Origin: Acidobacteriota bacterium
GTDB taxonomy: Bacteria; Acidobacteriota; Thermoanaerobaculia; Gp7-AA8; JAHWKK01
Length of the DNA stretch: 64,000 nt
Direction: 5' to 3'
NCBI GenBank assembly: GCA_019347945.1
Contig: JAHWKK010000016.1
Coordinates: 1-64,000, forward strand
Shown here: one piece after another, positions 1 to 64,000 of the stretch
How positions within the stretch are numbered: the stretch's first letter is position 1
How the letters are laid out: each line of letters begins with the position of its first letter
Notes under the pieces: model-generated
Told to the model about the DNA's origin: nothing
Databases searched by the model: none
What the model saw: only the letters and a program-made list of their open reading frames with translations
Program-made: the position numbers and the translations under genes

Positions 1-341
1 CCTTTCGGCGGCGCCGTCAGCTGCGTCCGATTCAAGCGTCGGAAACGATCAGCCGGTGTGTTCGATTCTGTCGCCCGCCCATACAGATGTTGAACCTCGC
101 GAGATCTCCGCGTCGGCCAGTCCGCGGTCGCGAAGCCGTGCGATGAACGAGAGTCTTTGCTGGCCCGCGGTCCGCGGCCACAGAACGTCGACCGCTCTCA
201 AAAGTGTTGAATCTCGCGAGATCTCCACGCGGATCAGCCCGCGCCGCGGGCGAAAGAGCTTAGCCCCGGCTTCAGCCGGGGGTTGGAGAGTCGTCGCACA
301 GACGTCAAGCCCGCTTCAGCGGGCGACAGATCCACGCATCC
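1..341. repeat. Composite palindromic intergenic repeat, copy 1
   Basis: No credible gene is seen here. The stretch carries small inverted repeats such as CCCCGGCTTCAGCCGGGG (near 262) and CCCGCTTCAGCGGG (near 310). The same blocks recur in the same order at about 22780-23090, including GAATCTCGCGAGATCTCCAC and the two hairpins, so this is one copy of a roughly 300-bp dispersed element. The 3' end abuts the stop codon of the minus-strand gene at 342. Confidence 0.75.
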
Positions 342-1013
342 CTACTCCAGATTCACCGAGATCTCGCCGACGGTGAGGAGGAGCTCGATCACGCTGCTGG
401 CCTCGGAGCTCGGGTTGTTCCACTCTGCGGCTCCTGCAAAGAGGCCTTCTCTCGACTCTCTGCGGCTTCCGATCTCGGTGCGCACCTCGCCGACGCGGGC
501 ACGCGCTTTCAGCCGGCGCACGTCCGCGGACGAGCCTTTCATCCGGATCTCGCCCGCCTTCATCGAGACCAGAACGTTTCCGAGACTTCCACTCAGATCG
601 ACTTCACCGGCCGTCTGTCTCAGCTCGACGCTCGTCCACTCGGGGAGAGTCAGCGTGATCTTCGATTCGATGTCCCGTCGTTTGGCTTTCGAGCTCCGCG
701 CCGCGCCTTCCCGCTTGTCGCGCAAGATCAGCCGGGTATCCTTCCGGATCGCCTCGATCGACAAGCCGTCGAGGACGCTGTCGAGCCATTCCTGGTCCTC
801 GTTGCCGCGTTCGATCCTGTATTCGACCTCCACCTGAACGCGATCGATCGGAGCGGTTCGAACCTGGATCTCGGATGGAGGAACCTGTACCTCGACACGC
901 TTCACGCCCTCTGCCGACCATGCGATCGTCGAGGTTCGCGAAACCCTCTCGTCCGCCCAACCCGGAATCGCCGCAATCGCTGCAACAGCCGCGACGAGAA
1001 TCAGCTTCTTCAT
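342..1013 (-). CDS. Secreted DUF4097/DUF2807-like beta-repeat protein
   Basis: The 223-residue product starts at an ATG preceded by GGGGAGG. An upstream in-frame extension was rejected because the signal peptide (about residues 1-20, Lys-Lys then Ala/Ile-rich) begins here. The mature part has several short beta-strand turns containing Gly-Glu-Val/Ile (GEVDLSG, GEIRMKG, GEVRTEIG, GEISVN), the pattern of DUF4097/DUF2807 putative adhesin domains. It lies 92 bp downstream of the CCA-type nucleotidyltransferase gene on the same strand. Its function is unknown; export to the periplasm or surface is inferred from the signal peptide. Confidence 0.7.
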   Translation of the reverse strand: MKKLILVAAVAAIAAIPGWADERVSRTSTIAWSAEGVKRVEVQVPPSEIQVRTAPIDRVQVEVEYRIERGNEDQEWLDSVLDGLSIEAIRKDTRLILRDKREGAARSSKAKRRDIESKITLTLPEWTSVELRQTAGEVDLSGSLGNVLVSMKAGEIRMKGSSADVRRLKARARVGEVRTEIGSRRESREGLFAGAAEWNNPSSEASSVIELLLTVGEISVNLE

Positions 1014-1105
1014 GAAATCCTCCCCTTCACACTCTGAATACGTATCCCCTCCGTCGAAGGTTCCACGCCGAGCGGATACGCGGAGTCGGATGCGCTCCGG
1101 TGTCG

Positions 1106-2236
1106 CTATGGGATGAAGTCTTCCCGTCTCGCTTCGAGCCACGTGATCGCTTCCTCGCGCGAGGAGATTCTCCCCTCCAGCTGCTCCGTGAAGACCGCCG
1201 ATGCGGCCTGACCGATCACCGGGCCCGGCCCCACGCCGAGAATCGACATCACAGCGGTTCCGTCGAGAAACGGATTCATCCGGAAGATCTCGGGAGACTC
1301 GAGAAAGAGCTCGATCCGCTCGGCCTCCGCTTCGCGGCCGACGAGCCGGAGAAGCTCAGCGGCCTGCGCCGCAGCCTCACGGCCAGACGTTCTGACGGGG
1401 ATAGCAATCGAGTCGCTCCCCGATCTGGCAACGAACCCCGCGAGAGCGAACATCTCACGAATGCCGGAGTCGCGCCTTCGCATATGAATGATCTTCTCAG
1501 CAGTTCCTTCCGGGACCTTCCACGCAATCGCTCCGAGAACGACGTTCGGATGCGATGCGCGCGCTGCGGTCGACGCATCGATCTCCGCTCCGAAGAGGAC
1601 GACATCGATCCGAAGCGTCGAGAGCGCTTTCACCAGCCGCGGGGGGTCGCCGAGGTCGAGAGCGGCGTTGAGCTCCTGCGCAATTCGCTCTCCCGCGACA
1701 TTCGCCAGCAGATGCGCATGGCGGCGGCAGGCGTCCAGCGTCTCGTCGGATATGTCGAATGCGAGCGTGCTGTGAAAACGCGCCGCGCGAAGAATCCGCA
1801 ACGGATCGTCGATGAGATTTCGTTCGTCTACGATTCGTATGACCTCGTCGCGGATGTCGTCGAGGCCGCCGAAAGGGTCGAGGAAGGAACCGTCGCTTCC
1901 GAGGGCCATCGCATTGATCGAAAAATCACGTCTCGCGAGGTCCTGCGAGATATCTCCACCGACGATCGGCGCGACATCTGCCGTTCCGTCGCCACCGACG
2001 ATCCTGCTGACGACGAGCTCGCGTCCGAGATTCACCGGTCTGCCGCCCCATTCTCGTGCGATCTGCCCGGCGGTGCGGGAAGGATCGGGTGAGACGAGAT
2101 CGAGATCCTTCGTCTCGAGTCCCAGAACCGCATCCCGGACGGTGCCGCCGACGACCCACCAGGGGCGCGCGAGAGTGTGCAGGACCGCGAAGCGCTTCTC
2201 GATTGCCGCGAGAAGATCAGCGGGCTCGACCGTCAT
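1106..2236 (-). CDS. cca: CCA-adding/poly(A) polymerase-type tRNA nucleotidyltransferase
   Basis: This is a class II nucleotidyltransferase of the tRNA 3'-end or poly(A) polymerase family, 376 aa. Visible landmarks are GGTVRDAVLG at 30-39, the catalytic DLD at 44-46, RRDFSINA at 102-109 and the RNA-binding-domain motif DPLRILRAARF at 144-154. No C-terminal HD domain is apparent, and the protein is shorter than E. coli CCA enzyme. Full CCA, CC-only, A-only or poly(A) specificity cannot be settled from these motifs. The start overlaps the stop of the upstream FAH-family gene by 4 nt, implying translational coupling. Confidence 0.88.
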   Translation of the reverse strand: MTVEPADLLAAIEKRFAVLHTLARPWWVVGGTVRDAVLGLETKDLDLVSPDPSRTAGQIAREWGGRPVNLGRELVVSRIVGGDGTADVAPIVGGDISQDLARRDFSINAMALGSDGSFLDPFGGLDDIRDEVIRIVDERNLIDDPLRILRAARFHSTLAFDISDETLDACRRHAHLLANVAGERIAQELNAALDLGDPPRLVKALSTLRIDVVLFGAEIDASTAARASHPNVVLGAIAWKVPEGTAEKIIHMRRRDSGIREMFALAGFVARSGSDSIAIPVRTSGREAAAQAAELLRLVGREAEAERIELFLESPEIFRMNPFLDGTAVMSILGVGPGPVIGQAASAVFTEQLEGRISSREEAITWLEARREDFIP

Positions 2237-2982
2237 TCGACCCGGTTCGAGAGGATTCCGAGGTTTTCGATCTCGACGCTGACTTCGTCGCCCCGCTCGA
2301 GCGGTCCGACGCCCTCGGGAGTCCCGGTGAGGATGACGTCACCCGGTTCGAGCGTCATGACCGAGGAGACGAACCCGAGAATCGCACCGCAATCGAAGAT
2401 CATCTGGGAGGTTCGTCCCTGCTGGCGGACGCTGCCGTTAACGCGGGTGGTGACCGCGACATCGTCCGGGTCGAGATCGGTTTCGATCCAGGGTCCTAGA
2501 GGGCAGAAGGTATCGAACCCTTTACCGCGGGTGAACTGCCCGTCGAATTTCTGCAGATCGCGCGCGGTGACGTCGTTGCCGCATGTGAAACCGATGATCA
2601 CAGAGCGCCAGTCGTCGCCGAGGTTGCGGCAGCGCCTGCCGATGACGATGGCGAGCTCGCCTTCGAAATCGACCCTCGACGAGGAAGCAGGCCGGATGAT
2701 CGATTCTCCCGGCCCGATGACGGATGTACCCGGTTTGAGAAAGATCAACGGCGTGGATGGCAGCTCGTTGCCGAGCTCCTTCGCGTGGTCCGCGTAGTTC
2801 CGACCGACCCCGACGATCTTGCGCGGCTGAACCGGAGCAACAAGTCTGGCCTCGGAGACTGCGATCCCGGCGTCGAACGTCGGAGCCGTCTCCGTGAACG
2901 GGTCGGCGATCGGAAGGATCCGCTCGTCGTGGATCTGTCCGTAGCCGATGATGCCGCCATGTTCGTATCGAACGATCCTCAT
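2233..2982 (-). CDS. Fumarylacetoacetate hydrolase-family protein
   Basis: The 249-aa protein has the FAH fold core: VGRNYADHAKE near 58-69, FLKPGTS near 81, the metal-binding EGEL around 107-110, NDVTARDLQ, and the C-terminal LTGTPEGVG. These fit the acylpyruvate hydrolase/HHDD isomerase branch, which cleaves or isomerises beta-diketo acids using Mg2+. No aromatic-degradation neighbours are present, so the substrate is unknown; oxaloacetate tautomerase or acylpyruvase activity is also possible. It overlaps the downstream nucleotidyltransferase gene by 4 nt and lies 7 bp after the upstream unknown gene. Confidence 0.88.
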   Translation of the reverse strand: MRIVRYEHGGIIGYGQIHDERILPIADPFTETAPTFDAGIAVSEARLVAPVQPRKIVGVGRNYADHAKELGNELPSTPLIFLKPGTSVIGPGESIIRPASSSRVDFEGELAIVIGRRCRNLGDDWRSVIIGFTCGNDVTARDLQKFDGQFTRGKGFDTFCPLGPWIETDLDPDDVAVTTRVNGSVRQQGRTSQMIFDCGAILGFVSSVMTLEPGDVILTGTPEGVGPLERGDEVSVEIENLGILSNRVE

Positions 2983-2989
2983 GCGGGAC

Positions 2990-4528
2990 TCAGAGATTCT
3001 GCGTAACGTGCTGGTCGTAGATCAGCCACAGGCCGGAGAACTCGCGAAACAATCTGAGTCTGGAGCGATGGAGGCGCCGGACGCCCTCGGGCCCCCATTG
3101 GGCCTGAGCTCCGTTCATGATTGCGCCGAAGGCGGAATCCGTGGTCTCCGCCGCCCCGAGCGTTTCGCGAATTCCGCCGAGATCCTCGCTCGCCGCGCCC
3201 TGTGTCTTCATGATTTTCAGCATCTTTCCCGCATCCTCGTTGATTCGCATTCGCAGCGCCGCTGCGCGGACATAGAGCAGATCCCGCTCCCGTTCATCGG
3301 CGGTTTGTCCCCCCTCCTCTCTGTAGAGATGGAAAAAGGCGGCAATTTCCCACGGCTCGAGTCGCAGATCGACGACGACTTCGCGCGCGAGATCGTTGGC
3401 AGGGCCGAGCCGATTCTTCCACGGCGTGAGTGCCGTGCTGATCTTCTCGAGATAGGGCTGGAGCACGGCATCGCTTCCGAAGATCCGCTCGAGCGACACC
3501 CGTTCCTCGACCTTCTCGATCACTGGAGAGACGTCGGTTTCCTCCGAGGCCTTTCGATCCTGGCCGAGCAGCCGATACAGACTCTGCTTCATTCGCATGA
3601 TCGATTCGGTCTTGAGATTCGAGCGCGAACGCGATTCGTCGAAATCCTGCTTGAACTTTCGAAACCGCTCGAGCTCGGCGATTGCGTCATCCTCCCGAGC
3701 GAATCCATCTCTGAGAGAATCCTCGTTATCGATCACGCGCTGAATGTTGTTCAGGATCTCCTGCTCCTCGATCTGGTAGAGCTCGGAAAACCGTTTCTTC
3801 ATCGCCACGTTCGCGTTGACCGCGGCCAGCATCACATCCGGATGAAACAGCGCGTTTCCGCACTCGTGCTTGAGCATCCGGAGTTTTCCGATCAGATCGG
3901 AGTCGGTCAGGTTCTCAAACCGGCTCGCCTGCTCGACCTGCTCTCGAATGACCTTGAGCTCCCGGATGATCTCGAGCAGACGCTCCTGTCCGGGGAGCTT
4001 GCCCTCGAAGCTCGAGCCAATCGCCTGGAATCTCTCCCGAAGATTGAGGGAGTCGCGGACGCCGATGCCTCCCTGGTCATCGACGTAAGCCTCTCCCAGA
4101 CGTGTGACGAGAAAGTCGAACTTGTCGCGGCGGTCACCTTCGAGTGATTCCGGCGACGCCAGGTAGAAGCGGATCAGATGAACGAGGATCATCTCATCCC
4201 GACTCCCGAGTTTCTCGAAGAATCGCCGCATGACAGAAGTCGTCAGGAGCTCGTCCGCGACGAGAAGCTGCTTCGCGATGTTCGCCAGATCGGTCGCGCC
4301 GCTCTGGAGACGATCGCTCACCTTTTCCGGATCGGCGGTACCGATCTGCGTCTGCGTGTGCCGGATCGGCTCCCAGACGCTCTGGAAATCGATCTTGTAC
4401 GGAAGCGGTCGCTCGAGAACGTTCCGGAACACGCTCTGAGCGAACTGGTGAAACGTCCAGAGCGATTTGAACCGGTCGGACAACTGCACAAACCGGTTGT
4501 GAAGCCCAGATATCTCCTCGACGGACAT
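2990..4528 (-). CDS. Conserved hypothetical helical protein, 512 aa
   Basis: Not recognised. The ATG chosen is preceded by GGGGAGGGAG, a strong ribosome-binding site; an ATG-less extension upstream would overlap hpt. The product lacks a signal peptide or membrane segments. It is charged and mostly helical, with coiled-coil-like stretches rich in Glu/Arg/Leu at about 180-330, and a C-terminal part with tryptophans (LEPWEIAAFFHLYREE). It heads the operon with FAH and the CCA-type enzyme and diverges from hpt across 31 bp. A cytosolic role is likely; no catalytic motif could be identified. Confidence 0.75.
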   Translation of the reverse strand: MSVEEISGLHNRFVQLSDRFKSLWTFHQFAQSVFRNVLERPLPYKIDFQSVWEPIRHTQTQIGTADPEKVSDRLQSGATDLANIAKQLLVADELLTTSVMRRFFEKLGSRDEMILVHLIRFYLASPESLEGDRRDKFDFLVTRLGEAYVDDQGGIGVRDSLNLRERFQAIGSSFEGKLPGQERLLEIIRELKVIREQVEQASRFENLTDSDLIGKLRMLKHECGNALFHPDVMLAAVNANVAMKKRFSELYQIEEQEILNNIQRVIDNEDSLRDGFAREDDAIAELERFRKFKQDFDESRSRSNLKTESIMRMKQSLYRLLGQDRKASEETDVSPVIEKVEERVSLERIFGSDAVLQPYLEKISTALTPWKNRLGPANDLAREVVVDLRLEPWEIAAFFHLYREEGGQTADERERDLLYVRAAALRMRINEDAGKMLKIMKTQGAASEDLGGIRETLGAAETTDSAFGAIMNGAQAQWGPEGVRRLHRSRLRLFREFSGLWLIYDQHVTQNL

Positions 4529-4543
4529 CTCCCTCCCCTGCGG

Positions 4544-4549
4544 TAGAAT
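4544..4549 (+). promoter_or_regulatory. Candidate -10 box of hpt (TAGAAT)
   Basis: TAGAAT lies ten bases before the hpt ATG with no Shine-Dalgarno between them, so the transcript could be leaderless. No convincing -35 hexamer is seen at the usual distance. The whole divergent gap is only 31 bp. Confidence 0.3.
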
Positions 4550-4559
4550 TCTTACACAG

Positions 4560-5075
4560 ATGCCACAACGCACGATAATCACCACTGATCAACTGCAAAA
4601 ACGAATCGCGGACCTCGGACGACAGATCAGTCACGAGATCCCTCCCGAAGAGGAGATCATCGCTCTCTGTGTTCTGAAGGGAGCTGTTTTCTTCATGACC
4701 GACCTCGTACGAGCGATGGACCGCGACGTCGCAATCGACTTTCTTCAGGTCTCTTCCTACGGAAACGACATGACTTCCAGCGGCGTCGTCACGATCCTCA
4801 AAGAACCCCAGCTCGATCTTCGCGGCAAGACCGTTCTCGTCATCGAGGACATCGTCGACAGCGGCCTGACCATGCGCGAAGTCGACCGATACATCCGCAA
4901 CAAGGGTGCAGCCAGGGTGATGACCGTCACTCTGCTCGACAAAGCAGCTTCTCGAACCGTCGACTTCCAGCCCGATTACGTCGGTTTTCAAATCGATCCC
5001 GACTTTGTCGTCGGCTATGGACTCGATCACGCCGAGAGTTTTCGCAACCTTCCGGAAATTCGCGTCGTCGAGTGA
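4560..5075 (+). CDS. hpt: Hypoxanthine phosphoribosyltransferase
   Basis: The 171-aa cytosolic enzyme converts hypoxanthine or guanine plus PRPP to IMP or GMP in purine salvage. The PRPP-binding motif VLVIEDIVDSGLTM is intact around residues 97-110, preceded by the VLKGAVFF and FLQVSSYGND segments typical of bacterial Hpt. Length matches the family. The ATG has no Shine-Dalgarno and follows a TAGAAT box by ten bases. The TGA stop overlaps the GTG start of the following formimidoyltransferase gene by 4 nt (GTGA). Confidence 0.95.
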   Translation: MPQRTIITTDQLQKRIADLGRQISHEIPPEEEIIALCVLKGAVFFMTDLVRAMDRDVAIDFLQVSSYGNDMTSSGVVTILKEPQLDLRGKTVLVIEDIVDSGLTMREVDRYIRNKGAARVMTVTLLDKAASRTVDFQPDYVGFQIDPDFVVGYGLDHAESFRNLPEIRVVE

Positions 5076-5992
5076 CCGATCTCTTTCCCTTCAATCTCTG
5101 GGAAGCGGTGCCGAATGTCAGCGAGGGCCGCGACCGCGAAATCATCGAGGGAATCGAATCCGCAATCCGTGGCATATCGGGAGCTCATCTTCTCGACCGT
5201 CACGTCGATCCCGATCACAATCGAAGCGTCTTCACGCTCGTCGCTCGTGACGGGGACGACCTGCTGGCGGCACTCCTCGCCATGTTTCACGAAGCGTCGA
5301 AGAGAATCGACCTCCGCAGGCACTCCGGGGTTCACCCGAGGACCGGAGCAGTTGACGTCGTCCCGCTGATCCGTCTCGGTGGTCACTCCGAAGAGAAAGG
5401 CCGCGAGCTGGCCCGGACGCTCGGATCCGAGCTCGCCAGACTCCACGATCTTCCGGTCTTTCTGTACGAGCACTCGGCGAGTGCGAGCCATCGTCGGACG
5501 CTCCCCTCGATCCGTCGCGGAGGTCTCGACGGCCTCGCCGCGCGCATGCGCGAGGCCGGCTGGAAGCCCGATTTCGGCCCCGAGAAGCATCACGAGTCGC
5601 TCGGCTCGGTGATCACCGGCCTCAGGGACGTCCTCGTCGCCTTCAACGTTCTGCTCGACTCGACCGACCCCGCGCCTGCCGCCCGGATCGCGCGGAAGAT
5701 TCGCGAGAGCTCCGGCGGTCTCCCCGGCGTTCGCGCCCTCGGGATGTCTCTGCTCCGCAGAGGAAAATCGCAGGTATCGATCAATCTCGTCCGGCCGTTC
5801 GAAACCACCGTTGCGGATGTGTTCGGGGCGGTGTCGAGGGAGGCGCATGCGCTCGGAGTCGACGTCCTCTCCAGCGAGATCGTCGGACTCGCCCCCGCCC
5901 GATCCCTGGGGACGGACGATCTCGCGAGCCTTCTCCTCGAGCGGGAAGACATCATTCTCGAGGACCACGTCGAGAAGGGGTTGGAGGTCTGA
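5072..5992 (+). CDS. ftcD: Glutamate formimidoyltransferase
   Basis: The 306-aa product matches the formiminotransferase part of FTCD: AVPNVSEGRD near 11-20, the RHSGVHPRTGAVDVVPLI segment, and the C-terminal Glu-rich sheet. The enzyme moves the formimino group between N-formiminoglutamate and tetrahydrofolate, linking histidine breakdown to folate. The cyclodeaminase domain is absent, as in many bacterial stand-alone versions. It uses a GTG start within the hpt stop (GTGA). No hut genes are in the window, so its pathway context is inferred from the family. Confidence 0.9.
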   Translation: MTDLFPFNLWEAVPNVSEGRDREIIEGIESAIRGISGAHLLDRHVDPDHNRSVFTLVARDGDDLLAALLAMFHEASKRIDLRRHSGVHPRTGAVDVVPLIRLGGHSEEKGRELARTLGSELARLHDLPVFLYEHSASASHRRTLPSIRRGGLDGLAARMREAGWKPDFGPEKHHESLGSVITGLRDVLVAFNVLLDSTDPAPAARIARKIRESSGGLPGVRALGMSLLRRGKSQVSINLVRPFETTVADVFGAVSREAHALGVDVLSSEIVGLAPARSLGTDDLASLLLEREDIILEDHVEKGLEV

Positions 5993-6295
5993 GGAGGTTG
6001 GAGGTTGGAGGCTGTTTTCGGGGATCAAAAACACTCGTCATCGTGAGCCTAGAGACCGGTGCTTCGCGCCGGTGAATCGGAAATGACAACGGAGCCCTGG
6101 AAAAGCCGCTTCCGCATTCTCAAACCGACGTCGTCCCGAGCGGGCGGTCGGGCGGGCAAGCGAGGGACCTCGCAGGGTGGGACCTCCAGGCGAAGCTAAG
6201 CGCTGAAAAAGATCGGAGTCCAGGAAGTTCGCCGTTGAGTGGGCGGCTTTGGTTCCAATCTCAAACCTCCAACCACAAACCTTTTCCCTAGCCCC
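5993..6295. repeat. Intergenic repeats between two convergent genes
   Basis: No gene is seen. Directly after the ftcD stop comes a GGAGGTT-type array (GGAGGTTGGAGGTTGGAGG). At about 6110-6235 there is a copy of a dispersed element beginning GACGTCGTCCCGAGCGGGCGG and containing CCTCGCAGGGTGGGAC and CGAAGCTAAGCGCTG. The same element recurs at 13050-13280 and, inverted, at 27540-27740. A further CAAACCTCCAACC block lies just after the stop of the minus-strand gene ending at 6296. Confidence 0.7.
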
Positions 6296-6661
6296 TCAGC
6301 TGAACGACTTCCTCAGCCGCTCGATCTCCCGCCGCTCCTTCTTGGTCGGTCTTCCGGCGCCGCGGTCCCGCTCCATGACCGGGCTGACCTTCTCCCTCAC
6401 GGGACGCGGAGGAGAAAGATCGTTGACGATCGTCCTCGCCTTCTCCTTCGAGAGCTGCCGGTCGGGAATCTCCAGGATTTCCCATCGCCGGGTCCACTCG
6501 CCGGAGATCTCCACAGTGTCGCCGGCTCTCACCGCGCCGGCCGGCTTGATCCGCTGTCCGTTGACCTTGACGATTCCGCCCCGGCACGCATCGGTGGCAT
6601 CCGATCGGTGCCTGACCAGGCACGCCCACTTCAGAAAAAGGTCGACCCGGAGGGAATCCAC
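6296..6661 (-). CDS. hslR: S4-domain RNA-binding protein, Hsp15 (HslR) family
   Basis: The 121-aa protein begins with an S4 RNA-binding domain (RVDLFLKWACLVRHRSDATDAC, then GGIVKVNGQRIKPA around 28-41) and ends in a basic tail, the layout of Hsp15. Hsp15 binds stalled 50S subunits carrying nascent chains. The neighbourhood of ribosomal genes supports a ribosome-linked role. It follows the HU-like gene by 6 bp on the same strand. Assignment to Hsp15 rather than another small S4 protein rests on length and domain order. Confidence 0.85.
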   Translation of the reverse strand: MDSLRVDLFLKWACLVRHRSDATDACRGGIVKVNGQRIKPAGAVRAGDTVEISGEWTRRWEILEIPDRQLSKEKARTIVNDLSPPRPVREKVSPVMERDRGAGRPTKKERREIERLRKSFS

Positions 6662-6667
6662 GGCAGA

Positions 6668-6988
6668 TCAGGACCCGCCGGAGTCACTCGAGTCGGAGCT
6701 GTCCGACTCTCCCGCATCGGCAGGAATGTTTCGCAGCTCCTTGCCGGGTTTGAAGCGGATCGTATAACCGGGAGGAATGCGGAACTCGTCGCCGGTCTTC
6801 GGGTTGCGTCCGATTCCGCGCTTCCGCTCGCGCACTTCGAAGACTCCGAAGCCGCGGATCTCGATGCGCCGCCCCTCGGCGAGAGCGTCGCGCAGCCCTT
6901 CGATCACGGCATCGACCGCCTCGATCGCTTTTGGTCGCTGTGTGTCGGTCTTGTCGACCACATTGTTGACGATGTCGATTTTGATCAT
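6668..6988 (-). CDS. HU/IHF-family DNA-binding protein
   Basis: The 106-aa protein has the HU/IHF fold: N-terminal helices, RGFGVFEVRERKRGIGRNPKTGD at about 44-66 with the DNA-intercalating beta-arm, and IPPGYTIRFKPGKELR. An acidic Ser/Asp tail (ESDSSDSSDSGG) extends past the usual 90-95 residues. In enteric bacteria ihfA follows pheT in the thrS-infC-rpmI-rplT-pheS-pheT order. Here the gene follows pheS directly (57 bp), so it occupies the ihfA place with pheT missing. HU versus IHF subunit cannot be decided by eye. Confidence 0.9.
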   Translation of the reverse strand: MIKIDIVNNVVDKTDTQRPKAIEAVDAVIEGLRDALAEGRRIEIRGFGVFEVRERKRGIGRNPKTGDEFRIPPGYTIRFKPGKELRNIPADAGESDSSDSSDSGGS

Positions 6989-7045
6989 TCGGAGCTCGGA
7001 CCGCGATTATAGAAACGGCGATTCACAACGGTCAAATCCGTCACT

Positions 7046-8068
7046 TCAGAACTGACTCAGAATCCGGACGTCGTTCTCGAACAGGACGCGAATGTTCGGC
7101 ATGCCGAATTTCAGCATCGTGACCCGATCGATTCCGAGGCCGAATGCGAACCCGGTGTACCTTTCGGAGTCGATTCCGACGTTCTCGAGCACCTTCGGGT
7201 GGACCATTCCGCACCCGAGAATCTCCATCCACCCCGTCTGGGAACAGGTGCCGCAGCCCTTGCCCGAACAGAAAACGCACGAGATGTCGACCTCCGCCGA
7301 CGGCTCGGTGAAGGGGAAGTAGCTCGGCCGGAATCGGATCCCGGTTCCCGCGGAAAAGATCTTCCGGAGAAAGTGCTGAAGCGTCCCCTTCAGATGCCCG
7401 AAGTGAATTCCTTCGTCGACCAGGAGCCCCTCGATCTGATGAAACATCGGCGAGCGGCGAAGCGTGATCTCGTCGCGACGGTAAACGCGGCCGGACGCGA
7501 CCAGCTTCACCGGCGGCTTCACAGCCTCCATCACGCGGATCTGAACATTCGACGTATGGGTACGAAGGAGCCGGTCCGCCCCGAGATAGAAGGTGTCCTG
7601 TTCGTCTCGTGCCGGATGCTCCGGCTCGAAGTTGAGAGCTTCGAAGTTGTACCAGTCGCTCTCGATCTCGGGTCCTGCCGCGACCGAATAGCCCATCTCC
7701 CGGAAAACACCCTCGATCTCGCGCCGGACGATCGTGATCGGGTGAAGATGGCCGATCCTCGGGCGCCGGCCGGGAAGCGTGACGTCGATCGCTTTCCGTT
7801 TCGACGCCGGCCGGGAGACCGACGCGATCGCTTCGTCCATCCGGGACTGCAACTCGGCCCGGAGCGCGTTGAGCGCAGCGCCCGCTTCCTTCTTCTCCTC
7901 AGGCGGGATCGACTTCAGCTCGCCGAACAGAGCGGGAACGAGCCCCCCCTTGCGGCCGAAGTACCGGATGCGGAGGTCTTCTACCGAGCGGGCATCGTTC
8001 GCCGCCTCGAGGTCTTCGGCGAACCGACGGCGGATCTCTTCGAGCTGTTTCCCGAGCGTCTCGTTCAT
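7046..8068 (-). CDS. pheS: Phenylalanyl-tRNA synthetase alpha subunit
   Basis: The 340-aa protein shows the PheS N-terminal coiled coil (about 1-85), then the class II core with HTSNVQIR, the FHQIEGLLVDEG motif and the C-terminal motif 3 GFAFGLGIDRVTMLKFGMPNIR. It charges tRNA-Phe as an alpha2beta2 enzyme with PheT. The ATG start immediately follows the seven-T tract of a perfect terminator hairpin, and no Shine-Dalgarno is present. pheT does not follow; an HU-like gene does. The start fits the family N-terminus, and no later in-frame start is plausible. Confidence 0.93.
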   Translation of the reverse strand: MNETLGKQLEEIRRRFAEDLEAANDARSVEDLRIRYFGRKGGLVPALFGELKSIPPEEKKEAGAALNALRAELQSRMDEAIASVSRPASKRKAIDVTLPGRRPRIGHLHPITIVRREIEGVFREMGYSVAAGPEIESDWYNFEALNFEPEHPARDEQDTFYLGADRLLRTHTSNVQIRVMEAVKPPVKLVASGRVYRRDEITLRRSPMFHQIEGLLVDEGIHFGHLKGTLQHFLRKIFSAGTGIRFRPSYFPFTEPSAEVDISCVFCSGKGCGTCSQTGWMEILGCGMVHPKVLENVGIDSERYTGFAFGLGIDRVTMLKFGMPNIRVLFENDVRILSQF

Positions 8069-8099
8069 AAAAAAATCGCGGGTCAGGCCGACCCGCGAT
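8069..8099 (-). terminator. Intrinsic terminator/attenuator abutting pheS
   Basis: On the minus strand ATCGCGGGTC, a 5-nt loop GGCCT, and GACCCGCGAT form a perfect 10-bp stem, followed by a seven-T tract that runs directly into the pheS ATG. It lies 24 bp past the rplT stop. It may end the infC-rpmI-rplT message, attenuate pheS, or both. No Phe-rich leader peptide is visible between rplT and the hairpin. Confidence 0.85.
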
Positions 8100-8123
8100 G
8101 GAAGTTTATACGATGAGACTCGA

Positions 8124-8498
8124 TCAGGCGGAAGCGGTCTTTTTGCCGTCGAGCGCCGACTTCGCCTGCTCGACGAGAACGGCGAATGCCGCCTCGTCAT
8201 GCACCGCGATGTCGGCCAGCACCTTACGGTCGAGATCCGAGCCGGCCGCCTTGAGACCGGCGATAAATCGGGAGTACGACAGCCCGTGCAGCCGCGATGC
8301 GGCCCCGATCCTGACGATCCACATCTTTCTGAAATCCCGCTTCCGGTCCTTGCGGCCCGTGTAAGCGGTATCGAGCGCGCGCGCCACCTGCTCTTTTGCG
8401 AGCCGGTGACTGCGCGACTTCAGTCCCCAGTAACCACTCGCAAGTTTCAATATCTTGCGACGACGATTCTTACGCTTCGGTCCTCTTTTGACTCTCAT
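8124..8498 (-). CDS. rplT: 50S ribosomal protein L20
   Basis: The 124-aa protein starts MRVKRGPKRKNRRRKILK and continues with KGYWG-like ASGYWGLKSRSHRLAKEQV, DRKRDFRKMWIVRIGAA and GLSYSRFIAGLK, all signature L20 blocks. L20 binds 23S rRNA early in 50S assembly, and in other bacteria represses its own operon. It is third in infC-rpmI-rplT, 87 bp after rpmI. A strong hairpin terminator follows the stop. Confidence 0.97.
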   Translation of the reverse strand: MRVKRGPKRKNRRRKILKLASGYWGLKSRSHRLAKEQVARALDTAYTGRKDRKRDFRKMWIVRIGAASRLHGLSYSRFIAGLKAAGSDLDRKVLADIAVHDEAAFAVLVEQAKSALDGKKTASA

Positions 8499-8585
8499 TG
8501 ATCCCTCTCCTCGTTATGATTTCTTCGTCCGGCCGGGTCATGAGGATGGGCGTACCCGGTCGCGGTCGTTGCCGCCAGCTTCGTA

Positions 8586-8783
8586 TCAGAGATACGGCAG
8601 CATTCTGTCGACGATCTTGGCGTCCGGTTTTGACAGAAGCACGGACCCGCCGAGCCGGCGCTTCCTTCCGGGCGACTTCTTGGTCAGAATGTGCGCCTTG
8701 AAAGCGGAGCTCCGCTTGATCTTTCCGGTGGCCGTTTTCCTGAAGCGCTTCGCCGCGCCTCGATGTGTTTTCATTTTGGGCAT
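8586..8783 (-). CDS. rpmI: 50S ribosomal protein L35
   Basis: The 65-aa basic protein starts [21 protein letters not shown], and has the [15 protein letters not shown] block and a MLPYL C-terminus, all standard for L35. It sits in the conserved infC-rpmI-rplT order, with 111 bp to infC and 87 bp to rplT, somewhat roomier than usual. It is preceded by GAGAGGTGAACC before the ATG. Confidence 0.97.
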
Positions 8784-8894
8784 GGTTCACCTCTCGAATC
8801 GGCGTCCCTAACCGCCTCGACCCCGGTTTGATTCCCTGATCGCGACCCGGCGGCCGGGAGGCGAAGACGCTTCGACACCCCGGCCGCGAGCTCC

Positions 8895-9452
8895 TTACTT
8901 CGAGGGGACGATCAGCAGGATCAGCCGGTTGCCCTGCATACTCGGAAGCCCTTCCGGCTCTCCCACTTCCTTGATGTCCTCGAGAAGACGGTCGAGTACG
9001 GCCTTGCCGAGCTCGCGATGCGCCATCTCCCGTCCCCGGAAGCGGACGATCGCCTTGACCTTCGCATCGGACTCGAGGAAGCGGATGACGTGCTTCTTTT
9101 TGAACTCGAAGTCGTGATCATCGATTCGAGGGCGGAACTGAACCTCCTTGATCACGATCGTCTTCTGCTTCTTCTTGGCCTCGTTCGCCTTCTTCTTCTC
9201 TTCGAAGAGGTACTTGCCGTGGTCCATGATCTTGCAGACCGGCGGTTTTGCCTGGGGCGCGACCTCGACGAGATCGAGACCCTTTTCATCGGCGAGTGCT
9301 CTCGCTTCATCGGTGTTGACGATTCCTACCTGGTTTCCCTCGTCATCGATGAGGCGGACTTCCGGAACCCTGATGCGTTCGTTGATTCGGGTTCCATCCC
9401 CGGGTTTGCGGGGAATGCGGCCTCGAAAGCCGCGTAACTTGGATGGATGAAT
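8895..9452 (-). CDS. infC: Translation initiation factor IF-3 (probable ATT start)
   Basis: IF-3 binds the 30S subunit and checks initiator tRNA and start codons. The product has RINERIRVPEVRLIDDEGNQVGIV, the linker rich in KKK, and the C-terminal IKEVQFRPRIDDHDFEFKKKHVIRFL, all diagnostic. The only ATG/GTG-type start is a GTG 39 bases upstream with no ribosome-binding site. AAGGAG sits eight bases before an ATT codon at 9450-9452, giving 185 aa. An AUU start is the known E. coli infC device for IF-3 autoregulation, so ATT is preferred here. The alternative is 8895-9491. Confidence 0.85.
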   Translation of the reverse strand: MHPSKLRGFRGRIPRKPGDGTRINERIRVPEVRLIDDEGNQVGIVNTDEARALADEKGLDLVEVAPQAKPPVCKIMDHGKYLFEEKKKANEAKKKQKTIVIKEVQFRPRIDDHDFEFKKKHVIRFLESDAKVKAIVRFRGREMAHRELGKAVLDRLLEDIKEVGEPEGLPSMQGNRLILLIVPSK

Positions 9453-9556
9453 AAGCGTGACTCCTTGACGTTGTTTACGTGTTCCGCGCACTCGAAACGC
9501 GGCTCTCTACTGCACATTCCCTCGTCTGCAAGGGGCGCGCACAATCTACGAAGTGG

Positions 9557-11473
9557 TCATTTCAAAGTCAAGGACCGTGTTCGCATTGCGTCGCGCATCC
9601 TGGCGGCGAGCGCACCAACCTGCTCCGCTCCCAGGTCACCGGCGCTCCGGTCTCTCACACTGACCGTTCCGGCGCTCTCTTCCTTTTCGCCGACGATGAG
9701 CATCAAAGGCACTTTCTCGATCTGCGCATTCCTGATCTTGGCGCCGAGCTTCTCGTTGGCACCGTCGACCTCGACTCGCAAACCGGCTACGACGAGCTCG
9801 TCCCGCACCTTTCCGGCGTACTCCAGAAAGCGGTCCGACACCGGAAGAATCTTCGCCTGTACCGGCGCGAGCCACAGAGGGAACGCCCCCGCGAAGTGCT
9901 CGACCAGAATTGCGAAGAACCGTTCGATCGAACCGAGGATCGCGCGGTGGATCATCACCGGACGGTGCTCCTCGTTGTCAGCGCCGACGTAAGTAAGCTC
10001 GAAGCGCTCCGGGAGCGCATAGTCGAGCTGAATCGTTCCGAGCTGCCAGGGCCGGCCGATCGCATCGTGAATCAGAAACTCGAGCTTCGGCCCGTAAAAA
10101 GCCCCTTCGCCCGGGTTCACGTGGTACTCGAGCCCACGCGCCTCGAGCGCCTCCTCGAGGGCCTTCTCCGCCGCGTCCCACATCTCCGGCGTCCCGATCG
10201 CCTTCTCCGGTCGGTTCGACAGCGCAATCCGAACGTCAGCGAATCCGAAGACCGCGTACATCTCCTCGGTCAGCCCGATCTCCCGTTCGATCTCACTCCG
10301 AATCTGATCCGGTGTCGTGAACAGATGCGCATCGTCCTGCGCAAAGGAACGGACTCGCGTCAGACCGTGGGTCACCCCGGAACGCTCATAGCGGTGAAGC
10401 CTGCAGAAATCGGCGATCCGCAGCGGGAGATCCCTGTACGAATGCATTCTCGCGGCGTAAATCTGCGTGTGACCGGGACAGTTCATCGGCTTCACGCCAT
10501 ACTCCCGCTCGTCGATCTCCGAGAAGAACATCGAGTCGCGAAAGTTCTCGTAATGCCCCGAGGTCCGAAAGAGATCGGCGTCCCAGATCATCGGCGTCAC
10601 GACCTCGTCGTATCCGTCGCGAACGTAATACTCCCGGACGAAATCGACGAGCTCGTTGTAAATGATCGTTCCCTTCGGAAGAAAGATCGGCATCGCCGGA
10701 GCGAACTTCGAGAACGTGAAGAGATCGAGATCTTTGCCGAGCTTCCGATGGTCCCGCGCCTTCGCCTGCTCCAGCCGCTCGAGATACGCCGCCAGCTCCT
10801 TCCGGTCGGCCCACGCCGTGCCGTAGATCCGCTGCAGCATCGCGTTCCGCTCGTCACCTCTCCAGTAGGCTCCCGCGACCGACAGAAGCTTGAAAGCTCC
10901 CAGCTTTCCCGTCGCCGGAACGTGCGGGCCGCGGCACAAGTCCTTCCAGTCACCCTGCGAGTAGACCGAGAGAACCTCGTCCTCCGGAATCTCCCGGATG
11001 ATCTCGGCCTTGTACGCCTCCCCCATCGTCTCGAATTCCTCGACGGCGTCGTTGCGCGCCCACTCGGAGCGCTCGATCGGGAGATCGCGCTCTACGATTT
11101 CCGCCATTCTCTTTTCGATCCGCTCGAGATCCTCGTCGGTGAAGGGCCGATCGGTCGCAAAGTCGTAGAAGAAGCCATCCTCGATCACCGGGCCGATCGT
11201 CACCTGGGTTCCGGGAAAGAGCTCCTGAACCGCATTCGCCATCAGATGTGCCGTCGAATGCCGGATGATCTCGCGGCCCTGATCGGTCTGCGGGGTGACG
11301 ATCGCGATCTTCGACCCTTCGCTGACCGGCGCGTACAGGTCGACGATCTTCCCGTCGACGATTCCCGCAATCGCGTCTTTCGCGAGTCGCTTCCCGATCG
11401 AGGCGGCCACGTCGGCGACCGTCGCCCCGTCGGGCACTTCTTTTTTCGATCCGTCCGGCAACTCCACCTGCAT
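9557..11473 (-). CDS. thrS: Threonyl-tRNA synthetase
   Basis: The 638-aa cytosolic enzyme charges tRNA-Thr. Domains in order: TGS (about 1-60), editing domain with HSTAHLMA and the DLCRGPHVP motif, class II catalytic core (about 240-535, including MNCPGHTQIY and SFAQDDAHLF) and a C-terminal anticodon-binding domain. The ATG is preceded by AGAGGAGAG. It heads the infC-rpmI-rplT-pheS run on this strand, 104 bp before infC. Upstream is a Thr-rich leader peptide and an attenuator-type terminator, which indicates control by charged tRNA-Thr. Confidence 0.97.
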   Translation of the reverse strand: MQVELPDGSKKEVPDGATVADVAASIGKRLAKDAIAGIVDGKIVDLYAPVSEGSKIAIVTPQTDQGREIIRHSTAHLMANAVQELFPGTQVTIGPVIEDGFFYDFATDRPFTDEDLERIEKRMAEIVERDLPIERSEWARNDAVEEFETMGEAYKAEIIREIPEDEVLSVYSQGDWKDLCRGPHVPATGKLGAFKLLSVAGAYWRGDERNAMLQRIYGTAWADRKELAAYLERLEQAKARDHRKLGKDLDLFTFSKFAPAMPIFLPKGTIIYNELVDFVREYYVRDGYDEVVTPMIWDADLFRTSGHYENFRDSMFFSEIDEREYGVKPMNCPGHTQIYAARMHSYRDLPLRIADFCRLHRYERSGVTHGLTRVRSFAQDDAHLFTTPDQIRSEIEREIGLTEEMYAVFGFADVRIALSNRPEKAIGTPEMWDAAEKALEEALEARGLEYHVNPGEGAFYGPKLEFLIHDAIGRPWQLGTIQLDYALPERFELTYVGADNEEHRPVMIHRAILGSIERFFAILVEHFAGAFPLWLAPVQAKILPVSDRFLEYAGKVRDELVVAGLRVEVDGANEKLGAKIRNAQIEKVPLMLIVGEKEESAGTVSVRDRSAGDLGAEQVGALAARMRDAMRTRSLTLK

Positions 11474-11492
11474 GCAAACTCTCCTCTAAACG

Positions 11493-11561
11493 AAAAAGAC
11501 AGGACCCGGGGCCCTGTCTCGTGCGCGCCTGAAAACAGATGACGACTTCACGAGCCGGGGC
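11493..11561 (-). promoter_or_regulatory. thrS transcription attenuator (terminator plus antiterminator)
   Basis: On the minus strand AGACAGG (11519-11513) pairs with CCTGTCT (11503-11497), followed by a T-tract to 11493: an intrinsic terminator 20 nt before the thrS ATG. A competing antiterminator pairs CTCGTG (11554-11549, overlapping the leader stop) with CACGAG (11523-11518), extended by GCCC (11561-11558) with GGGC (11514-11511); it consumes the 5' terminator arm. A short pause-type stem ACGAG (11573-11569)/CTCGT is also possible. No codirectional gene lies upstream, so the terminator cannot be serving another gene. Confidence 0.8.
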
Positions 11562-11598
11562 GTCTCACCTCGTCCGTGGTAGTCGACGTCGTCGTCAT
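11548..11598 (-). CDS. Threonine-rich leader peptide of thrS
   Basis: The 16-residue peptide reads MTTTSTTTDEVRRPGS: six of its first eight codons are Thr (four ACG, one ACT, one ACC). GGGAG precedes the ATG at a short distance. Its stop codon overlaps segment 2 of the antiterminator, so a ribosome finishing the peptide would block antitermination, while one stalled on Thr codons would leave segment 2 free. This is the arrangement of classical amino-acid attenuators such as E. coli thrL, here before thrS. It was identified from the sequence; expression is not shown. Confidence 0.8.
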   Translation of the reverse strand: MTTTSTTTDEVRRPGS

Positions 11599-11704
11599 TG
11601 CTCCCGCCATTCCGGGGCAACAACGGCCCCGTTTCACCCCGGATTCCCGACAAGGCACGCTTTTTGTTCCCGAAATTACTCGGTAACGAAAGGAGTCACC
11701 CATC

Positions 11705-12631
11705 ATGAGAAACCGCACGTCAATCCTTCTGGCAGCAACTCTTCCGCTTCTTTTCCTCGGCTGTGGTTCGACCGACCTCGGAGGAATCCTCGGAGGGGGC
11801 ACCGACACCCGGACCTCGTCGTCCGCACCGAGCATGGTTCGCGGCGTAGTCTCGAGCGTCGACCCGACCAATCGCGTGATCTATCTCGACTCGGCGACCG
11901 TGAGCCTCCAGAACAGCGGCTACGATTCCGCCAAGCTCTACTACGAGACGAATACGCCGGTCATTTTCAACAACGAGCGCTATACCCCCGAGAACCTCGA
12001 GCGGGGCGACCGGATCGAGGCCTCCGTTCAGAGCTCCTCGAATCGACTGATCGCCACCGAGATCCACGTGACCTACGACTCGACCCCGGATGATGCCTGG
12101 GGCGGTTCGACGAACGCATCCCTCATGACGGGAACCGTTCGTGACATCGATACCCGCTCACGCTGGATCGACGTCCAGAGCAACGACTGGAACCGCACCG
12201 TCACGCGCGTCTACTACGACAACTCGACGGTCGCGATGCAGGACGGACGCTCCTACAATCCCGATACAATCCGCGTCGGCGATGAGATCCGGCTCGAGGT
12301 CTCGCAGACCTCGAATCGACTCTATGCATCGCGCATCGAGATCGGCGCTACCGCCTCGGGCGGTGACCGGTGGGGTTCGATCAATGAGACCGTTCGCGCT
12401 GAAGTCGTCTCGGTCAACGAATGGAACAACACCCTCGAAGTGCGGCGAACGACCGGAGCGCGCGAGCGGCTGACGCTGAGCTACGACTCCAGAACGGGCG
12501 TCGAGTATCAGGGCCGGACCTATCCGGTCGTGAATCTCGAGCGAGGGGACGTCGTCGACATTGCCGTGACCGGAACCTCGCCGACAAATCTGACGGCGAG
12601 CCGCATCGTCGTCGTTCGGAGCGTCCGGTAG
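11705..12631 (+). CDS. Lipoprotein with three DUF5666-like repeats
   Basis: The 308-aa product has a signal peptide with lipobox LFLGC (Cys20). Three repeats of about 75-90 residues follow, starting near 44 (VRGVVSSVDPTNRVIYLDS), 140 (MTGTVRDIDTRSRWIDVQS) and 232 (VRAEVVSVNEWNNTLEVRR). Each ends in a similar strand (SNRLIATEIHV, SNRLYASRIEI, PTNLTASRIVV). The layout resembles OB-like DUF5666 proteins. The ATG has AAGGAG ten bases upstream. It diverges from the thrS leader. Role unknown; membrane anchoring is inferred. Confidence 0.8.
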   Translation: MRNRTSILLAATLPLLFLGCGSTDLGGILGGGTDTRTSSSAPSMVRGVVSSVDPTNRVIYLDSATVSLQNSGYDSAKLYYETNTPVIFNNERYTPENLERGDRIEASVQSSSNRLIATEIHVTYDSTPDDAWGGSTNASLMTGTVRDIDTRSRWIDVQSNDWNRTVTRVYYDNSTVAMQDGRSYNPDTIRVGDEIRLEVSQTSNRLYASRIEIGATASGGDRWGSINETVRAEVVSVNEWNNTLEVRRTTGARERLTLSYDSRTGVEYQGRTYPVVNLERGDVVDIAVTGTSPTNLTASRIVVVRSVR

Positions 12632-13345
12632 GAAAGACAGGGATCAGGGATCAGGGAGCAGGGACCAGGGAGCAGGGATCAGGGAGCAGGGACCAGGGAG
12701 CAGAAGAAACCTCGTTCCAGAGCTTCGGTCGCAAGATTTCACCCCGCCCAGATCCTTCGCCGTGCTTCGGCGGCTCAGGATGGCGAGTGTTTCGATGTGG
12801 CGAGAGCAAAACGACCCGGACCTCGTCGTTCCGAGTCTGAAGGTGGAGTTTGCGAAACCGAAACCACGTCATCCTGAGTAAAACCCGTTCGTGGCGCCTG
12901 GTGAAGCGGAAATGAGACCCGTGAGTGCATAAACAACCGCACTCGCGTACTCAAACCGACGTCATCCTGAGCAAGTGACCGGCGCGTTGCGCCGGTGAAG
13001 CGGAAATGACACCTGTAAGTGCAGAACAACCGCGCTCACATACTCAAACAGACGTCATCCTGAGCGGGCGGTCGGGCGGGCAGGCGAAGGACCTCGCAGG
13101 TTGGGACATCAGACCAAGCGAAGCGCTGTAAAAGGTCGAAGTCCAGCAATTTCATAGTGGTTTCATTAGGAGCGGGCGGTCGGGCGGGCAGGCGAAGAGC
13201 CTGCCCTGAGGGGTGATGGGTGGGGGAAACCGAAGGGACCTCGCAGGTTGGGACATCAGACCAAGCGAAGCGCTGCAAAAGATAAGGGCCGGGCCGACCA
13301 CGTGGGGTTGGTCGAGCCTTTTGCCTCCGAGACCCTCGCGCGCCC
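12632..13345. repeat. Repeat-filled gap: CAGGGA tandem array and dispersed elements
   Basis: No gene is seen in 714 bp. At 12641-12705 there is a tandem array of GGGATCA/GGGAGCA/GGGACCA heptamers starting 10 bp after the lipoprotein stop. From about 12850 to 13300 related units recur: CCTGAGCAAGTGACCGGCG, CGTCATCCTGAGCGGGCGG, and twice CCTCGCAGGTTGGGACATCA followed by GACCAAGCGAAGCGCTG. The longer unit matches 6110-6235 and, inverted, 27540-27740. Confidence 0.8.
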
Positions 13346-14776
13346 TTACTCGACGCTGACCGACTTCCATGCATCCGCGATGGCCTGAGCGGCGACGAGC
13401 GCCTCGTCCTGCCCCGTCGCCCAGTTGCTGACCGACACCCGGATGACCGCCCGCCCCTTCCAGCGGCTTCCGCTGAGCCAGATCCGCCCGTCCTGCTGAA
13501 TGCGCCGCACCACACGATCGACGAGGCCGTCGTGTAGTTTCGAATCCTCGACGTCGAAATCGACGAGCACCTGATTCAGCACGACCTCGTTGACGATTCG
13601 AATGCCATCCACTTTTCGCAGTTCCGAGGCGATCCGGCTCGCTGCCGAACAGCCGCGCTCGATCAGTTCTCGAAGTCCCGAGCGACCAAGCCAGCGCAGC
13701 GCGGCATAGACCGGCAATCCTCTTCCGCGCCTGGAGAACTCCGGTGTCCAGTCGAGAGGATCGCGGGGCGCATCCGAATCCGGACCCGCCTGGATGAGGT
13801 AGTCGGCACGCACGGAGGTCGCTCCGAGGTGTGCGGCGCGATCTTTGACGATGGCGATCCCGCAGTCGTAGGGGACGTTGAGCCATTTGTGGGCATCGGT
13901 CGCCCACGAATCCGCCTCCTCGACGCCTTCGACGAGCGGCGAGGTCTCGGGTGAGACGCGAGCCCAGAGACCGAACGCTCCGTCGACGTGCACCCACGCA
14001 TCCGATTCATGGGCGATCGCGATCACCTCCCCGAGAGGATCGAACGAGCCGGTGTTGACATTACCCGCCTGCGCGCAGACGATCGCCGGCCCTTCGCCCT
14101 CTCGCAGCGCATTCCGAAGCGCTTCCGGCCGCATCCGCCCTTCGAAATCCGTAGCGATCCGTACCGGACTCGCCCCGAGTCCGATCAGCCTCAGCGCGCT
14201 GAAAATCGTCGCATGCGCCTCGTCCGGAACGAGCACGCGAACTCTCGGGGCGCCCTGAAGCCCGTCTCTTTCCACATCCCATCCGGCATCGGCGAGGACG
14301 CGGTGTCTCGCCGCCGCGAGGCAGGTCGTGTTCGCCATCTGCCCGCCGGTCACGAACGCAACGCCACTCGTTTCCGGCAATCGGAGGACTTCGAGCAGCC
14401 AGCGCGCGGCGACCTCTTCGCAGACCGAAGGAGCCGGCGCCGCGGCATAGAGCCCGGCGTTCTGATCCCACACGGAGGTGAGCCAGTCGGCGGCCAGCGC
14501 TACGGGCATCGAGCCACCGATGACGAAGCCGAAGAAGCGCGGCGAGACCGATCCGAGCAGACCGTCTCTCGCCCCTTCGATCAGTTCCCGGATGACCTTT
14601 TCATCATCCAGCCCCTCCTCGGTCAGTTCGAGCCCGAGCCGCTCACGCAACTGCTCGAGCGACGCCCGATGCGTCACATCCCTCTCGGGGATGGCGGAGA
14701 GGAAGCGCTGCGACTCGGCGCTCGCGAGCTGCAGGACACGCTCGAAGCGTTTTTCGTCCCAGTCGAACCGGCTCAT
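13346..14776 (-). CDS. Pyridoxal-5'-phosphate-dependent decarboxylase family protein (group II)
   Basis: The 476-aa protein belongs to the group II PLP decarboxylase family (aromatic L-amino acid, glutamate and tyrosine decarboxylases). The PLP Schiff-base lysine is Lys297 in TDAHKWLNVPYDCG; HVDGAF at 263-268 supplies the pyridine-binding Asp, and TGGQMANTTCL at 143-153 matches the phosphate-binding region. Substrate cannot be read from the motifs; family members of this length often act on aromatic amino acids. It follows the DUF1684 lipoprotein gene on the same strand by 18 bp. Confidence 0.9.
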   Translation of the reverse strand: MSRFDWDEKRFERVLQLASAESQRFLSAIPERDVTHRASLEQLRERLGLELTEEGLDDEKVIRELIEGARDGLLGSVSPRFFGFVIGGSMPVALAADWLTSVWDQNAGLYAAAPAPSVCEEVAARWLLEVLRLPETSGVAFVTGGQMANTTCLAAARHRVLADAGWDVERDGLQGAPRVRVLVPDEAHATIFSALRLIGLGASPVRIATDFEGRMRPEALRNALREGEGPAIVCAQAGNVNTGSFDPLGEVIAIAHESDAWVHVDGAFGLWARVSPETSPLVEGVEEADSWATDAHKWLNVPYDCGIAIVKDRAAHLGATSVRADYLIQAGPDSDAPRDPLDWTPEFSRRGRGLPVYAALRWLGRSGLRELIERGCSAASRIASELRKVDGIRIVNEVVLNQVLVDFDVEDSKLHDGLVDRVVRRIQQDGRIWLSGSRWKGRAVIRVSVSNWATGQDEALVAAQAIADAWKSVSVE

Positions 14777-14794
14777 CTCTTCTCTGACAACCGC

Positions 14795-15778
14795 TCAGAC
14801 ATCCGCGGCAGGCTCGGACACCCCTTTGTCGTGGTGCAGGTGGTAATCCTTTTCTCCCGCCTCGACCCGGATCGGCAGCCAGTTCTGTCTCGGCGGCAAC
14901 GGACAGGTTGCGAACGGAGTGAAGGCGCACGGAGGGTTGTACGCTCGATTGAAGTCGATGACGATCGATCCATCCTCCGCGGCAGTCGTCTCGGTATACA
15001 GATAACGGCCAGCGCCGTATGTCTCCTCGCCACTGGTCTCATCCCGGAAGATGATGAAGTAGTTGTCGTCGCTGTCGTAAACGTCGAGGGTCAGCTTCCA
15101 CCCGTCGTGCTCGAAATGAATTCTCCCGGGGCTCTCCATGGTCTGCTGGCCTCCGGCGTAGTCTTCGAGCCGGACCATTCTCACCTCGTCGAACGGAATG
15201 AATCGTCCTTCGATCCGCCATTCGCGCGACACCGGGTAATGCTCGATCCCTTCGAAATTCACTCGAGTCGGCGCTTCAGTGTCGAGGACGCGAACGCCGA
15301 GCCGGCCATCGCGCTCGATCAGGTAGAACGACGTCGTACCCGAGACCAGAGTCGTCGGCTCCCTCTTCAGCTCGGAGGCCTCGGCATCGGAGATGAGATC
15401 GATCGGGCCATCGAGCGCGTCGGTTTTCGAAGTCAGATCGGTCCCCGTCACCGGAATGAATCGAACGGCTCCGTGATCGCCCTCCGAGGGCATCCGGTCG
15501 ACGACGATCACGCCGGCACGGGGAGGAAGCCCGTCAACGACGATGTCGCTCCCCGGCACGCTTCCGATCCGGTTCGAGCCGGGCTCGAGCCAGTGGAGAC
15601 CGACCAGCGCGAGGTACCCCCCTTCCGACTGCAGACTCGACAGCCTCCGGGCCCGCCACTCCTCGGTGGCCTCGATGTGGCCGTCCGCATCGGATCCTTC
15701 AGGCGCCTCGTACGCGCATCCGGACAGGATCGAGATCAATGCAACACCTGCGAGCAGGGGACGAAATGGCTGGTTCAA
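14795..15778 (-). CDS. DUF1684 lipoprotein
   Basis: The 327-aa product starts at a TTG with GGAGG five bases upstream; the nearby GTG overlaps that ribosome-binding site and is less likely. Signal peptide and lipobox ILSGC place a lipidated Cys near 21. The DUF1684 signature is clear: EEWRARRLSSL, YLALVGLHWLEPGSNRIGS, and near the C-terminus DFNRAYNPPCAFTPFATCPLPP. The domain is common in Acidobacteriota and Bacteroidota and has no assigned reaction. It probably shares an operon with the PLP decarboxylase 18 bp downstream. Confidence 0.85.
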   Translation of the reverse strand: MNQPFRPLLAGVALISILSGCAYEAPEGSDADGHIEATEEWRARRLSSLQSEGGYLALVGLHWLEPGSNRIGSVPGSDIVVDGLPPRAGVIVVDRMPSEGDHGAVRFIPVTGTDLTSKTDALDGPIDLISDAEASELKREPTTLVSGTTSFYLIERDGRLGVRVLDTEAPTRVNFEGIEHYPVSREWRIEGRFIPFDEVRMVRLEDYAGGQQTMESPGRIHFEHDGWKLTLDVYDSDDNYFIIFRDETSGEETYGAGRYLYTETTAAEDGSIVIDFNRAYNPPCAFTPFATCPLPPRQNWLPIRVEAGEKDYHLHHDKGVSEPAADV

Positions 15779-15841
15779 GTTCACCTCCGGTACAATCTCG
15801 CAGGATTCTATCGCTAAGAGCACCACGAGTTGATCGAACCG

Positions 15842-16354
15842 ATGACCAGAGGGAACTTCTACGCGCCGCCGCAGCGGGATGTCGCTGCGACGATCTATAC
15901 CACCGCGGGCTGGATGAGGGGGAACTTCGTCATCCCCAGCAGCCGTCGTCTCATCGAATTCACCAACCAGCCGGACGACTTCTTCAAGCTGCGCGACGTT
16001 CAGCTCCCCTCCGTCCCCGGACGTGCGACCTTTTTCGCCCTCCAGCGCGACTCGGTGATCTTCATCGTTCCCAACAGTCAGGCCGAAGTCTCCAGGATCA
16101 CGACACTCGGTCAGGACCGGGTCGAGCGCGACGTCTCGTGTGCGTTCGAGACCGGCCTGATCAGCGGAATTCTGTACGTTCCCACCGGCCTTCGCGTCTC
16201 GGACTACCTGGTTCAGAGAAAGCGCTTCTTCGAGATCTACGAATGCGAGTATCTCGTCGGCGAAGGAGAGCAGCTCGACCGGGTCCGGAACATCCCGATC
16301 ATGCTCGTGAACTCGAACCGGATCATCGGTGTCTCCGAGCCCCGGGTGCGCTGA
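15842..16354 (+). CDS. Hypothetical protein, 170 aa
   Basis: Not recognised. The ATG at 15842 and an in-frame TTG at 15830 are both possible; neither has a good Shine-Dalgarno. The N-terminal half (RDVAATIYTTAGWMRGNFVIPSSRRLIEFTNQ) has alternating strands, as do FFALQRDSVIFIVPN and SGILYVPTGLRVSDYL, suggesting a small beta-rich soluble domain. No signal peptide or membrane segment is visible. Its 3' end overlaps the 3' end of the convergent GT-C gene by 32 bp. Confidence 0.65.
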   Translation: MTRGNFYAPPQRDVAATIYTTAGWMRGNFVIPSSRRLIEFTNQPDDFFKLRDVQLPSVPGRATFFALQRDSVIFIVPNSQAEVSRITTLGQDRVERDVSCAFETGLISGILYVPTGLRVSDYLVQRKRFFEIYECEYLVGEGEQLDRVRNIPIMLVNSNRIIGVSEPRVR

Positions 16355-18020
16355 GGCGCCACAGCGTCGAGCCATCTGGAAGCTGGCTGACGACCTCGCC
16401 CGGTACGGGATCGGACGGAGCAGGGTATTCACCTGCGGTCCGCGCTTCTCCTTCGACCGCGACGTGAGTGATTCCGTCGCTCACGAGTCTCTCCTCGAAC
16501 CCCGGCGCGGCGAGATAATCGGAAATCCGATCGGAGTCGGCGTTGCCTCCCCCTCTCGGACTGCCGTCGACCCAGAACAGCTCCGGAACCCCGACGATGA
16601 AGGCCCGGTCGTTCTCGGTCAGCGTCTGGTTGAGCCAGAGGACCGCTCGATGCGCCTCCCTCCTCTCCGATATCCATTCGTCCGCACTCCGCTCGCTGGC
16701 GATCACTTCCCAGGGACGGAGCGCGAGGGCGACACCCGCCGTGACCACGAGTTGCGACACCGCCAGGATGAGCGCAACCAACGCAACACCATGCATCACG
16801 CGTGACCGGGGCGCGAAGCCTCGCCTCCAGGCCTCGAGCGCGGCGATGACTGCGAAGGGCATCAGAATGCGCGCCGCGGGACCGACGAAGGCGAGAATGG
16901 CAATCGAACCGGCGGCGAAAAGAAGAAGGCGACTGTCTTCTCTGCGGCGGAGCGCCACGATGCCGCCCGCCACGATGATCATCCAGATCGCCAGACCGGT
17001 CGATTCATCGAACTGAACGGGATCGAAAACATAGCCCCACGGCAACGGAACCGACCCCTCGCTGGTCCGGTACCGCGTGATCTCTTCGGTCTCACCCCCC
17101 AGCAGCGGCTCGACCGGGTTCCCTGTCCACACCGCATTTCTTACGTAAAAGAGCGAACCGAGAGCCAGGCCGATGAGCATCGGAGCGACCAGAGATCGCA
17201 TCATCGGCCGGCGGACGAGCCCGGCCAGAACCACGAGCGCAATGAGCGGAAAGGTGTACTTGAGCATCAGCCCGGCTGCCACGGCGAGCGCGAGCAGCAA
17301 CCGGTCCGGCTCCGCTCGTTTCAGCGAAGCGATCATGACCAGCGTCACGCCGATCAGCGGCCACTCGAGCATCGCGGCGCCGGCTGTCGCGAGGAGTACC
17401 GGCGTGGAGACGATTGCCGCGGTCAGGGCCCACGATCCCGACAGCCGCAGACACAGGATGACGACCACCCCGGCCACGATCAGATGGACGAGGTGGACCG
17501 CCATCCCTCCCCAGACCTTCCCCAGCACCAGCAGATGGAGGGGATAGATCGACTCGAAGCCAACGGGAAAATACGAGTGCGACATCAGTGGCAGCTCGAC
17601 GACCCTCCCCTCCGCCGCCCAGACCGCCGGGACGGCAAGGTGATACGCCACCTCGTCGCGCATGAAGGGGGGCGCGAGCGCAAGAAAAAACGCGACGATC
17701 AGCGCACCCGTGATCACGCCGGCCCCGGCAATCTCGAGCGTTCCATGAACCCGGGGGAGGTCGCGGGGAATGCGCAGCCGGACGAGCCCGACGACCGCGA
17801 GGGGGACGAGGATCGCGAGTATCCCGGGTACGGTGACACTGAAGAGTCCGCAGAGATGAAGGAGACCCCCGGCGATCGGCAGTCCCACGAGGATCGCCTC
17901 TCCATCGGAGATGCGGGTTGCCAGCCGCTTCGAGAACGAGAGCTCGAGGAGCCGGACCAGACCGGCAGCGGCGAAAAGCGGAAGCGCGACGAGAAGGATT
18001 GCGAGAAGAATCTTCATCAT
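16323..18020 (-). CDS. Polytopic membrane protein, GT-C glycosyltransferase-like
   Basis: The 565-aa protein has about ten hydrophobic helices from residue 1 to 420 and a C-terminal soluble part. The first loop contains RDEVAYHLAVPAVWAAEGRV, which resembles the acidic DE/EY loop of GT39/GT83-type enzymes that use polyprenyl-phosphate sugars. Such proteins add sugars to lipids or proteins on the periplasmic face. The exact donor and acceptor are unknown. The next upstream gene on this strand (bactofilin-like) is 58 bp away. Confidence 0.7.
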   Translation of the reverse strand: MMKILLAILLVALPLFAAAGLVRLLELSFSKRLATRISDGEAILVGLPIAGGLLHLCGLFSVTVPGILAILVPLAVVGLVRLRIPRDLPRVHGTLEIAGAGVITGALIVAFFLALAPPFMRDEVAYHLAVPAVWAAEGRVVELPLMSHSYFPVGFESIYPLHLLVLGKVWGGMAVHLVHLIVAGVVVILCLRLSGSWALTAAIVSTPVLLATAGAAMLEWPLIGVTLVMIASLKRAEPDRLLLALAVAAGLMLKYTFPLIALVVLAGLVRRPMMRSLVAPMLIGLALGSLFYVRNAVWTGNPVEPLLGGETEEITRYRTSEGSVPLPWGYVFDPVQFDESTGLAIWMIIVAGGIVALRRREDSRLLLFAAGSIAILAFVGPAARILMPFAVIAALEAWRRGFAPRSRVMHGVALVALILAVSQLVVTAGVALALRPWEVIASERSADEWISERREAHRAVLWLNQTLTENDRAFIVGVPELFWVDGSPRGGGNADSDRISDYLAAPGFEERLVSDGITHVAVEGEARTAGEYPAPSDPVPGEVVSQLPDGSTLWRLSAPGARRHR

Positions 18021-18078
18021 CGCCCCTCGAGGCGGAGAGGCGTTTCACCCCTCTCGTGGGAGGGTCCGCGCAACCAGC

Positions 18079-18825
18079 TCAGCCTCGGAAATGCGAATCG
18101 AGCAGATCGTAGGCGCGGCGGAGGTTCTCCGAGGGAGCGGAAAGCTCCGAGAACGCGTCGCGGTAGATCAACTTGGCTCTCTTGAAGTCGTATTCGCGAA
18201 GCGCGTAGACGAGCTCTTTCAGCGCATCCCTCGACGAGCTGTCGAGGTCGGCGCGGCGCATCTCCAGCTCCATCAGCGAGACCGCCTGGCGGAGCTGCTT
18301 CGGCACTTCCCTCGAGGACGGATCCGATATCGCAGGCTCGGGCTCTGGACGCCGCTGCGCGGAGCGTTCCGCATCGAGCGCATCGAGTCCGACCGACCCG
18401 GGCAGTTGCCGGAGCTGATTGTTGAACTTCCCGAGCAGGAGATAGATCTCCTTCTCGGTGGCGAAGTTCCCGACGAGCCGGCTGTCGGCCGACAGCTCCA
18501 GATGCTCGGACTCCTGCAGCATGATGTAGGCGCGCGCATTGTCCTCGAGCGAGATCCGGCGTGCGGTCACCTTCCAGGCCGTGAGCGTACCTTCGATGTA
18601 GCACGCCTCCCTCGCCCGGACGTTCACTGCATCGACTTTGACGTCCGGTTCGATCCGGATCGATCCGTTGGTCGACTCGAGCTCCGAATAGTTTCCGGAG
18701 TTCTGGATGACGAGATTTCCAGGCGTCTTGATCGAGAGCTGCCCCTCGTCATTGACTCGAATCTCCGTACCCCTCGGGATGATCATCGTCGGAAAATTCG
18801 ACGGATTCTCCACGGCGTTCGACAT
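18079..18825 (-). CDS. Bactofilin-like beta-helical protein (tentative)
   Basis: The 248-aa protein has, at about 12-125, many short repeating strands (GQLSIKTPGNLVIQN, GSIRIEPDVKVDAVNVRARE, GTLTAWKVTARRISLED, HLELSADSRLVGNF) resembling the right-handed beta-helix of bactofilins, then a helical tail at about 160-245. The next gene upstream, 3 bp away, is an M23 peptidase, and bactofilins are often paired with M23 peptidases in cell-shape control. The similarity is structural in pattern rather than motif-exact, so the call is tentative. Confidence 0.55.
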   Translation of the reverse strand: MSNAVENPSNFPTMIIPRGTEIRVNDEGQLSIKTPGNLVIQNSGNYSELESTNGSIRIEPDVKVDAVNVRAREACYIEGTLTAWKVTARRISLEDNARAYIMLQESEHLELSADSRLVGNFATEKEIYLLLGKFNNQLRQLPGSVGLDALDAERSAQRRPEPEPAISDPSSREVPKQLRQAVSLMELEMRRADLDSSSRDALKELVYALREYDFKRAKLIYRDAFSELSAPSENLRRAYDLLDSHFRG

Positions 18826-18828
18826 CTC

Positions 18829-19875
18829 TCACACTCCTCTTCTTCCACCCCGTATGAATGTCGACGGCAGAGGTTCGTAATCATTGAACTCCCTGACCGA
18901 GCGCGACTGGATGAGGAGCTTCTCCTCATCGTTCCAGCGATGATCCAGTATATAGATCCTCGGGTCAACTGGTCTGTAAACTCCCGCCCCGTCGAGGTCC
19001 GCCCGCACCTCGTAATGGAGATGCGAGTTCGTGCTCCACCCGGACGACCCGACCGTCGCGATGAATTGCCCCTGGGAGACCTTCTCTCCCGTCTTCACCC
19101 GGACTTCGTCACAGTGGGCGTAGATCGTCACGAATTTGTCCGCATGATTGACCACGACGACGTTCCCGAAGCGCCACCAGGCGATGCTCCTCGACATCGG
19201 GTATCGTCCGGCGAACGTCACAACGCCGTCTCCGGCAGCGACGATCGGTGTGCCTCGCGGCGCCGCCAGATCGAGACCGTTATGCATGTCCGCGGTCCTG
19301 GTGAAAGGCGAAATCCTCGATCCGAACGGCGAGGTCAGCACGAACTGCTCCTCCGGGACCGGCAGGATCGCCGGAACGTGCTTGACCAGCTCGGCGTGTT
19401 GTTCCTCGTAATCTGCCAGCATTGCGAGCTGTTCGCTGATTCTGGAAACTGCGAGCCTCAGAAGCGCTTCCTTCTCCCTCGCGGCCTCGAGCGGATCGGT
19501 CACCGGATCGACCAGCACCGCCTTATCAGGAAATGCCACCCCTCCCGTGCCGACGGACTCTCCGGCGAGGCCGTATACGGTCAGAAGCTTTTCGATTCCG
19601 ATCTTCTGCTCGTCGAGCTTCTTCTCCAGCCCTTCCATCTGGGCGACGTGATCCGCCAGCTTCTCGAGCTGGACCGCCTGGCTGTCCCGGGCAATCCGAA
19701 GCTCCGCATCCCGATGGACGCGGCGCAGTACCGACGGGGCAGCCGCCATCGAGCCCCACAGCTCCAACAGGATCAGCGTGCCGATCACGAGCCCGACCGC
19801 CGCAGTCCGGCCTCCAAAGAAGAGATAGCGCACTCTTCCCCTGATCTCACTCGGATGTACCTGGATCTCGATCAT
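18829..19875 (-). CDS. Membrane-anchored M23 peptidoglycan endopeptidase
   Basis: The 348-aa protein has one membrane segment (about 24-45), a coiled coil (about 55-100 and 130-165) and a C-terminal LytM/M23 domain. Zinc-site motifs are HNGLDLA, YAHC and HLHYE, all intact. It should cut peptide cross-links in peptidoglycan from the outer face of the inner membrane. It lies 3 bp before the bactofilin-like gene and 28 bp after the TVP38-family gene, forming a cell-envelope cluster. Confidence 0.9.
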   Translation of the reverse strand: MIEIQVHPSEIRGRVRYLFFGGRTAAVGLVIGTLILLELWGSMAAAPSVLRRVHRDAELRIARDSQAVQLEKLADHVAQMEGLEKKLDEQKIGIEKLLTVYGLAGESVGTGGVAFPDKAVLVDPVTDPLEAAREKEALLRLAVSRISEQLAMLADYEEQHAELVKHVPAILPVPEEQFVLTSPFGSRISPFTRTADMHNGLDLAAPRGTPIVAAGDGVVTFAGRYPMSRSIAWWRFGNVVVVNHADKFVTIYAHCDEVRVKTGEKVSQGQFIATVGSSGWSTNSHLHYEVRADLDGAGVYRPVDPRIYILDHRWNDEEKLLIQSRSVREFNDYEPLPSTFIRGGRRGV

Positions 19876-19903
19876 CTGGACCCGCCTCGGGCGGACTCAC
19901 ATT

Positions 19904-20632
19904 TTACAACGAATCACCGGAGGAGACCGTCGATTCGAGCTCCCGGACCACCGAAAAACGGCGCCTGATGACGAAGAGAAGGCTGATCACCGCCGCCGCA
20001 ACGAGGCTCACGATCAGGAGCCGGTTCACCAGGTCGGCCTGGCCGAGCGCACCCGTAACGATCGCATCTGCAGAGAATGCAACCACGAAGACCGACACCG
20101 GGAGACCGATCGACGACCCCAGGAGAAAGTCCTTCAGCCTCATCGAGGTGACCCCGGATCCGTAGTTGAATACGAAAAATGGAATCCCAGGCACGAGCCG
20201 AAGTACCGCGACGGTCTGTGCCCCCGCCTGATCGAGAATTCCGTATAATTTAGGAAACTTACGGCTCAGATACTTCATCACCGCTCCGCCGATCACCCAG
20301 CGGGCAAGCTCGAAGGAAACCCAGGCGGCCAGCAGGCACCCCGCCAGCACATAGAGTCCCCCCTCAGCCCACCCCCAGAGTACGGCCCCCAGGACCACGA
20401 ACAGCGATGCCGGGACCGGAAGCACCGTCAGCATTGCCACCATTGCGACGAAGGCAATCGGAGCCCACCAGCGCTCGGCCAGATTCCGCCCTTGTTCGAT
20501 CCAGATCTCGATCGAGTCCATGTTGAGCGCCTCGCCGGCCGGGCTGAGATAAATCGCTGCTCCCACCCCGATCAGCAGAATGACCGCCAGCAATCTCGGG
20601 AGCCACCCGCGCCCCGCAGCGCCTCCGGTCAC
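19904..20632 (-). CDS. TVP38/TMEM64 (DedA-like) family membrane protein
   Basis: The 242-aa protein starts at a GTG that overlaps the previous stop (GTGA). It has about five hydrophobic helices and the SNARE-associated/VTT domain marks: WGWAEGGLYVLAGCLLAAWVSFELARWVIG, then LRLVPGIPFFVFNYGSGVTSMRLKDFLLGSSIG. VTT proteins are linked to lipid scrambling and envelope homeostasis. Translational coupling to the STN-domain gene is suggested by the overlap. Confidence 0.87.
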   Translation of the reverse strand: MTGGAAGRGWLPRLLAVILLIGVGAAIYLSPAGEALNMDSIEIWIEQGRNLAERWWAPIAFVAMVAMLTVLPVPASLFVVLGAVLWGWAEGGLYVLAGCLLAAWVSFELARWVIGGAVMKYLSRKFPKLYGILDQAGAQTVAVLRLVPGIPFFVFNYGSGVTSMRLKDFLLGSSIGLPVSVFVVAFSADAIVTGALGQADLVNRLLIVSLVAAAVISLLFVIRRRFSVVRELESTVSSGDSL

Positions 20633-21177
20633 CGAGCCCGCTCCACCACCAGAACCGAGCTGGGCTCGAGGCGTCCCGACAGCCCCAGCGAGCCGAAAAC
20701 CGTCCGGAAGGCGATCGAACAGGGAACGTCGTCGAACACGAAGGTCCCTTTGACGGTGATCTCCTCGTCCATCATGACGTTGCGGATCGAACACTGCCGG
20801 GCGAGGCTCTCGACGATCGATTTCGCACTCGCATCCACGACATCGAGCCTGACGCCCGCATCACCGGCGTCGCGGACGACGAGAGTCCGGCCCCGCTCGA
20901 TGAGCTCAAGCCCCAGTGCATCCGCCAGCACTTCGAGCGTCTCGATGATGGTCCCTCCCTCGATATCCGCTCGGAAACGGAAATCGACGAAATCGGCAAC
21001 GATAGTTCTCCCCGTGCGCAGCTCGACGGTGCGGAGAAAGGCATGCATCGAGGCACCGCTCGCGTGGAGAGAAACGGTCCCGGCGTGACGGTTGACCGTC
21101 TTCACTTCGAGAATCGAGGCGCCGAGGGGCGACGCCGCGAGAAGAAGAAAAGCGCTGAAGAGGAGTGGTCGCATCAT
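20629..21177 (-). CDS. Secreted STN-domain (secretin N-terminal-like) protein
   Basis: The 182-aa product has a signal peptide (MMRPLLFSAFLLLAASPLGA) and one or two STN-type beta-alpha-beta folds: ASMHAFLRTVELRTGRTIVADF, followed by VVDASAKSIVESLARQCSIRNVMMDEEITVKGTFVFDDVPCSIAFRTVF. This resembles the N-terminal domain of secretins and TonB receptors, but no secretin barrel follows. The start could instead be an ATG 24 bases upstream; no good Shine-Dalgarno is seen for either. It diverges from the APC permease across 69 bp. Confidence 0.75.
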   Translation of the reverse strand: MMRPLLFSAFLLLAASPLGASILEVKTVNRHAGTVSLHASGASMHAFLRTVELRTGRTIVADFVDFRFRADIEGGTIIETLEVLADALGLELIERGRTLVVRDAGDAGVRLDVVDASAKSIVESLARQCSIRNVMMDEEITVKGTFVFDDVPCSIAFRTVFGSLGLSGRLEPSSVLVVERAR

Positions 21178-21246
21178 GAATCGCGCAAACCGTGCGCGCA
21201 TCCCCGATATGCCCCGCGCGTGAATGATCCGGGCTAAGCTCTCGCC

Positions 21247-22557
21247 ATGACGACGCTCGCCCGGCGGCTCGGCGCGTTCGACGCGACGATGATCGTGATG
21301 GGCGGGATCATCGGCTCCGGGATTTTCATCAACCCGGCGGTCGTCGCCCGGTACCTCGACACCACCCCCCTCATCATCGGAGCCTGGCTCGCCGGGGGCG
21401 CGATCGCGCTCCTCGGAGCTTTCATCTACGCCGAGCTCGCATCGGTCCGTCCCGAGGCCGGCGGGCAATACGCATATCTTCGCGACGCATTTCATCCCTC
21501 CGTCGCATTCCTCTACGGCTGGGGCCTGCTGCTCGTGGTTCAGAGCGGAGGAATGGCGGCGGTTGCCGTCACATTCGCGCGCTATGCGAACGAGCTCGGA
21601 GGTTGGCCGATACCGGAATGGCTCCTCGCCAGCCTGACCCTTCTCGCTCTCACCATCATCAACTGCCTCGGTGTCAGGAGCGGCAGCAACACCCAGTCGG
21701 TCCTGATGATCCTGAAGCTCCTCGCGATCGCTCTCCTCGTCGGAGCTGGAGCATTCTGGATTCGAGAGTCGAAGCTCGACTTCGGCGCGATTCCGGCGTC
21801 CGAGCCTCCAGCCGGTCTCCTCTTCGCGTTCGCCGCGGCGATGACCCCGGTCATGTTCTCTTATGGCGGCTGGCAGACCGCGAGCTTCATCTCGGGGGAG
21901 CTGCGGAGACCCGGACGCGATCTCGCCATCGGCCTCCTGGCCGGTGTCGCGGGTGTGGTCACCGTCTATATCGCCGTCAACCTGGTCTGTCTTCATGCCC
22001 TCGGACCGGACGGGCTGGCGCAGACCGCGGCTCCAGCCTCCGCGGTGATGCGGCTCGCGTTCGGCGAGCCGGGCGCTCGATTCATCGCCGCGGGGATCGC
22101 TATCTCGACCCTCGGGTTCCTCAGCCAGAGCATGCTGACCGCCCCCCGCGTCTATTACGCCATGGCCGACGACGGCGTTTTCTTTCGATCGGTCGGAAAA
22201 GTTCATCTCGTCACCCGCGTCCCGGTGGTCGCGATCGCGCTCCAGGGGCTCGTGGCAACGGTCATCGCGATCTCCGGCACCTACGAACAGATCCTCGGGT
22301 ACGTGGTCTCGACAGACTTCATCTTCTTTGCACTCACGGGATTGACGCTTTTCGTTTTCAGGAGACGCCACGATTCCGCGCGCACTGAAGGCTTCAAGGC
22401 GCCCGGCCACCCCTGGACGACTGCGATCTTCACGATCGCCTGCCTTCTGGTGGTGATCGGCTCGGTCGCGCGCTCACCGGTCGACAGCCTCGTCGGATTC
22501 GCCATTCTCGCCAGCGGCCTCGTCGCTTACCGCTGGTTCGATTCTGTCGCCCGCTGA
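21247..22557 (+). CDS. APC-superfamily amino acid permease
   Basis: The 436-aa inner-membrane transporter has about 12 hydrophobic helices. TM1 contains MGGIIGSGIFINP, the Gly-rich substrate-binding break typical of LAT/APC transporters, and PEAGGQYAYLRDAF follows TM2. Substrate is unknown. The last residues, FDSVAR and the stop, are encoded by the first bases of a palindromic intergenic repeat, CGATTCTGTCGCCCGCTGA, which recurs 146 bp later, so the native C-terminus may have been changed. Confidence 0.92.
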   Translation: MTTLARRLGAFDATMIVMGGIIGSGIFINPAVVARYLDTTPLIIGAWLAGGAIALLGAFIYAELASVRPEAGGQYAYLRDAFHPSVAFLYGWGLLLVVQSGGMAAVAVTFARYANELGGWPIPEWLLASLTLLALTIINCLGVRSGSNTQSVLMILKLLAIALLVGAGAFWIRESKLDFGAIPASEPPAGLLFAFAAAMTPVMFSYGGWQTASFISGELRRPGRDLAIGLLAGVAGVVTVYIAVNLVCLHALGPDGLAQTAAPASAVMRLAFGEPGARFIAAGIAISTLGFLSQSMLTAPRVYYAMADDGVFFRSVGKVHLVTRVPVVAIALQGLVATVIAISGTYEQILGYVVSTDFIFFALTGLTLFVFRRRHDSARTEGFKAPGHPWTTAIFTIACLLVVIGSVARSPVDSLVGFAILASGLVAYRWFDSVAR

Positions 22558-23110
22558 AGCGGGCTCGACATCTGAGGGTGCCACATTCCTGTCCCCCGGC
22601 TGAAGCCGGGGGCTATGATCTGGCGCCGCCGTCCGGCGGCTTCGTCCGATTCTGCGCCGCGTCTGAAACGGTCAGCCCGGTCCTCGATTCTGTCGCCCGC
22701 TGAAGCGGGCTCGACACTCGAGGGTGCCACGTCCCTGTCCCCCGGCTGAAGCCGGGGGCTAAGACCTGGCGCCGCCTTTCGGCGGCTCCGTCCGATTCTG
22801 CGCGACGTCCGAAACGATCAGCCCGGTCCTGCTCGATTCTGCTTCGCGGTTGCGAAACGCGAGGATCGAGTCTTTGCCAGCCCGCGGTCCGCGTGTTGCC
22901 AGCCCAAGGTCCGCGAGCGACAGAACGTCAAACGCCCTCGAAGGCGTTGAATCTCGCGAGATCTCCACCTTGGTTCAGCCCGCGCCCCGCGGGCGTAAGA
23001 CCTTAGCCCCCGGCTTCAGCCGGGGGATAGGAGACCGTCGCAGAGAATGTCGAGCCCGCTTCAGCGGGCGGCAGATTTCGCGCTGAAGGGGAGGCGTTCC
23101 GAGAATTTCG
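22539..23110. repeat. Two 146-bp tandem units plus composite repeat copy 2
   Basis: Units beginning CGATTCTGTCGCCCGCTGAA start at 22539 and 22685, each with three hairpins (CCCGCTGAAGCGGG, CCCCCGGCTGAAGCCGGGGG, and CCGCC/GGCGG). A third, diverged unit begins near 22832. From about 22780 to 23090 the sequence matches 1-341 in order. No gene is seen between the permease stop and the iorA-like gene. Confidence 0.85.
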
Positions 23111-23176
23111 CCGATTGTTCACCGATCTCCATTCGGATCGAGCCGTTTCCTGAGTAAGGTGTGTCAGGAGGATTCA

Positions 23177-23644
23177 ATGACGGCGCGAAAACTCACCATC
23201 AACGGCAGGAAAGTCGAGTTACAGGCCGGTGCTGATATGCCGCTCCTCTGGGCGCTCAGAGACGTCCTCGGCCTCACGGGTACGAAATATGGCTGCGGTG
23301 TCGGACTCTGCGGCGCGTGCACGGTGCTCGACGGAGATCGCGCAATCCGGTCCTGCCAGGTCGGCGTGGGGGCCGCCGAAGGTCACTCGATCACGACGAT
23401 CGAGGGTCTCTCGGAAGATGCGTCCCATCCGATTCAGAAGGCGTGGCTCGAGGAGGACGTGGCGCAGTGCGGATACTGCCAGCCGGCGATGATCCTGGCC
23501 ATCCGGGCGCTGCTTCGCGAGAACCCCGACCCGACTCCGGCCGAGATCGACGCCGCTCTCAGCGATCACGTCTGTCGCTGCGGTTCCTACCCTCGTATCA
23601 GAAAAGCGGCGCTGCGCGCGGCGAGACTCGGAGGCGGAAAATGA
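23177..23644 (+). CDS. iorA: 2Fe-2S subunit of an isoquinoline 1-oxidoreductase-like molybdenum hydroxylase
   Basis: The 155-aa product carries both [2Fe-2S] sites of the xanthine oxidase family small subunit: GTKYGCGVGLCGACTVLDG (about 36-54) with a further Cys, and CGYCQPAM plus CRCGSYPRIR (about 103-141). AGGAGG precedes the ATG. It passes electrons from the Mo-cofactor subunit. The TGA overlaps the ATG of the large subunit (ATGA). The electron acceptor (cytochrome or other) is not in the window. Confidence 0.92.
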   Translation: MTARKLTINGRKVELQAGADMPLLWALRDVLGLTGTKYGCGVGLCGACTVLDGDRAIRSCQVGVGAAEGHSITTIEGLSEDASHPIQKAWLEEDVAQCGYCQPAMILAIRALLRENPDPTPAEIDAALSDHVCRCGSYPRIRKAALRAARLGGGK

Positions 23645-25827
23645 CCACGACACGCCGCGATTTCATCAAGCTCGTCAGCGCGAGCAGCGGAGCGCTCATC
23701 CTCGGCCTCCGGCTCGATGCACTGTCGGACGAAGCTGCCAGCCTCGAGCCGAATGCCTGGGTATCGATCCATCCCGAGGGCTCAGTCCTCATCCGCATCG
23801 GAAAAAGCGAAATGGGTCAGGGCGTCCGGACGTCACTCCCGATGATTCTCACCGAGGAGCTCGACGCCGATCTCTCGTCGGTGAAGATCGAGCAGGCGTC
23901 GCCGAGTGAAGTATTCAATCGCCTCGGAACCGGGGGAAGCGGATCGATCATGAGAATGTGGGATCCTCTCCGCCAGGCCGGGGCGACGGCCCGCGCAATG
24001 CTCGTCGCCGCGGCCGCAGCTCGCTGGAACGTCGATCCGTTGACATGCACGACCTCAGCGGGAGTCGTCCACCACTCGCCCACCGGCCGGACGGCGAAGT
24101 ACGGTGATCTCGCCGCCGCCGCGTCCACTCTGCCGGTTCCTCAGGATGTCCCGCTGAAAAAACGGGAGGACTTTCGCCTGATCGGGAAGGCTCTGCATCG
24201 GACCGATGGTCCCGACATCGTCACCGGACGCGCCGTCTACGGACTCGACGTCCGCGTTCCCGGGATGGTCTTCGCGGTCCTTGCGCGCCCTCCCAGGTTC
24301 GGCGCCACAATGGCGAAACTCGATTCGAAGAAAACCGAGTCGATGCCAGGCGTCGTGAAGGTCGTCGAGATTCCGCAGGGAGTCGCCGTCGTCGGGACGA
24401 CGACGTGGGCCGCCCTCGAAGGAAGACGAGCGCTCCTCATCGAATGGAAGAACGGCGAGGGTTCCGATTTCGACAGCGATGAGCACGCCGGCAAACTGCG
24501 CGCGGCGACCGAACATCGGAACATGGTGATCCACACGGTCGGAAATGGCGCGGCCGATCTCGAGCTCGCCGATCGGAAGATCGAAGCACTCTACGAATAC
24601 GGTTTCGAAGCGCACGCTCCGGTCGAACCTGTCAACTGCACCGTTCTCGCCGAGGAGGACCGGTGCACGATCTGGTCACCGACGCAAACGCCGAACAGCG
24701 TTCAGGCGGTCGGTGCCCACGTCCTCGGAATCGACCGTTCTGCCGTCCTGGTCAACGTGATGATGATCGGCGGAGGCTTCGGGCGCAGGCTCGGGCACGA
24801 CTTCGATCGTGAGGCGGTCGAGATCGCGAGCAGGATGAAGGGGACGCCGGTGCAGCTCGTCTGGTCGCGCGAAGACGACATGAAACACGGCTACTTCCAG
24901 GCCGCCTCGGCGCACCGCCTCGCCGCCGGAATCGACGAATCCGGCCGCGTGACGAGCTGGCTCCATCGAAAAACCTCGTCGCCGCACAACGCTCGCTACG
25001 CATTCTCCGAAAAGGAGCGCGCCAGCCCGGACGTCGTTCGTGGATGGGCGTGGGGCGTCTACGACAACCCCTACGCGATCCCTTCGATGGAGATGAGCTA
25101 CGGCATCGTCGACTCCCCCGTTCTGATCGGACCGTGGAGATCCGTCTTCTCGCCGCCATCGGTCTTCGCCCGCGAATGCTTCATCGACGAGATCGCAATG
25201 GAGCTCGATCGCGACCCGATCGATCTTCGCCTCGAGCTCCTCGGGCGCGACGACGAATCGATTCCCCATACGCTGACGTTCGACGAAGACAAGTCGGACC
25301 GGCGACGGCTGCGGGGAGTGCTGGACGCGGTCGCGAAGCTTTCGCGCTGGAACGCGCCGGTCAAAAAGGGACACGCGCGCGGCATCGCCTGCAATGTCTT
25401 TCACACCGAAACCTACATTGCGTACGTCGTCGACGTCTCCCTCCGGCCGGATGCTCCGGACGGCGCACTCCCGTTTCGAGTTCACAGCGTCGCAGCCGCG
25501 GTCGACTGCGGCGTCGTCGTCAACCCGAACGGCGTCCGCCAGCAGGTCGAGAGCGGCGTCATCTGGTCCCTCTCGAACATGAAATCGGAGATCACTTTCC
25601 GCGAGGGTGCAGCGGAGCAGAGCTACTATTCCGATTTCCCTGTGGTCATGATCGACGAGACACCGGCAGTCATCGACGTGACCATCATCGAGAGCGACGA
25701 CGATCGTCCTCACGGACTCGGCGAACCGACCGTATGCCCCTTTGCACCGGCCGTCGCGAACGCACTCTCGAGACTCGCCGGAAATAGGATCCGGAAGCTT
25801 CCCGTCAGAGCCGGCGATCTCGCCTGA
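23641..25827 (+). CDS. iorB: Molybdopterin-binding large subunit, isoquinoline 1-oxidoreductase-like
   Basis: The 728-aa protein begins with a twin-arginine signal (TTRRDFIKLVSASSGALILGL), so the complex is likely exported folded to the periplasm. Two aldehyde oxidase/xanthine dehydrogenase Mo-binding domains follow, with TGGSGSIMRMWDPLRQAGA, VTGRAVYGLDV, MMIGGGFGRRLGHDFDREAVEIA and a C-terminal GLGEPTVCP, the usual place of the catalytic Glu. The physiological substrate (N-heterocycle or aldehyde) is unknown. Its stop directly abuts the stop of the convergent XdhC-MobA gene (TGATCA). Confidence 0.92.
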   Translation: MTTTRRDFIKLVSASSGALILGLRLDALSDEAASLEPNAWVSIHPEGSVLIRIGKSEMGQGVRTSLPMILTEELDADLSSVKIEQASPSEVFNRLGTGGSGSIMRMWDPLRQAGATARAMLVAAAAARWNVDPLTCTTSAGVVHHSPTGRTAKYGDLAAAASTLPVPQDVPLKKREDFRLIGKALHRTDGPDIVTGRAVYGLDVRVPGMVFAVLARPPRFGATMAKLDSKKTESMPGVVKVVEIPQGVAVVGTTTWAALEGRRALLIEWKNGEGSDFDSDEHAGKLRAATEHRNMVIHTVGNGAADLELADRKIEALYEYGFEAHAPVEPVNCTVLAEEDRCTIWSPTQTPNSVQAVGAHVLGIDRSAVLVNVMMIGGGFGRRLGHDFDREAVEIASRMKGTPVQLVWSREDDMKHGYFQAASAHRLAAGIDESGRVTSWLHRKTSSPHNARYAFSEKERASPDVVRGWAWGVYDNPYAIPSMEMSYGIVDSPVLIGPWRSVFSPPSVFARECFIDEIAMELDRDPIDLRLELLGRDDESIPHTLTFDEDKSDRRRLRGVLDAVAKLSRWNAPVKKGHARGIACNVFHTETYIAYVVDVSLRPDAPDGALPFRVHSVAAAVDCGVVVNPNGVRQQVESGVIWSLSNMKSEITFREGAAEQSYYSDFPVVMIDETPAVIDVTIIESDDDRPHGLGEPTVCPFAPAVANALSRLAGNRIRKLPVRAGDLA

Positions 25828-27384
25828 TCAATCGCGATCCGTGACGATCTCCGCGTATGCGCGAGGGTCGTCGACGTCCCGCGTGTCGCCGGCTTCGATG
25901 AGGCGGGCGGTCGAATCCGATCGGATCAGCTCGCGCGCCCCCTCGTCGCCATCGAGACGCATCAGCTCGCGGAAGAGCGAACGCGCGAAGATCGCGGGGA
26001 CGCCGCCCCCTTGGGCGTAGCGAGTTGCAACGATGTTCCGGTCATCGGCTCTCCACGCCCCGATCAGCCGCTCGAGATCCGGCCGGTCAATCCGCGGCTG
26101 GTCGGCGAGGACGATCAGTGCGGCGTCGATGTCGTCACCGAGCGCCGCCACACCGCACCGTACCGAGCTCGCGATTCCCTCCCGCCAGTCGGAGTTGGGG
26201 ACCGAACGAGCTCCGCGACGCCGGGCTATAGCTCCAACTTCCGGCTCCGCGCCGTCGACGACGACAACGTCGCAGACCGGAAGCTCGCCCACGGTCGCGA
26301 GCGCTTCCTCGAGAAGCGAATCATCCCCGCGGCCCTTCATCAGAAGCTTGCTTTCCCCCATCCTCGACGAGCCGCCCGCGGCCAGAATGATCGCCGCCAG
26401 TCTGGCCGAGCCCCGGCCGTGAACCGGCTCACTGCTGGCGCTGAGCGAGCCACCCTCCACTCCCCGGCGCACCGCCTGGATCTCGGCGACGATTGACAGC
26501 GCGATCTCCTCCACGGTTTCCGAGCCGATCTCGAGTCCTGCAGGGGTGTGCAGCCGGAAGAGGTCGAGATCGCCGTGCTGGTTCCGAAGCTCTGCGACGA
26601 GCTTCCCGCTCCGTGAGCGCGACCCGATGAGACCGACATAGAGCGGATCGTTTGCGAGCGCCTCTGCCACCAGGTCGAGGTCGCGCTCGAAATGGTGCGT
26701 CATGACCACGATCGCCGTTCGGGCGGGTCTCGTAACGACCGGACCGAGATCCTTCGCGGTCCGTGCGAGCGCGGCCATCGATTCGCGAACCCGCGGCCGG
26801 TGATCGACCACGACCGGTTCCCATCCGATCGGGACCGCCAGCCGCGCCATCGACGCCGCGAGCGCTCCTCCACCGCAGAGGATCAGCTCGAGCGGTGCCT
26901 GAAGCCGCTCGCGGAAAATCACGCGCCCGCTCGCCCCATCCGGAGCCTCGTCGAGATGAATCCGGGTGCGGGGACCGCTCTCCGGTTCATCGGATACCGT
27001 CAGAAAGAGGTCGCGGTCGCGGATCGCATCGGGAATCGTGGCGAGCTCGTCCGACAGTCTCCCGCCGATCTTCTCGACCGCGATCGCCACCTCGCCGTCG
27101 CACATTGCACCTTCGCCGAGAAGTACGTCGTCATCGGCACCGTCGTAGCGGAGGATCACCGAGCGACCCGTGCGAATCACTTCGCTCGAGGCATCGATCA
27201 CCGAGTTTTCGAGACAACCTCCGCTCACCGATCCGATGGTCGACCCGTCCTCGAAAACGAGCATCCTCGCTCCCGGCCGCCGGAAGGTCGAGCCTCGCGT
27301 CCGGATGACGGTCGCGAGCGCGCCGCCGCGCGCCCGATCCGCGCGGTCGCCCCACGCGGTTGCGATTCCGACGATCTCGCTCAT
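25828..27384 (-). CDS. XdhC/CoxI - MobA-like nucleotidyltransferase fusion
   Basis: The 518-aa protein fuses two maturation functions. Residues about 15-95 are an XdhC_CoxI domain (VIRTRGSTFRRPGARMLV, IGSVSGGCLE); about 165-305 an XdhC Rossmann domain (LILCGGGALAASMARLA, YVGLIGSRSRSG, LHTPAGLEIGSETVEEIALSI); about 330-515 a MocA/MobA-type molybdopterin nucleotidyltransferase (AAIILAAGGSSRMGESKLL, ALIVLADQPRID). It would make and load the cytosine- or guanine-dinucleotide Mo cofactor for IorAB. It is convergent with iorB with no spacer, so co-function is inferred from position and family. Confidence 0.9.
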   Translation of the reverse strand: MSEIVGIATAWGDRADRARGGALATVIRTRGSTFRRPGARMLVFEDGSTIGSVSGGCLENSVIDASSEVIRTGRSVILRYDGADDDVLLGEGAMCDGEVAIAVEKIGGRLSDELATIPDAIRDRDLFLTVSDEPESGPRTRIHLDEAPDGASGRVIFRERLQAPLELILCGGGALAASMARLAVPIGWEPVVVDHRPRVRESMAALARTAKDLGPVVTRPARTAIVVMTHHFERDLDLVAEALANDPLYVGLIGSRSRSGKLVAELRNQHGDLDLFRLHTPAGLEIGSETVEEIALSIVAEIQAVRRGVEGGSLSASSEPVHGRGSARLAAIILAAGGSSRMGESKLLMKGRGDDSLLEEALATVGELPVCDVVVVDGAEPEVGAIARRRGARSVPNSDWREGIASSVRCGVAALGDDIDAALIVLADQPRIDRPDLERLIGAWRADDRNIVATRYAQGGGVPAIFARSLFRELMRLDGDEGARELIRSDSTARLIEAGDTRDVDDPRAYAEIVTDRD

Positions 27385-27798
27385 CAGCGCCCATCCTACG
27401 TCCTGGGTCGGCAGCCCGCGAGCAAAGCGACAGATTCGTCACGTCACCGAGTAGCGTGCTCCGGACGCCCCTCGCAATCGCCACGTTCATTTACGAGCCG
27501 CCCCCCAGATCCTTCGCCTGCGCTTCGCCGGTCCCTAATAAAAACAGCCACGAAATTTGTTGGACTTTGACCCTTTTGCAGCGCTTCGCTTGGCCTGATG
27601 TCCCAACCTGCGAGGTCCCTCGCTTGCCCGCCCGACCTCCCGCTCGGGATGACGTCGGTTTGAGTACGCGAGTGAGGTTGTTGTTGCACTCACGGGTTTC
27701 ATTTCCGCAACGCGCCGGTCTACTCGCTCAGGATGACGAGTTGTTCGATTTCGCAAAATTGTGTATCCCGTCAGATCGCAGCAACGAAGGCGTCTTTC
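27385..27798. repeat. Intergenic gap with inverted dispersed element
   Basis: No gene is seen. At about 27540-27740 lies an inverted copy of the element at 6110-6235 and 13050-13160: GCAGCGCTTCGCTTGGCCTG, CCCAACCTGCGAGGTCCCTCG, then CGGGATGACGTCGGTTTGAG. A CAGATCCTTCGCC fragment precedes it near 27507. Confidence 0.7.
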
Positions 27799-27947
27799 CT
27801 TCACTCTTCACTCTTCACTCTTCACTCTTCACCCTTCACTCTTCTCTCTTCACTCTTCACTCTTCACTCTTCACTCTTCACTCTTCACTCTTCACCCTTC
27901 ACTCTTCTCTCTTCACTCTTCTCTCTTCTCCTCGCTCTTCACTCTTC
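27799..27947 (-). repeat. GAAGAGT heptamer array after the 2-hydroxyacid dehydrogenase gene
   Basis: About 20 copies of TTCACTC/TTCTCTC (GAAGAGT on the minus strand) begin at the TGA stop of the minus-strand gene and run downstream of it. On the coding strand the array carries TGA codons that rotate through all three frames; the opposite strand is open in all frames. Confidence 0.9.
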
Positions 27948-28901
27948 TCAGTAGCCGCGCTCGGTATCGACCAGATTGACCAGCGCTTCCCCCCGCCGGA
28001 ACCGTCGAAGGTTCTCCGCGAACAGAGCCATCTGACGCTCCTTCGCTTCCGGACTCCTCCAGGTCGTGTGAGGGAGAACGACGACATTCTCCATCGACCA
28101 GAGCGGGCTGTCGGACGGCAGAGGCTCCTCGATGAAGACGTCGAGGATCGCTCCGGCGATGCGTCGATCCTCGAGCGCACGAACCAGAGCGCGCTCATCC
28201 ACGATCTCACCACGGGCCACGTTGACGATCCGCGCAGATCGCTTCATCCGCCCGAGCTCCTCTTCCCCGATCATCCCTTCCGTCCGCGAGGTCAGCGGCA
28301 CAGAGACGATGACCCAGTCGGCCTTCGGAAGGGTCTCTGCCAGCGCTTCGACCGGAAGTCCCACGTCGAAAGGCTCGCGTGGTTCACCCGTCCGCGTCAG
28401 TGCGATCGTCGAGACCCCGAATGCGCGGAGCCGCGTCGCGATCTCGCTCGCTACACGGCCACCGCCGATGAAGAGTGCGGTATCGCCCATCAGCTCCGGC
28501 TCCTCGGTTTTCAGCCAGCGTTTCTGACGCTGTCGCTCGAACACTTCCCCGAGATTCTTTTGAGCCGCCAGCATGCATCCGACCACCCACTCCGCCATCG
28601 AGACCGCGTTCACTCCCGACGAGTTGGTCAGCGGAATCCCCTTCGAGAGAAACCGCGGAGTCAGGATGTGATCGACACCGACCGAGCCGGTGTGAACCCA
28701 GGCGAGATCGGGGTGGTCATCGAGCATCCGATGAAATTCATCCTCCGGTATCCACCACCGAAACAATGCCTCCGCTCCGGCCGCGTCGCCCTCGATCCGA
28801 CAATCCTGATCGTAGGAAACGAGCTCGAAACGGGACGCGTCCTCACCGAGCGCCTTCTCGATCCCGCTTCTGAGATGCGCCGGGACGAGAGCCTTCATCA
28901 T
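27948..28901 (-). CDS. D-isomer-specific 2-hydroxyacid dehydrogenase family protein
   Basis: The 317-aa protein has the NAD-binding Rossmann motif at about 146-152 in variant form (FIGGGRVASEIA), and the catalytic triad in context: Arg in NVARGEIVDE, Glu in EEPLPSDSPLW and His in LPHTTW. It should interconvert a 2-keto acid and a D-2-hydroxy acid with NAD(P)H. The N-terminal catalytic lobe is shorter than in SerA and there is no ACT domain. The substrate is unknown. The stop codon is followed at once by a heptamer array. Confidence 0.88.
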   Translation of the reverse strand: MMKALVPAHLRSGIEKALGEDASRFELVSYDQDCRIEGDAAGAEALFRWWIPEDEFHRMLDDHPDLAWVHTGSVGVDHILTPRFLSKGIPLTNSSGVNAVSMAEWVVGCMLAAQKNLGEVFERQRQKRWLKTEEPELMGDTALFIGGGRVASEIATRLRAFGVSTIALTRTGEPREPFDVGLPVEALAETLPKADWVIVSVPLTSRTEGMIGEEELGRMKRSARIVNVARGEIVDERALVRALEDRRIAGAILDVFIEEPLPSDSPLWSMENVVVLPHTTWRSPEAKERQMALFAENLRRFRRGEALVNLVDTERGY

Positions 28902-29064
28902 TCCGAAGCACCCGTCATCTCCGCTCTCCCGAATCTCCGTGAGGCGTCGGCCGCGTCCCGGCTCAATATGGCAGATATCCAGATGGGTTGCGACTTCATT
29001 CTTCCTCCGAGCTCGGCGCGTTCAACCAACACCGCGAAGCGCCCGGTTTACCACGAGATCGCGC

Positions 29065-29100
29065 AAAAACAAAAAAGGCCGCGCACGTTGGTGCGCGGCC
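29065..29100 (-). terminator. Intrinsic terminator of the 49-aa protein gene
   Basis: GGCCGCGCAC, loop, GTGCGCGGCC forms a perfect 10-bp stem with a 4-nt loop (29077-29100), followed on the minus strand by T6, G and T5. It lies 23 bp beyond the stop of the small gene at 29124-29273. Confidence 0.9.
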
Positions 29101-29123
29101 TGATTGCATCAGTGAATGATGCT

Positions 29124-29273
29124 TCAGCGATTCTGAGGCCGGTTACCGGTCTTCTGAGTCGGATTCGGGTTCTTGTCGGTGCCCTTCTTCGGGGCGCCCT
29201 CGAAGCCCTCACGCTCCTTCTCGTTTCGCTTCGGATCGTTCTGTTTGCGGTCGGATGGCTTCTGTTCTTTCAT
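29124..29273 (-). CDS. Small highly charged 49-aa protein
   Basis: The ORF encodes MKEQKPSDRKQNDPKRNEKE followed by REGFEGAPKKGTDKNPNPTQ and a KTGNRPQNR tail. AAGGAG lies ten bases before the ATG, and a strong terminator follows the stop, so it looks like a monocistronic gene. The product is almost free of hydrophobic residues (one Phe), rich in Lys, Asn, Pro, Glu and Gly, and probably disordered. It loosely resembles small hydrophilic stress proteins; that is only an impression. No neighbour gives a functional hint. Confidence 0.75.
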   Translation of the reverse strand: MKEQKPSDRKQNDPKRNEKEREGFEGAPKKGTDKNPNPTQKTGNRPQNR

Positions 29274-29414
29274 TGCGATATTTCTCCTTTCATTTCGTTA
29301 TCGGTCTCTTGTCGACCGACACTTATTTGTAGTTGCAATGGCCGCGCCAAAGACAGCTCGTGAAGCAAAATGATCAGACCCCCGGTGTGTCTCACATTTG
29401 TCCGCCCGAAACGC

Positions 29415-29753
29415 TCAGCAGAGCTTCGCGCCATCGGGCACCCGCCGCTCCGGGACCGCCAGAACGATCGCTCCCTCCGCGTCGGCGAAACCGGTGATCA
29501 GAACCTCGGATTTAACCGGGCCGATCTGCTTCGGCGGGAAGTTCACCACCCCGATGATCTGACGACCTATGAGATCTTCTTTCGAATAGTGCGTCGTTAT
29601 CTGCGCGCTCGATCTCCGGAGGCCGATCCCTTCCCCGAAGTCCACCGTGACCTTCCAGGCCGACTTCCGTGCTTCCGGAAAATCGAGCACCTCCACGATC
29701 GTCCCGACTCTCAGCTCCACCCGTTCGAAGTCTCTCCACTCGATCTCTTTCAT
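29415..29753 (-). CDS. csaA: CsaA-like tRNA-binding domain protein
   Basis: The 112-aa product is a lone OB-fold tRNA-binding domain like that of MetG C-terminus, Arc1p and CsaA: FERVELRVGTIVEVLDFPEARKSAWKVTVDFG, then GRQIIGVVNFPPKQIGPVKSEVLITGF. Bacillus CsaA has chaperone-like and tRNA-binding activity. The ATG is chosen because the family starts here; a GTG at 29783 overlapping the previous stop (GTGA) would add ten residues. It follows an 80-aa membrane-protein gene. Confidence 0.87.
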   Translation of the reverse strand: MKEIEWRDFERVELRVGTIVEVLDFPEARKSAWKVTVDFGEGIGLRRSSAQITTHYSKEDLIGRQIIGVVNFPPKQIGPVKSEVLITGFADAEGAIVLAVPERRVPDGAKLC

Positions 29754-29779
29754 GACTCGATCTTCGCACACCGTCCGAC

Positions 29780-30022
29780 TCACGCCGGCTCATTCTTCAG
29801 TACTCCGCGGGTGTTCATGGCAGCCAGCACAACCTGGAGAATCACCAGAGCCAGCGCCCCCGCAGCCCATCCCCAGATACTCCACAGAAGATTGCTCAGG
29901 AGAAACAGCCAGAAGCCCGCTTTTCTGCGCCATTTCGTCTGACTCGCCGTGAACCACGCGGCGAGGACGGTGACGATCATTGCGGGCCATTGCAGAGCGT
30001 CGAGCCACCATGCCGAGTCCAT
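29780..30022 (-). CDS. Small membrane protein, 80 aa
   Basis: Not assigned to a family with certainty. Three hydrophobic stretches (about 12-26, 37-52 and 54-69) with tryptophans (FLLSNLLWSIWGWAAGALALVIL) and a short basic loop TKWRRK indicate a small inner-membrane protein; it recalls YgjV-like or PnuC-like half-repeats. It lies 48 bp after the PhyH gene and immediately before the CsaA-like gene. Confidence 0.65.
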   Translation of the reverse strand: MDSAWWLDALQWPAMIVTVLAAWFTASQTKWRRKAGFWLFLLSNLLWSIWGWAAGALALVILQVVLAAMNTRGVLKNEPA

Positions 30023-30070
30023 CCCCGCTCCATGAGCGAAGTCGGTGCCCGTCCCGGGAGACCCTGTCGC

Positions 30071-30982
30071 TCAGATGCCGAAACGATGACGCAGCGTAGC
30101 GACCCAGCTCGTCCCCTGGCGCGAAAGAGGATTCGCGAAACCGACAGCTCCCCCTTTTTTCATCAGCCGTCGCGTACCGACGATCCGCCGGACCGGCTCA
30201 TCATCGCCGAAGGTAATCGTGTGAGCGATCAGCCGATGGTGCCGGCGGGCTGCGAAATGAATCACGTAGCTCTTTCGCGTCCGGTGGGGATCCGCGACTG
30301 GTGAACCACCGTGGAGAAGACCCGGATGCCAGAAGAGCACTTCCCCACTCCTCGGGGTGAAGATCACACGCGCTTCCTCCACGTCGTCGTTCGCGGTCGA
30401 GTGATGCGAGCCGGGAACGTAGACGAGAGGGCCGGAGTCGGGATGAATGTCCTCGAGCGCGATCCAGGCGGCGACGAGGAGTCCCGGCGGGTCGGTCTTC
30501 ACATAGTAGGGATCGCGGTGAAGCGCCTGCCCCGATCCGTACTCGAACAGGATCGACTGGATGGCGATCACCGGCTCCCCGAGAAGGAGCGCCGCGAGCC
30601 GATGAAGCGAGGGGTCGAGATAGAGGTCGCGCGCGGCCCGCGAATGGGACTGCGCTTCGTGGATGCGAGCACCCGGGCGTGTCGCATCGACCGGAAGGTC
30701 CGCGAGCGGCCGGAGCGTCTCGTCCCCGTGCGAGCATCCCGGCAGATCATCAGGACGCTCGGACCAGAGCCGGTCGATCTCCTCCGCCAGGTCCCGGCAG
30801 AGACCGCGGTCGCCGACGACGGTCGAAAGCGACCCATTCTCCCGGAACTCGATCAGCAGCCGGGCCTCCGCCGGAGTGATCGTTCCCGACTCGACGGCAC
30901 CCTCCATCCGTTGGGGAGCGTCGGGCCCGTCGACCCAAAGTACAGGCACGATCTCGTTCGGATGCTGCGGTCCGCGATTCAT
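30071..30982 (-). CDS. Phytanoyl-CoA dioxygenase (PhyH)-family oxygenase
   Basis: The 303-aa protein has the Fe(II)/2-oxoglutarate oxygenase facial triad: His155 and Asp157 in QALHRDPYY and His224 in LLHGGSPV, followed by an Arg-rich segment HRTRKSYVIHF for 2-oxoglutarate binding. The jelly-roll core is at about 90-260. The substrate is unknown; bacterial PhyH proteins hydroxylate varied small molecules. It is followed by the 80-aa membrane protein and preceded by a lipoprotein gene 10 bp away. Confidence 0.88.
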   Translation of the reverse strand: MNRGPQHPNEIVPVLWVDGPDAPQRMEGAVESGTITPAEARLLIEFRENGSLSTVVGDRGLCRDLAEEIDRLWSERPDDLPGCSHGDETLRPLADLPVDATRPGARIHEAQSHSRAARDLYLDPSLHRLAALLLGEPVIAIQSILFEYGSGQALHRDPYYVKTDPPGLLVAAWIALEDIHPDSGPLVYVPGSHHSTANDDVEEARVIFTPRSGEVLFWHPGLLHGGSPVADPHRTRKSYVIHFAARRHHRLIAHTITFGDDEPVRRIVGTRRLMKKGGAVGFANPLSRQGTSWVATLRHRFGI

Positions 30983-30992
30983 CGCCGCAAGT

Positions 30993-31406
30993 CTAGCGGC
31001 TCACCCGCACCGTTGCTCGATATTCGGCGGGGTCGATCCTGACTCCCTCTTCGGGATGGGGCTCGATCCGGAGGAGCTCGATTGCATACGTTCCCACGAC
31101 CGCGGATCGGGAGAATCTCTCGTTGAGATGAAGTTCGATCGTGGTCGGTTCACCCGACTCGACCCACACGCTCGTCACCGCGGTCGCATCTCCCTCCCAG
31201 ACGCATTGAATGCCGATCGCGCACCGGGAGTCGTTCTCGACCCGAAGCAACTCGACGAAGAGCCGCTCGTCGTCGAAGGACCTGACTTCCCCAGCAGCGA
31301 TCGTCGCTTCCCACGACGACGTCCCCCGGTCGTCCGCATCAGGGGCAGTGACCGATCCTCCGCACCCGAAAATCAGCAACCCGAAAAGCATCCCGCAGAT
31401 CCTCAT
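30993..31406 (-). CDS. Small lipoprotein, 137 aa
   Basis: The ATG has GAGG five bases upstream; a GTG six bases earlier overlaps that site and is less likely. Signal peptide with lipobox LIFGC puts the lipid on Cys15. The mature part is a beta-rich domain with a probable disulfide pair (SRCAIGIQCVWEGDA) and Thr/Glu-rich strands. No family recognised beyond that. It lies between the Sec-containing ArsC-like gene (27 bp) and the PhyH gene (10 bp). Confidence 0.7.
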   Translation of the reverse strand: MRICGMLFGLLIFGCGGSVTAPDADDRGTSSWEATIAAGEVRSFDDERLFVELLRVENDSRCAIGIQCVWEGDATAVTSVWVESGEPTTIELHLNERFSRSAVVGTYAIELLRIEPHPEEGVRIDPAEYRATVRVSR

Positions 31407-31433
31407 GTTCACCTCGTCCGGCGGCGGGATCGA

Positions 31434-31793
31434 TCAGCCCGCTCCGAGCTTTTCCCGATACTCCTCCGGCTTCCATCCGAACACGAACTTGCTGCCCGAG
31501 ACCACCAGCGGCCGCCGCATCAGGTTCGAATCCTTCAGAATGAGATCGATCGCCTCGGAGGCCGTGACTTTCCGATCCGCGAGGCCCCTCTCCTTGAATG
31601 CCGGGCTTCTCGGATTGAGCACTTCGCGCGCATTCGCGTCGGTGACGAGCCGCTCGAGCAGCTCCCGCGGCGGTGGATCCTTCGCGAGATCGTGTTTCTC
31701 CAGGCCCACTCCAGCATCGTCGAAGAAGGCGACCGCCTTCCTGCAGCTCGTTCAGCTGGGCTTGAGCCAGATCTGCATCCGTTTACCGGCCAT
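31434..31793 (-). CDS. Selenocysteine-containing ArsC/Spx/YffB-family protein
   Basis: Reading from ATG 31793 (GGGAGGA just upstream) gives 119 aa with one in-frame TGA at codon 14 (31754-31752): KPS-U-TSCRKAVAFF. Spx/ArsC-family proteins have the redox motif CxxC or CxxS at this exact place, typically PSCTSCRKA, so TGA replaces the first Cys to give UxxC. The rest (LVTDANAREVLNPRSPAFKERG, RRPLVVSGSKFVFGWKPEEY) matches the family to its end. A SECIS-like hairpin follows the TGA. Conventional callers would start at residue 29 or call a pseudogene. It probably acts as a thiol/selenol oxidoreductase; arsenate reduction is not demonstrated. Confidence 0.85.
31723..31742 (-). promoter_or_regulatory. 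Candidate bacterial SECIS element
   Basis: Nine bases after the TGA, AGGAAGGC pairs with GCCUUCUU (8 bp including one G-U), closing a GGUC loop. Bacterial SECIS hairpins lie just 3' of the UGA and need G residues at the start of the loop; E. coli fdhF presents AGGUCU. The GGU positions are about 18-20 nt after the UGA, in the workable range. Confidence 0.75.
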
Positions 31794-31802
31794 GATTCCT
31801 CC

Positions 31803-32462
31803 CTAGAACTGGAACGACAATCCGGCCGAAAGAATCAGCGGATTGACTTCGATCTCGCCCTGCTCCTCAGGGCCCGCGAGAAAGACGACAGTTGCAGCCG
31901 ACTCGACCGGAATGTACTTCGCGTCGACATTGAGCGCGAACGCGCTCGTCAGATCGAAGCTGAACCCGAGGTTGAAGACGACCCCGTAATCGTCCTCGAG
32001 CTCGACCCGGTCGAGCTCGATCTGCTCGACATCGTCGCGGCTCTCGAGGTCATCGACGAGAACGTAGCCGACTCCTACACCGATGTAGGGATCGAAAGCC
32101 GAGTTGGGCAGGAGGTGGAGTTGAAGCACCGCACTCAGCGGGACTACCTCCAGCTCACCGAGGGCGAGGGGCGGCAGCGCCGGGTTGGCGGCCGTCGCGA
32201 AGGCATCCGGCTCGAACCGGTGAATCGATGCGGCGAGCGAGAGGCGGTTGCCGATGAAGAAGTTCAGCCCGAGGCCATACCCGGTCTCCGAATCGAAATC
32301 GATGTCGACATCATCGATCTCGTCGGGGTCGATCGATTCCAGGGTCGTGTCTCCGCTCAGATCGATCCAGCCATACCATGCGGTCACATCGACGATTCTC
32401 CCCTCCGCCGGCAGCGCGAAGAGCCCCGCCACCAGAGCAGTGGAAATCAGAAGTCGTTTCAT
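31803..32462 (-). CDS. OmpW/outer-membrane beta-barrel family protein
   Basis: The 219-aa product has a signal peptide (MKRLLISTALVAGLFALPAEG) and alternating amphipathic strands: GYGLGLNFFIGNRLSLAASIHRF, PYIGVGVGYVLVDD, GVVFNLGFSFDLTSAFALNVDAKYIPV, ending LILSAGLSFQF with C-terminal Phe. These are OmpW-like features (PYIGxGVGY) of a small outer-membrane barrel. The Sec-containing gene begins upstream of it in coordinates but downstream in transcription, 9 bp after this stop, so the two are cotranscribed. Confidence 0.88.
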   Translation of the reverse strand: MKRLLISTALVAGLFALPAEGRIVDVTAWYGWIDLSGDTTLESIDPDEIDDVDIDFDSETGYGLGLNFFIGNRLSLAASIHRFEPDAFATAANPALPPLALGELEVVPLSAVLQLHLLPNSAFDPYIGVGVGYVLVDDLESRDDVEQIELDRVELEDDYGVVFNLGFSFDLTSAFALNVDAKYIPVESAATVVFLAGPEEQGEIEVNPLILSAGLSFQF

Positions 32463-32790
32463 TTCAGAGTCCCCCTTCCCCCGCCCGAGCGAGCAGGATC
32501 GGTGCCGATGGTCGCTTCGCGCAAAAACGCAACATTCGTCATTCTGAGCCCGGCGGAGCACGGGCGAAGAATCTGGCCGGGGGCTCGTGAATCACCGTTG
32601 CCGTCCACTCGTCACTTTCTTTCACGAGCCTGCCGCCAGATCCTTCGCCGTCCTTCGGCGGCTCAGGATGACGAGGGGGTGGAATGTCCGGGCGCCCGCC
32701 CATTAGAGAACCCGCATCCCCCGCACCCCCAGAATAATCAGGTCGTTCCGGCAGTTTTCCGGCGCGACTACAGAGGTAGAGGACGAGACT
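32463..32790. repeat. Intergenic gap between divergent ompW-like and rpmE
   Basis: Promoters for both genes must lie here. Two short dispersed repeats are visible: GTCATTCTGAGCCCGGCGG near 32538, and CCAGATCCTTCGCCGTCCTTC with GGCTCAGGATGACGAGG near 32636-32677. They are inverted relatives of the CCTGAGC elements elsewhere. No gene is seen. Confidence 0.55.
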
Positions 32791-32994
32791 ATGAAATCAG
32801 GAATTCATCCCGAGTATCACCAGGTGGAGGTCCACTGTGCATGTGGCCACACCTTCACGACGCGCTCGACGAACAAGGATCTCCGGCTGGAGATCTGCTC
32901 GGAGTGCCACCCCTTCTTCACGGGCAAACAGAAGCTCGTCGACACGGCAGGCCGCGTCGATCGCTTCAACAAGAGATACGGCAAGAGCTCGTGA
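32791..32994 (+). CDS. rpmE: 50S ribosomal protein L31
   Basis: The 67-aa protein has [22 protein letters not shown] and [21 protein letters not shown], the zinc-binding (C+) form of L31 with four Cys (two in CAC, two in CSEC). It heads rpmE-DUF1385-prfA, a common order. Its TGA overlaps the GTG start of the DUF1385 gene. Confidence 0.97.
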
Positions 32995-34013
32995 ACGTGC
33001 TCGCCGGCGCATGGAGAGGTGCAGCCCGGTTCGCGGCCGGGGCCTTCGGGGCCCTGACCAACGGGCTCGTCTCGGCGACGCCCGAGACCCGGCCCGACAA
33101 CAACGTCGACATGATCATCGGCGGGCAGGCTGTCCTCGAAGGCGTCATGATGCGCAGCTTTTCTGGCTACGGCGTCGCGGTACGCCAGCCTGATGGCGGA
33201 ATCGCCGTCAAGGAAGGCGCGATCGAGCCGATCACGAAGAAATATCCGATTCTGAAGACTCCGGTCCTGCGCGGATCGATCGTCCTCTTTCAGGCACTCG
33301 TTCTCGGCCTCCGTGCGCTCAACTTCTCCGCGGTCGCCTCCTCGGAGGACGAAGACGGCGAGCCCGAGCTGACCAACTGGGCGATCTTCACCTCCATGGC
33401 GATGGCCTTCGGGCTGGGAATCGGCCTCTTCATCCTCGCTCCGCTCGGCCTGACCAATCTGATCCGCGCCACGCTCATGCCGGCGATGGACAACTTCACC
33501 TACAACATGATCGACGGGGTCATCCGCGCGGTCTTCTTCTTCGTCTATGTCTGGTCGATCTCCTTCATGGACGACATCCGCAGGGTCTTCCAGTACCACG
33601 GCGCTGAGCACAAGACGGTCTACACGTTCGAAGCACGAGAGCCTCTGACCGTCGAGAACGCACGGGTGAAGTCGACTCTGCATCCGCGATGTGGAACGAG
33701 CTTCCTCCTCTTCGTCCTCGCGATCTCGATCCTGGTCTTCTCGCTGATTCCGCAGACGGCACCATTCTTTGCGAAGTTCGGAGCGCGCATCGTTTTCCTT
33801 CCGCTGATTGCGGGTATCGCCTATGAGCTGATCCGGTTTTCCGCACGACATCTCGACAACTCGCTCTGCCGTGCGCTGATCACCCCGGGGCTCTGGCTCC
33901 AGCGGATCACGACGAAGGAGCCGGACGACAGTCAGCTCGAGATTGCCATTCATGCGCTCGAGGTCGCTCTCCGCTACGACGCGGTCGACACCGATCAAGT
34001 CGCCGTAGCCTGA
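32991..34013 (+). CDS. DUF1385 (YqhQ-like) membrane protein
   Basis: The 340-aa protein starts at GTG 32991 (overlapping the rpmE stop) or GTG 32997. DUF1385 marks are clear: [15 protein letters not shown] at about 41-55 and [15 protein letters not shown] near 200. About five hydrophobic helices are present. The family is broadly conserved next to rpmE and prfA but has no settled function; a translation- or envelope-related role is only suggested by neighbours. Confidence 0.92.
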
Positions 34014-34045
34014 GCGGGGCCGGACCCTCCGGCCGGGCAACCACG

Positions 34046-35122
34046 ATGAACGACGTTCGCGACAAGCTCCAGCAGATCGAGAATCGCTACGAAGAGCTCC
34101 AGCAGATTCTCGCCGACCCCGCAGTCGCCACCGACCGGGACCGCTCACGCGAGGTGATGAAATCCGTCACCGAGATCGAAGAGATCGTCGAAGCGTGGCG
34201 CGAGCTGAAGCAGGTCGAGTCGGGGCTCGCGGGAGCGCGTGAGATCGCACGAGGAGACGATCGCGACATGCGCGAGCTCGCCGAGGCCGAGATCGAAGAG
34301 CTCGAGGAACGGCTTCCCGAGATCGAGCAGACGCTCCGAACGCTCCTCCAGCCGAAGGATCCGAACGACGAGCGAAACGTCTTCGTGGAGATTCGCGCGG
34401 GTACCGGCGGAGACGAAGCGACTCTCTTCGCCGCGGAGATGATGCGCCTCTACACCCGTTACGCCGAGACGAAGCGGTGGAAGGTCAGCCTCACCGACGC
34501 CAACTGGTCGAGCGTCGGCGGGGTCAAAGACGCGACACTCCTGATCGAAGGCGACAAGGTCTACTCACGCCTCAAGTACGAGTCCGGCGTCCACCGTGTT
34601 CAGCGCGTCCCCGAAACCGAGACGCAGGGTCGCATCCACACCTCGGCGATCACCGTGGCCGTCCTCCCCGAGGCCGACGACATCGACATCCAGATCGACG
34701 CGAAGGACCTTCGGATCGATACGTTCTGCTCCTCCGGTCCCGGCGGACAGTCGGTCAACACCACCTACTCCGCGATCCGGATCACCCATCTTCCGACCAA
34801 TACCGTCGTCTCCTGCCAGGATGAAAAATCGCAGATCAAGAACAAGGCGAAGGCGATGAAGGTGCTCCAGGCGCGCCTCTACGACATGGAGCGCGACAAG
34901 CGTGAGGCGGAGCTGTCGGCTACGCGGAAGGGACTGATCGGAAGCGGCGACCGCTCCGAGAAGATCCGGACCTACAACTTCCCGCAGGACCGCGTGACGG
35001 ATCACCGGATCGGCCTGACCGTCCACAACCTCCCTTCGATCATGAACGGTGCGATCGATCCCCTGATCGACGCACTCAGCTCGCACTATCAGGCGGAAGC
35101 AGTGCGGGAGAGCGTAGCGTGA
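34046..35122 (+). CDS. prfA: Peptide chain release factor 1
   Basis: The 358-aa protein ends translation at UAA and UAG. The stop-codon-recognition tripeptide is Pro-Glu-Thr at 189-191 (RF1 type PxT) and the catalytic GGQ is at 233-235 in [12 protein letters not shown]. Full length and collinear with RF1. The usual partner prmC, which methylates the GGQ Gln, does not follow; instead repeat arrays and an ABC exporter do. Confidence 0.97.
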
Positions 35123-35515
35123 TGAAGCAGGAGCCAGGATCCAGGAGCCAGGATTCAGGAGCCAGGATTCAGGAGCCAGGATTCAGGAATCAGGAATCAG
35201 GAGACAGGATTCAGGGCGGGGCAACGGGATCGTGATCGTTTCGCCAATCACGTAGCCGCGCTGGAAGCTCTTCGACTCTCCGAACCCCTCCACGTGATGG
35301 ATGAGAAGCACCTCACCCGAAAGTCTGCCCTGATTCCTGATTCCTGAATCCTGGATCCTGGATCCTGGCTCCTGATCCCTGATCCCTTCTTCATCCCAAT
35401 GAAATGAATCCGTCTCCCCGCCCGATTGAGAGTGCCATGTCACCGTCCGATGTAAACGATATCTCCGGTCTTTACCCTCCTGGCTCCTGGATCCTGGCTC
35501 CTGACTCCTGAAACG
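35123..35515. repeat. CAGGAG/CAGGATT tandem arrays in both orientations
   Basis: From 35130 to about 35215 the unit CCAGGATTCAGGAG repeats directly after the prfA stop. Inverted copies (CTCCTGAATCCTGGATCCTGG) lie at about 35330-35395 and 35468-35512; the last one abuts the GTG of the ABC exporter gene. Between them are two unique segments (35222-35329 and 35396-35467) that are open on the minus strand but have no start or ribosome-binding site; they may be gene remnants. Confidence 0.8.
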
Positions 35516-37255
35516 GTGCGACGCCTCCTCGTTTATTTTCAGCGACGGCAGTCCGGGCTCTGGTGGGGCTTTCTCTTCCTGCTCCTCTCCGCCGGCTTTT
35601 CCCTCGCCAAGCCGCTGATCGTCGGAAACGCCGTCGACGCCGTCACGACCGGCTTCGTCCAAAGCGAGCTCGTCAGATTCGGCCTCCTCTACGTCGCCGT
35701 CGCCGCGGCTCAGGGCATCTTCCTCTACTTCCAGCGCTGGACGATCATCGGCACCTCGCGCAAGATCGAGTACGACATCCGCGGCGATTTCTACGATCAT
35801 CTCCAGACGCTTCCTCAGTCGTTCTACGCGCGTCAGCGGACCGGCGATCTGATGTCGCGCGCCACCAACGATCTTTCGGCGGTCCGGATGCTCGCCGGAC
35901 CCGCCGTGATGCATTCGCTCTCGGCGGTCATCGTTGTTCTCGGATCGTTCATCATGATGTACCGGATCTCCCCGAGCCTCGCGACGGTCGCGCTGGTCGC
36001 CGTGCCGCTCGTCGCGATCACCGCGAAGTACTTCGGCGAGCTCATCCACGACCGGACCAAAATCGTTCAGGACTACTTCGGCGAGATCTCCTCCGCGATC
36101 CAGGAGAACCTGGCGGGAGCGCGAGTCGTCCGCGCATTCAGCCAGGAGGACAATCAGCAGCGCGCTTTCCGCGAGATGAATCGCGGCTACGTCGACCGAA
36201 GCCGCAAGCTGATCACCGTCACCGCGACCTTCCGCCCGGTTCTCGAGCTTCTGATCGGCCTGGTGTTCGCGGGCATCTTCTGGTTCGGCATGAGGAAGAT
36301 CCTCGCCGGCTCGATCTCGCTCGGGGAGTTCGTCGCGCTCCAGTTCTATCTGATGCGGATGATCTGGCCGCTGATCGCAATCGGCTGGGTGATCAACCTC
36401 TTCCAGCGCGGGCTCGCGTCGATGCGACGCCTCAGCGAAGTCTGGGACGTCGCGGGGGACGATCGCACCGATCGGCCACTCGCTGCTCCTCCCCCCCGCC
36501 GCCCGGATACGCCGGAGATCGAGGTGCGGAATCTCAGCTTCGGCTACGGCGGGGCGAACGCGATCGAAGATATCAGTTTCAGGGTCATGCCGGGTCACAC
36601 GCTCGGAATCGTCGGGCGGACCGGCTCCGGCAAATCGACTCTGATCTCGCTGCTCGCAGGAATCTGGGACGCTCCGCTTGATTCGATTTTCATACGCGGT
36701 GTCCCGATCGAGCAGATCTCGCTCGAGACTCTTCGCGAGATGCTCGCGCTAGTTCCGCAGGACACATTTCTCTTCTCCGACACGATCGCCGAGAACATCC
36801 GGTTCGGCCGTGCCAGCGCATCGGACAGTGAAGTCGAGCGGGTGGTCGATCTCGCCGGGCTCGGCGGAGACATCGCCTCGTTCCCGAAAGGACTCGAGAC
36901 GATGATCGGCGAGCGCGGCATCACCCTCTCCGGCGGACAGAAACAGCGAACGGCGATCGCGCGTGCAATCGTCCGGTCTCCCGACATCCTGATCCTCGAC
37001 GATGCGCTCAGCGCCGTCGACACCGAAACCGAGGACACCATCCTTCGCTCGATGCGCCAGGTGCGCGAGGGCCGCACCGTCATCGTCGTCGCCCACCGCG
37101 TCTCCTCCGTCAAGGACGCCGATCAGATCCTCGTTCTCGAAGAGGGCCGGATCGTCGAGCGCGGCGATCACGAGACGCTTTTGAAACGGGACGGGTTCTA
37201 CGCGAGCCTCTACCGGAAGCAGACGCTCGAGATCGAGATCGAGGAGATCGCCTGA
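35516..37255 (+). CDS. ABC exporter half-transporter, degenerate-site subunit
   Basis: The 579-aa type IV exporter has six membrane helices (about 15-300) and a nucleotide-binding domain. Walker A is GRTGSGKST near 367, signature LSGGQ near 471, and Walker B reads ILILDDALS near 490-498, so Asp replaces the catalytic Glu. The next gene has a normal Glu. This asymmetry is typical of heterodimeric exporters such as TM287/288 and BmrCD. Start is GTG without a Shine-Dalgarno, right after a repeat array. Stop and next start overlap (TGATG). Confidence 0.92.
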   Translation: MRRLLVYFQRRQSGLWWGFLFLLLSAGFSLAKPLIVGNAVDAVTTGFVQSELVRFGLLYVAVAAAQGIFLYFQRWTIIGTSRKIEYDIRGDFYDHLQTLPQSFYARQRTGDLMSRATNDLSAVRMLAGPAVMHSLSAVIVVLGSFIMMYRISPSLATVALVAVPLVAITAKYFGELIHDRTKIVQDYFGEISSAIQENLAGARVVRAFSQEDNQQRAFREMNRGYVDRSRKLITVTATFRPVLELLIGLVFAGIFWFGMRKILAGSISLGEFVALQFYLMRMIWPLIAIGWVINLFQRGLASMRRLSEVWDVAGDDRTDRPLAAPPPRRPDTPEIEVRNLSFGYGGANAIEDISFRVMPGHTLGIVGRTGSGKSTLISLLAGIWDAPLDSIFIRGVPIEQISLETLREMLALVPQDTFLFSDTIAENIRFGRASASDSEVERVVDLAGLGGDIASFPKGLETMIGERGITLSGGQKQRTAIARAIVRSPDILILDDALSAVDTETEDTILRSMRQVREGRTVIVVAHRVSSVKDADQILVLEEGRIVERGDHETLLKRDGFYASLYRKQTLEIEIEEIA

Positions 37256-39102
37256 TGGACGAGCGTCACGAAGAGGAACCGGCACAGAAGTTCGACGCGG
37301 GGCTCGCCCGCCGCCTTCTCGGATGGCTGAAGCCGTACAAAGGCCGTGCGCTCACCTCGGTTTTTCTGATCATTCTCGCCTCGCTGCTCCAGGTGGCCGG
37401 ACCTCTGATCATCGCGGTGGCGATCGATCTCTACGTCCTCCCGGAAGAAGCGGAGACGGCCGGAATCAGCTTCCGGGTCGGCGAGTGGCTGAGCGGCCGA
37501 GGTCTCGAGATCGAACCGCTCACCGGGATCAACCTCGCTGCGATCCTCTTCCTGACGACGATCGTCTTCGACTTCCTGATCATGTACTTCCAGATGATTC
37601 TGATGAACATGATGGGACAGTACGTGATGTACGACCTCCGGAAGGCGATCTTCGAACGCCTTCAGCAGCTCGAGGTTCGGTTCTTCGACCGGAATCCGGT
37701 CGGTCGCCTCATCACCCGGATGACGACCGACGTCGAGGCCCTCAACGAGCTCTTCACAGCCGGCTTCGTCTCGATTTTCGGCGATCTCTTCGTACTCGGA
37801 GGAATCGTCGTGATCCTCTTCGTGATGAGCTGGAAGCTCGCGCTCGTCCTCTTCTCGATCATTCCCCTGATCCTGCTCCTGAGCCTCTGGTTCCGCCGGG
37901 GAGCGCGGAAGGCCTATCGCTCCGTCCGCGCGCGCATTGCCGCGATCAACGCCTTCCTCCAGGAGCACATCTCCGGAATGGCAGTCGTCCAGCTGTTCAA
38001 CCGGGAAACCGCCGAGGCGAGGAAGTTCGAGAGTCTCAATGCACGGCATCGGGACGCGAACATCGACGGAATCCGCTACTACGCCGTCTTCTACCCGGCG
38101 GTCGAGCTCATCCAGTCGATCGGGGTTGCGCTGGTGGTCTGGTACGGCGGCGGCGAGGTGCTGCGGGGGGCGATCTCGCTCGGCGTTCTCGTCGCATTCT
38201 TCCAGTACGTCCAGCGCTTCTACGAGCCGATCTCCGATCTCTCCGAAAAGTACAACATTCTCCAGGCGGCAATGGCGGCGAGCGAGCGGATCTTCAAGCT
38301 CCTCGATACGAAACCGACGATCGTCTCGCCGCCCGCGGGTGCCGGAATCGATCAGGTCGAATCGATCGAGTTCCGCGACGTCTGGTTCGCCTACAACGAG
38401 GAGGACTGGGTTCTGAAAAACGTATCGTTCCGGGTCGAGAGGGGCGATCACATCGCGATCGTCGGACACACCGGCGCCGGCAAGACTACGATCACGAACC
38501 TTCTGCTGCGACTTTATGACATCCAGAAGGGATCGATCCTGATCAACGGGATCGACATTCGCGAGCTCGATCTGGCGGCGCTCCGGCGGCTCTTCGCCAT
38601 CGTCCAGCAGGACGTCTTCCTCTTCTCCGGAACGATCGCGCACAACGTGTCGCTGGGGGATCCCGCGATCCCGCACGAGCAGGTTCGGGCATCGTCGGAG
38701 CGGGTCGAAGCCGCGCGATTCATCGAACGGCTCCCGGCGGCGTACGAGCACGAGCTCCTCGAGCGCGGTGGCGGGCTCTCGTCGGGCGAGAAGCAGTTGC
38801 TCTCGTTCGCTCGCGCGCTCGCGTTCGATCCGTCGGTGCTGATCCTCGACGAAGCGACCTCGTCGATCGACACCGAGACCGAACAGCTCATCCAGCGGGG
38901 AATCGCGGCGCTGATGGAAGGACGGACCTCGATCATCATCGCGCACCGGCTCTCGACGATCCGCCACGCCGACGAGATCCTAGTGTTTCATCACGGCGAG
39001 ATCCGCGAGCGCGGAACGCACGACGAGCTCGTCGACGCTGATGGCCTCTACCGGCGGCTCTACGAGCTCCAGTATCGCGAGGAGGAAACGAACGTCGCAT
39101 GA
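37255..39102 (+). CDS. ABC exporter half-transporter, consensus-site subunit
   Basis: The 615-aa partner has six membrane helices, then Walker A GHTGAGKTT near 405, signature LSSGEKQ near 507 (less canonical than the partner's LSGGQ) and Walker B VLILDEATSS near 527-536 with catalytic Glu. Its own Walker motifs plus the partner's LSGGQ form the active site; the other site is degenerate. Likely substrates are drugs, lipids or peptides. Its stop overlaps the MFS start (ATGA). Confidence 0.93.
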   Translation: MDERHEEEPAQKFDAGLARRLLGWLKPYKGRALTSVFLIILASLLQVAGPLIIAVAIDLYVLPEEAETAGISFRVGEWLSGRGLEIEPLTGINLAAILFLTTIVFDFLIMYFQMILMNMMGQYVMYDLRKAIFERLQQLEVRFFDRNPVGRLITRMTTDVEALNELFTAGFVSIFGDLFVLGGIVVILFVMSWKLALVLFSIIPLILLLSLWFRRGARKAYRSVRARIAAINAFLQEHISGMAVVQLFNRETAEARKFESLNARHRDANIDGIRYYAVFYPAVELIQSIGVALVVWYGGGEVLRGAISLGVLVAFFQYVQRFYEPISDLSEKYNILQAAMAASERIFKLLDTKPTIVSPPAGAGIDQVESIEFRDVWFAYNEEDWVLKNVSFRVERGDHIAIVGHTGAGKTTITNLLLRLYDIQKGSILINGIDIRELDLAALRRLFAIVQQDVFLFSGTIAHNVSLGDPAIPHEQVRASSERVEAARFIERLPAAYEHELLERGGGLSSGEKQLLSFARALAFDPSVLILDEATSSIDTETEQLIQRGIAALMEGRTSIIIAHRLSTIRHADEILVFHHGEIRERGTHDELVDADGLYRRLYELQYREEETNVA

Positions 39103-40391
39103 GAGCGACGCCCAATCTCCTCCGCGCATTCAGACATCGGAACTTCGCGCTATTCTTCTCCGGACAGATCATCTCGCTCATCGGAACGTGGATGCAGTCG
39201 GTTGCCCAGGCATGGCTGGTCTACCGTCTGACCGGATCGGCGACGATGCTCGGAATCGTCGGGTTCGCGACGATGATCCCCTCTTTTCTCTTTGCGTCGT
39301 TCGGCGGTCTCCTCGCTGATCGGGTCAGCCGCAGACGAATTCTGCTCTGGACGCAGATCCTCTCGATGACGCTGGCGTTCATCCTCGCGGTGCTGACGCT
39401 TTCCGGAATGATCCAGGTCTGGCACATCCTCCTGCTCGCCACGCTGCTAGGACTCGTGAACGCCTTCGACGTCCCGGCGCGACAGTCGTTCGTCGTCGAG
39501 ATGGTGGCGCGAGAACACCTTCCGAACGCGATCGCGCTCAACTCGTCGATGTTCAACGGCGCCCGGATGATCGGTCCCGCAGTCGCAGGCGTCATCGTCG
39601 CAACCCTCGGTGAAGGCTGGTGCTTCCTGATCAACGCGATCAGTTACGTCGCGGTGATCGCGGGACTCCTCATGATGAAGATGCCTCCCGGAAGCCCGCG
39701 GACCGGCGAGATCGACGAGTCGATTCTCAGCCGGCTCGCTGGCGGGTGGCGATTCGCGAGCAGAACGCGGCCGATCCGGGCGCTGCTGCTCCTTCTCGGA
39801 CTCGTCAGTCTCGTCGGGATGCCCTATACGACTCTGATGCCGATCTTCGCCGACCGTATTCTCCACGGGGGACCACAGGCGCTCGGCATCCTCCTCGGGA
39901 GCGCGGGGCTCGGGGCGTTCGGAGGATCGATCGTGCTCGCGACGCGGCGCGACGTCCGAGGCCTCGGCCGGTGGGTCGCGCGCGCAGCGGTGGCGTTCGG
40001 AGCGTTCCTGATCGTCTTCGCCTTCTCGCGCATCTTCTGGTTGTCCGCGGCGATCCTGGTCGCGGTCGGTGCTTCGATGATCGTTCAGATGGCGGCGTCG
40101 AACACCCTCATTCAGGTGATGGTCCCGGATGCGCTGCGGGGCCGCGTGATGGCGCTCTATTCGATGATGTTTCTCGGAATGGCCCCGTTCGGCGCGCTCT
40201 TCGCGGGCTGGCTCGCCGAGCGGCTGACCGCGCCCGTCACGCTCGGCATCGGCGGCGTCATGGCGATCCTCGGTGGCGCGTTCTTCATGTCACAGTTGCC
40301 GAAGATGCGCGTCGAGGCGCGACGGCTGATCATTCAGAACGAGATGCCGGGAGGCCCCGCCGCCGAGAAGGTCGTCGTGAAGAAGGCGTAG
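39099..40391 (+). CDS. MFS transporter (DHA3/EntS-like)
   Basis: The 430-aa protein has about 12 helices and MFS motif A between helices 2 and 3 (GGLLADRVSRRRILL). FRHRNFALFFSGQIISLIGTWMQSVAQAWLVYRLTGS is characteristic of the DHA3 subfamily that includes EntS-type exporters. Its cluster with the heterodimeric ABC exporter through an ATGA overlap suggests a shared export or resistance role; the substrate is unknown. Confidence 0.92.
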   Translation: MRATPNLLRAFRHRNFALFFSGQIISLIGTWMQSVAQAWLVYRLTGSATMLGIVGFATMIPSFLFASFGGLLADRVSRRRILLWTQILSMTLAFILAVLTLSGMIQVWHILLLATLLGLVNAFDVPARQSFVVEMVAREHLPNAIALNSSMFNGARMIGPAVAGVIVATLGEGWCFLINAISYVAVIAGLLMMKMPPGSPRTGEIDESILSRLAGGWRFASRTRPIRALLLLLGLVSLVGMPYTTLMPIFADRILHGGPQALGILLGSAGLGAFGGSIVLATRRDVRGLGRWVARAAVAFGAFLIVFAFSRIFWLSAAILVAVGASMIVQMAASNTLIQVMVPDALRGRVMALYSMMFLGMAPFGALFAGWLAERLTAPVTLGIGGVMAILGGAFFMSQLPKMRVEARRLIIQNEMPGGPAAEKVVVKKA

Positions 40392-40708
40392 CTGACGACG
40401 CATCTGTCGCCCCTCCGGGGCTGGAAACGGGCACGAACCATCGCGATTCCGAATCGGAGCCATCGCATGCGGGGAAGTTTCACTGTCCACAAAGTCCGAG
40501 TCAACTCGAACGTAGGGTTGGAAGTTGGAAGTTGAGGAATGCGGCACCCCCGGCTGGGGGTCGGCTCTCCAGAGCCGACTCGCGGGGGGCTCCAGCCCCC
40601 CGCAGGTCGATCGCTCCCTCGGAATGGAAAGCACGGTTGCGCCGCGATTACGGTACGCTCCACGCCGACGATTCGGATCGCGGTAACCCGCAGAGAAGGA
40701 GAAGAGGC
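40392..40708. repeat. Intergenic gap with three adjacent palindromes
   Basis: Near 40503-40535 a GGTTGGAAGTTGGAAGTTGAGG block is followed by three hairpins: CCCCCGGCTGGGGG, GTCGGCTCTCCAGAGCCGAC and GGGGGGCTCCAGCCCCCC (about 40544-40602). They resemble REP-type palindromes. No gene is seen; the antiporter's ribosome-binding site is at the 3' end. Confidence 0.65.
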
Positions 40709-42028
40709 GTGGACACCGAGGCCTTTCCCGAGCTCAACCTGATCATCGCCCTCCTCGGCGGGCTGGTTCTGGTTCTCGGCCTCTTCTCGCAACGTCTCAA
40801 TGCGAGCCCGTTCCCCCCGGTTTTGATTGCTCTGGCGAGCGGAATCATCATCGGGCCTCACGCCCTCGGTCTCCTCGATTTGGCGGATCTGGCGGCGAGA
40901 TCATCGATCATCGAGTACGCGGCGCGGCTCACACTGGCCATCGGCCTCTTCGGCGTCGCTCTCAGAATCGGAGCCGAATACCCCCGCCGGCACTGGAGGG
41001 ATGTTGCCGTTCTGGTCGGGCTCGGAATGCCGATCATGTGGTTCGTCAGCTCGACGCTGGTTTACCTGATTCTCGACCTTCCCTTGTGGATGTCCGTACT
41101 GATCGGGGCGATCATCACACCTACGGACCCGATCGCGTCCACGCCGATCGTGACAGGAAAACTCTCCGAATCGATCATCCCGGAACGAATGCGACACGCG
41201 ATCTCCTCGGAGTCGGGCGCCAACGACGGTCTCGCCTATCTGTTCGTACTCCTTCCGATTCTCGTGATGACCAGGTCGACCGGTGACGCACTCTCGCACT
41301 GGATTACGAGAACGCTGATGTGGGAGGTGGTGACCGCGACGCTGATCGGCATCGTGATCGGCCTCGTCGCGGCGAAACTGCTCCAGTTCTCCGAAAAGCG
41401 GGATCTGATCGCCCCGGAATGGCGCCTGATCTACACCGTGTCCCTTGCGCTGCTGACCGCGGGACTCGGGCGCATCATCGGAACGGACGAAGTCGTGCTC
41501 GTCTTTGCCGCGGGCATCGCCTTCACTCAACTGCTCACTACGGAGGAGCGGGAAGAGGAAGATCTCGGACAAGAGGCCGTGAACAGATTCTTCTCGGTGC
41601 CGATCTTTGCTCTTTTCGGTATGGCCATTCCCTGGGAAGGGTGGCGGGCCCTCGGCTGGAGCGGTCTGCTGCTCGCGGTCGCGATCATGTTTTTGCGGCG
41701 GCTACCTGCGATTCTTCTGCTGCGACCGTTGTTGCGAGGAGTCCATGGCGCGAAAGAAGCTCTGTTCATCGGATGGTTCGGGCCGATCGCCGTGGCGGCG
41801 ATGTACTACTCATCCCTGGCAGAGCATCGGCTCGGCGAAACCATCGTCTGGGATGTGGTCAGCCTCGTGATCTTCGCCTCGGTTTTGAGCCACGGGTTGA
41901 CCGCGGATCCATTCACGCGTCTGTTCGGCAGGTCGATCGCCACCGCTCCCGCTCCGGAACAGACGACGACATACACGGTCCAGGCGTCGGCGACGGAACG
42001 TGGCCGAACCGGTCGCCGGTCACGGTAA
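40709..42028 (+). CDS. Cation:proton antiporter (CPA1, NhaP-like)
   Basis: The 439-aa protein starts at GTG with AAGGAG seven bases upstream. It has about 12 helices; ITPTDPIAST and SSESGANDGLAYLFVLL carry the ion-binding Asp residues of CPA1 Na+/H+ exchangers. A hydrophilic tail follows from about 415. It would exchange Na+ or K+ for protons at the inner membrane. A 58-aa membrane protein follows 10 bp later. Confidence 0.92.
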   Translation: MDTEAFPELNLIIALLGGLVLVLGLFSQRLNASPFPPVLIALASGIIIGPHALGLLDLADLAARSSIIEYAARLTLAIGLFGVALRIGAEYPRRHWRDVAVLVGLGMPIMWFVSSTLVYLILDLPLWMSVLIGAIITPTDPIASTPIVTGKLSESIIPERMRHAISSESGANDGLAYLFVLLPILVMTRSTGDALSHWITRTLMWEVVTATLIGIVIGLVAAKLLQFSEKRDLIAPEWRLIYTVSLALLTAGLGRIIGTDEVVLVFAAGIAFTQLLTTEEREEEDLGQEAVNRFFSVPIFALFGMAIPWEGWRALGWSGLLLAVAIMFLRRLPAILLLRPLLRGVHGAKEALFIGWFGPIAVAAMYYSSLAEHRLGETIVWDVVSLVIFASVLSHGLTADPFTRLFGRSIATAPAPEQTTTYTVQASATERGRTGRRSR

Positions 42029-42038
42029 TCTCGGCCCG

Positions 42039-42215
42039 ATGAAACCCTCAATGATCCTGCTCGTGAGTGCAATCGTCATCGAGGTGGCTGCCATCGTGCT
42101 CATCGTCAAATCGATCGTCACCGACTCCTCTCCAACACTCGGCATCATTTTCCTGGCGGTTGGGATGACAATGCTGGTCATCGGACTCGCGACGCGGTCA
42201 AAGAAAACTGACTGA
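42039..42215 (+). CDS. Small membrane protein, 58 aa
   Basis: Begins MKPSMILLVSAIVIEVAAIV and has two hydrophobic helices (about 5-25 and 33-51) joined by a short loop with TDSSPT, ending RSKKTD. It follows the antiporter stop by 10 bp; no strong Shine-Dalgarno is seen. Possibly a small partner of the antiporter, but this rests only on position. Confidence 0.6.
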   Translation: MKPSMILLVSAIVIEVAAIVLIVKSIVTDSSPTLGIIFLAVGMTMLVIGLATRSKKTD

Positions 42216-42364
42216 CAGACCGGGTGCTGCTGGTGCCGTTCCCGCAGTCTCGCCGCTTCGCTTTGGCTCACCGTACTCCTCAAACCTCCAACCTCCAACT
42301 TCCAACCCAATCGCCTTCCATTTGCTAAGATCCCCCGCAGCTCACGAACAGCGGGAGGCCCGGT

Positions 42365-43891
42365 TTGCCAGAGCAGAGAGGTCAATGGAAATCGAGGTTA
42401 GGCTTCATCCTGGCCGCATCGGGGTCGGCGATCGGACTCGGCAACATCGTCTTCTTCGGCGCCAACGCCTACACCTTCGGCGCTGGCGCCTTCTACCTCC
42501 CCTATCTCGTCGCGCTGGTCTTCGTCGGCATCCCGGTCCTCATCGCCGAGCTCGGACTCGGAGCGTGGAGCCAGAAGGCGTTCCCCCTCGCGATGCGCGA
42601 GGTTGGCGGCCCCAAAGGAGAGTTCATCGGCTGGTGGGGCCTTCTCAACTCCGCCTTCATCACCGCTTACTACATCACCATCCTCGCCTGGGTCTGTGGC
42701 ATGTTCGTCGGGGCCTTCGGGAAACTCTGGACGCCGTCGACCAATGTCGAAGCGTTCGGCATCCCCGAGATGGGCAACCCGGTCGGCTACTTCTTCGACA
42801 TGATCTCGTCGTGGTGGGTCCTCGCACTCGTCGTGATCGTCTGGCTGCTCAACATCCTGATCGTCCGCCGCGGGATCGCTTCGATCGAGCCGGTGACGAA
42901 GGTCTTCGTCCCGCTGATGTGGGTCTTCATGATCATCCTCATCATACGAGGCGTGACGCTGCCGAACGGCGAGGACGGCGTCTATCTCCTCTTCACTCCG
43001 AACTTCACCGTGATGAACGATCTCAATGTCTGGGGCGGTGCCGTCAGCCAGATCTTCTTCAGCCTCACCCTCGGGTTCGGCGTCATGACGGCCTACGCAT
43101 CGTATCTTCCGAAGAGCTCCGACCAGACGAGCAACAGTCTCGTCGTCGCGTGCCTCAACTGCGGCTTCGAGTACGTCGCGGGGATCGCGATCTTTTCGAT
43201 TCTCTTCTCCTTCGCGATCGTGCCGCAGGCATCGACCCTCGCGATGATGTTCTTCGTCGTTCCGCAGGGAATCGAGGCCCTGCCGTTCGGCGTGATGGCT
43301 TTCGGTCTTCTCTTCTTCTTCCTTCTTCTGATCGCCGGACTCTCCTCTTCGATCTCGCTGGTCGAGGCGATCAACACGGCGCTTGTGGACAAGTTCGGCT
43401 GGGCTCGGCGGCGGGTACTCGCGACGACCGCGATCATCGGCAGCGCCGGAAGCCTCGCCTTTGCGCTCCCGATCATCATCGACCGAAACATCGCCTCGAA
43501 CGGAACGCTCGGCCTGACCCTGCTCGATCTGGTCGACCACTGGGCATTCAGCCACGGTCTGATCATCGTCGGGCTCGTCGAATGCCTGATGATCGGGTGG
43601 CTCCTTCCGGTATCGAAGATCCGCGAGATGCTCAACCGCAACAGCCGGCTGCACCTGCCGGTGGCGTTCGAATGGCTGATCAAGTTCATCATTCCTCTCG
43701 GGCTGGCGGCGATCCTGACGCATTCGATCTTCCAGAAACTGACCGACGGGATGTACGGTTCGGATTTCACCCTCGACTGGGGGGCGTCGCTCCCCTGGAT
43801 CGCGTTCGCGGTCTGGCTGCTCGGCACCACCGGAGTCGCCGCGTGGCTCACGACGCGCGGAGCTCGTCGCGGAAACGGGAGGCTCGCATGA
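42365..43891 (+). CDS. Neurotransmitter:sodium symporter (NSS/SNF)-family transporter
   Basis: The 508-aa protein starts at TTG with GGGAGG six bases upstream. QWKSRLGFILAASGSAIGLGNIVFFG is the NSS helix 1 with Na+-site residues; unwound helix 6 and about 12 helices follow. Members import amino acids with Na+. The usual NxWRFP after helix 1 is altered to NIVFFG. Stop overlaps the next ATG (ATGA), implying a joint complex. Confidence 0.92.
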   Translation: MPEQRGQWKSRLGFILAASGSAIGLGNIVFFGANAYTFGAGAFYLPYLVALVFVGIPVLIAELGLGAWSQKAFPLAMREVGGPKGEFIGWWGLLNSAFITAYYITILAWVCGMFVGAFGKLWTPSTNVEAFGIPEMGNPVGYFFDMISSWWVLALVVIVWLLNILIVRRGIASIEPVTKVFVPLMWVFMIILIIRGVTLPNGEDGVYLLFTPNFTVMNDLNVWGGAVSQIFFSLTLGFGVMTAYASYLPKSSDQTSNSLVVACLNCGFEYVAGIAIFSILFSFAIVPQASTLAMMFFVVPQGIEALPFGVMAFGLLFFFLLLIAGLSSSISLVEAINTALVDKFGWARRRVLATTAIIGSAGSLAFALPIIIDRNIASNGTLGLTLLDLVDHWAFSHGLIIVGLVECLMIGWLLPVSKIREMLNRNSRLHLPVAFEWLIKFIIPLGLAAILTHSIFQKLTDGMYGSDFTLDWGASLPWIAFAVWLLGTTGVAAWLTTRGARRGNGRLA

Positions 43892-44346
43892 ATAGATGGA
43901 TTGCCGCGGCAACGCTCGCGCTCGTCGCATCGCCCCTCTCGGCCGAGGTCGCGATCACAGTCGCGGACACCTATCCGCTGTTCGGTGAGCCCGTAACGGT
44001 CACGGTCGCCGATGACGGCGTTCCGGTCGGCTCCGCCACCGTATCCGCCGAGTACCGCCCCAACAGCCGCACCATGGTCGCCGAGGCAATCGGAACGACC
44101 GACGCCTCCGGGAACGTGGAGTGGACGCCGTCTGACGCCGGGCTCGTCCGTCTGACCGCGATCGCGGCAGGCTCCGAGGAGGCGATCGCCTCCAAAGCGG
44201 TCTCGGTCCGCTACGTCAGCTTCCCGATCGAGGGGATTCTGACGATGCTCATCGCCGGAATCATCCTCTTCGGAGGCGCCGGACTCGGGATGTCGATCCT
44301 GATGCGGGAGGAAAAGATCCCGGAAGAAGAGCCGCCGAGCACGTGA
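43888..44346 (+). CDS. Secreted Ig-like protein with C-terminal membrane anchor
   Basis: The 152-aa protein has a signal peptide (MNRWIAAATLALVASPLSA), an Ig-like or carboxypeptidase-regulatory-like beta domain (about 20-112, with EPVTVTVADDGVPVGSATVSAEY and TTDASGNVEWTPSDAGLVRLTA), one membrane helix (about 115-140) and an acidic cytosolic tail (EEKIPEEEPP). GGGAGG precedes the ATG. Overlap with the NSS gene suggests it is a periplasmic accessory of that transporter; this is an inference. Confidence 0.72.
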   Translation: MNRWIAAATLALVASPLSAEVAITVADTYPLFGEPVTVTVADDGVPVGSATVSAEYRPNSRTMVAEAIGTTDASGNVEWTPSDAGLVRLTAIAAGSEEAIASKAVSVRYVSFPIEGILTMLIAGIILFGGAGLGMSILMREEKIPEEEPPST

Positions 44347-44388
44347 GAAGAAGAGTGAAGAGTAGAAGAGTGAAAGAGAAGAGTGAAG
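44347..44388 (+). repeat. GAAGAGT array after the NSS accessory gene
   Basis: Irregular GAAGAGTG units start directly after the TGA of the preceding gene, in coding orientation. The GTG start of the next gene (44383) lies inside the last unit. Confidence 0.85.
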
Positions 44389-44770
44389 AAAACGGCGACA
44401 AAACGAGACCTGGCGGATCGAACTTTCGAATTCGCTCGTGACGTAGTGATGCTTTGCCGGAAGCTGGAACAGAATCCTGGGGTGGTCCGCACGATGGCGC
44501 AGCAACTTCTCCGCTCAGCATGCTCCGTAGGCGCGAATGTCCAGGAAGGGCAGGGCAGTCAATCGCGCGCGGACTTCACCGCGAAGTACTCCATCGCCTG
44601 CAAGGAAGCCCGCGAATCTCTCTACTGGCTCCGCCTGCTCGCCGAAAGTGATGTCGTTCCGCGCGTCACACTCGAGGCACTGATCGACGAATCCTTATCA
44701 ACTCGTCGCTATCCTGACTACGATCGTAAAGAGGACAAAATCAAACACGAAGCTGAAAGGTGCGAGCTGA
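44383..44770 (+). pseudogene. Four-helix-bundle (S23/IVP-like) protein gene, frameshifted
   Basis: The N-terminal 103 residues match the 23S-rRNA intervening-sequence protein family: RDLADRTFEFARDVVMLCRKL, RSACSVGANVQEGQGSQSRADFTAKYSIACKEARESLYWLRLL. At about 44695-44700 the frame shifts by one base: the correct C-terminus (QLVAILTTIVKRTKSNTKLK, then stop at 44768-44770) is in another frame. Removing one T from CCTTATCAACTC restores it. As sequenced, the frame runs into the downstream TTCACTC array as a Leu/His/Ser tail. This may be a real mutation or an assembly error. Confidence 0.8.
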
Positions 44771-44780
44771 GGTCTCGCTT

Positions 44781-44957
44781 CTTTTCACTCTTCACTCTTC
44801 ACTCTTCACTCTTCTTTTTCACTCTTCACTCTTCTTTTTCACTCTTCACTCTTCACTCTTCACTCTTCTTTTTCACTCTTCACTCTTCACTCTTCACTCT
44901 TCACTCTTCACTCTTCACTCTTCACTCTTCACTCTTCACTCTTCACTCTTCTTCTTC
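44781..44957 (-). repeat. GAAGAGT heptamer array at the 3' end of rnd
   Basis: About 22 TTCACTC units on the plus strand (GAAGAGT on the coding strand of rnd). The rnd stop codon TGA (44938-44936) and its last six codons (KKKSEE) are within the array. Confidence 0.9.
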
Positions 44958-46060
44958 ACGAGTTCTTCTCCCAGGACTTCGATCTGCCATCGGCGCATAT
45001 TGTCGATCCGTGCGAGGTCGTCCACCGAGGATGGTTCCGCGGTCGCGATCGCTTCGAGGATGTGGCGGGGAGCGAGGATGCCGGCATCGATTCCGAGGGA
45101 TTTCGCTTTCGAGTCTCGCAGCTTTTTGAGCGCGTCGATCCGTTTCTCGACCTCGCGGTCCCGGCGCCAGGCCTTCGACTTCTGTTTCTCGGGAAGATCC
45201 GTCTCGGCGACCTCCGCCGCGCTCCGCACCGCCGAGAGCAGCGGCCGGGCATAGCGCCGGGCGAGCCTCGCCGGCACCTTCGCCTCGTCGACGAGCGCGC
45301 CGGTCGTCTTCGGTTTCTTTTCGGCCACCGAGAGGAGCGAGTCATTCCCGATCACTTTGAACGCGGGGACATCGCGCTCCCTGGCGAGGCCATCGCGCCA
45401 GGCGTGAAGGGAGCGGAGGACCTCGAGTCCGCGCCGGTCGAGCTTCCCCGAGCCCTTCAGCCTCCGCCACCGCTCCTCCTCTTCATCCACCGGGGAGAAG
45501 CTGATCGCCTCGAGTCGCTCGAACTCTTCCACCGCCCACCCCCACCGACCGAGCTCGACGAGCTTAGCCTGCAGAATTCCGAAGATCTTCGACAGGTGAG
45601 CCGTGTCCTCGGTTGCATAACGGAGCATCGCGGGCGGAAGCGGTCTGCGGGCCCAATCGGCTCGCTGATGCTTCTTGTCGAGCGCCACCCCCGCGTACTT
45701 CTCGACCAGCGCCGCGAGCCCGACCGCCGGCTCACCCGCGAGCTGCGCACAGATCATCGTGTCGGCGACGTTGCGCACCCTGATTCCGTAGTCACGATCG
45801 AGAATCCGGATGTCGTAGTCGGCGCCGTGGAGGATTTTGCGGATCTCCGGATCGGAGAGGACCGTTCCCAGACCGGAGATGTCGATTGGCGCGAGAGGAT
45901 CGATGACGTGATCGGCGCCGTCAGCGGAGATCTGGATCAGACACACCTTGTCGAAGTAGCTGTGAAGCGAATCGGCCTCGGTGTCGATCGCGATCGCGGG
46001 GACGTTGCGGAGATCACCGATCAAACGATCGAACGAGCTCTGATCAGCGATCACCGGCAT
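44936..46060 (-). CDS. rnd: Ribonuclease D
   Basis: The 374-aa 3'-5' exonuclease has the DEDD-y catalytic residues: AIDTEADSLHSY (about 23-34), HGADYDIRILDRD (about 79-91) and YATEDTAHL (about 148-156). HRDC-like helical domains follow (LRSLHAWRDGLARERDVPAFKVIGND). It trims tRNA 3' ends. The last codons and stop come from the heptamer array. The start overlaps the stop of the nucleotidyltransferase-like gene by one base. Confidence 0.93.
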   Translation of the reverse strand: MPVIADQSSFDRLIGDLRNVPAIAIDTEADSLHSYFDKVCLIQISADGADHVIDPLAPIDISGLGTVLSDPEIRKILHGADYDIRILDRDYGIRVRNVADTMICAQLAGEPAVGLAALVEKYAGVALDKKHQRADWARRPLPPAMLRYATEDTAHLSKIFGILQAKLVELGRWGWAVEEFERLEAISFSPVDEEEERWRRLKGSGKLDRRGLEVLRSLHAWRDGLARERDVPAFKVIGNDSLLSVAEKKPKTTGALVDEAKVPARLARRYARPLLSAVRSAAEVAETDLPEKQKSKAWRRDREVEKRIDALKKLRDSKAKSLGIDAGILAPRHILEAIATAEPSSVDDLARIDNMRRWQIEVLGEELVKKKSEE

Positions 46061-46650
46061 CAGGTTCCTTTTTCACCACCCAGCCCGATCGAGCGAAGCC
46101 GTTTGTCGAAGCGATCGGCGTCGAATCCGTCGCGGAGCCGGAGCTTCGAAAGCTTTTTGCGCGCGTCTTCCGCCTCGTCGACCGCGAGCAGAGTTGCAAG
46201 ATCCTCCGGAGTCACGACGCGGAGCTCGCCCCCTCCCAACGCCGTCGTCACCGCATCCCGCACCATCAGTCCATAAAGCGCATTGGTCGCGAACAGAACG
46301 TAAACGGGAATCTCGGTTTCACCGTCGACGAACGAGAGAGGGACCAGGTCGAGCTCTCTGGTCGCCTCGAGCGCTTCCTCGTCGATCCGGAATCCGTTGT
46401 TCGCTGCCATCTTCGGGATCATTTCCCGCTGCTCGGGGCTGACGACGGCGACGACGTCGACCGAACCGGTTTTCATCTTCGAGCCGAGCCATGCCGATTC
46501 CGCGACGCCTCCGACAAAGGCATACTGCATCCGGAACTTCCCGAGAAGACTCGAGGTCGCGAAAATCGCACGTTCATAAGTTCTTGCCGCTTCGATTTGC
46601 GTACCGCTCACTTTCGGTCCTTTCTTCGCTCTCCACCCGCTTTTTTTCAC
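46060..46650 (-). CDS. Nucleotidyltransferase-like protein
   Basis: The 196-aa protein has a Pol-beta-like fold signature FVGGVAESAWLGSKMKTGSVDVVAVV (about 47-72), as in MNT/DUF6036-type proteins: the GG and first Asp are present but the second metal Asp appears to be Val, so it may be inactive. The GTG start lies within the heptamer array; a GTG at 46611 is an alternative. One-base overlap with rnd indicates a common operon and perhaps an RNA-related role. Confidence 0.7.
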   Translation of the reverse strand: MKKSGWRAKKGPKVSGTQIEAARTYERAIFATSSLLGKFRMQYAFVGGVAESAWLGSKMKTGSVDVVAVVSPEQREMIPKMAANNGFRIDEEALEATRELDLVPLSFVDGETEIPVYVLFATNALYGLMVRDAVTTALGGGELRVVTPEDLATLLAVDEAEDARKKLSKLRLRDGFDADRFDKRLRSIGLGGEKGT

Positions 46651-46710
46651 TCTTCACTCTTCACTCTTCACTCTTCTTCTTCACTCTTCACTCTTCACTC
46701 TTCGCTCTTC
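46647..46710 (-). repeat. GAAGAGT heptamer array at the 3' end of the btpA-like gene
   Basis: TTCACTC units on the plus strand. The btpA-like stop (46683-46681) and its last codons (KSEE) lie in the array, and the start of the next gene on the same strand lies at the array's far end. Confidence 0.88.
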
Positions 46711-47544
46711 CTTTGCCGCGGCGACGAGCTCGGTGACGAGTCGAGGATCGACCGCCTCCTCCACTCGTCCGTCTCGCTTGAGCGAGCTACCCACGATGAC
46801 GCCGTCGGCAATCTCCAGATAGCTTCTCACAGTCTCCCGCCGGACTCCGCTCGCGACGAGAATCGGTGCATCGGGAACCGCCCTCCTCACCGACTCGACG
46901 AGCTCATGGTCGACCGGAGCGGATGTCCCGATCCCCGTCAGAAGAATGGCGTCCGCCAGCGCCCGCCGCCGGAGATCGGAGACTTCCTGATCGACGGGTC
47001 CCGCGGCGAGCGGCATCGCGTGTTTCACACGGAAGTCGGCGAATATATGCACTTTGGCCCCGAGAGCCGATCGCCGGCGCAGCGTCCCGGCCGCATTTCC
47101 TTCGATGATCCCCTGGTCGGTGACCATCGCTCCAGCGTGGACGTTGACGCGGATGAAGGCTGCGCCCGTCGCGACCGCGATTGCGAGCGAGGCGATCGGG
47201 TCGTTTCTCAGAACGTTGATTCCGAACGGCCGTCCGTCGAGCGCGTCGATTGCGGTGATCACAGCCGTCATGGCGGCGACGGTCTCGGGCCCGACTTCTT
47301 TCGAGAATGGGACGTCACCGAAATTCTCGATGACGGCGCCGTCGGCTCCCCCCTCGAAGATCGCCTCGGCGTCCGACGCGGCGCGGTCGACGACCTCCCC
47401 GATCGATCCCCGCCAGAGAGGCGAGCCGGGGAGCGGCAGCAGATGAATCATTCCGATGACGGGCGATCGGCCGAAACGTCGCGTGAACGCGTCGCGCGTG
47501 AGTGGAATCTCAGAGAATTCGATGACCGACCATCCCCGAATCAT
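46681..47544 (-). CDS. BtpA/SgcQ-family protein
   Basis: The 287-aa TIM-barrel-type protein has IGMIHLLPLPGSPLW (about 34-48), DAEAIFEGGADGAVIENFGDVPF, GINVLRNDP, FIRVNVHAGAMVTDQGII and LADAILLTGIGTSAPVD, all typical of BtpA/SgcQ proteins. BtpA is linked to photosystem I stability in cyanobacteria; elsewhere a nucleoside-related or sugar enzyme role is suspected. The ATG overlaps the upstream gene's end by 35 bp. No photosynthesis gene is present. Confidence 0.88.
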   Translation of the reverse strand: MIRGWSVIEFSEIPLTRDAFTRRFGRSPVIGMIHLLPLPGSPLWRGSIGEVVDRAASDAEAIFEGGADGAVIENFGDVPFSKEVGPETVAAMTAVITAIDALDGRPFGINVLRNDPIASLAIAVATGAAFIRVNVHAGAMVTDQGIIEGNAAGTLRRRSALGAKVHIFADFRVKHAMPLAAGPVDQEVSDLRRRALADAILLTGIGTSAPVDHELVESVRRAVPDAPILVASGVRRETVRSYLEIADGVIVGSSLKRDGRVEEAVDPRLVTELVAAAKEERRVKSEE

Positions 47545-49318
47545 CGGGCTCGTTCGCGAGGAGCCAGCCGACGACCTCGCCCGGGCGGAACTCGTCGGGA
47601 AGGTAGTTCTGGAGATCGAACGATGCCGAGCCGCGTCCCGCGATGTCGGGCGCCGCGTCGACGATCCGCTCGATCCGCTGTCTCCAGTGGCGGAAGCTCG
47701 ACCGGCGCAGATCCACCCACCCCTTTTCCGCCCATCTCTCCACGTTCCCCTCCGTCGGAAGCGGCTGGCCATCGGGTGCCGGCACCGGGATGTTGAGCCT
47801 CGGGCCGCGCGTGATCACGGGTCCTTCGCCATCCTCTCTCAGAATCGGAAGGCCGACGGTCGTGATCAGCCGCGACACGCGAGGATTCGCTTCGAGCCAT
47901 TTCTCGACGGCGAGACGCATCTCCTCCGCCTCGATCGCGACCAGCTCCTCCACTCGCGAGGTTCCGCATGCGGTTCTGATGAGCCAGGCCTCGGTGAGGA
48001 GCTTGGTCAGCTGTGGCGGCCCGAGATGTCCGACGGGCATCGACGGGAAAAGGTCTTCGTCGGAGGAGAAGAGCGCCTCGAGTCGGTCGAGCTCCAGCTT
48101 CGCCTGATGGCGCAGCAGACCCGCGCGGTAGCTCGGCTCGGTGATCGCACCGTCGATCGCGGCGATGACGTCGCGACCGGTCGAGGACCCGAGGATCTCG
48201 AGCACGACCGTCCGCGCGACCTCCTCCGGTGTGACGTACTCCATCTGCCGCGGATAGGTGATCGCCTCGAACTCGCCGATCGAGAAAAATCCGTTCTCTC
48301 CGGTATCGGCGCCGACCATCTCGATCGGTGTTTGACGCCCCCCGGCGTCCTCGTACTCCGACCAGCTCTGCCGCGGCTCGAGCTTCGGCCCGATCCGCTC
48401 CTGCTTCTGCTCGTAGAGATATCCCGGCTCCCGCATCCCGGAGGGACCGTTGAGGCGGACGTGTGCTCTTCCGAGCCGGCGGAATCCGATCATCGCGCCC
48501 GGCTTGATCTCCTTGATCATCGTCCCGTGCGAGCTCTTTCCCGACGCGCCGGCCGAGCCGGGCGTTCGGGCGAGAAGGAAGAGAAGCCCGGTGTGCGCGA
48601 AGCCGATCGCCGATTTCGACAGCAGCGTCGGCGACGGCTTCTCTTCGCTGTGCGTGTAGGGGATGTTGACGCCCATTCCTCCGGTGCCGGTCGTTCCGAC
48701 CTTGACGTAAACGCGCACCGAGCTGTCGTCGAGCGCCTTCTGAAGGAAGAGGATGTGGCGGACGATCTGCGGAACTCCCTGCGCGACGACGAGCTCCCGG
48801 ATCGCCGAGACGAACGGCGTGACGCTCGCGTCGTCGATGACGCGCTTTTCCTCGAGACGATCGAGTAGAAACTTGATCCGTTTCGAGCTCGTGTAGACGT
48901 CCTGGTAGGAAATGGCCGTAGCGGTGTTGATGCAGTCGACGATCACGTCCGGCTGGTGGTCGCGGATCAGCCGGACCATCTCTGACCGGCTCCAGGCATC
49001 GGGATCGGACGAGAAGACGTCGTCGAAGAGCTGATCGAAAAGTTCCCTGTTCTCGAGGAGCTCGGCCCGGGAGTGTCCCTGGAGCGTCGACGGGAGGAAG
49101 ATGTCCCCCGCTTCCCCTTTGAAGCTGACGTCCCAACCGAGGCTCGTCGCTTCCTCGCTCAGGAGTGCGACCGCCTCGTCGACCTCGTTCTGGTAGAGCG
49201 CGGAGATGACGATCGTCTCTGGCCGGAGGTTTCGCGCAATCTCCCGCGCGACCTGCAGACCGACCATACCGCCACCACCGAGGAGCAGGACCCGTCGGGC
49301 GGGCCGGAACTCGGTCAC
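47510..49318 (-). CDS. Large Rossmann-fold (SDR-like) protein, 602 aa
   Basis: It starts at GTG overlapping the trxB stop (GTGA). The N-terminus has an NAD(P)-binding motif, RRVLLLGGGGMVGLQVAREI, followed by SDR-like VIVDCINTATAISY and GTTGTGGMGVNIPYTHSE. The C-terminal ~300 residues are helical with no recognised domain (including FRHWRQRIERIVDAAPD). Reaction unknown. The long C-terminal extension makes it unlike standard SDRs or saccharopine dehydrogenases. Confidence 0.75.
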   Translation of the reverse strand: MTEFRPARRVLLLGGGGMVGLQVAREIARNLRPETIVISALYQNEVDEAVALLSEEATSLGWDVSFKGEAGDIFLPSTLQGHSRAELLENRELFDQLFDDVFSSDPDAWSRSEMVRLIRDHQPDVIVDCINTATAISYQDVYTSSKRIKFLLDRLEEKRVIDDASVTPFVSAIRELVVAQGVPQIVRHILFLQKALDDSSVRVYVKVGTTGTGGMGVNIPYTHSEEKPSPTLLSKSAIGFAHTGLLFLLARTPGSAGASGKSSHGTMIKEIKPGAMIGFRRLGRAHVRLNGPSGMREPGYLYEQKQERIGPKLEPRQSWSEYEDAGGRQTPIEMVGADTGENGFFSIGEFEAITYPRQMEYVTPEEVARTVVLEILGSSTGRDVIAAIDGAITEPSYRAGLLRHQAKLELDRLEALFSSDEDLFPSMPVGHLGPPQLTKLLTEAWLIRTACGTSRVEELVAIEAEEMRLAVEKWLEANPRVSRLITTVGLPILREDGEGPVITRGPRLNIPVPAPDGQPLPTEGNVERWAEKGWVDLRRSSFRHWRQRIERIVDAAPDIAGRGSASFDLQNYLPDEFRPGEVVGWLLANEPDDSGMVGHRIL

Positions 49319-50295
49319 GCGCGAACCTCTTCCCCTCTTTGGAGCCCCCATCGCTCGGTCACGCGCTCGTGTGTGAGCCATCTCTCACAGTCGAGCGCCG
49401 CCATGCACCCGGTCCCCGCAGCGGTCACCGCCTGTCTGTAGACGTGATCCGCCACGTCGCCGGAGGCGAAAACGCCCGGGACGCTGGTCACCGTCGAGCC
49501 GGGCTTCACCGTGATGTAGCCGCCGCCATCGAGATCGAGCTGTCCTCTGAAAGGCGCAGTATTCGGCGAGTGACCGATCGCGACGAAGAGACCCTGGGTG
49601 GGGAACTCCGACTTCTCCCCCGTCTCGAGGTTCTCGAGCTTCAGCGCGGTTACGCCGTTCTCCTTCGATCCGAGGACGTCGGTGACGACAGTGTTCCAGA
49701 TGAACGAGATCTTGTCGTTGTTGAACGCGCGGTCCTGCATGATCTTCGACGCTCTCAGCTCCTCGCGCCGATGAATCACGGTGACCTTCGAGGCGAACTT
49801 CGTGAGAAACGTCGCTTCCTCCATCGCCGAGTCTCCGCCGCCAACGACGACGATCTCCTTTTCCTTGAAGAAGAACCCGTCGCAGGTCGCGCAGTAGGAG
49901 ACGCCGAAGCCCTGCAGCGCCTTCTCGGAGTCGAGTCCGATCTGCTTGGCCGAAGCACCGGAAGCGATGATGACCGCTTCCGCCTCGTACTCCTTCTGGT
50001 CCGATTTGACCTTGAATGGACGCGACGAGAAGTCGACGCTCTCGACCTCTTCCATCAGAAACTTCGCGCCGAACCGCTCGGCCTGCGTCCGCATCAGATC
50101 CATCAGCTTCGGACCGAGAATCCCCTCGGGGAATCCGGGATAGTTCTCGACGTCGGTGGTGATGGTGAGCTGGCCACCCGGCTGCAACCCTTCGAGCACG
50201 GTCGCCTGAATGTTCGCCCGGCTCAGGTAGAGAGCGGCGGTACATCCGGCCGGACCCGAGCCGATGATCACGACTTTATGGTCGGTTTGATCCAT
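49315..50295 (-). CDS. trxB: Thioredoxin reductase
   Basis: The 326-aa FAD enzyme passes NADPH electrons to thioredoxin. FAD motif GSGPAGCTAALYLSRA (12-27), redox CATC at 135-138, NADPH motif VVGGGDSAMEEATFL and C-terminal FASGDVADHVYRQAVTAAGTGCMAA are intact. Length fits the low-molecular-weight class. The ATG is preceded only by a weak GGGA. It could supply electrons to selenol or thiol enzymes such as the ArsC-like protein, which is a guess. Confidence 0.95.
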   Translation of the reverse strand: MDQTDHKVVIIGSGPAGCTAALYLSRANIQATVLEGLQPGGQLTITTDVENYPGFPEGILGPKLMDLMRTQAERFGAKFLMEEVESVDFSSRPFKVKSDQKEYEAEAVIIASGASAKQIGLDSEKALQGFGVSYCATCDGFFFKEKEIVVVGGGDSAMEEATFLTKFASKVTVIHRREELRASKIMQDRAFNNDKISFIWNTVVTDVLGSKENGVTALKLENLETGEKSEFPTQGLFVAIGHSPNTAPFRGQLDLDGGGYITVKPGSTVTSVPGVFASGDVADHVYRQAVTAAGTGCMAALDCERWLTHERVTERWGLQRGEEVRA

Positions 50296-50394
50296 GTTTC
50301 GATCGTTCCCTTCGATGACTGCTGTGATGGTGCGCGGGACGGGAAAGGCACACCAGAATCCGCGCGCCCGGATTGTATCAGTGAAGAGAGAAGA

Positions 50395-50548
50395 GAGGGT
50401 TTGAGGTTCGAGGTTCGAGGTTTGAGGTTCGAGGATTCGCCGGGAGGGATATCGTTGTGCGCAGTTCGATGAATCACCAAGTCCCCCCCGCGTCCACCTC
50501 TTCACCTCCAACCTCCAACCTCGAACCTCCAACCTGCAACCTCCCTGG
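50395..50548. repeat. GAGGTTCGAG and AACCTCC arrays, mutually inverted
   Basis: GAGGTTCGAGGTTTGAGGTTCG repeats lie at about 50395-50440 and complementary CCTCCAACCTCCAACCTCG at about 50505-50548, so the gap between trxB and the zincin gene (50296-50586) could fold into a long imperfect hairpin. No gene is seen. Related units occur at 5993-6020, 6250-6285 and 42275-42306. Confidence 0.7.
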
Positions 50549-50586
50549 GCTGGCCGGAATGCCTCCCGGCATGGAGAATTGAGCTG

Positions 50587-50940
50587 GTGATGAAGCGAAA
50601 GACATTCGAGAGCGTGGTCGAGAAGGCGCTCGCCGAGATACCGGAAGAATTTCGGTCTCACATCGACAACATCGCGATCGTCGTCGAGGACGAGCCTTCC
50701 CCGGCGGACCTCGAAGGTCTGGAGGACGAAGAGGGAGAGCTTCTCGGGATCTTTCGAGGAGAACCTCTGACGACCCGGAGCTGGGAAGCGCCGGCTGGTC
50801 CGTCGCACATTGCAATCTTTCGCGGTCCGATTCTCCGCTGCTGCGAGACCGAGGAGGAAGCGATCGCCGAGATCCGCGACACGGTCGTCCACGAGCTCGG
50901 TCACTATTTCGGGCTCGATGATCACGAAATGGACTACTAG
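50587..50940 (+). CDS. Zincin-like metallopeptidase family protein
   Basis: The 117-aa protein ends in VVHELGHYFGLDDHEMDY with the HExGH zinc motif (His102, Glu103, His106) and a further Asp/His, the minimal zincin of Pfam Zincin_1/DUF1025 type. The N-terminus FESVVEKALAEIPEEF is also typical. Start is GTG 50587 or ATG 50590. Substrate unknown. A heptamer array begins 2 bp after its stop. Confidence 0.88.
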   Translation: MMKRKTFESVVEKALAEIPEEFRSHIDNIAIVVEDEPSPADLEGLEDEEGELLGIFRGEPLTTRSWEAPAGPSHIAIFRGPILRCCETEEEAIAEIRDTVVHELGHYFGLDDHEMDY

Positions 50941-50942
50941 TT

Positions 50943-50981
50943 AGAAGAGTGAAGAGTGAAGGGTGAAAAAGAAGAGTGAAA
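50943..50981 (+). repeat. GAAGAGT array after the zincin gene
   Basis: GAAGAGTGAAGAGTGAAGGG and GAAGAGTGAA units follow the TAG of the zincin gene in coding orientation and lead into a truncated four-helix-bundle gene. Confidence 0.85.
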
Positions 50982-51088
50982 CGGCTAAAACACGAGATCT
51001 GGCGGAACGGACTTTCGATTTCGCTCGTGACGTCGTGATTCTTTGCCGAGGCGACCGCCTCGTCTCGCGCTTGCTGAATCAAGCCTAA
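50963..51088 (+). pseudogene. Truncated four-helix-bundle (S23/IVP-like) gene fragment
   Basis: The reading frame RDLAERTFDFARDVVILCR (about residues 11-29) is nearly identical to the N-terminus of the gene at 44383 (RDLADRTFEFARDVVMLCR). Similarity, including the preceding GAAGAGT units, stops near 51048; a short unrelated tail then ends at TAA 51088. The remaining ~80 residues of the family are missing. Confidence 0.8.
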
Positions 51089-51093
51089 TTACC

Positions 51094-51243
51094 GGGAGGG
51101 CGAAGCTCCTGCTGAGCCGCACCGTAGAACGCCGCCCGGAAGTCACCTGCAACCGATGCTCGATCAGCTGACTCTCGATCTTCCCTTGAACGAACTTTTT
51201 GCCATCTCGAAAGGGGGCGGCTCGGCAGGAGCCTCGCCCTCCC
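51094..51243. mobile_element. 150-bp element with 27-bp terminal inverted repeats
   Basis: Left end GGGAGGGCGAAGCTCCTGCT (51094 on) and right end (51217-51243) are complementary at 25 of 27 positions. The inside has no ORF. Size and structure fit a MITE or REP-pair (BIME-like) element. It sits directly after the truncated four-helix gene; clear target-site duplications were not found. Confidence 0.65.
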
Positions 51244-51374
51244 AGTGATCGCTGACATCGCGCAAGCGCGCTGCGGTGCGGCTCGGCCAGGTGCCGGTTG
51301 GAAACGGCGTACGGCCGGCTGGAACCTGGCGCTACACGCCCACCGGCAACCGGCAACTGGCAACCGGCAACTGC

Positions 51375-51449
51375 TTCTCTTCACTCTTCACTCTTCTTTT
51401 TCACTCTTCACCCTTCACTCTTCTTTCACTCTTCACTCTTCACTCTTCC
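51375..51449 (-). repeat. GAAGAGT heptamer array after the GerMN lipoprotein gene
   Basis: TTCACTC units on the plus strand, ending at the TAA stop (51452-51450) of the minus-strand lipoprotein gene; coding-strand orientation is GAAGAGT. The adjoining 51250-51374 has CAACCGGCAACTGGCAACC-type repeats. Confidence 0.88.
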
Positions 51450-52283
51450 TTACGGCTGGAGCGCGGTCGCTTCGTCGCCAGCCGCAAGGATCCGGACACG
51501 CTTGACGGTGGGGAGTGCGCGCAGCGTCGTCTCGATCGAGGCTCGGACCGCCTGCGCCCTGCACGATCCTCCGACGTTCGACATCCCGGAGCCGAAATCG
51601 GCAACGGCCGTGGAACCATCCACCGACACCGACGTGAGCGTCGCGCCCCTCGGCATCGGGTTGGTCACTCCCATCGTCTTCTCGTCTTCGGTCGGGCCGC
51701 GCATCAGTGCTTCGATGAGAAGCCGCGCCATCGCGACGCTCTTCGGGATCCGTCTCGTGACCGGCTCGACTCGCTGGCAATCAGTGCCATCACTGCGGGG
51801 GAAAAAGAGCTGGACGTCGATCGGCTCGATGTCGTTCTTGACGGCCACCGAATCGAGCAGACGCGGCTTGCCGTCCTTCGCCGAGTACTCGACCGCCTGG
51901 ATCGAGAAGTCGCGCCCCGGGTCTCTCGTCAGCCAGAAGTCGAGACTGTATGGATTGAAGCTCCCTATCTCCCCTCGCGCCGTCGTGAAGGTCGACTCCA
52001 CCTCCCGCCCGTCGGTTCCGACGATGCGGATCGAGACATTGTTCTCGAACGTGCGCGCGATCCCTTTGATACGCACGGGATTCTTCCGCAGTTCCTCTCC
52101 CTCCGAAGGCGCGGTGATCGGCTCCTGATCCGGGGCCGGAACCGACGTATCCATCGTCGCATCGGCGACGCTCGTCGTCGTCGCAGCCCTCGTCGCGGTC
52201 GACGCGTCAGGATCGGAAAGATCGCTCCCCTCGGTACAGGCAACGAGAAAGAGTGTGAGAAGGAGACTTCGAGTTGTCTTCAC
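51450..52283 (-). CDS. Lipoprotein with Gmad2 and GerMN domains
   Basis: The 277-aa protein has a signal peptide and lipobox LVAC (Cys16), then a Thr/Ala/Ser-rich linker. Gmad2 Ig-like domain at about 65-150 (NPVRIKGIARTFENNVSIRIVG) is followed by a GerMN domain (about 155-270: FFPRSDGTDCQRVEPVTRRI, LLIEALMRGPTEDEKTMG, SVSVDGSTAVADFGSGM). These domains occur in spore-germination proteins and in lipoproteins of non-sporulating bacteria. Role here unknown; no spore gene is nearby. Confidence 0.88.
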   Translation of the reverse strand: MKTTRSLLLTLFLVACTEGSDLSDPDASTATRAATTTSVADATMDTSVPAPDQEPITAPSEGEELRKNPVRIKGIARTFENNVSIRIVGTDGREVESTFTTARGEIGSFNPYSLDFWLTRDPGRDFSIQAVEYSAKDGKPRLLDSVAVKNDIEPIDVQLFFPRSDGTDCQRVEPVTRRIPKSVAMARLLIEALMRGPTEDEKTMGVTNPMPRGATLTSVSVDGSTAVADFGSGMSNVGGSCRAQAVRASIETTLRALPTVKRVRILAAGDEATALQP

Positions 52284-52568
52284 GACTCCTTGCCGTGCAA
52301 TGGAGCTGCCGCTTCATGGGCGGTCCGGCCGCGGCTTCCGTATCAAAGGACTGAGCGCGCTGCTGGACGGCCCCGAACCAACGCCCGGCGCGCCAGTCTC
52401 CTCCAGAGGGCGGTCCTTTCGAGGGACCCGGCGTCTCGCCACGAGGCGCAGGTTCCTCGACCGGGCCGCCCGGTTGTGGCATGCCTTTCCGGGCCTCCTC
52501 TGCTTCCTCACCGTCTCTCCCTGTAAAATGCGCCACGCCATCGCCGAAATCGAGCGATCTCCCTTCCA

Positions 52569-54152
52569 ATGACAGAAAAGCCCGAGCCACCGGACTCCCC
52601 CGAATCGACCGAAGCGGACCTCATCCGCGTCCGCCGCGCGAAGCTCGAGCAGATCCGCGCGCTCGGGATCGATCCATGGCCTACGACCGTCGATGCCGAC
52701 ACGCGGATCGGATCGATCATCGAGCAACACTCGGAAAAATCACTCGAAGAGCTCGAGGCGGAAAACAGCGTCGTCGCGATCGCCGGTCGCATCACCGCCG
52801 TGCGCGACCACGGCAAGACGATGTTCCTCACGGTCAACGAGGGGGAGGCGAAGCTTCAGATCTACGTTCGGAAGGATGAGATCGAGGAGAAGGAATGGGA
52901 GCTCGTCCGCCTGCTCGATACCGGCGACTGGATCGAGGTTCACGGCCCCGTCTTCCGCACGAAGAAAGGGGAGCTTTCGGTGCGCGCGTCGTCGGTTCGC
53001 TTCCTCGCGAAGTCGCTCCGCCCGCTGCCGGAGAAGTGGCATGGGCTGACCGACGTCGAACAGCGTTACCGGCAGCGCTATCTCGATCTGGCGGTGAACG
53101 AAGACTCCCGCCAGGTCTTCATCACACGTGCGGCGATCATCCGCTACATCCGCAACTTCTTCGACGCGCGCGGCTACGTCGAGGTCGAGACGCCGATGAT
53201 GGTGCCGCTCGCCGGTGGCGCAGCGGCCCGCCCCTTCGTCACCCATCACAATACCCTCGATCTCGATCTCTACCTGCGAATCGCGCCGGAGCTCTACCTG
53301 AAACGGCTGATCGTCGGCGGGCTCCAGCGCGTCTACGAGATCAACCGGAACTTCCGCAATGAGGGAATCTCCACCCAGCATAATCCGGAGTTCACGATGC
53401 TCGAGTTCTACGAGGCATTCTCCGACTACCGGAAGCTGATGGATCTCACTGCCGAGCTCCTCACCGGGCTCGTCACCGCGGTGACCGGAAGCCCGAAGGT
53501 CGTCTGGAAGGAGATGGAGATCGATTTCTCGCGACCTTTCGAGCGATTGACGATGCGGCAGGCCGTTCTCCGCTACGCCGGCGAGCGAGGGCTCGAGATC
53601 GCCCCCTCCGATCTCGAGGACCGCGACGCTCTCGTCCGGCTCGTCCGGAGCCTCGGCGCACACACGCACATGCGACCCGACGGGACGGAGGGTCCGGGCT
53701 GGGAGAAACCATCCGGGGTCGGCTCGTGGAACGAGGGGAAGCTGCTCGCCGAGCTCTTTGAAGCAGTGGCCGAGCCTCATCTGATCCAGCCGACGTTCAT
53801 CATCGATTTTCCGGTGGAGGTCTCACCGCTGTCGAAGCAGAGCCCGGACAACCCGCGGGTCGTCGAGAGATTCGAGCTGTTCGTCGGAGGGATGGAGATC
53901 GCCAACGCCTTTTCCGAGCTCAACGATCCGGACGAGCAGGATCGCCGGTTCCGCCAGCAGCTCACCGAGCGCGAAGGTGGAGACGATGAAGCGCACCAGC
54001 TCGACGAGGACTACGTCCGCGCGCTCGAGTTCGGCATGCCTCCGACCGGAGGTGAAGGCATCGGAATCGACCGCCTGACGATGATTCTCACCGGTTCCCC
54101 CTCCATCCGCGACGTGATCCTCTTTCCTCTTCTGAGGCCGAAGAGCGGATGA
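52569..54152 (+). CDS. lysS: Lysyl-tRNA synthetase, class II
   Basis: The 527-aa enzyme charges tRNA-Lys. OB-fold anticodon-binding domain at about 70-165, motif 2 [24 protein letters not shown] (split across about 260-285), and motif 3 [27 protein letters not shown] near the C-terminus. Preceded by a TAAAAT box at 52524-52529. It heads lysS-lolC/E-tsaB-rimI-GT; the stop overlaps the next ATG (ATGA). Confidence 0.97.
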
Positions 54153-55321
54153 GCAACTTCGAGCTCGGGGTCGCGCTCCGCTTCCTGAGGATGGCCGGTC
54201 GTCAGGCGCACACCGCGTTCCTTTCGATCATCAGCATCCTCGGAATCGCCGTCGGAGTCGCGACGCTGATCATCTCGCTCGCCACGCTGTCGGGGCTGCA
54301 GAATCAGATCCGCGACCGGCTTCGTGACACCACACCTCACCTGACCATCGAGCCCGCGGAGGGAGGGTGGATCGACGAGGTCGACGAGCTGCGTGAGGCG
54401 CTCCGGCAATGGCCGATCGTCGAGCTTCGCCCCACGATCTCGGGGACCGCATGGGCATCCGACGTCGGAGGCATGCGCGGCCGACCCGCGATGGTCACCT
54501 CCCGCACTTCGAGCGAGATCGCCGATGAGGAGGACGCGAATCGCAGCCTCACCCTCTCCCCATCGCTCGCCAGCGTGCTCGGCGTGCAGACGGGCGAGGA
54601 GATCATTCTCGTCTCCCCTCGTACACGCCTGACGCCATTCGGGATTCAGCCGCTGTTCCGGACCTACGCGGTAGAGTCGGTGTCGATGATGCCTGCCAAC
54701 GGCGAGACTCCGGGCGTGATGATGAGTTTCGAGGAAGCCTCCTCCTTTTTCGGAACCGAAGGGGGGCCGACGTCGATCGAAGTGAGGGCGACGCCGGAGC
54801 TGGGGAACGAGATCCGCGACACGCTCGAAGCCCGGTTTCCCCGGCTGCGCTTCAGGAGCTGGGAGGATATGAACCGGCCGCTGTTTCTCGCGCTCCGGCT
54901 GGAGAAGGTCGTCATGTTCGCGACGATCTCGCTGATCGTTCTCGTCGCCGCGCTGAATCTCGTATCGTCGCTCGCGATGATCATCGTCGAGAAGAAAAAG
55001 CAGGTCGGCATCCTCTCGACACTCGGAGCATCCCGCCGGTCGATCGGCCTGGTCTTTCTCTACCTCGGACTCTTCATCGGTCTGACCGGTACGATCCTCG
55101 GAGACGTGATCGGACTCAGCTTCTCCTGGGCCGCGGACCGCTGGGGACTCGTGCCGCTCCCGAGCTCGGTGTACGACGCGACGAGTCTCCCTTTCCGGAT
55201 CGATCCGGCCGACGTTCTCGGAGTCAACGCCGTCGCAATCGTCCTCGCGGTCCTCACGACGCTCTACCCTGCCTGGGTCGCGTCATCGCTCGATCCGGTC
55301 AACGCCATCAGGGAGGAATGA
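54149..55321 (+). CDS. LolC/E-type lipoprotein-releasing permease (FtsX-like)
   Basis: The 390-aa protein has four membrane helices: one near 25-48, then three at about 258-375, with a large periplasmic loop, as in LolC/Lol[40 protein letters not shown] and the C-terminal FtsX-like [26 protein letters not shown] fit well. It would extract lipoproteins from the inner membrane with LolD, but lolD does not follow. Confidence 0.88.
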
Positions 55322-55912
55322 TTGATTCTCTCGTTCGACAGCTCGCTCCCTTCGATGTCCGTAGCCCTGGTCGATGACCGGACCGCGATTGCGTCGATCA
55401 TTCTCGAAGGCAAGCGCTCGCGAAACGAAAAACTGCTCCCCGCGATCGATTTTCTCCTTCGCGAATCGGGACGCGAAATGAAGGATGTAGGTTCGATCGT
55501 CGTGACACGGGGCCCGGGCTCGTTCACAGGTGTGCGGATCGGACTCGCCACGGCTCAGGGTCTCGCACTCTCGACCGGTGCTTCGATCATCGCGCCGGGA
55601 ACGCATGACGGTTTCGCCTACGAGGCGGAGCGCGTAGCCGTCATCGGAGATGCCGGACGGGACGAGGTCTATCTCAGCAGATACGAAGGGGGAGCAAAGG
55701 ACGGCGAGACCTCGATCGTCCCGGCGGATGCGGTCGACTCGCTGCCGGACGACGTCACGATCGTCAGGATCGATCAGATCTGTCGCGAACGGAACGTTGC
55801 CCTTCTCTGCGCGTTCCGGGCGATCGACGCGAACCTCGAACCGGGCGAGACGTTCCCTCTTTACGTACGCGCGAGCGCCGCCGAGGAGAAGCTGCGGAAT
55901 GGCTCCGGCTGA
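55322..55912 (+). CDS. tsaB: tRNA threonylcarbamoyladenosine biosynthesis protein TsaB
   Basis: The 196-aa ASKHA-family protein has ILSFDSSLPSMSVALV and GPGSFTGVRIGLATAQGLA (about 61-79), the TsaB hallmark. TsaB bridges TsaD and TsaE in making t6A37. Start is TTG with GGAGG five bases upstream; the nearby ATG is out of frame. Its end overlaps rimI by 14 bp. Confidence 0.93.
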   Translation: MILSFDSSLPSMSVALVDDRTAIASIILEGKRSRNEKLLPAIDFLLRESGREMKDVGSIVVTRGPGSFTGVRIGLATAQGLALSTGASIIAPGTHDGFAYEAERVAVIGDAGRDEVYLSRYEGGAKDGETSIVPADAVDSLPDDVTIVRIDQICRERNVALLCAFRAIDANLEPGETFPLYVRASAAEEKLRNGSG

Positions 55913-56354
55913 GCTGAGGATTCGGGACGCCCGTCCCGAGGATCTCGCGGAGATCACCCGTCTGGAAGCGATCTGCTTCCCGAGCCCCTGGCCGCGGCAG
56001 TTCTTCGAGTCGGAGCTCGTTGCGCCGGGGCGGTTTTCCCGCGTCGTCGATTCCGGCGATGCGCTCGTCGGATATCTCTTCGCGATGATCGTCTTCGATG
56101 AACTGCACGTCAACAAGCTCGGCGTCTCACCGCTCCATCGGAGAAACGGGATCGGAACGCATCTGATGGAAGACGCGCTGCGGAGAGCGGCCGAGTCGAA
56201 CGTAAAGACCGTCTGGCTCGAGCTGAGAGCGAGCAACCTCGAGGGACGCGCGTTTTACGAACGGCTCGAGTTCAGTCACGAGTACACGAGACCGAACTAC
56301 TACACGAACGGCGAAACGGCGCTGATCATGGTGCGGCGCCTGGGCGATTCATGA
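55899..56354 (+). CDS. rimI: Ribosomal-protein-alanine N-acetyltransferase RimI
   Basis: The 151-aa GNAT enzyme has EDLAEITRLEAICFPSPWP at the N-terminus, HVNKLGVSPLHRRNGIGTHL (acetyl-CoA-binding RxxGxG) in the middle and LELRASNLEGRAFYERLEF at the end. RimI acetylates ribosomal protein S18. tsaB-rimI order is conserved. Stop overlaps the next ATG (ATGA). Confidence 0.93.
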   Translation: MAPAELRIRDARPEDLAEITRLEAICFPSPWPRQFFESELVAPGRFSRVVDSGDALVGYLFAMIVFDELHVNKLGVSPLHRRNGIGTHLMEDALRRAAESNVKTVWLELRASNLEGRAFYERLEFSHEYTRPNYYTNGETALIMVRRLGDS

Positions 56355-57991
56355 GCGTAGGCGACGCCGCGCCACGTGCGCGATGGCGGAGCGCGCTCCC
56401 GTGGATCTTCGCTCTCGGCTGGGCCGGCTGGGGCATGACCGCGCTCGACCAGTACGGCCCCAACTGGGATGAGTCGCTCGGCGATCTCTTCTTCGGCCAG
56501 CGCTACGTCTCCTTCTGGACATCCTTCGACGGCCGGTACCTCGACTTCGTGAGCGATCCCTACGGGGAGAGCGTCGTACCCGATCTCCGCTCGAGCCCGC
56601 TACGGATCGCTCCGCATCAGCACTACCCCGTCATGGCAACCGGAGCGATGGCGTTCGTCAGTCTGGTCCGGCCGGCTGGATTGTTCGCGAGCTCGTTCGA
56701 CGCCGTGCACGCGTTCGTCCTTCTGGTCGCCGCGCTGCTGATCGTCGCGATGTTCCGCTGGGTTGAGCGACATGCGGGGATGGTCGCGGCGTCCTCGGCG
56801 GTGCTCCTTCTCATGCTCTCGCCACGGGTCGCGTATCACTCGCTCGTCAACCTGAAGGACTTCGGTGAGATGGCGCTTTTCGCACTCACCCTCTTCATTC
56901 TCTACGACGCGATCGAGCGAGGCTCGGCGAAGGGACTCATCGCCGGCGGAGTCGTGTGGGGACTCGCGCTCGGCACGAAGGCGAATGCGCTCTTCATCCT
57001 CCCGATCATCGTCGTGTGGCTCTTCACGAGGGGCGTTCCCGCGAGCTGGCGCGAGCGGAAGCGCGGTATGGTGATGCTCGCGTTCCTCTGGCCGATCATC
57101 GGGGCCGTCACGTTCTTCGTCACCTGGCCGTGGCTCTGGCCCGATCCCGTGCGGCGGCTCGGTGCGCATCTCGATTACATCTTCATTCGAGGAGGCTCGG
57201 GGGCGGGCGCGAGCGACGCGCCGGCGGCCCTGATGATTCTGCTGACCTCCGTCCCGGTGACGCTGGCGCTCGCGCTCGGCGGCGCTGTGATCACCACGCG
57301 GAGAGCGGCGAGGCGCGATTCATTTGCACTTTTCGTTCTCGTCTGGATGTTCGTCGTCCTCGTACGCGCCGTGGCCGGAACGAACTTCGACGGCATTCGC
57401 CACTTCCTCGAGCTTTTCCCGGCGATCGCCATCCTCGCAGGACTCGCCGTCGCGTGGGTCGTCGATCGGATCCCCCGAGGCTCGGCGAGGCGCAACGGTG
57501 CGGTGGCGGTGCTCGTCGTCGCGCTCGCAGCGCTGCCGTCGCTGGTGGCGCTCGCCAGAAGCCATCCGTTCGAAGCGACCTGGTGGAACGTCTTCGCCGG
57601 CGGTTATCGCGGAGCGGTCGAGCGGCAACTTCCGCAGGCGTCGGATTACTGGGCGACCTCGCACCGGCTCGGGATCGAGTGGCTCAACGCGCATGCGGAA
57701 CCGGATGCCGTGCTGGTGGTGCCGATCGCCGAGCACACCGTACGGCTCGCGGCGCCCGAGATGCTCCGTTCCGACATCGAGCTCGTCCACACGACGCGGT
57801 TCTGGACCGAGCAGCTGCCAGATGGAGTGCTCGAAGGTGTGGAGGCGATTGCGAGGCGGCGTCCGACGTATGGGATGACGATCACACGGCGGGACTGGTG
57901 GAATCCGCTCGCGCAGAAGATCGCCGACTCCCCCCGTGTCGCGGAGTGGCGACACGACGGCGAGCCGGTGCTGATCATCTCGAGGCTGTAG
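56351..57991 (+). CDS. GT-C family membrane glycosyltransferase-like protein
   Basis: The 546-aa polytopic protein has about ten helices and GPNWDESLGDLFFGQRYV in the first loop, resembling the catalytic Asp-Glu of PMT/ArnT-type GT-C enzymes. The C-terminal ~130 residues are soluble (ASDYWATSHRLGIEWLNAHAEPDAVLVV). Donor is probably a polyprenyl-phosphate sugar. It is last in the lysS operon; linkage to translation genes is likely incidental. Confidence 0.8.
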   Translation: MSVGDAAPRARWRSALPWIFALGWAGWGMTALDQYGPNWDESLGDLFFGQRYVSFWTSFDGRYLDFVSDPYGESVVPDLRSSPLRIAPHQHYPVMATGAMAFVSLVRPAGLFASSFDAVHAFVLLVAALLIVAMFRWVERHAGMVAASSAVLLLMLSPRVAYHSLVNLKDFGEMALFALTLFILYDAIERGSAKGLIAGGVVWGLALGTKANALFILPIIVVWLFTRGVPASWRERKRGMVMLAFLWPIIGAVTFFVTWPWLWPDPVRRLGAHLDYIFIRGGSGAGASDAPAALMILLTSVPVTLALALGGAVITTRRAARRDSFALFVLVWMFVVLVRAVAGTNFDGIRHFLELFPAIAILAGLAVAWVVDRIPRGSARRNGAVAVLVVALAALPSLVALARSHPFEATWWNVFAGGYRGAVERQLPQASDYWATSHRLGIEWLNAHAEPDAVLVVPIAEHTVRLAAPEMLRSDIELVHTTRFWTEQLPDGVLEGVEAIARRRPTYGMTITRRDWWNPLAQKIADSPRVAEWRHDGEPVLIISRL

Positions 57992-58037
57992 CTGACCGGG
58001 CGCGGGATACGACCTTTCGGAGCCCGGGAACGCCGCG

Positions 58038-58949
58038 TCACTGCTTCTGTCGCTTCGGCTTTCCTCCGGGTCGGGACTCCAGCGGGTACTGAATGAAGGT
58101 CCCGTTCTCGTAGATGATGTCGGCCTCCCAGTTCAGCATCGCGCGCTGTTCAGTCACCCGCTCCCTGGAGATCATGTCGCTGTCCCATTCGAGCTGACCA
58201 TCGGAACCGCTGCTCACGACGCGGTAATGCATTCCATCCTCGGATACGGAGTAGTGGAACGGGTTTCCCCATCGGTCCTCGTGCGACATTCCCTTTATGT
58301 ACGTCGGGCTCAGCAGCAGCGCCAGCTCTTCGACCGAACCGGCAGCGGGATAGCGTCCGTGATCGACGGCCCAGGCTTCCGTCGCAGTTGCGATGGAACG
58401 CATGTCGGCCATCGTCCAACGGGCTCGCTGACGGTCGGTGCGCACCGCTTCCTCCGCTTTCGGCACGGCTCCCACGGACGCCCTCCGAAAAATCCCGGAA
58501 GGGTGCGTCAGCCAGCCGGCGGTCAGTTCCGGCAGAAGGGCAGCGGTCGTGACTCCTGAATCCGATTTCAGGAACGCGACGAGCTCGCGTAGTTCGGCCG
58601 TCGAATAGGTTCGATCGAGCAACGGCCGGATCACCTCTTTCTCGATTTCCCGGGTGCTGAGGTCTCTCTTCAGGATTTCCCGATACGCATCCTGGAAGCG
58701 TCTCTGCTGTTCGACATTGGCCTCATATCCCGCCAACTCCTCCTCGGTCATTCTGCTCAGCCTCTCCTCCGGAATCTCGAATCGGTAGAGATCGCGAGTC
58801 GTGATGTCGACGATCGAATGAACGAGTCGCTCGACGCCGATCAGGGCAATCGCTTCGTCGAGAAGCTGGTCGCGCGAGGGCTCGTCGCCCAGAGCCGCCG
58901 TCGGCAGGAACATCGCGACCACGATGAGGACCGCAAAGAGAGCGCGCAT
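58038..58949 (-). CDS. Secreted DUF2059-like / pseudopilin-C-domain hybrid
   Basis: The 303-aa product has a signal peptide (about 1-21). Residues about 25-150 resemble DUF2059 (YSTAELRELVAFLKSDSG). Residues about 178-250 look like the periplasmic part of GspG-type major pseudopilins: DMRSIATATEAWAVDHGRYPAAG, YIKGMSHEDRWGNPFHYSV. There is no prepilin N-terminal helix next to it, so it cannot be a normal pseudopilin. GGAGGG lies before the ATG. Function unknown. Confidence 0.75.
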   Translation of the reverse strand: MRALFAVLIVVAMFLPTAALGDEPSRDQLLDEAIALIGVERLVHSIVDITTRDLYRFEIPEERLSRMTEEELAGYEANVEQQRRFQDAYREILKRDLSTREIEKEVIRPLLDRTYSTAELRELVAFLKSDSGVTTAALLPELTAGWLTHPSGIFRRASVGAVPKAEEAVRTDRQRARWTMADMRSIATATEAWAVDHGRYPAAGSVEELALLLSPTYIKGMSHEDRWGNPFHYSVSEDGMHYRVVSSGSDGQLEWDSDMISRERVTEQRAMLNWEADIIYENGTFIQYPLESRPGGKPKRQKQ

Positions 58950-59047
58950 GGTTTCCCTCCGTCGAACTCGGTTTGATCCGAGTATACAAGGCTCAACCTG
59001 TCCGCTGGTCCATAGACACCCCGCGTCGAGCTCCCGTATTTGTAAAC

Positions 59048-61213
59048 GTGCAACTGTGGAAACAGCTCGTCCTCGTCTTCGCCACGATCATCGCGACCGG
59101 TCCGGCCACTGCAGCCGCATCGCTCGCGCCACCGCTCGATCCGGCGCCGCTGGGCGAACAGGTCGGTACCGGTCGTGGGGTCGCGGTCGTAGGGCTCGAC
59201 CAGACGATGCTCTCCATCTTCGCGTTTCCCGCCGGACTCCGCGAACCCGATTTCTTCTACGCGCGGGCGCATTCTGCCTCCGGCGAGCTCGCGGGGCCGC
59301 CTGAATTCGTCGGCTCCGGGTATCACGCCGCCGCAGCCAGCGCGCGCAACACCGCGGTCGTGGTGTGGGCCGACGACGGTGTTCTGGCTGCCGTCGTCGA
59401 TCACAACGGCCGCACACTCTTCGGACCCGTCAGGGTCCCAGAGGGTCGGGCGCAGACCACTGTCTTCGTCCCCGGCATCGACTCGGTCTTCGCCGCGCCG
59501 CTGAACGGCGGATGGGTCATCATCTGGAACGAGAACCGGTTCGTCGACGATCATCCGGAACCGCGCATCGCGGCCACGGCGAAGCGCGTGGTGGTGTCGC
59601 ACGATCTTGCCATCGTCTCGCCGACACGAGAGATCATTTCGTCCGGCGAGGTCTACCAGGTCCTGAACGTGGGCGACGGTCTCGTGATCACCGGTTGCGA
59701 TCCTAATCCGTTCATCGCCCGCATCTCCGGAGACGACCTGATCGATCGAAGACCCTTCGAGGGAAGTCGTCTCGCGTACAACGGCAGCCTCATTGCTGCC
59801 GTCCGGTCTTCAATCGGAGGGTTCTCATTCACGACCCTCTCCCCCGCGACTCTGGAGACCCGTCATAGCCGGCACATCGAGTGGCCGGAAAGCACTCGCA
59901 TCGAGCTCTCCTGGAACGGCTATGAATGGGTAGTAGTTTCGCGAATCGACCATCCCCTTGAATGGTCTCTCGGCCGCCTCTCTGAAGACGGCGTGCTTCT
60001 CCAATCGTCGCCGGTCGAGATCGAGCCCGTGGAACACCTCGCGTACGTTCACGGAGCCCTGTGGGGCCTGAGCCCTCTGAGAAACCACCCGGCTCATCTC
60101 TTTCGTTTCGAAAGCGGAACCTTCGAGCGCCGCGCGCTCCTCTCCGTACGAGCCAGCGACACATGGTTTGTCGGGCTGCAACCGTTGAGCTCCGGCAATC
60201 GACTGTTGGCGTATCAGCTTCAGGGCGAAATCGTGACCACTCTCGTCACACCCGCGGGAGACGTCGTTGGTATCGACCTGTCGCTCGGAAAACCGAGAGC
60301 CGTCACCTTCGATGTACATCGCGAGTTTCTCTATTCAGCCGCCACCTATGATGGAGGCGAAACGCTCGTCGTCCGCAAGTACGATCGGACGGGTCGCGTT
60401 CCGGAACTGCTCGCCACTCGAGAGCTCGACGCGGGCGGACTCGTCAACCGGATCCTCATCGACGCTGGAGAGAAAGGTCTGATCGCGAGATTCAGCGTCG
60501 GGGCGATCGGCGAAGAGCGGCAGCTGCGACTGGCCCGCCTCGACGCAAACCTCGATCTCATCGCCGAACGATCTCTCGACCCCGATCTGCAATGGGGCGC
60601 ACTCGCTCTGCTCGGCGACCGAACGGTTCTCCTCTTCTCCGATTTCGACCAATGGATCGAGATCCTCGATCGCAACCTCGACCCGGTACGGCCGGCACGC
60701 CCGATCGTTCCCCGATGGGCTAACCCGTACCCGTTGCTCTCGGCCTCGGCCGACGAAAGTCGCCTCCTTCTCGTCTGGATCAACAACAACGACCACGTCC
60801 GAACCGTCGCAGTGGATCGTGACGGCGAAATCGTCAACGGTGCTGATGGCGGTGAAGTCGTCGCGCTGGGAGGCGCCTGGGATAGCTCGCTGACCGCCGA
60901 GGCCCGGCCCGACGGGTGGCAGCTCAGCTGGATTTCGGCTGACTCCTTTTCATGTGAGCTCGAGCGCTCGATCCACCGCATACGCGTCGATGCCGACGGA
61001 AAGCTCGTCACGCCCTTTCCTCACGAACCCGTCTACCGGTTCGTGCAGCTCGTCGCGAACGAGATGATCTGCGATGCGAGCTCGCTAATTCTCAGCGCAG
61101 ACGGCTCAGCGGTCGGGTACTCGATCCACCAATTCGATTCTCCCTGGAGTGGAGCGCGGCGCTTCGTCCTTCATCTTTCCGCCCATCGGGCCCGTCCCAG
61201 TATCCGAAGATAG
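59048..61213 (+). CDS. Large secreted protein, possibly beta-propeller-like, 721 aa
   Basis: Start GTG 59048 gives a signal peptide (QLWKQLVLVFATIIATGPATAAAS); no Shine-Dalgarno is seen. The mature part is repeated beta-strand blades with aromatic-rich ends (GGWVIIWNENRFV, RIELSWNGYEWVVVSRID, RLLLVWINNNDHVRTVAVD), suggestive of one or two propellers. Two late Cys (FSCELE, MICDAS) may pair. No enzyme motif recognised. It diverges from the DUF2059-like gene. Confidence 0.7.
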   Translation: MQLWKQLVLVFATIIATGPATAAASLAPPLDPAPLGEQVGTGRGVAVVGLDQTMLSIFAFPAGLREPDFFYARAHSASGELAGPPEFVGSGYHAAAASARNTAVVVWADDGVLAAVVDHNGRTLFGPVRVPEGRAQTTVFVPGIDSVFAAPLNGGWVIIWNENRFVDDHPEPRIAATAKRVVVSHDLAIVSPTREIISSGEVYQVLNVGDGLVITGCDPNPFIARISGDDLIDRRPFEGSRLAYNGSLIAAVRSSIGGFSFTTLSPATLETRHSRHIEWPESTRIELSWNGYEWVVVSRIDHPLEWSLGRLSEDGVLLQSSPVEIEPVEHLAYVHGALWGLSPLRNHPAHLFRFESGTFERRALLSVRASDTWFVGLQPLSSGNRLLAYQLQGEIVTTLVTPAGDVVGIDLSLGKPRAVTFDVHREFLYSAATYDGGETLVVRKYDRTGRVPELLATRELDAGGLVNRILIDAGEKGLIARFSVGAIGEERQLRLARLDANLDLIAERSLDPDLQWGALALLGDRTVLLFSDFDQWIEILDRNLDPVRPARPIVPRWANPYPLLSASADESRLLLVWINNNDHVRTVAVDRDGEIVNGADGGEVVALGGAWDSSLTAEARPDGWQLSWISADSFSCELERSIHRIRVDADGKLVTPFPHEPVYRFVQLVANEMICDASSLILSADGSAVGYSIHQFDSPWSGARRFVLHLSAHRARPSIRR

Positions 61214-61558
61214 TCTTCGCTGCCCACGGCGACGATCGACGCTCATTCCTCGGTCGCCGCGGCGCTTTCCCACCTCTCACTCGATCGCCCCCTCTCCGCT
61301 GTCAGCTCACCATCGGTCCCCCGCGGCCGTCGAGGCCAGGCTCCTGCCTGATCTCACGGCGCGCTCCGCGCGCTGCGGGAGGGTGGAATGAGGACGCGCC
61401 GCACGAGCGACGCGTCAACGGCCGCGTGGAACGCGGCGGTCCTCTCGGCCTGTCCATCTGAATTGCAAATCACTCATTCCGAGACTGGACCGCCAAGGGT
61501 TTCCCGTAGTGCAGGCTTGCAGCCCGCACCGCGGTTGGTACCGTATGATTCGTTCGGT
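61214..61558. other. Intergenic gap before the kinase gene
   Basis: No gene is seen. The sequence includes short palindromes (GGCGCGCTCCGCGCGCTGC near 61359; GCAGGCTTGCAGCCCGC near 61512) of dispersed-repeat character. TATGAT at 61544-61549 ends nine bases before the kinase ATG and may be its -10 box. Confidence 0.5.
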
Positions 61559-64000
61559 ATGGCCGATCACCCGGATGTTGCCAGCTCTGATCCGACGGTT
61601 GCGCGGACTTCGGCGCCAGCCTCCGGTGCCTCCGAGCGGTTCTCCCCCGGGGATCTCCTCGATGAACGGTACCGGATCGTGGCGCTTCTCGGCCGGGGCG
61701 GAATGGGTGAGGTGTACCGCGCCGAAGACCTCAAGCTCGGCCAGCAGGTCGCGCTGAAGTTTCTGCCGCGCAACACCCTCGGTTCCGCCGCTCTCGAGCG
61801 GCTCTATGGCGAAGTACGCCTCGGCCGCCGCGTCTCGCATCCCAACGTCTGCCGTCTTTACGACATCGGCGAGTGGCAGGGCCATCACTTCGTGACGATG
61901 GAGTACATCGACGGCGAGGATCTCGCGTCTCTTCTCCGACGGATCGGAAAGCTTCCTCGCGAGAAGGCCATCGAGCTCGCCCGCGACATCTGTGCGGGCC
62001 TCGCCGCGGCGCACGGACTCGGGGTGGTCCATCGCGATCTCAAGCCGGCCAATATCATGGTCGACGGCCGCGGAAACGCGATCATCACCGACTTCGGGCT
62101 CGCCGCGCTCGCGACGGATCTCGAGGAGCGCGAGGAGCTCGCGGGAACACCCGCGTACATGGCGCCGGAACAGCTCGCCGGACAACCTGCGACCACGAAG
62201 ACCGATCTCTATGCGCTCGGGCTGGTCCTCTACGAGATGTTCACCGGCCGCCGCCGGTTCGAGGGGCGGTCGGTCGAGGAGATACGAGGACTTCATCGAA
62301 GCTCCGACTCGGCGAGCATTTCGCGGGACACGAAATCGATCGATCCGGTCATCCAGCAGGTTGTGATGCGATGCATCGAGCCGAAGCCCGAAGATCGACC
62401 GAGCTCGATTCACGCGGTGATCGCGGCACTTCCCGGCGGAGATCCCCTCCAGGCCGCACTCGAGGCAGGCGAGACGCCCTCTCCCGAGATGGTCGCGGCG
62501 GCGGGCGCGAGCGGAGAGCTCGCGCCGGTCATCGGGATTCCTCTGCTCGTCCTTGCGATCGGCTTGATCGTGTTCCTCGTACTGGGTGAGTCGCGGTTCG
62601 AGATCACGGGAGTCCGGCCGTTCCCCAAACATCCGAGAGTGCTCGAGCATGAGGCAAGGCAGATTCTCGAGGCGACCGGGCATTCGCGCGAGCCTGCGGA
62701 CAGGATCTGGCTCTTCGTGACCGACGATGATTTCTTCTTCGGCTGGAATGCAGAAAACCCCGACGTCGACGCCGCGACTGTGAATCCCTCTCCGATTCAG
62801 TTCGTCTATCGGGAGAGTCCGGAAGAGCTGATGCCGCTCGCCGGCTGGGGTGGCGATCGACGCGCCATTCCTCATGATCCTCCGCACACCGAGCCCGGAA
62901 TGGCGAGGGTCTACCTCTCTCCGGAGGGGCTTCTCTCGAACCTCGTCGTGGTCCCGTCGGCCGGGATGATCGGACAGGAGGAGCAAGAGGTCGACTGGCG
63001 GATGCTGTTCGACCGGGCAGGGCTCGATTTCGATTCAGCCACCGAGATTCCGCTCGATCGGACTGCACCGGTGGATACCGACGAAAAACGTGCGTGGAGA
63101 ACCTCGTCGACAAACGACCCGACGAACGTCGTGGATGTCGTCGGGGGCTCATTCGCCGGCCGCGCGGTCTGGTTCGAGGTGATTCCCCCATGGCGCGAGA
63201 CGATCGGGTATGACCGCCGGCCATCCTTTTTCACGGAGTCGAGGATCGGCGACGTGATCGTCACGCTCGCCATCATCACGGTCGTTCTCGTCGGGCTCTG
63301 GGTTGCCCGTCGAAATCTGCGACGAGGGCGCGGAGACCGGACCGGAGCGGTTCGGCTTGCCACGACGATCTTCGTTCTCCTGGCTACCTCCTCGATCCTA
63401 CGCGCGGATCACAGCATCTCGATCACGATAGAGTGGCGATTGATCGTCGATCTGGTCGCGCTGGCGCTGTTTCGCGCCGTGGTGATCGCCGTGATCTACC
63501 TCGCCCTCGAACCCTATCTGCGACGGAAGTGGCCGACGCTCCTCGTTTCGTGGAGCAGGCTTCTGGCGAAGAGGTTTACCGACCCGCTGGTCGGGAGAGA
63601 CGTCTTTCTCGGTACGGTGGCGAGTCTGGTCGCCAGCGGGCTCTACGTCGCAAGCAGGATTCTGCCGGGCGGGCCGTTGGCGATCGAAAGCGGCGGCTAC
63701 GGATCGACCCTTTCGTCGGCGCGGCAGGCCCTCGCCGTGCTGCTCAATATTTTCGTTTCAAGTGTTCTCCCCACCCTGGTCTTTGCGGCGATCATGGTAG
63801 GAATCGCAATCCTTTTCAGGAAGCGCATCTTCGGGATGATCGGGATCTACCTGATGATGATGGTGATCACCCTGGCGGGGGGTTTCGACGGCCCGATTCA
63901 GCTCATCGCCTCTCTTCTGATCAATTTCGTAGCGGTGTTGATTCTGGGGCGGCTGGGTCTGCTGGCCACATTCGTCTATTTCAGCGTGGGGGGACTCTTC
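61559..64000 (+). CDS. Membrane-anchored Ser/Thr protein kinase (PknB-like), 3' end cut off
   Basis: The frame is open for 814 codons to the window end. The kinase domain (about 38-300) has GRGGMGEVY at 46-53, catalytic Lys67 in VALKFL, HRDLKPANI at 158-166, DFGLA at 178-182 and MAPEQLAG; all catalytic residues are intact. A membrane helix follows at about 325-345, then an extracytoplasmic domain (about 350-560) and at least six further hydrophobic helices. No Shine-Dalgarno is visible and a TATGAT box is close, so the message may be leaderless. Confidence 0.93.
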   Translation, partial: MADHPDVASSDPTVARTSAPASGASERFSPGDLLDERYRIVALLGRGGMGEVYRAEDLKLGQQVALKFLPRNTLGSAALERLYGEVRLGRRVSHPNVCRLYDIGEWQGHHFVTMEYIDGEDLASLLRRIGKLPREKAIELARDICAGLAAAHGLGVVHRDLKPANIMVDGRGNAIITDFGLAALATDLEEREELAGTPAYMAPEQLAGQPATTKTDLYALGLVLYEMFTGRRRFEGRSVEEIRGLHRSSDSASISRDTKSIDPVIQQVVMRCIEPKPEDRPSSIHAVIAALPGGDPLQAALEAGETPSPEMVAAAGASGELAPVIGIPLLVLAIGLIVFLVLGESRFEITGVRPFPKHPRVLEHEARQILEATGHSREPADRIWLFVTDDDFFFGWNAENPDVDAATVNPSPIQFVYRESPEELMPLAGWGGDRRAIPHDPPHTEPGMARVYLSPEGLLSNLVVVPSAGMIGQEEQEVDWRMLFDRAGLDFDSATEIPLDRTAPVDTDEKRAWRTSSTNDPTNVVDVVGGSFAGRAVWFEVIPPWRETIGYDRRPSFFTESRIGDVIVTLAIITVVLVGLWVARRNLRRGRGDRTGAVRLATTIFVLLATSSILRADHSISITIEWRLIVDLVALALFRAVVIAVIYLALEPYLRRKWPTLLVSWSRLLAKRFTDPLVGRDVFLGTVASLVASGLYVASRILPGGPLAIESGGYGSTLSSARQALAVLLNIFVSSVLPTLVFAAIMVGIAILFRKRIFGMIGIYLMMMVITLAGGFDGPIQLIASLLINFVAVLILGRLGLLATFVYFSVGGLF

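Follow-up and report, generated by a model that had tools for sequence, protein, structure and literature searches.

The thrS gene of a Thermoanaerobaculia-like bacterium (Acidobacteriota), and of the order to which it belongs, is very probably controlled by a ribosome-mediated transcription attenuator of the trp/thr/pheST type, as judged from sequence comparison. A leader ORF, a terminator, a mutually exclusive antiterminator, a fitting ribosome geometry, order-wide conservation and the confinement of Thr codons to one frame can all be seen in the sequence, and from these we infer leader translation, ribosome stalling and a response to threonine. The first-pass annotation of this DNA had read the region before thrS as an attenuator, and comparison bears this reading out, since in 18 of 18 genomes all the parts are laid out as ribosome-mediated attenuation requires.

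The window analysed here, a stretch of 64,000 nucleotides, comes from a 3.7-Mb draft genome in 49 contigs. The minus strand of the window carries, in this order, thrS, infC, rpmI, rplT and pheS, and the following features were recognized.

11548..11598, minus strand: leader peptide ORF MTTTSTTTDEVRRPGS, 16 codons plus TGA; Thr-rich leaders are found in 17 of 18 order genomes
11574..11585, minus strand: segment 1, Thr codons 6-8 (CGACUACCACGG), pairing with 11553-11543; possible 1:2 anti-antiterminator or pause helix
11549..11561, minus strand: segment 2, GCCCCGGCUCGUG, 5' arm of the antiterminator, overlapping the leader stop codon; GCCCUGUC at the homologous position in relatives
11511..11523, minus strand: segment 3, CACGAGACAGGGC, pairing with segment 2 (antiterminator) or segment 4 (terminator), from pairing and alignment
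11496..11520, minus strand: intrinsic terminator hairpin GAGACAGGGCCCCGGGUCCUGUCUU, 11 pairs and a loop of 3; hairpin conserved in relatives
11491..11497, minus strand: T-tract region of the terminator, from sequence
11479..11487, minus strand: likely thrS Shine-Dalgarno sequence (AGAGGAG region), immediately 3' of the terminator and followed by the thrS ATG, from sequence
9557..11473, minus strand: thrS, threonyl-tRNA synthetase, with TGS, SAD, class II core and anticodon-binding domains (Pfam)
8895..9491, minus strand: infC (IF-3), the gene after thrS (Pfam); start codon uncertain
8586..8783, minus strand: rpmI (ribosomal protein L35, 65 aa), recognized by sequence
8124..8498, minus strand: rplT (ribosomal protein L20; Pfam)
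7046..8068, minus strand: pheS (Pfam); start inferred, likely the ATG at 8068

In the proposed mechanism, RNA polymerase would transcribe the leader with a ribosome following on the Thr-codon ORF. When Thr-tRNA is ample, the ribosome would reach the stop codon and cover segment 2, the 3:4 terminator would form, and transcription would end before thrS. When Thr-tRNA is scarce, the ribosome would stall on the Thr codons, 5' of segment 2, which could then pair with segment 3, so that no terminator would form and thrS would be transcribed.

The 16-codon leader ORF was found with exactly the peptide given in the first-pass annotation, running from 11598 to 11548 on the minus strand and ending in TGA. 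It carries six Thr codons among its first eight codons, and six among all 16. The start of the window leader is not certain because an in-frame ATG lies at 11610, from which the leader would read MAGAMTTTSTTTDEVRRPGS. A GGGAG sequence stands just 2 nt 5' of the start of the 16-codon form, closer than is usual for a good Shine-Dalgarno sequence. Among 978 start-stop pairs of 8-30 codons in the 64-kb window, 21 carry at least five Thr codons, thus Thr richness by itself is not decisive. Chance is ruled out by conservation, the device preceding thrS in every one of the 18 order genomes whose 5' region is assembled.

The other claimed elements were recovered as well. The terminator with its T-tract before thrS forms a stem of 11 pairs with a loop of 3 (11520-11496, minus strand), and 2 terminator-like sites occur in the 600-base region against 0.5 in shuffled sequences. 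The antiterminator had been described as two pieces, CTCGTG/CACGAG and an extension GCCC/GGGC; both lie in one register and hence constitute a single helix of 13 positions with 2 mismatches, in which 11561-11549 pairs with 11523-11511 and 10 of the first 12 positions pair. The overlap of the leader TGA with segment 2, noted earlier, was confirmed. Antiterminator and terminator are mutually exclusive, the 5' arm of the latter lying within segment 3. The 1:2 helix is seen in single-sequence minimum-energy folds, both of the leader lacking segments 3-4 and of the whole leader. The whole window leader folds better than shuffled sequences (z -2.55); the window antiterminator alone does not (z -0.6), and has the poorest z-score of the set.

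Conservation was assessed in 19 genomes of the order, nearly all of the compared sequences being from draft genomes: that of the window, the sole member of its family, together with 18 from a second family. G010 was kept outside the counts since its thrS lies at a contig end and the 5' region is missing, which leaves 18 genomes including that of the window. In all 18, a leader ORF, an antiterminator and a terminator precede thrS. The conserved Thr run and paired stems that the annotation had proposed to look for in sister genomes are thus present throughout, with 5-9 Thr codons in 17 of the 18 leaders, for example MKHTTTTQTRTTGTTLMPCQ (G001), MRRTTSTRQTRTTDLTIPPCR (G016) and MHRFTTTQATRTTTRTSSRPRPA (G003). 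The degenerate leader of G007 (L012), MRPTCSSPPCR, has one Thr codon, and its -10 box, antiterminator and terminator are all kept; with a single Thr codon left, Thr sensing may have been lost in this genome.

Enrichment in Thr codons is limited to the leader frame. Among 342 codons of the 18 leaders, 125 Thr codons lie in the leader frame (about 37% across the order) versus 7 and 10 in the other two frames. Each of the four Thr codons occurs (ACG 92, ACC 15, ACT 14, ACA 4). The share of ACG among Thr codons is 74% in the leaders versus 27% in the thrS genes of relatives, and this bias looks as if one tRNA-Thr isoacceptor were sensed. The geometry is also constant. The leader stop always falls in or just 3' of segment 2 across the order; among 17 tabulated genomes the stop codon begins 10-13 nt after segment 2 starts. 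For an assumed 3' edge of the ribosome, nearly all leader Thr codons lie far enough 5' for a stalled ribosome to leave segment 2 clear.

Pairing of both helices was evaluated across the alignment. In the antiterminator core (GCCCUGUC/GACAGGGC), 92.6% of cells are paired versus 23-54% when either partner is slid by 1-3 columns; because segment 2 of the window row is shifted out of register in the core alignment, the pairing of the window was treated by hand. For the terminator, 94.1% of cells are paired versus 25-64% when slid by 1-3 columns (17 genomes). Compensatory changes in the stems, which the first-pass annotation had named as a check, are found outside the 8-bp core but not within it, where no covariation was found and sequences hardly vary. 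Such invariance is expected because segment 3 must pair with both segments 2 and 4. Outside the core, position 9 changes as pairs (G-C, C-G, T-A, A-T), and over 12 positions there are 155 Watson-Crick pairs versus 146.1 with partners permuted (P = 0.003, with a permutation that ignores relatedness). In G005, segments 2, 3 and 4 have changed together (CUGC/GCAG/CUGC).

The device is specific to the thrS leader. A covariance model built from 17 leaders, R1, for which E-values are rough, gave one strong match in each order genome possessing the region, always the thrS leader, at 50.7-101.5 bits, the next best match scoring 30.4. The G015 leader MNRTTTRSTLTTTGSPPCR, which is not in the model and lies on a contig that runs on into the thrS start, was recovered at 72.9 bits. 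Across 297 genomes of the phylum, searched with stricter filters, nothing outside the order scored above about 30 bits. Four weak secondary matches (G018 C311, G016 C253, G000 C8 and G029 C161) were inspected and look like chance matches in ACGACG-rich or coding sequence, two of them being followed by ordinary terminators. The Thr_leader model (RF00506), applied to the window region and to five relatives, gave no match up to E = 1, nor did the T-box covariance model up to E = 1 in window positions 7000-14000. An Rfam scan of the window and eight loci returned just tRNAs and weak chance matches, with no T-box or Thr_leader.

The surroundings of thrS outside the order bear on the origin of the device, and on one rival explanation of it. 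Nearly all of the thrS loci inspected in other families of this class (L024-L034, L115-L134) have tRNA-Val genes in tandem, usually two (GAC, CAC), directly 5' of thrS, often with a terminator-like hairpin between them and thrS, and no Thr leader of this kind was found in the class outgroup families examined. Within the order, the two tRNA-Val genes and the leader occur together in G003 and G017; the genome of the window and the rest of the order have the leader alone. Accordingly, the earlier statement that no codirectional gene lies upstream holds in the window, where the neighbor at 11705 is divergent, but not in G003 and G017, where two codirectional tRNA-Val genes lie upstream. One could therefore see here a plain intrinsic terminator, inherited from the tRNA-Val-terminator-thrS arrangement and lowering thrS expression constitutively, with the Thr ORF incidental; the terminator-like hairpins of several outgroups, which have no Thr leader, and the tRNA genes still present in G003 and G017 speak for it. 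Yet a plain terminator needs neither the in-frame Thr codons, found with synonymous variation in 17 of 18 leaders, nor the antiterminator overlapping the leader stop region, kept in all, and we regard it as very unlikely.

Two further explanations concern what the leader would sense. That E. coli thrS is autoregulated by its own product suggests that the leader RNA might be a ThrRS binding site, a tRNA-like operator as in the translational autorepression of E. coli thrS, with the ORF as a by-product. What is conserved, however, are the in-frame Thr codons, the fixed stop and the antiterminator/terminator pair rather than a fold resembling an anticodon arm at the thrS start, and the terminator of several relatives is some 85-115 nt 5' of thrS, making such an operator an extremely improbable account of the region. 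The ORF might instead report leader translation in general, responding for example to the rate of initiation or to inhibitors that target the ribosome, and not to Thr-tRNA charging, since any stall within it would act through the geometry of stop codon and segment 2, which G007 retains with its single Thr codon. Against this stands the abundance of in-frame Thr codons (37%) across the order, before the very gene for the Thr-charging enzyme, and general translation sensing has a scarcely appreciable probability.

The device appears to have arisen within the order, at the junction where other orders of the class have tRNA-Val and then thrS. The simplest reading would be that early in the history of the order a tRNA-Val-(terminator)-thrS junction acquired a leader and an antiterminator, and that the tRNA genes were lost there later.

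Initiation at the leader was considered from the promoter side. A TATACT or TACAAT box lies 7-15 nt 5' of the leader AUG in 12 of the 14 relatives scanned, and 22 and 29 nt 5' of it in the other two, often with TG one base before the box; in G015, TATACT is 8 nt 5' of the AUG. Taking +1 as about 7 nt past the box, the predicted 5' UTR of the leader is about 0-8 nt in 12 of the 14 relatives and roughly 15 and 22 nt in the remaining ones. Because the AUG is so close to the -10 box, the leader is probably translated from a leaderless or near-leaderless transcript in most relatives, which is possibly an unusual form. The TATACT-like box is absent from the genome of the window, G003 and G017; a sigma-70 scan 5' of the window leader found no promoter, and a looser scan gave weak candidates alone.

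A tRNA-Val gene before thrS is also seen in many Proteobacteria loci. In several Burkholderiales loci (L113, L106, L140-L144, L149, L156, L164, L166), short Thr-rich ORFs stand before thrS, mostly just 3' of tRNA-Val, and are followed by an intrinsic terminator; MFKRTTTTRISR, MQLNRTTTTS and MTPRTTTTICERR are examples. In the Burkholderiales sample, 11 of about 30 loci parsed have an ORF with at least three Thr codons in the tRNA-Val/thrS interval and a terminator after it. The Thr codons of these ORFs number 42, 6 and 8 by frame, a count that is biased because the ORFs were picked for Thr content, and antiterminator pairing is better than in shuffled sequences in just a few leaders (P 0.03-0.67). 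These ORFs probably represent a separate thrS attenuator, so that thrS is probably under Thr attenuation outside this acidobacterial order too. We may tentatively propose, at somewhat less than an even chance, that the Thr-tRNA attenuator arose once in the order at a tRNA-Val-terminator-thrS junction and is read from a leaderless or near-leaderless transcript in most of the order, the Burkholderiales leaders being of independent origin at the same junction. If the leaderless or near-leaderless reading is true, the sensing ribosome would load at the very 5' end while the RNA emerges.

The attenuator might perhaps extend its control to infC-rpmI-rplT-pheS, as the first-pass annotation suggested. 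A promoter-like TTGACT-17-TAGATT at 9571-9543 (minus strand), on the thrS/infC boundary, suggests that infC could be transcribed independently of thrS. A strong terminator-like hairpin (8099-8075, minus strand) lies in the rplT/pheS gap, its T-run abutting the likely pheS ATG (8068), and the space there is too small for a Phe leader ORF. On the other side of the leader, short repeats of the CAGGGAGCAGGGATCAGGGA type occur at 12637-12705 (plus strand), 3' of the divergent gene at 11705-12631.

The mechanism is classical; thrS and this bacterial group have hardly been studied for ribosome-mediated attenuation. The leader of the enterobacterial thr operon controls biosynthesis (thrABC) and uses Ile codons besides Thr codons. 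E. coli thrS is subject to translational autorepression by ThrRS, and the T-box before thrS in Firmicutes binds uncharged tRNA-Thr directly and controls termination. The leader of E. coli pheST has a normal 5' UTR. The present device resembles that pheST leader (pheM) in its leader rich in cognate codons, its intrinsic terminator, its competing antiterminator and the control of a synthetase gene, but it would respond to Thr rather than Phe and occurs in a different phylum. With the enterobacterial Thr_leader (RF00506) it shares Thr codons that, read by a leader ribosome, would switch between terminator and antiterminator; it differs in preceding thrS instead of biosynthesis genes and in lacking an Rfam match. 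As with the Firmicutes T-box, charging of tRNA-Thr would be sensed and termination before thrS controlled, with the leader ribosome as the proposed sensor here, unlike the direct tRNA binding there.

Synthetase genes under ribosome-mediated attenuation include pheST in gamma-proteobacteria and trpS and leuS in Streptomyces (PMC1262725). A 2010 survey of premature terminators, in which E. coli ThrRS autoregulation is mentioned, noted an associated function for hardly any of those predicted in Acidobacteria (PMC2965389). In Streptomyces lividans, a Thr-dependent attenuator has been proposed for thrL-thrS, where a leader with two Thr codons (MKRVRPFLETTPGFVPAR) has a leaderless start and no clear terminator (PMC8079986). 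Both systems place a leader peptide before thrS, and a leaderless or near-leaderless start, as in S. lividans, is also predicted in most of the acidobacterial relatives; however, the latter have 5-9 Thr codons and a conserved terminator/antiterminator, and no similarity between the two is visible. Cys-rich upstream ORFs in mycobacteria, a group in which leaderless starts are common, have likewise been proposed to act by attenuation, and are likewise short and enriched in codons for the amino acid concerned; those ORFs, in the portion of the account considered, concern Cys and other genes and come without a described terminator/antiterminator pair (PMC4633059).

Acidobacteriota thus gain an attenuator that is well defined and found throughout one order, with Thr-tRNA charging as its specific likely signal and thrS as its likely target, and its predicted leaderless form makes attenuation with 5'-end initiation a testable question. 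The loci form a natural series for the study of attenuator origins, from tRNA-Val-thrS (outgroups) through tRNA-Val-leader-thrS (G003 and G017) to leader-thrS (the rest). Ribosome-mediated attenuation at a Thr leader would be added to the known modes of thrS control, next to ThrRS autorepression in E. coli and T-boxes in Firmicutes.

Follow-up and report, generated by a model that had tools for sequence, protein, structure and literature searches.

The question raised by this locus is whether a short ArsC/Spx-like gene with an in-frame TGA at its redox site is broken or encodes a selenoprotein. The gene lies on the minus strand of the window, that is, the whole analyzed stretch of 64 kb from an Acidobacteriota genome of soil type, in which four candidates combining a TGA, a redox motif and a hairpin were picked mechanically; the ArsC/Spx-like candidate is the one of the four that was searched against protein families, and a family match is reported for it below. 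We conclude that the gene is almost certainly intact and encodes an ArsC/Spx-like selenoprotein with selenocysteine (Sec) at the redox-active site. This reading is backed by computation, namely by the position of the UGA, the adjacent hairpin, the Sec decoding machinery of the genome, purifying selection, the exchange of Sec and Cys among homologues, and fold prediction.

The reading frame and its in-frame TGA

The features of the locus, with the basis of each assignment, are as follows.

31434..31793, minus strand: Sec-containing ArsC/Spx-like gene, 119 aa with U14 (frame read, profile matches, homologue alignment)
31752..31754, minus strand: in-frame TGA, codon 14, read as Sec and forming UxxC with Cys17 (shared by 11 of the 12 clade members, the twelfth having TGC)
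31743..31745, minus strand: TGC, codon 17, for the resolving Cys of the UxxC motif (unchanged throughout the clade alignment)
31434..31436, minus strand: natural stop codon, TGA (frame read)
31798..31802, minus strand: Shine-Dalgarno-like GGAGG before the ATG at 31793 (sequence read)
31723..31742, minus strand: bSECIS-like hairpin, with stem 31742-31735 / 31730-31723 (8 bp) and GGUC loop 31734-31731 (published model)
31803..32561, minus strand: gene of an OmpW-family outer-membrane protein, immediately upstream (its stop lies 9 nt ahead of the ATG)

The gene starts with the ATG at 31793-31791 (minus strand), and its read-through translation is MAGKRMQIWLKPSUTSCRKAVAFF..., where the TGA takes the place of the first of the two Cys in the redox motif KPSCTSCRKA (KPS-U-TSC), the second, Cys17, being kept. 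With the TGA taken as Cys, the product matches the Pfam ArsC family PF03960 (64.3 bits, cut-off 24) and the NCBIfam model TIGR01617, arsC_related, of the Spx/MgsR subfamily (80.0 bits, cut-off 75.05). Translation and both profiles agree with the initial annotation, which had placed the TGA at the first redox Cys of a frame that stays in family register down to the natural stop. This stop is itself TGA, and therefore the reading of codon 14 must depend on context. The OmpW-family gene and the ArsC/Spx-like gene are possibly co-transcribed; a search around the latter revealed neither a promoter-like nor a terminator-like site.

Standard gene calling either truncates the gene after 13 codons or mis-starts it at an internal GTG, and a recurrent acidobacterial Sec redox protein can therefore be missed. 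It is very improbable that translation indeed starts at this GTG (31709), past the TGA, and yields a shorter protein devoid of the redox site. A 91-aa ORF from GTG 31709 does exist, but conservation in the family already sets in ahead of the TGA and is strongest in the redox motif, and the GGAGG precedes the ATG at 31793.

The Sec decoding machinery, whose absence would have spoken against a selenoprotein, is present in the genome, which comprises 49 contigs with 3.72 Mb in total and is 99.65% complete. All four components that the initial annotation had expected from the sequence, selA, selB, selC, and selD, were found: SelA scores 453 bits, SelB 355 bits, and SelD 353 bits, and one tRNA-Sec with a TCA anticodon is over the family cut-off (68.9 bits). 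The gene of SelD, too, contains an in-frame TGA (L048:415-417, ...TSGG-U-ACKLG), by eye at the position of the usual catalytic Cys, and the genome therefore holds at least one further selenoprotein candidate.

TGA and Cys forms of the gene in Acidobacteriota

A close orthologue was found in 12 of the 19 genomes of the order (the window genome counted). With the window genome left aside, the same codon is TGA in ten of the 11 relatives from the order and TGC in one, L029; the named relatives are Acidobacteriota, several of them labelled Thermoanaerobaculia or "gp7". Phylum-wide, the 101 non-redundant homologues comprise 55 TGA and 46 Cys forms, so that Sec forms of ArsC-like proteins, initially described as rare, are in fact widespread in Acidobacteriota. 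All 55 acidobacterial TGAs fall in one alignment column, at the redox site: TGA and Cys codons alternate at exactly codon 14 and nowhere else. Sister genomes showed no scatter of random stops or indels in the gene, the sole exception being one decayed copy, described below, from a genome in which no SelB was found. At least 11 Sec/Cys exchanges were counted on a quick tree that was built with the redox column blanked, from few columns, and that has many unresolved forks.

The distribution of the TGA form follows that of SelB. Among the 80 genomes with a TGA or a Cys form, SelB is over the cut-off in 35 of 36 TGA-form genomes versus 16 of the 44 with the Cys form (Fisher p = 4e-9, with many SelB-less genomes coming from one family, f39, and the rows not being phylogenetically independent); with one count per genus or per family, the p values are 0.009 and 0.011, respectively. 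Since SelB passes the cut-off in nearly all genomes of the order (18 of 19), the association rests on more distant genomes. The single TGA-form genome with no detected SelB (G395) has a TGA copy (L097, G395:C2:19700-20200) that also carries an in-frame TAG, as expected of decay once Sec decoding is lost. This copy is likely a selenoprotein gene decaying after such a loss.

In the codons after the TGA, third-position differences outnumber second-position differences in every compared pair, and in the two closest pairs the dN/dS ratio is 0.15 (L025/L028) and 0.32 (L026/L027). This purifying selection downstream of the TGA implies that translation past it matters.

These observations leave practically no room for an ordinary ArsC-like gene of the Cys type that was hit by a nonsense mutation or a sequencing error, an event that the initial annotation would not have expected at exactly this codon, next to a hairpin. 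TGA and TGC differ by one base, and a single error would be enough to explain one genome alone, but the TGA recurs, always at that codon, in all but one of the 11 relatives from the order and in the 55 homologues of the phylum, purifying selection persists after it, and the genome possesses the Sec machinery. A negligible probability is likewise left for codon 14 being read as some other amino acid, either through general reassignment of UGA or through readthrough by a Trp or Cys tRNA. UGA is known to be reassigned in some lineages. Here, however, the ArsC/Spx-like gene itself ends in TGA, as do many of its homologues, TGA at codon 14 alternates with Cys codons only, and the genome encodes SelB and a tRNA-Sec with the TCA anticodon. 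With Sec as the preferred reading of codon 14, the 55 Sec and 46 Cys homologues, with their repeated exchanges and their tie to SelB, amount to a natural experiment that can show when selenocysteine is retained in bacteria.

The hairpin downstream of the TGA

The hairpin AGGAAGGC-GGUC-GCCUUCUU begins 9 nt after the TGA and has its loop 17 nt after it. The stem of 8 bp, as read by eye, includes one G-U pair; in the computed fold of the 20-mer (-10.3 kcal/mol) seven pairs form, and the outermost A-U pair is open. The published bacterial SECIS (bSECIS) model requires G at the first two loop positions, a loop located 16-37 nt after the UGA, a stem of 4-16 bp, and a minimum free energy of at most -7.5 kcal/mol (PMC13188914), and the GGUC hairpin agrees with all these constraints. 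An Rfam search gave no matching SECIS model at the hairpin, and its folding energy is not unusual when compared with dinucleotide shuffles (z about -0.5). When the peptide is recoded at random with synonymous codons, however, just 3.8% of the resulting sequences contain an equally good G-loop hairpin in the allowed range (window p 0.04), and the hairpin is thus better than expected by chance. Among the homologues, G-loop hairpins of the Sec forms are better than those of random synonymous recodings (median p 0.06), whereas the hairpins of the Cys forms are ordinary (median p 0.63); the difference between Sec and Cys forms has Mann-Whitney p = 2e-11, with related sequences being treated as independent in all these p values, as well as in the pair counts that follow.

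The GGUC loop at +17 is common to 13 sequences in one ungapped register. In their stem, three of the eight pairs show two-sided changes, among them a C-G pair that is G-C in the window, and the covariation, although the changes are few, exceeds that of all 500 shuffles. Within the order, the +17 GGUC hairpin is found in two of the ten other TGA orthologues (L021 and L024), other TGA orthologues have candidate hairpins at +28/29, and those of two further ones, L022 and L023, are weak. The initial proposal that the GGUC hairpin serves as the SECIS is thus consistent with the bSECIS constraints and with the compensatory changes in the stem, but its register is not kept in every orthologue.

Two Cys-type homologues from Terriglobia (L067 and L068) retain most of the GGUC hairpin of their Sec relatives (L098-L107), with one mismatch in one of them. 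These hairpins may possibly be relics of a former SECIS.

Predicted function, candidate partner gene, and known relatives

The AlphaFold model of the product has a pLDDT of 91, and among PDB structures it most resembles ArsC, Spx, and YffB proteins (TM about 0.67-0.83). The label ArsC/Spx given in the initial annotation is one of fold family; the residues support the function of neither an arsenate reductase nor Spx. It is quite improbable that the protein is a true arsenate reductase whose Cys12 is replaced by Sec. The fold is that of ArsC and the equivalent of Arg94 is conserved, but the arsenate-site residues Arg60, Arg94, and Arg107 correspond to N, R, and W in the window protein, and throughout the clade R60 is replaced by N and R107 by W/Y/F/H; moreover, the TIGR00014 score is 48 bits against a cut-off of 106, and no arsenic-resistance gene is present among the neighbours identified by Pfam.

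The case for a redox regulator of the Spx type, binding the alpha subunit of RNA polymerase and switched by the U-C pair, draws on the best sequence match among solved structures, which is an Spx (82 bits), on TIGR01617 (Spx/MgsR) being over its cut-off, and on the CxxC position and the equivalents of Spx R60 and R92, which are conserved in the clade. Nevertheless, we regard such a regulator as unlikely. The positions that correspond to Spx R47 and G52, residues known from the literature to contact the alpha subunit, vary in the clade (T/D/N and N/R/H/G), with T and N in the window protein; furthermore, the C terminus is short, and the Spx-specific NCBIfam models are far under cut-off (53.4 versus 123 for NF002459). 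Given the absence of two of the three arginines of the arsenate site and the lack of conservation at Spx R47 and G52, we favour a Sec-Cys thiol/selenol oxidoreductase over both an arsenate reductase and an RNA-polymerase-binding regulator.

For such an oxidoreductase, we infer selenium insertion and catalysis, together with partner and substrate, as follows. Ribosomes would start at the ATG at 31793 and arrive at the UGA of codon 14, where SelB and Sec-tRNA(Sec) would bind the GGUC-loop hairpin just downstream and Sec would be inserted. The product would be a thioredoxin-fold ArsC/Spx-like protein with the active site U14-xx-C17. The selenol of U14 may attack a disulfide, a peroxide, or a similar oxidised substrate, Cys17 would resolve the intermediate as a selenenylsulfide, and the latter would be reduced by a cellular thiol or an electron donor, a candidate partner being a BFD-like [2Fe-2S] protein, whose gene adjoins the Sec-ArsC gene in the sister family.

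In this sister family (f2), a BFD-like [2Fe-2S] gene precedes the Sec-ArsC gene in 11 of 11 genomes, the assignment being based on Pfam in four of them and on motif and position in all 11. The two genes nearly abut in nine cases and are separated by about 140 nt in the other two. The encoded BFD-like proteins have a conserved WW-containing C-terminal end. Four of the BFD-like genes of this family, each located directly upstream of the Sec-ArsC gene, are:

L064:2702-3001
L063:2690-2998
L066:2559-2858
L065:29-331

The BFD homologue of the window genome is unlinked (L136), and the OmpW-family gene precedes the Sec-ArsC gene instead. The pairing is no proof of interaction, yet it suggests that the BFD-like protein is a partner of the Sec-ArsC-like protein, and its conservation in the sister family provides a concrete handle on the function of ArsC-like selenoproteins. 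It is conceivable, though on balance doubtful, that the two proteins make up a dedicated redox module of Acidobacteriota that depends on selenium, with the BFD-like protein reducing its partner or sensing via the selenenylsulfide. We know of no such function, a selenenylsulfide served by a ferredoxin-like partner, for any ArsC-family protein.

Selenoproteins of the ArsC family have been reported since 2005, when the UxxS form was described in the Sargasso Sea study (PMC1088965); UxxC ArsC-like selenoproteins have been reported since 2008, from Global Ocean Sampling (GOS; PMC2398784), and further reports followed (PMC9312934, PMC13188914). The window gene thus adds to an already known kind. In the literature searched, which was covered in part, no description of the acidobacterial Sec-ArsC set or of its pairing with BFD was found. 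The window protein shares the ArsC-family fold and Sec in place of the first Cys of CxxC with two described UxxC groups, the GOS "Arsenate reductase 2" (cd03032; PMC2398784), compared by its description, and the NF041106 "arsenate reductase-like protein" (PMC13188914); in all of them the SECIS is just 3' of the UGA and Cys homologues exist. Unlike the window protein, these come from marine and other sources, and the window protein scores 24.3 bits with NF041106 (ArsC_rel_Se_1), under the cut-off of 85, passing TIGR01617 instead. The UxxS "arsenate reductase" selenoproteins of TIGR00014 (PMC1088965) belong to the same superfamily and have Sec at the same position. The one acidobacterial UxxS homologue that was scored (L039) is over the cut-off of the ArsC model, whereas the window protein is of the UxxC type and under that of TIGR00014.

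Among proteins of known structure, Spx (PDB 1z3e, 3l78, 7f75) has in common with the window protein the fold, the position of CxxC, and the R60 and R92 equivalents, but the window protein lacks R47, G52, and the C-terminal tail, and has Sec in place of Cys10. YffB and ArsC-like thiol reductases (PDB 1rw1, 3gkx) are similar to it in size and fold (TM about 0.8), a further likeness being the absence of the full arsenate site from the window protein; it differs from them in having UxxC with a resolving Cys, and the identity is only 24%.

Elsewhere in the window, two tandem Acido-Lenti-1 RNAs (Rfam RF01687) were found on the plus strand at 22593-22641 and 22739-22787. On the minus strand, the gene at 25828-27384 encodes XdhC/CoxI and MobA-like domains fused in one protein. 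It is adjoined by a long ORF (23317-25827) that, by eye, resembles the large subunit of a molybdenum hydroxylase.
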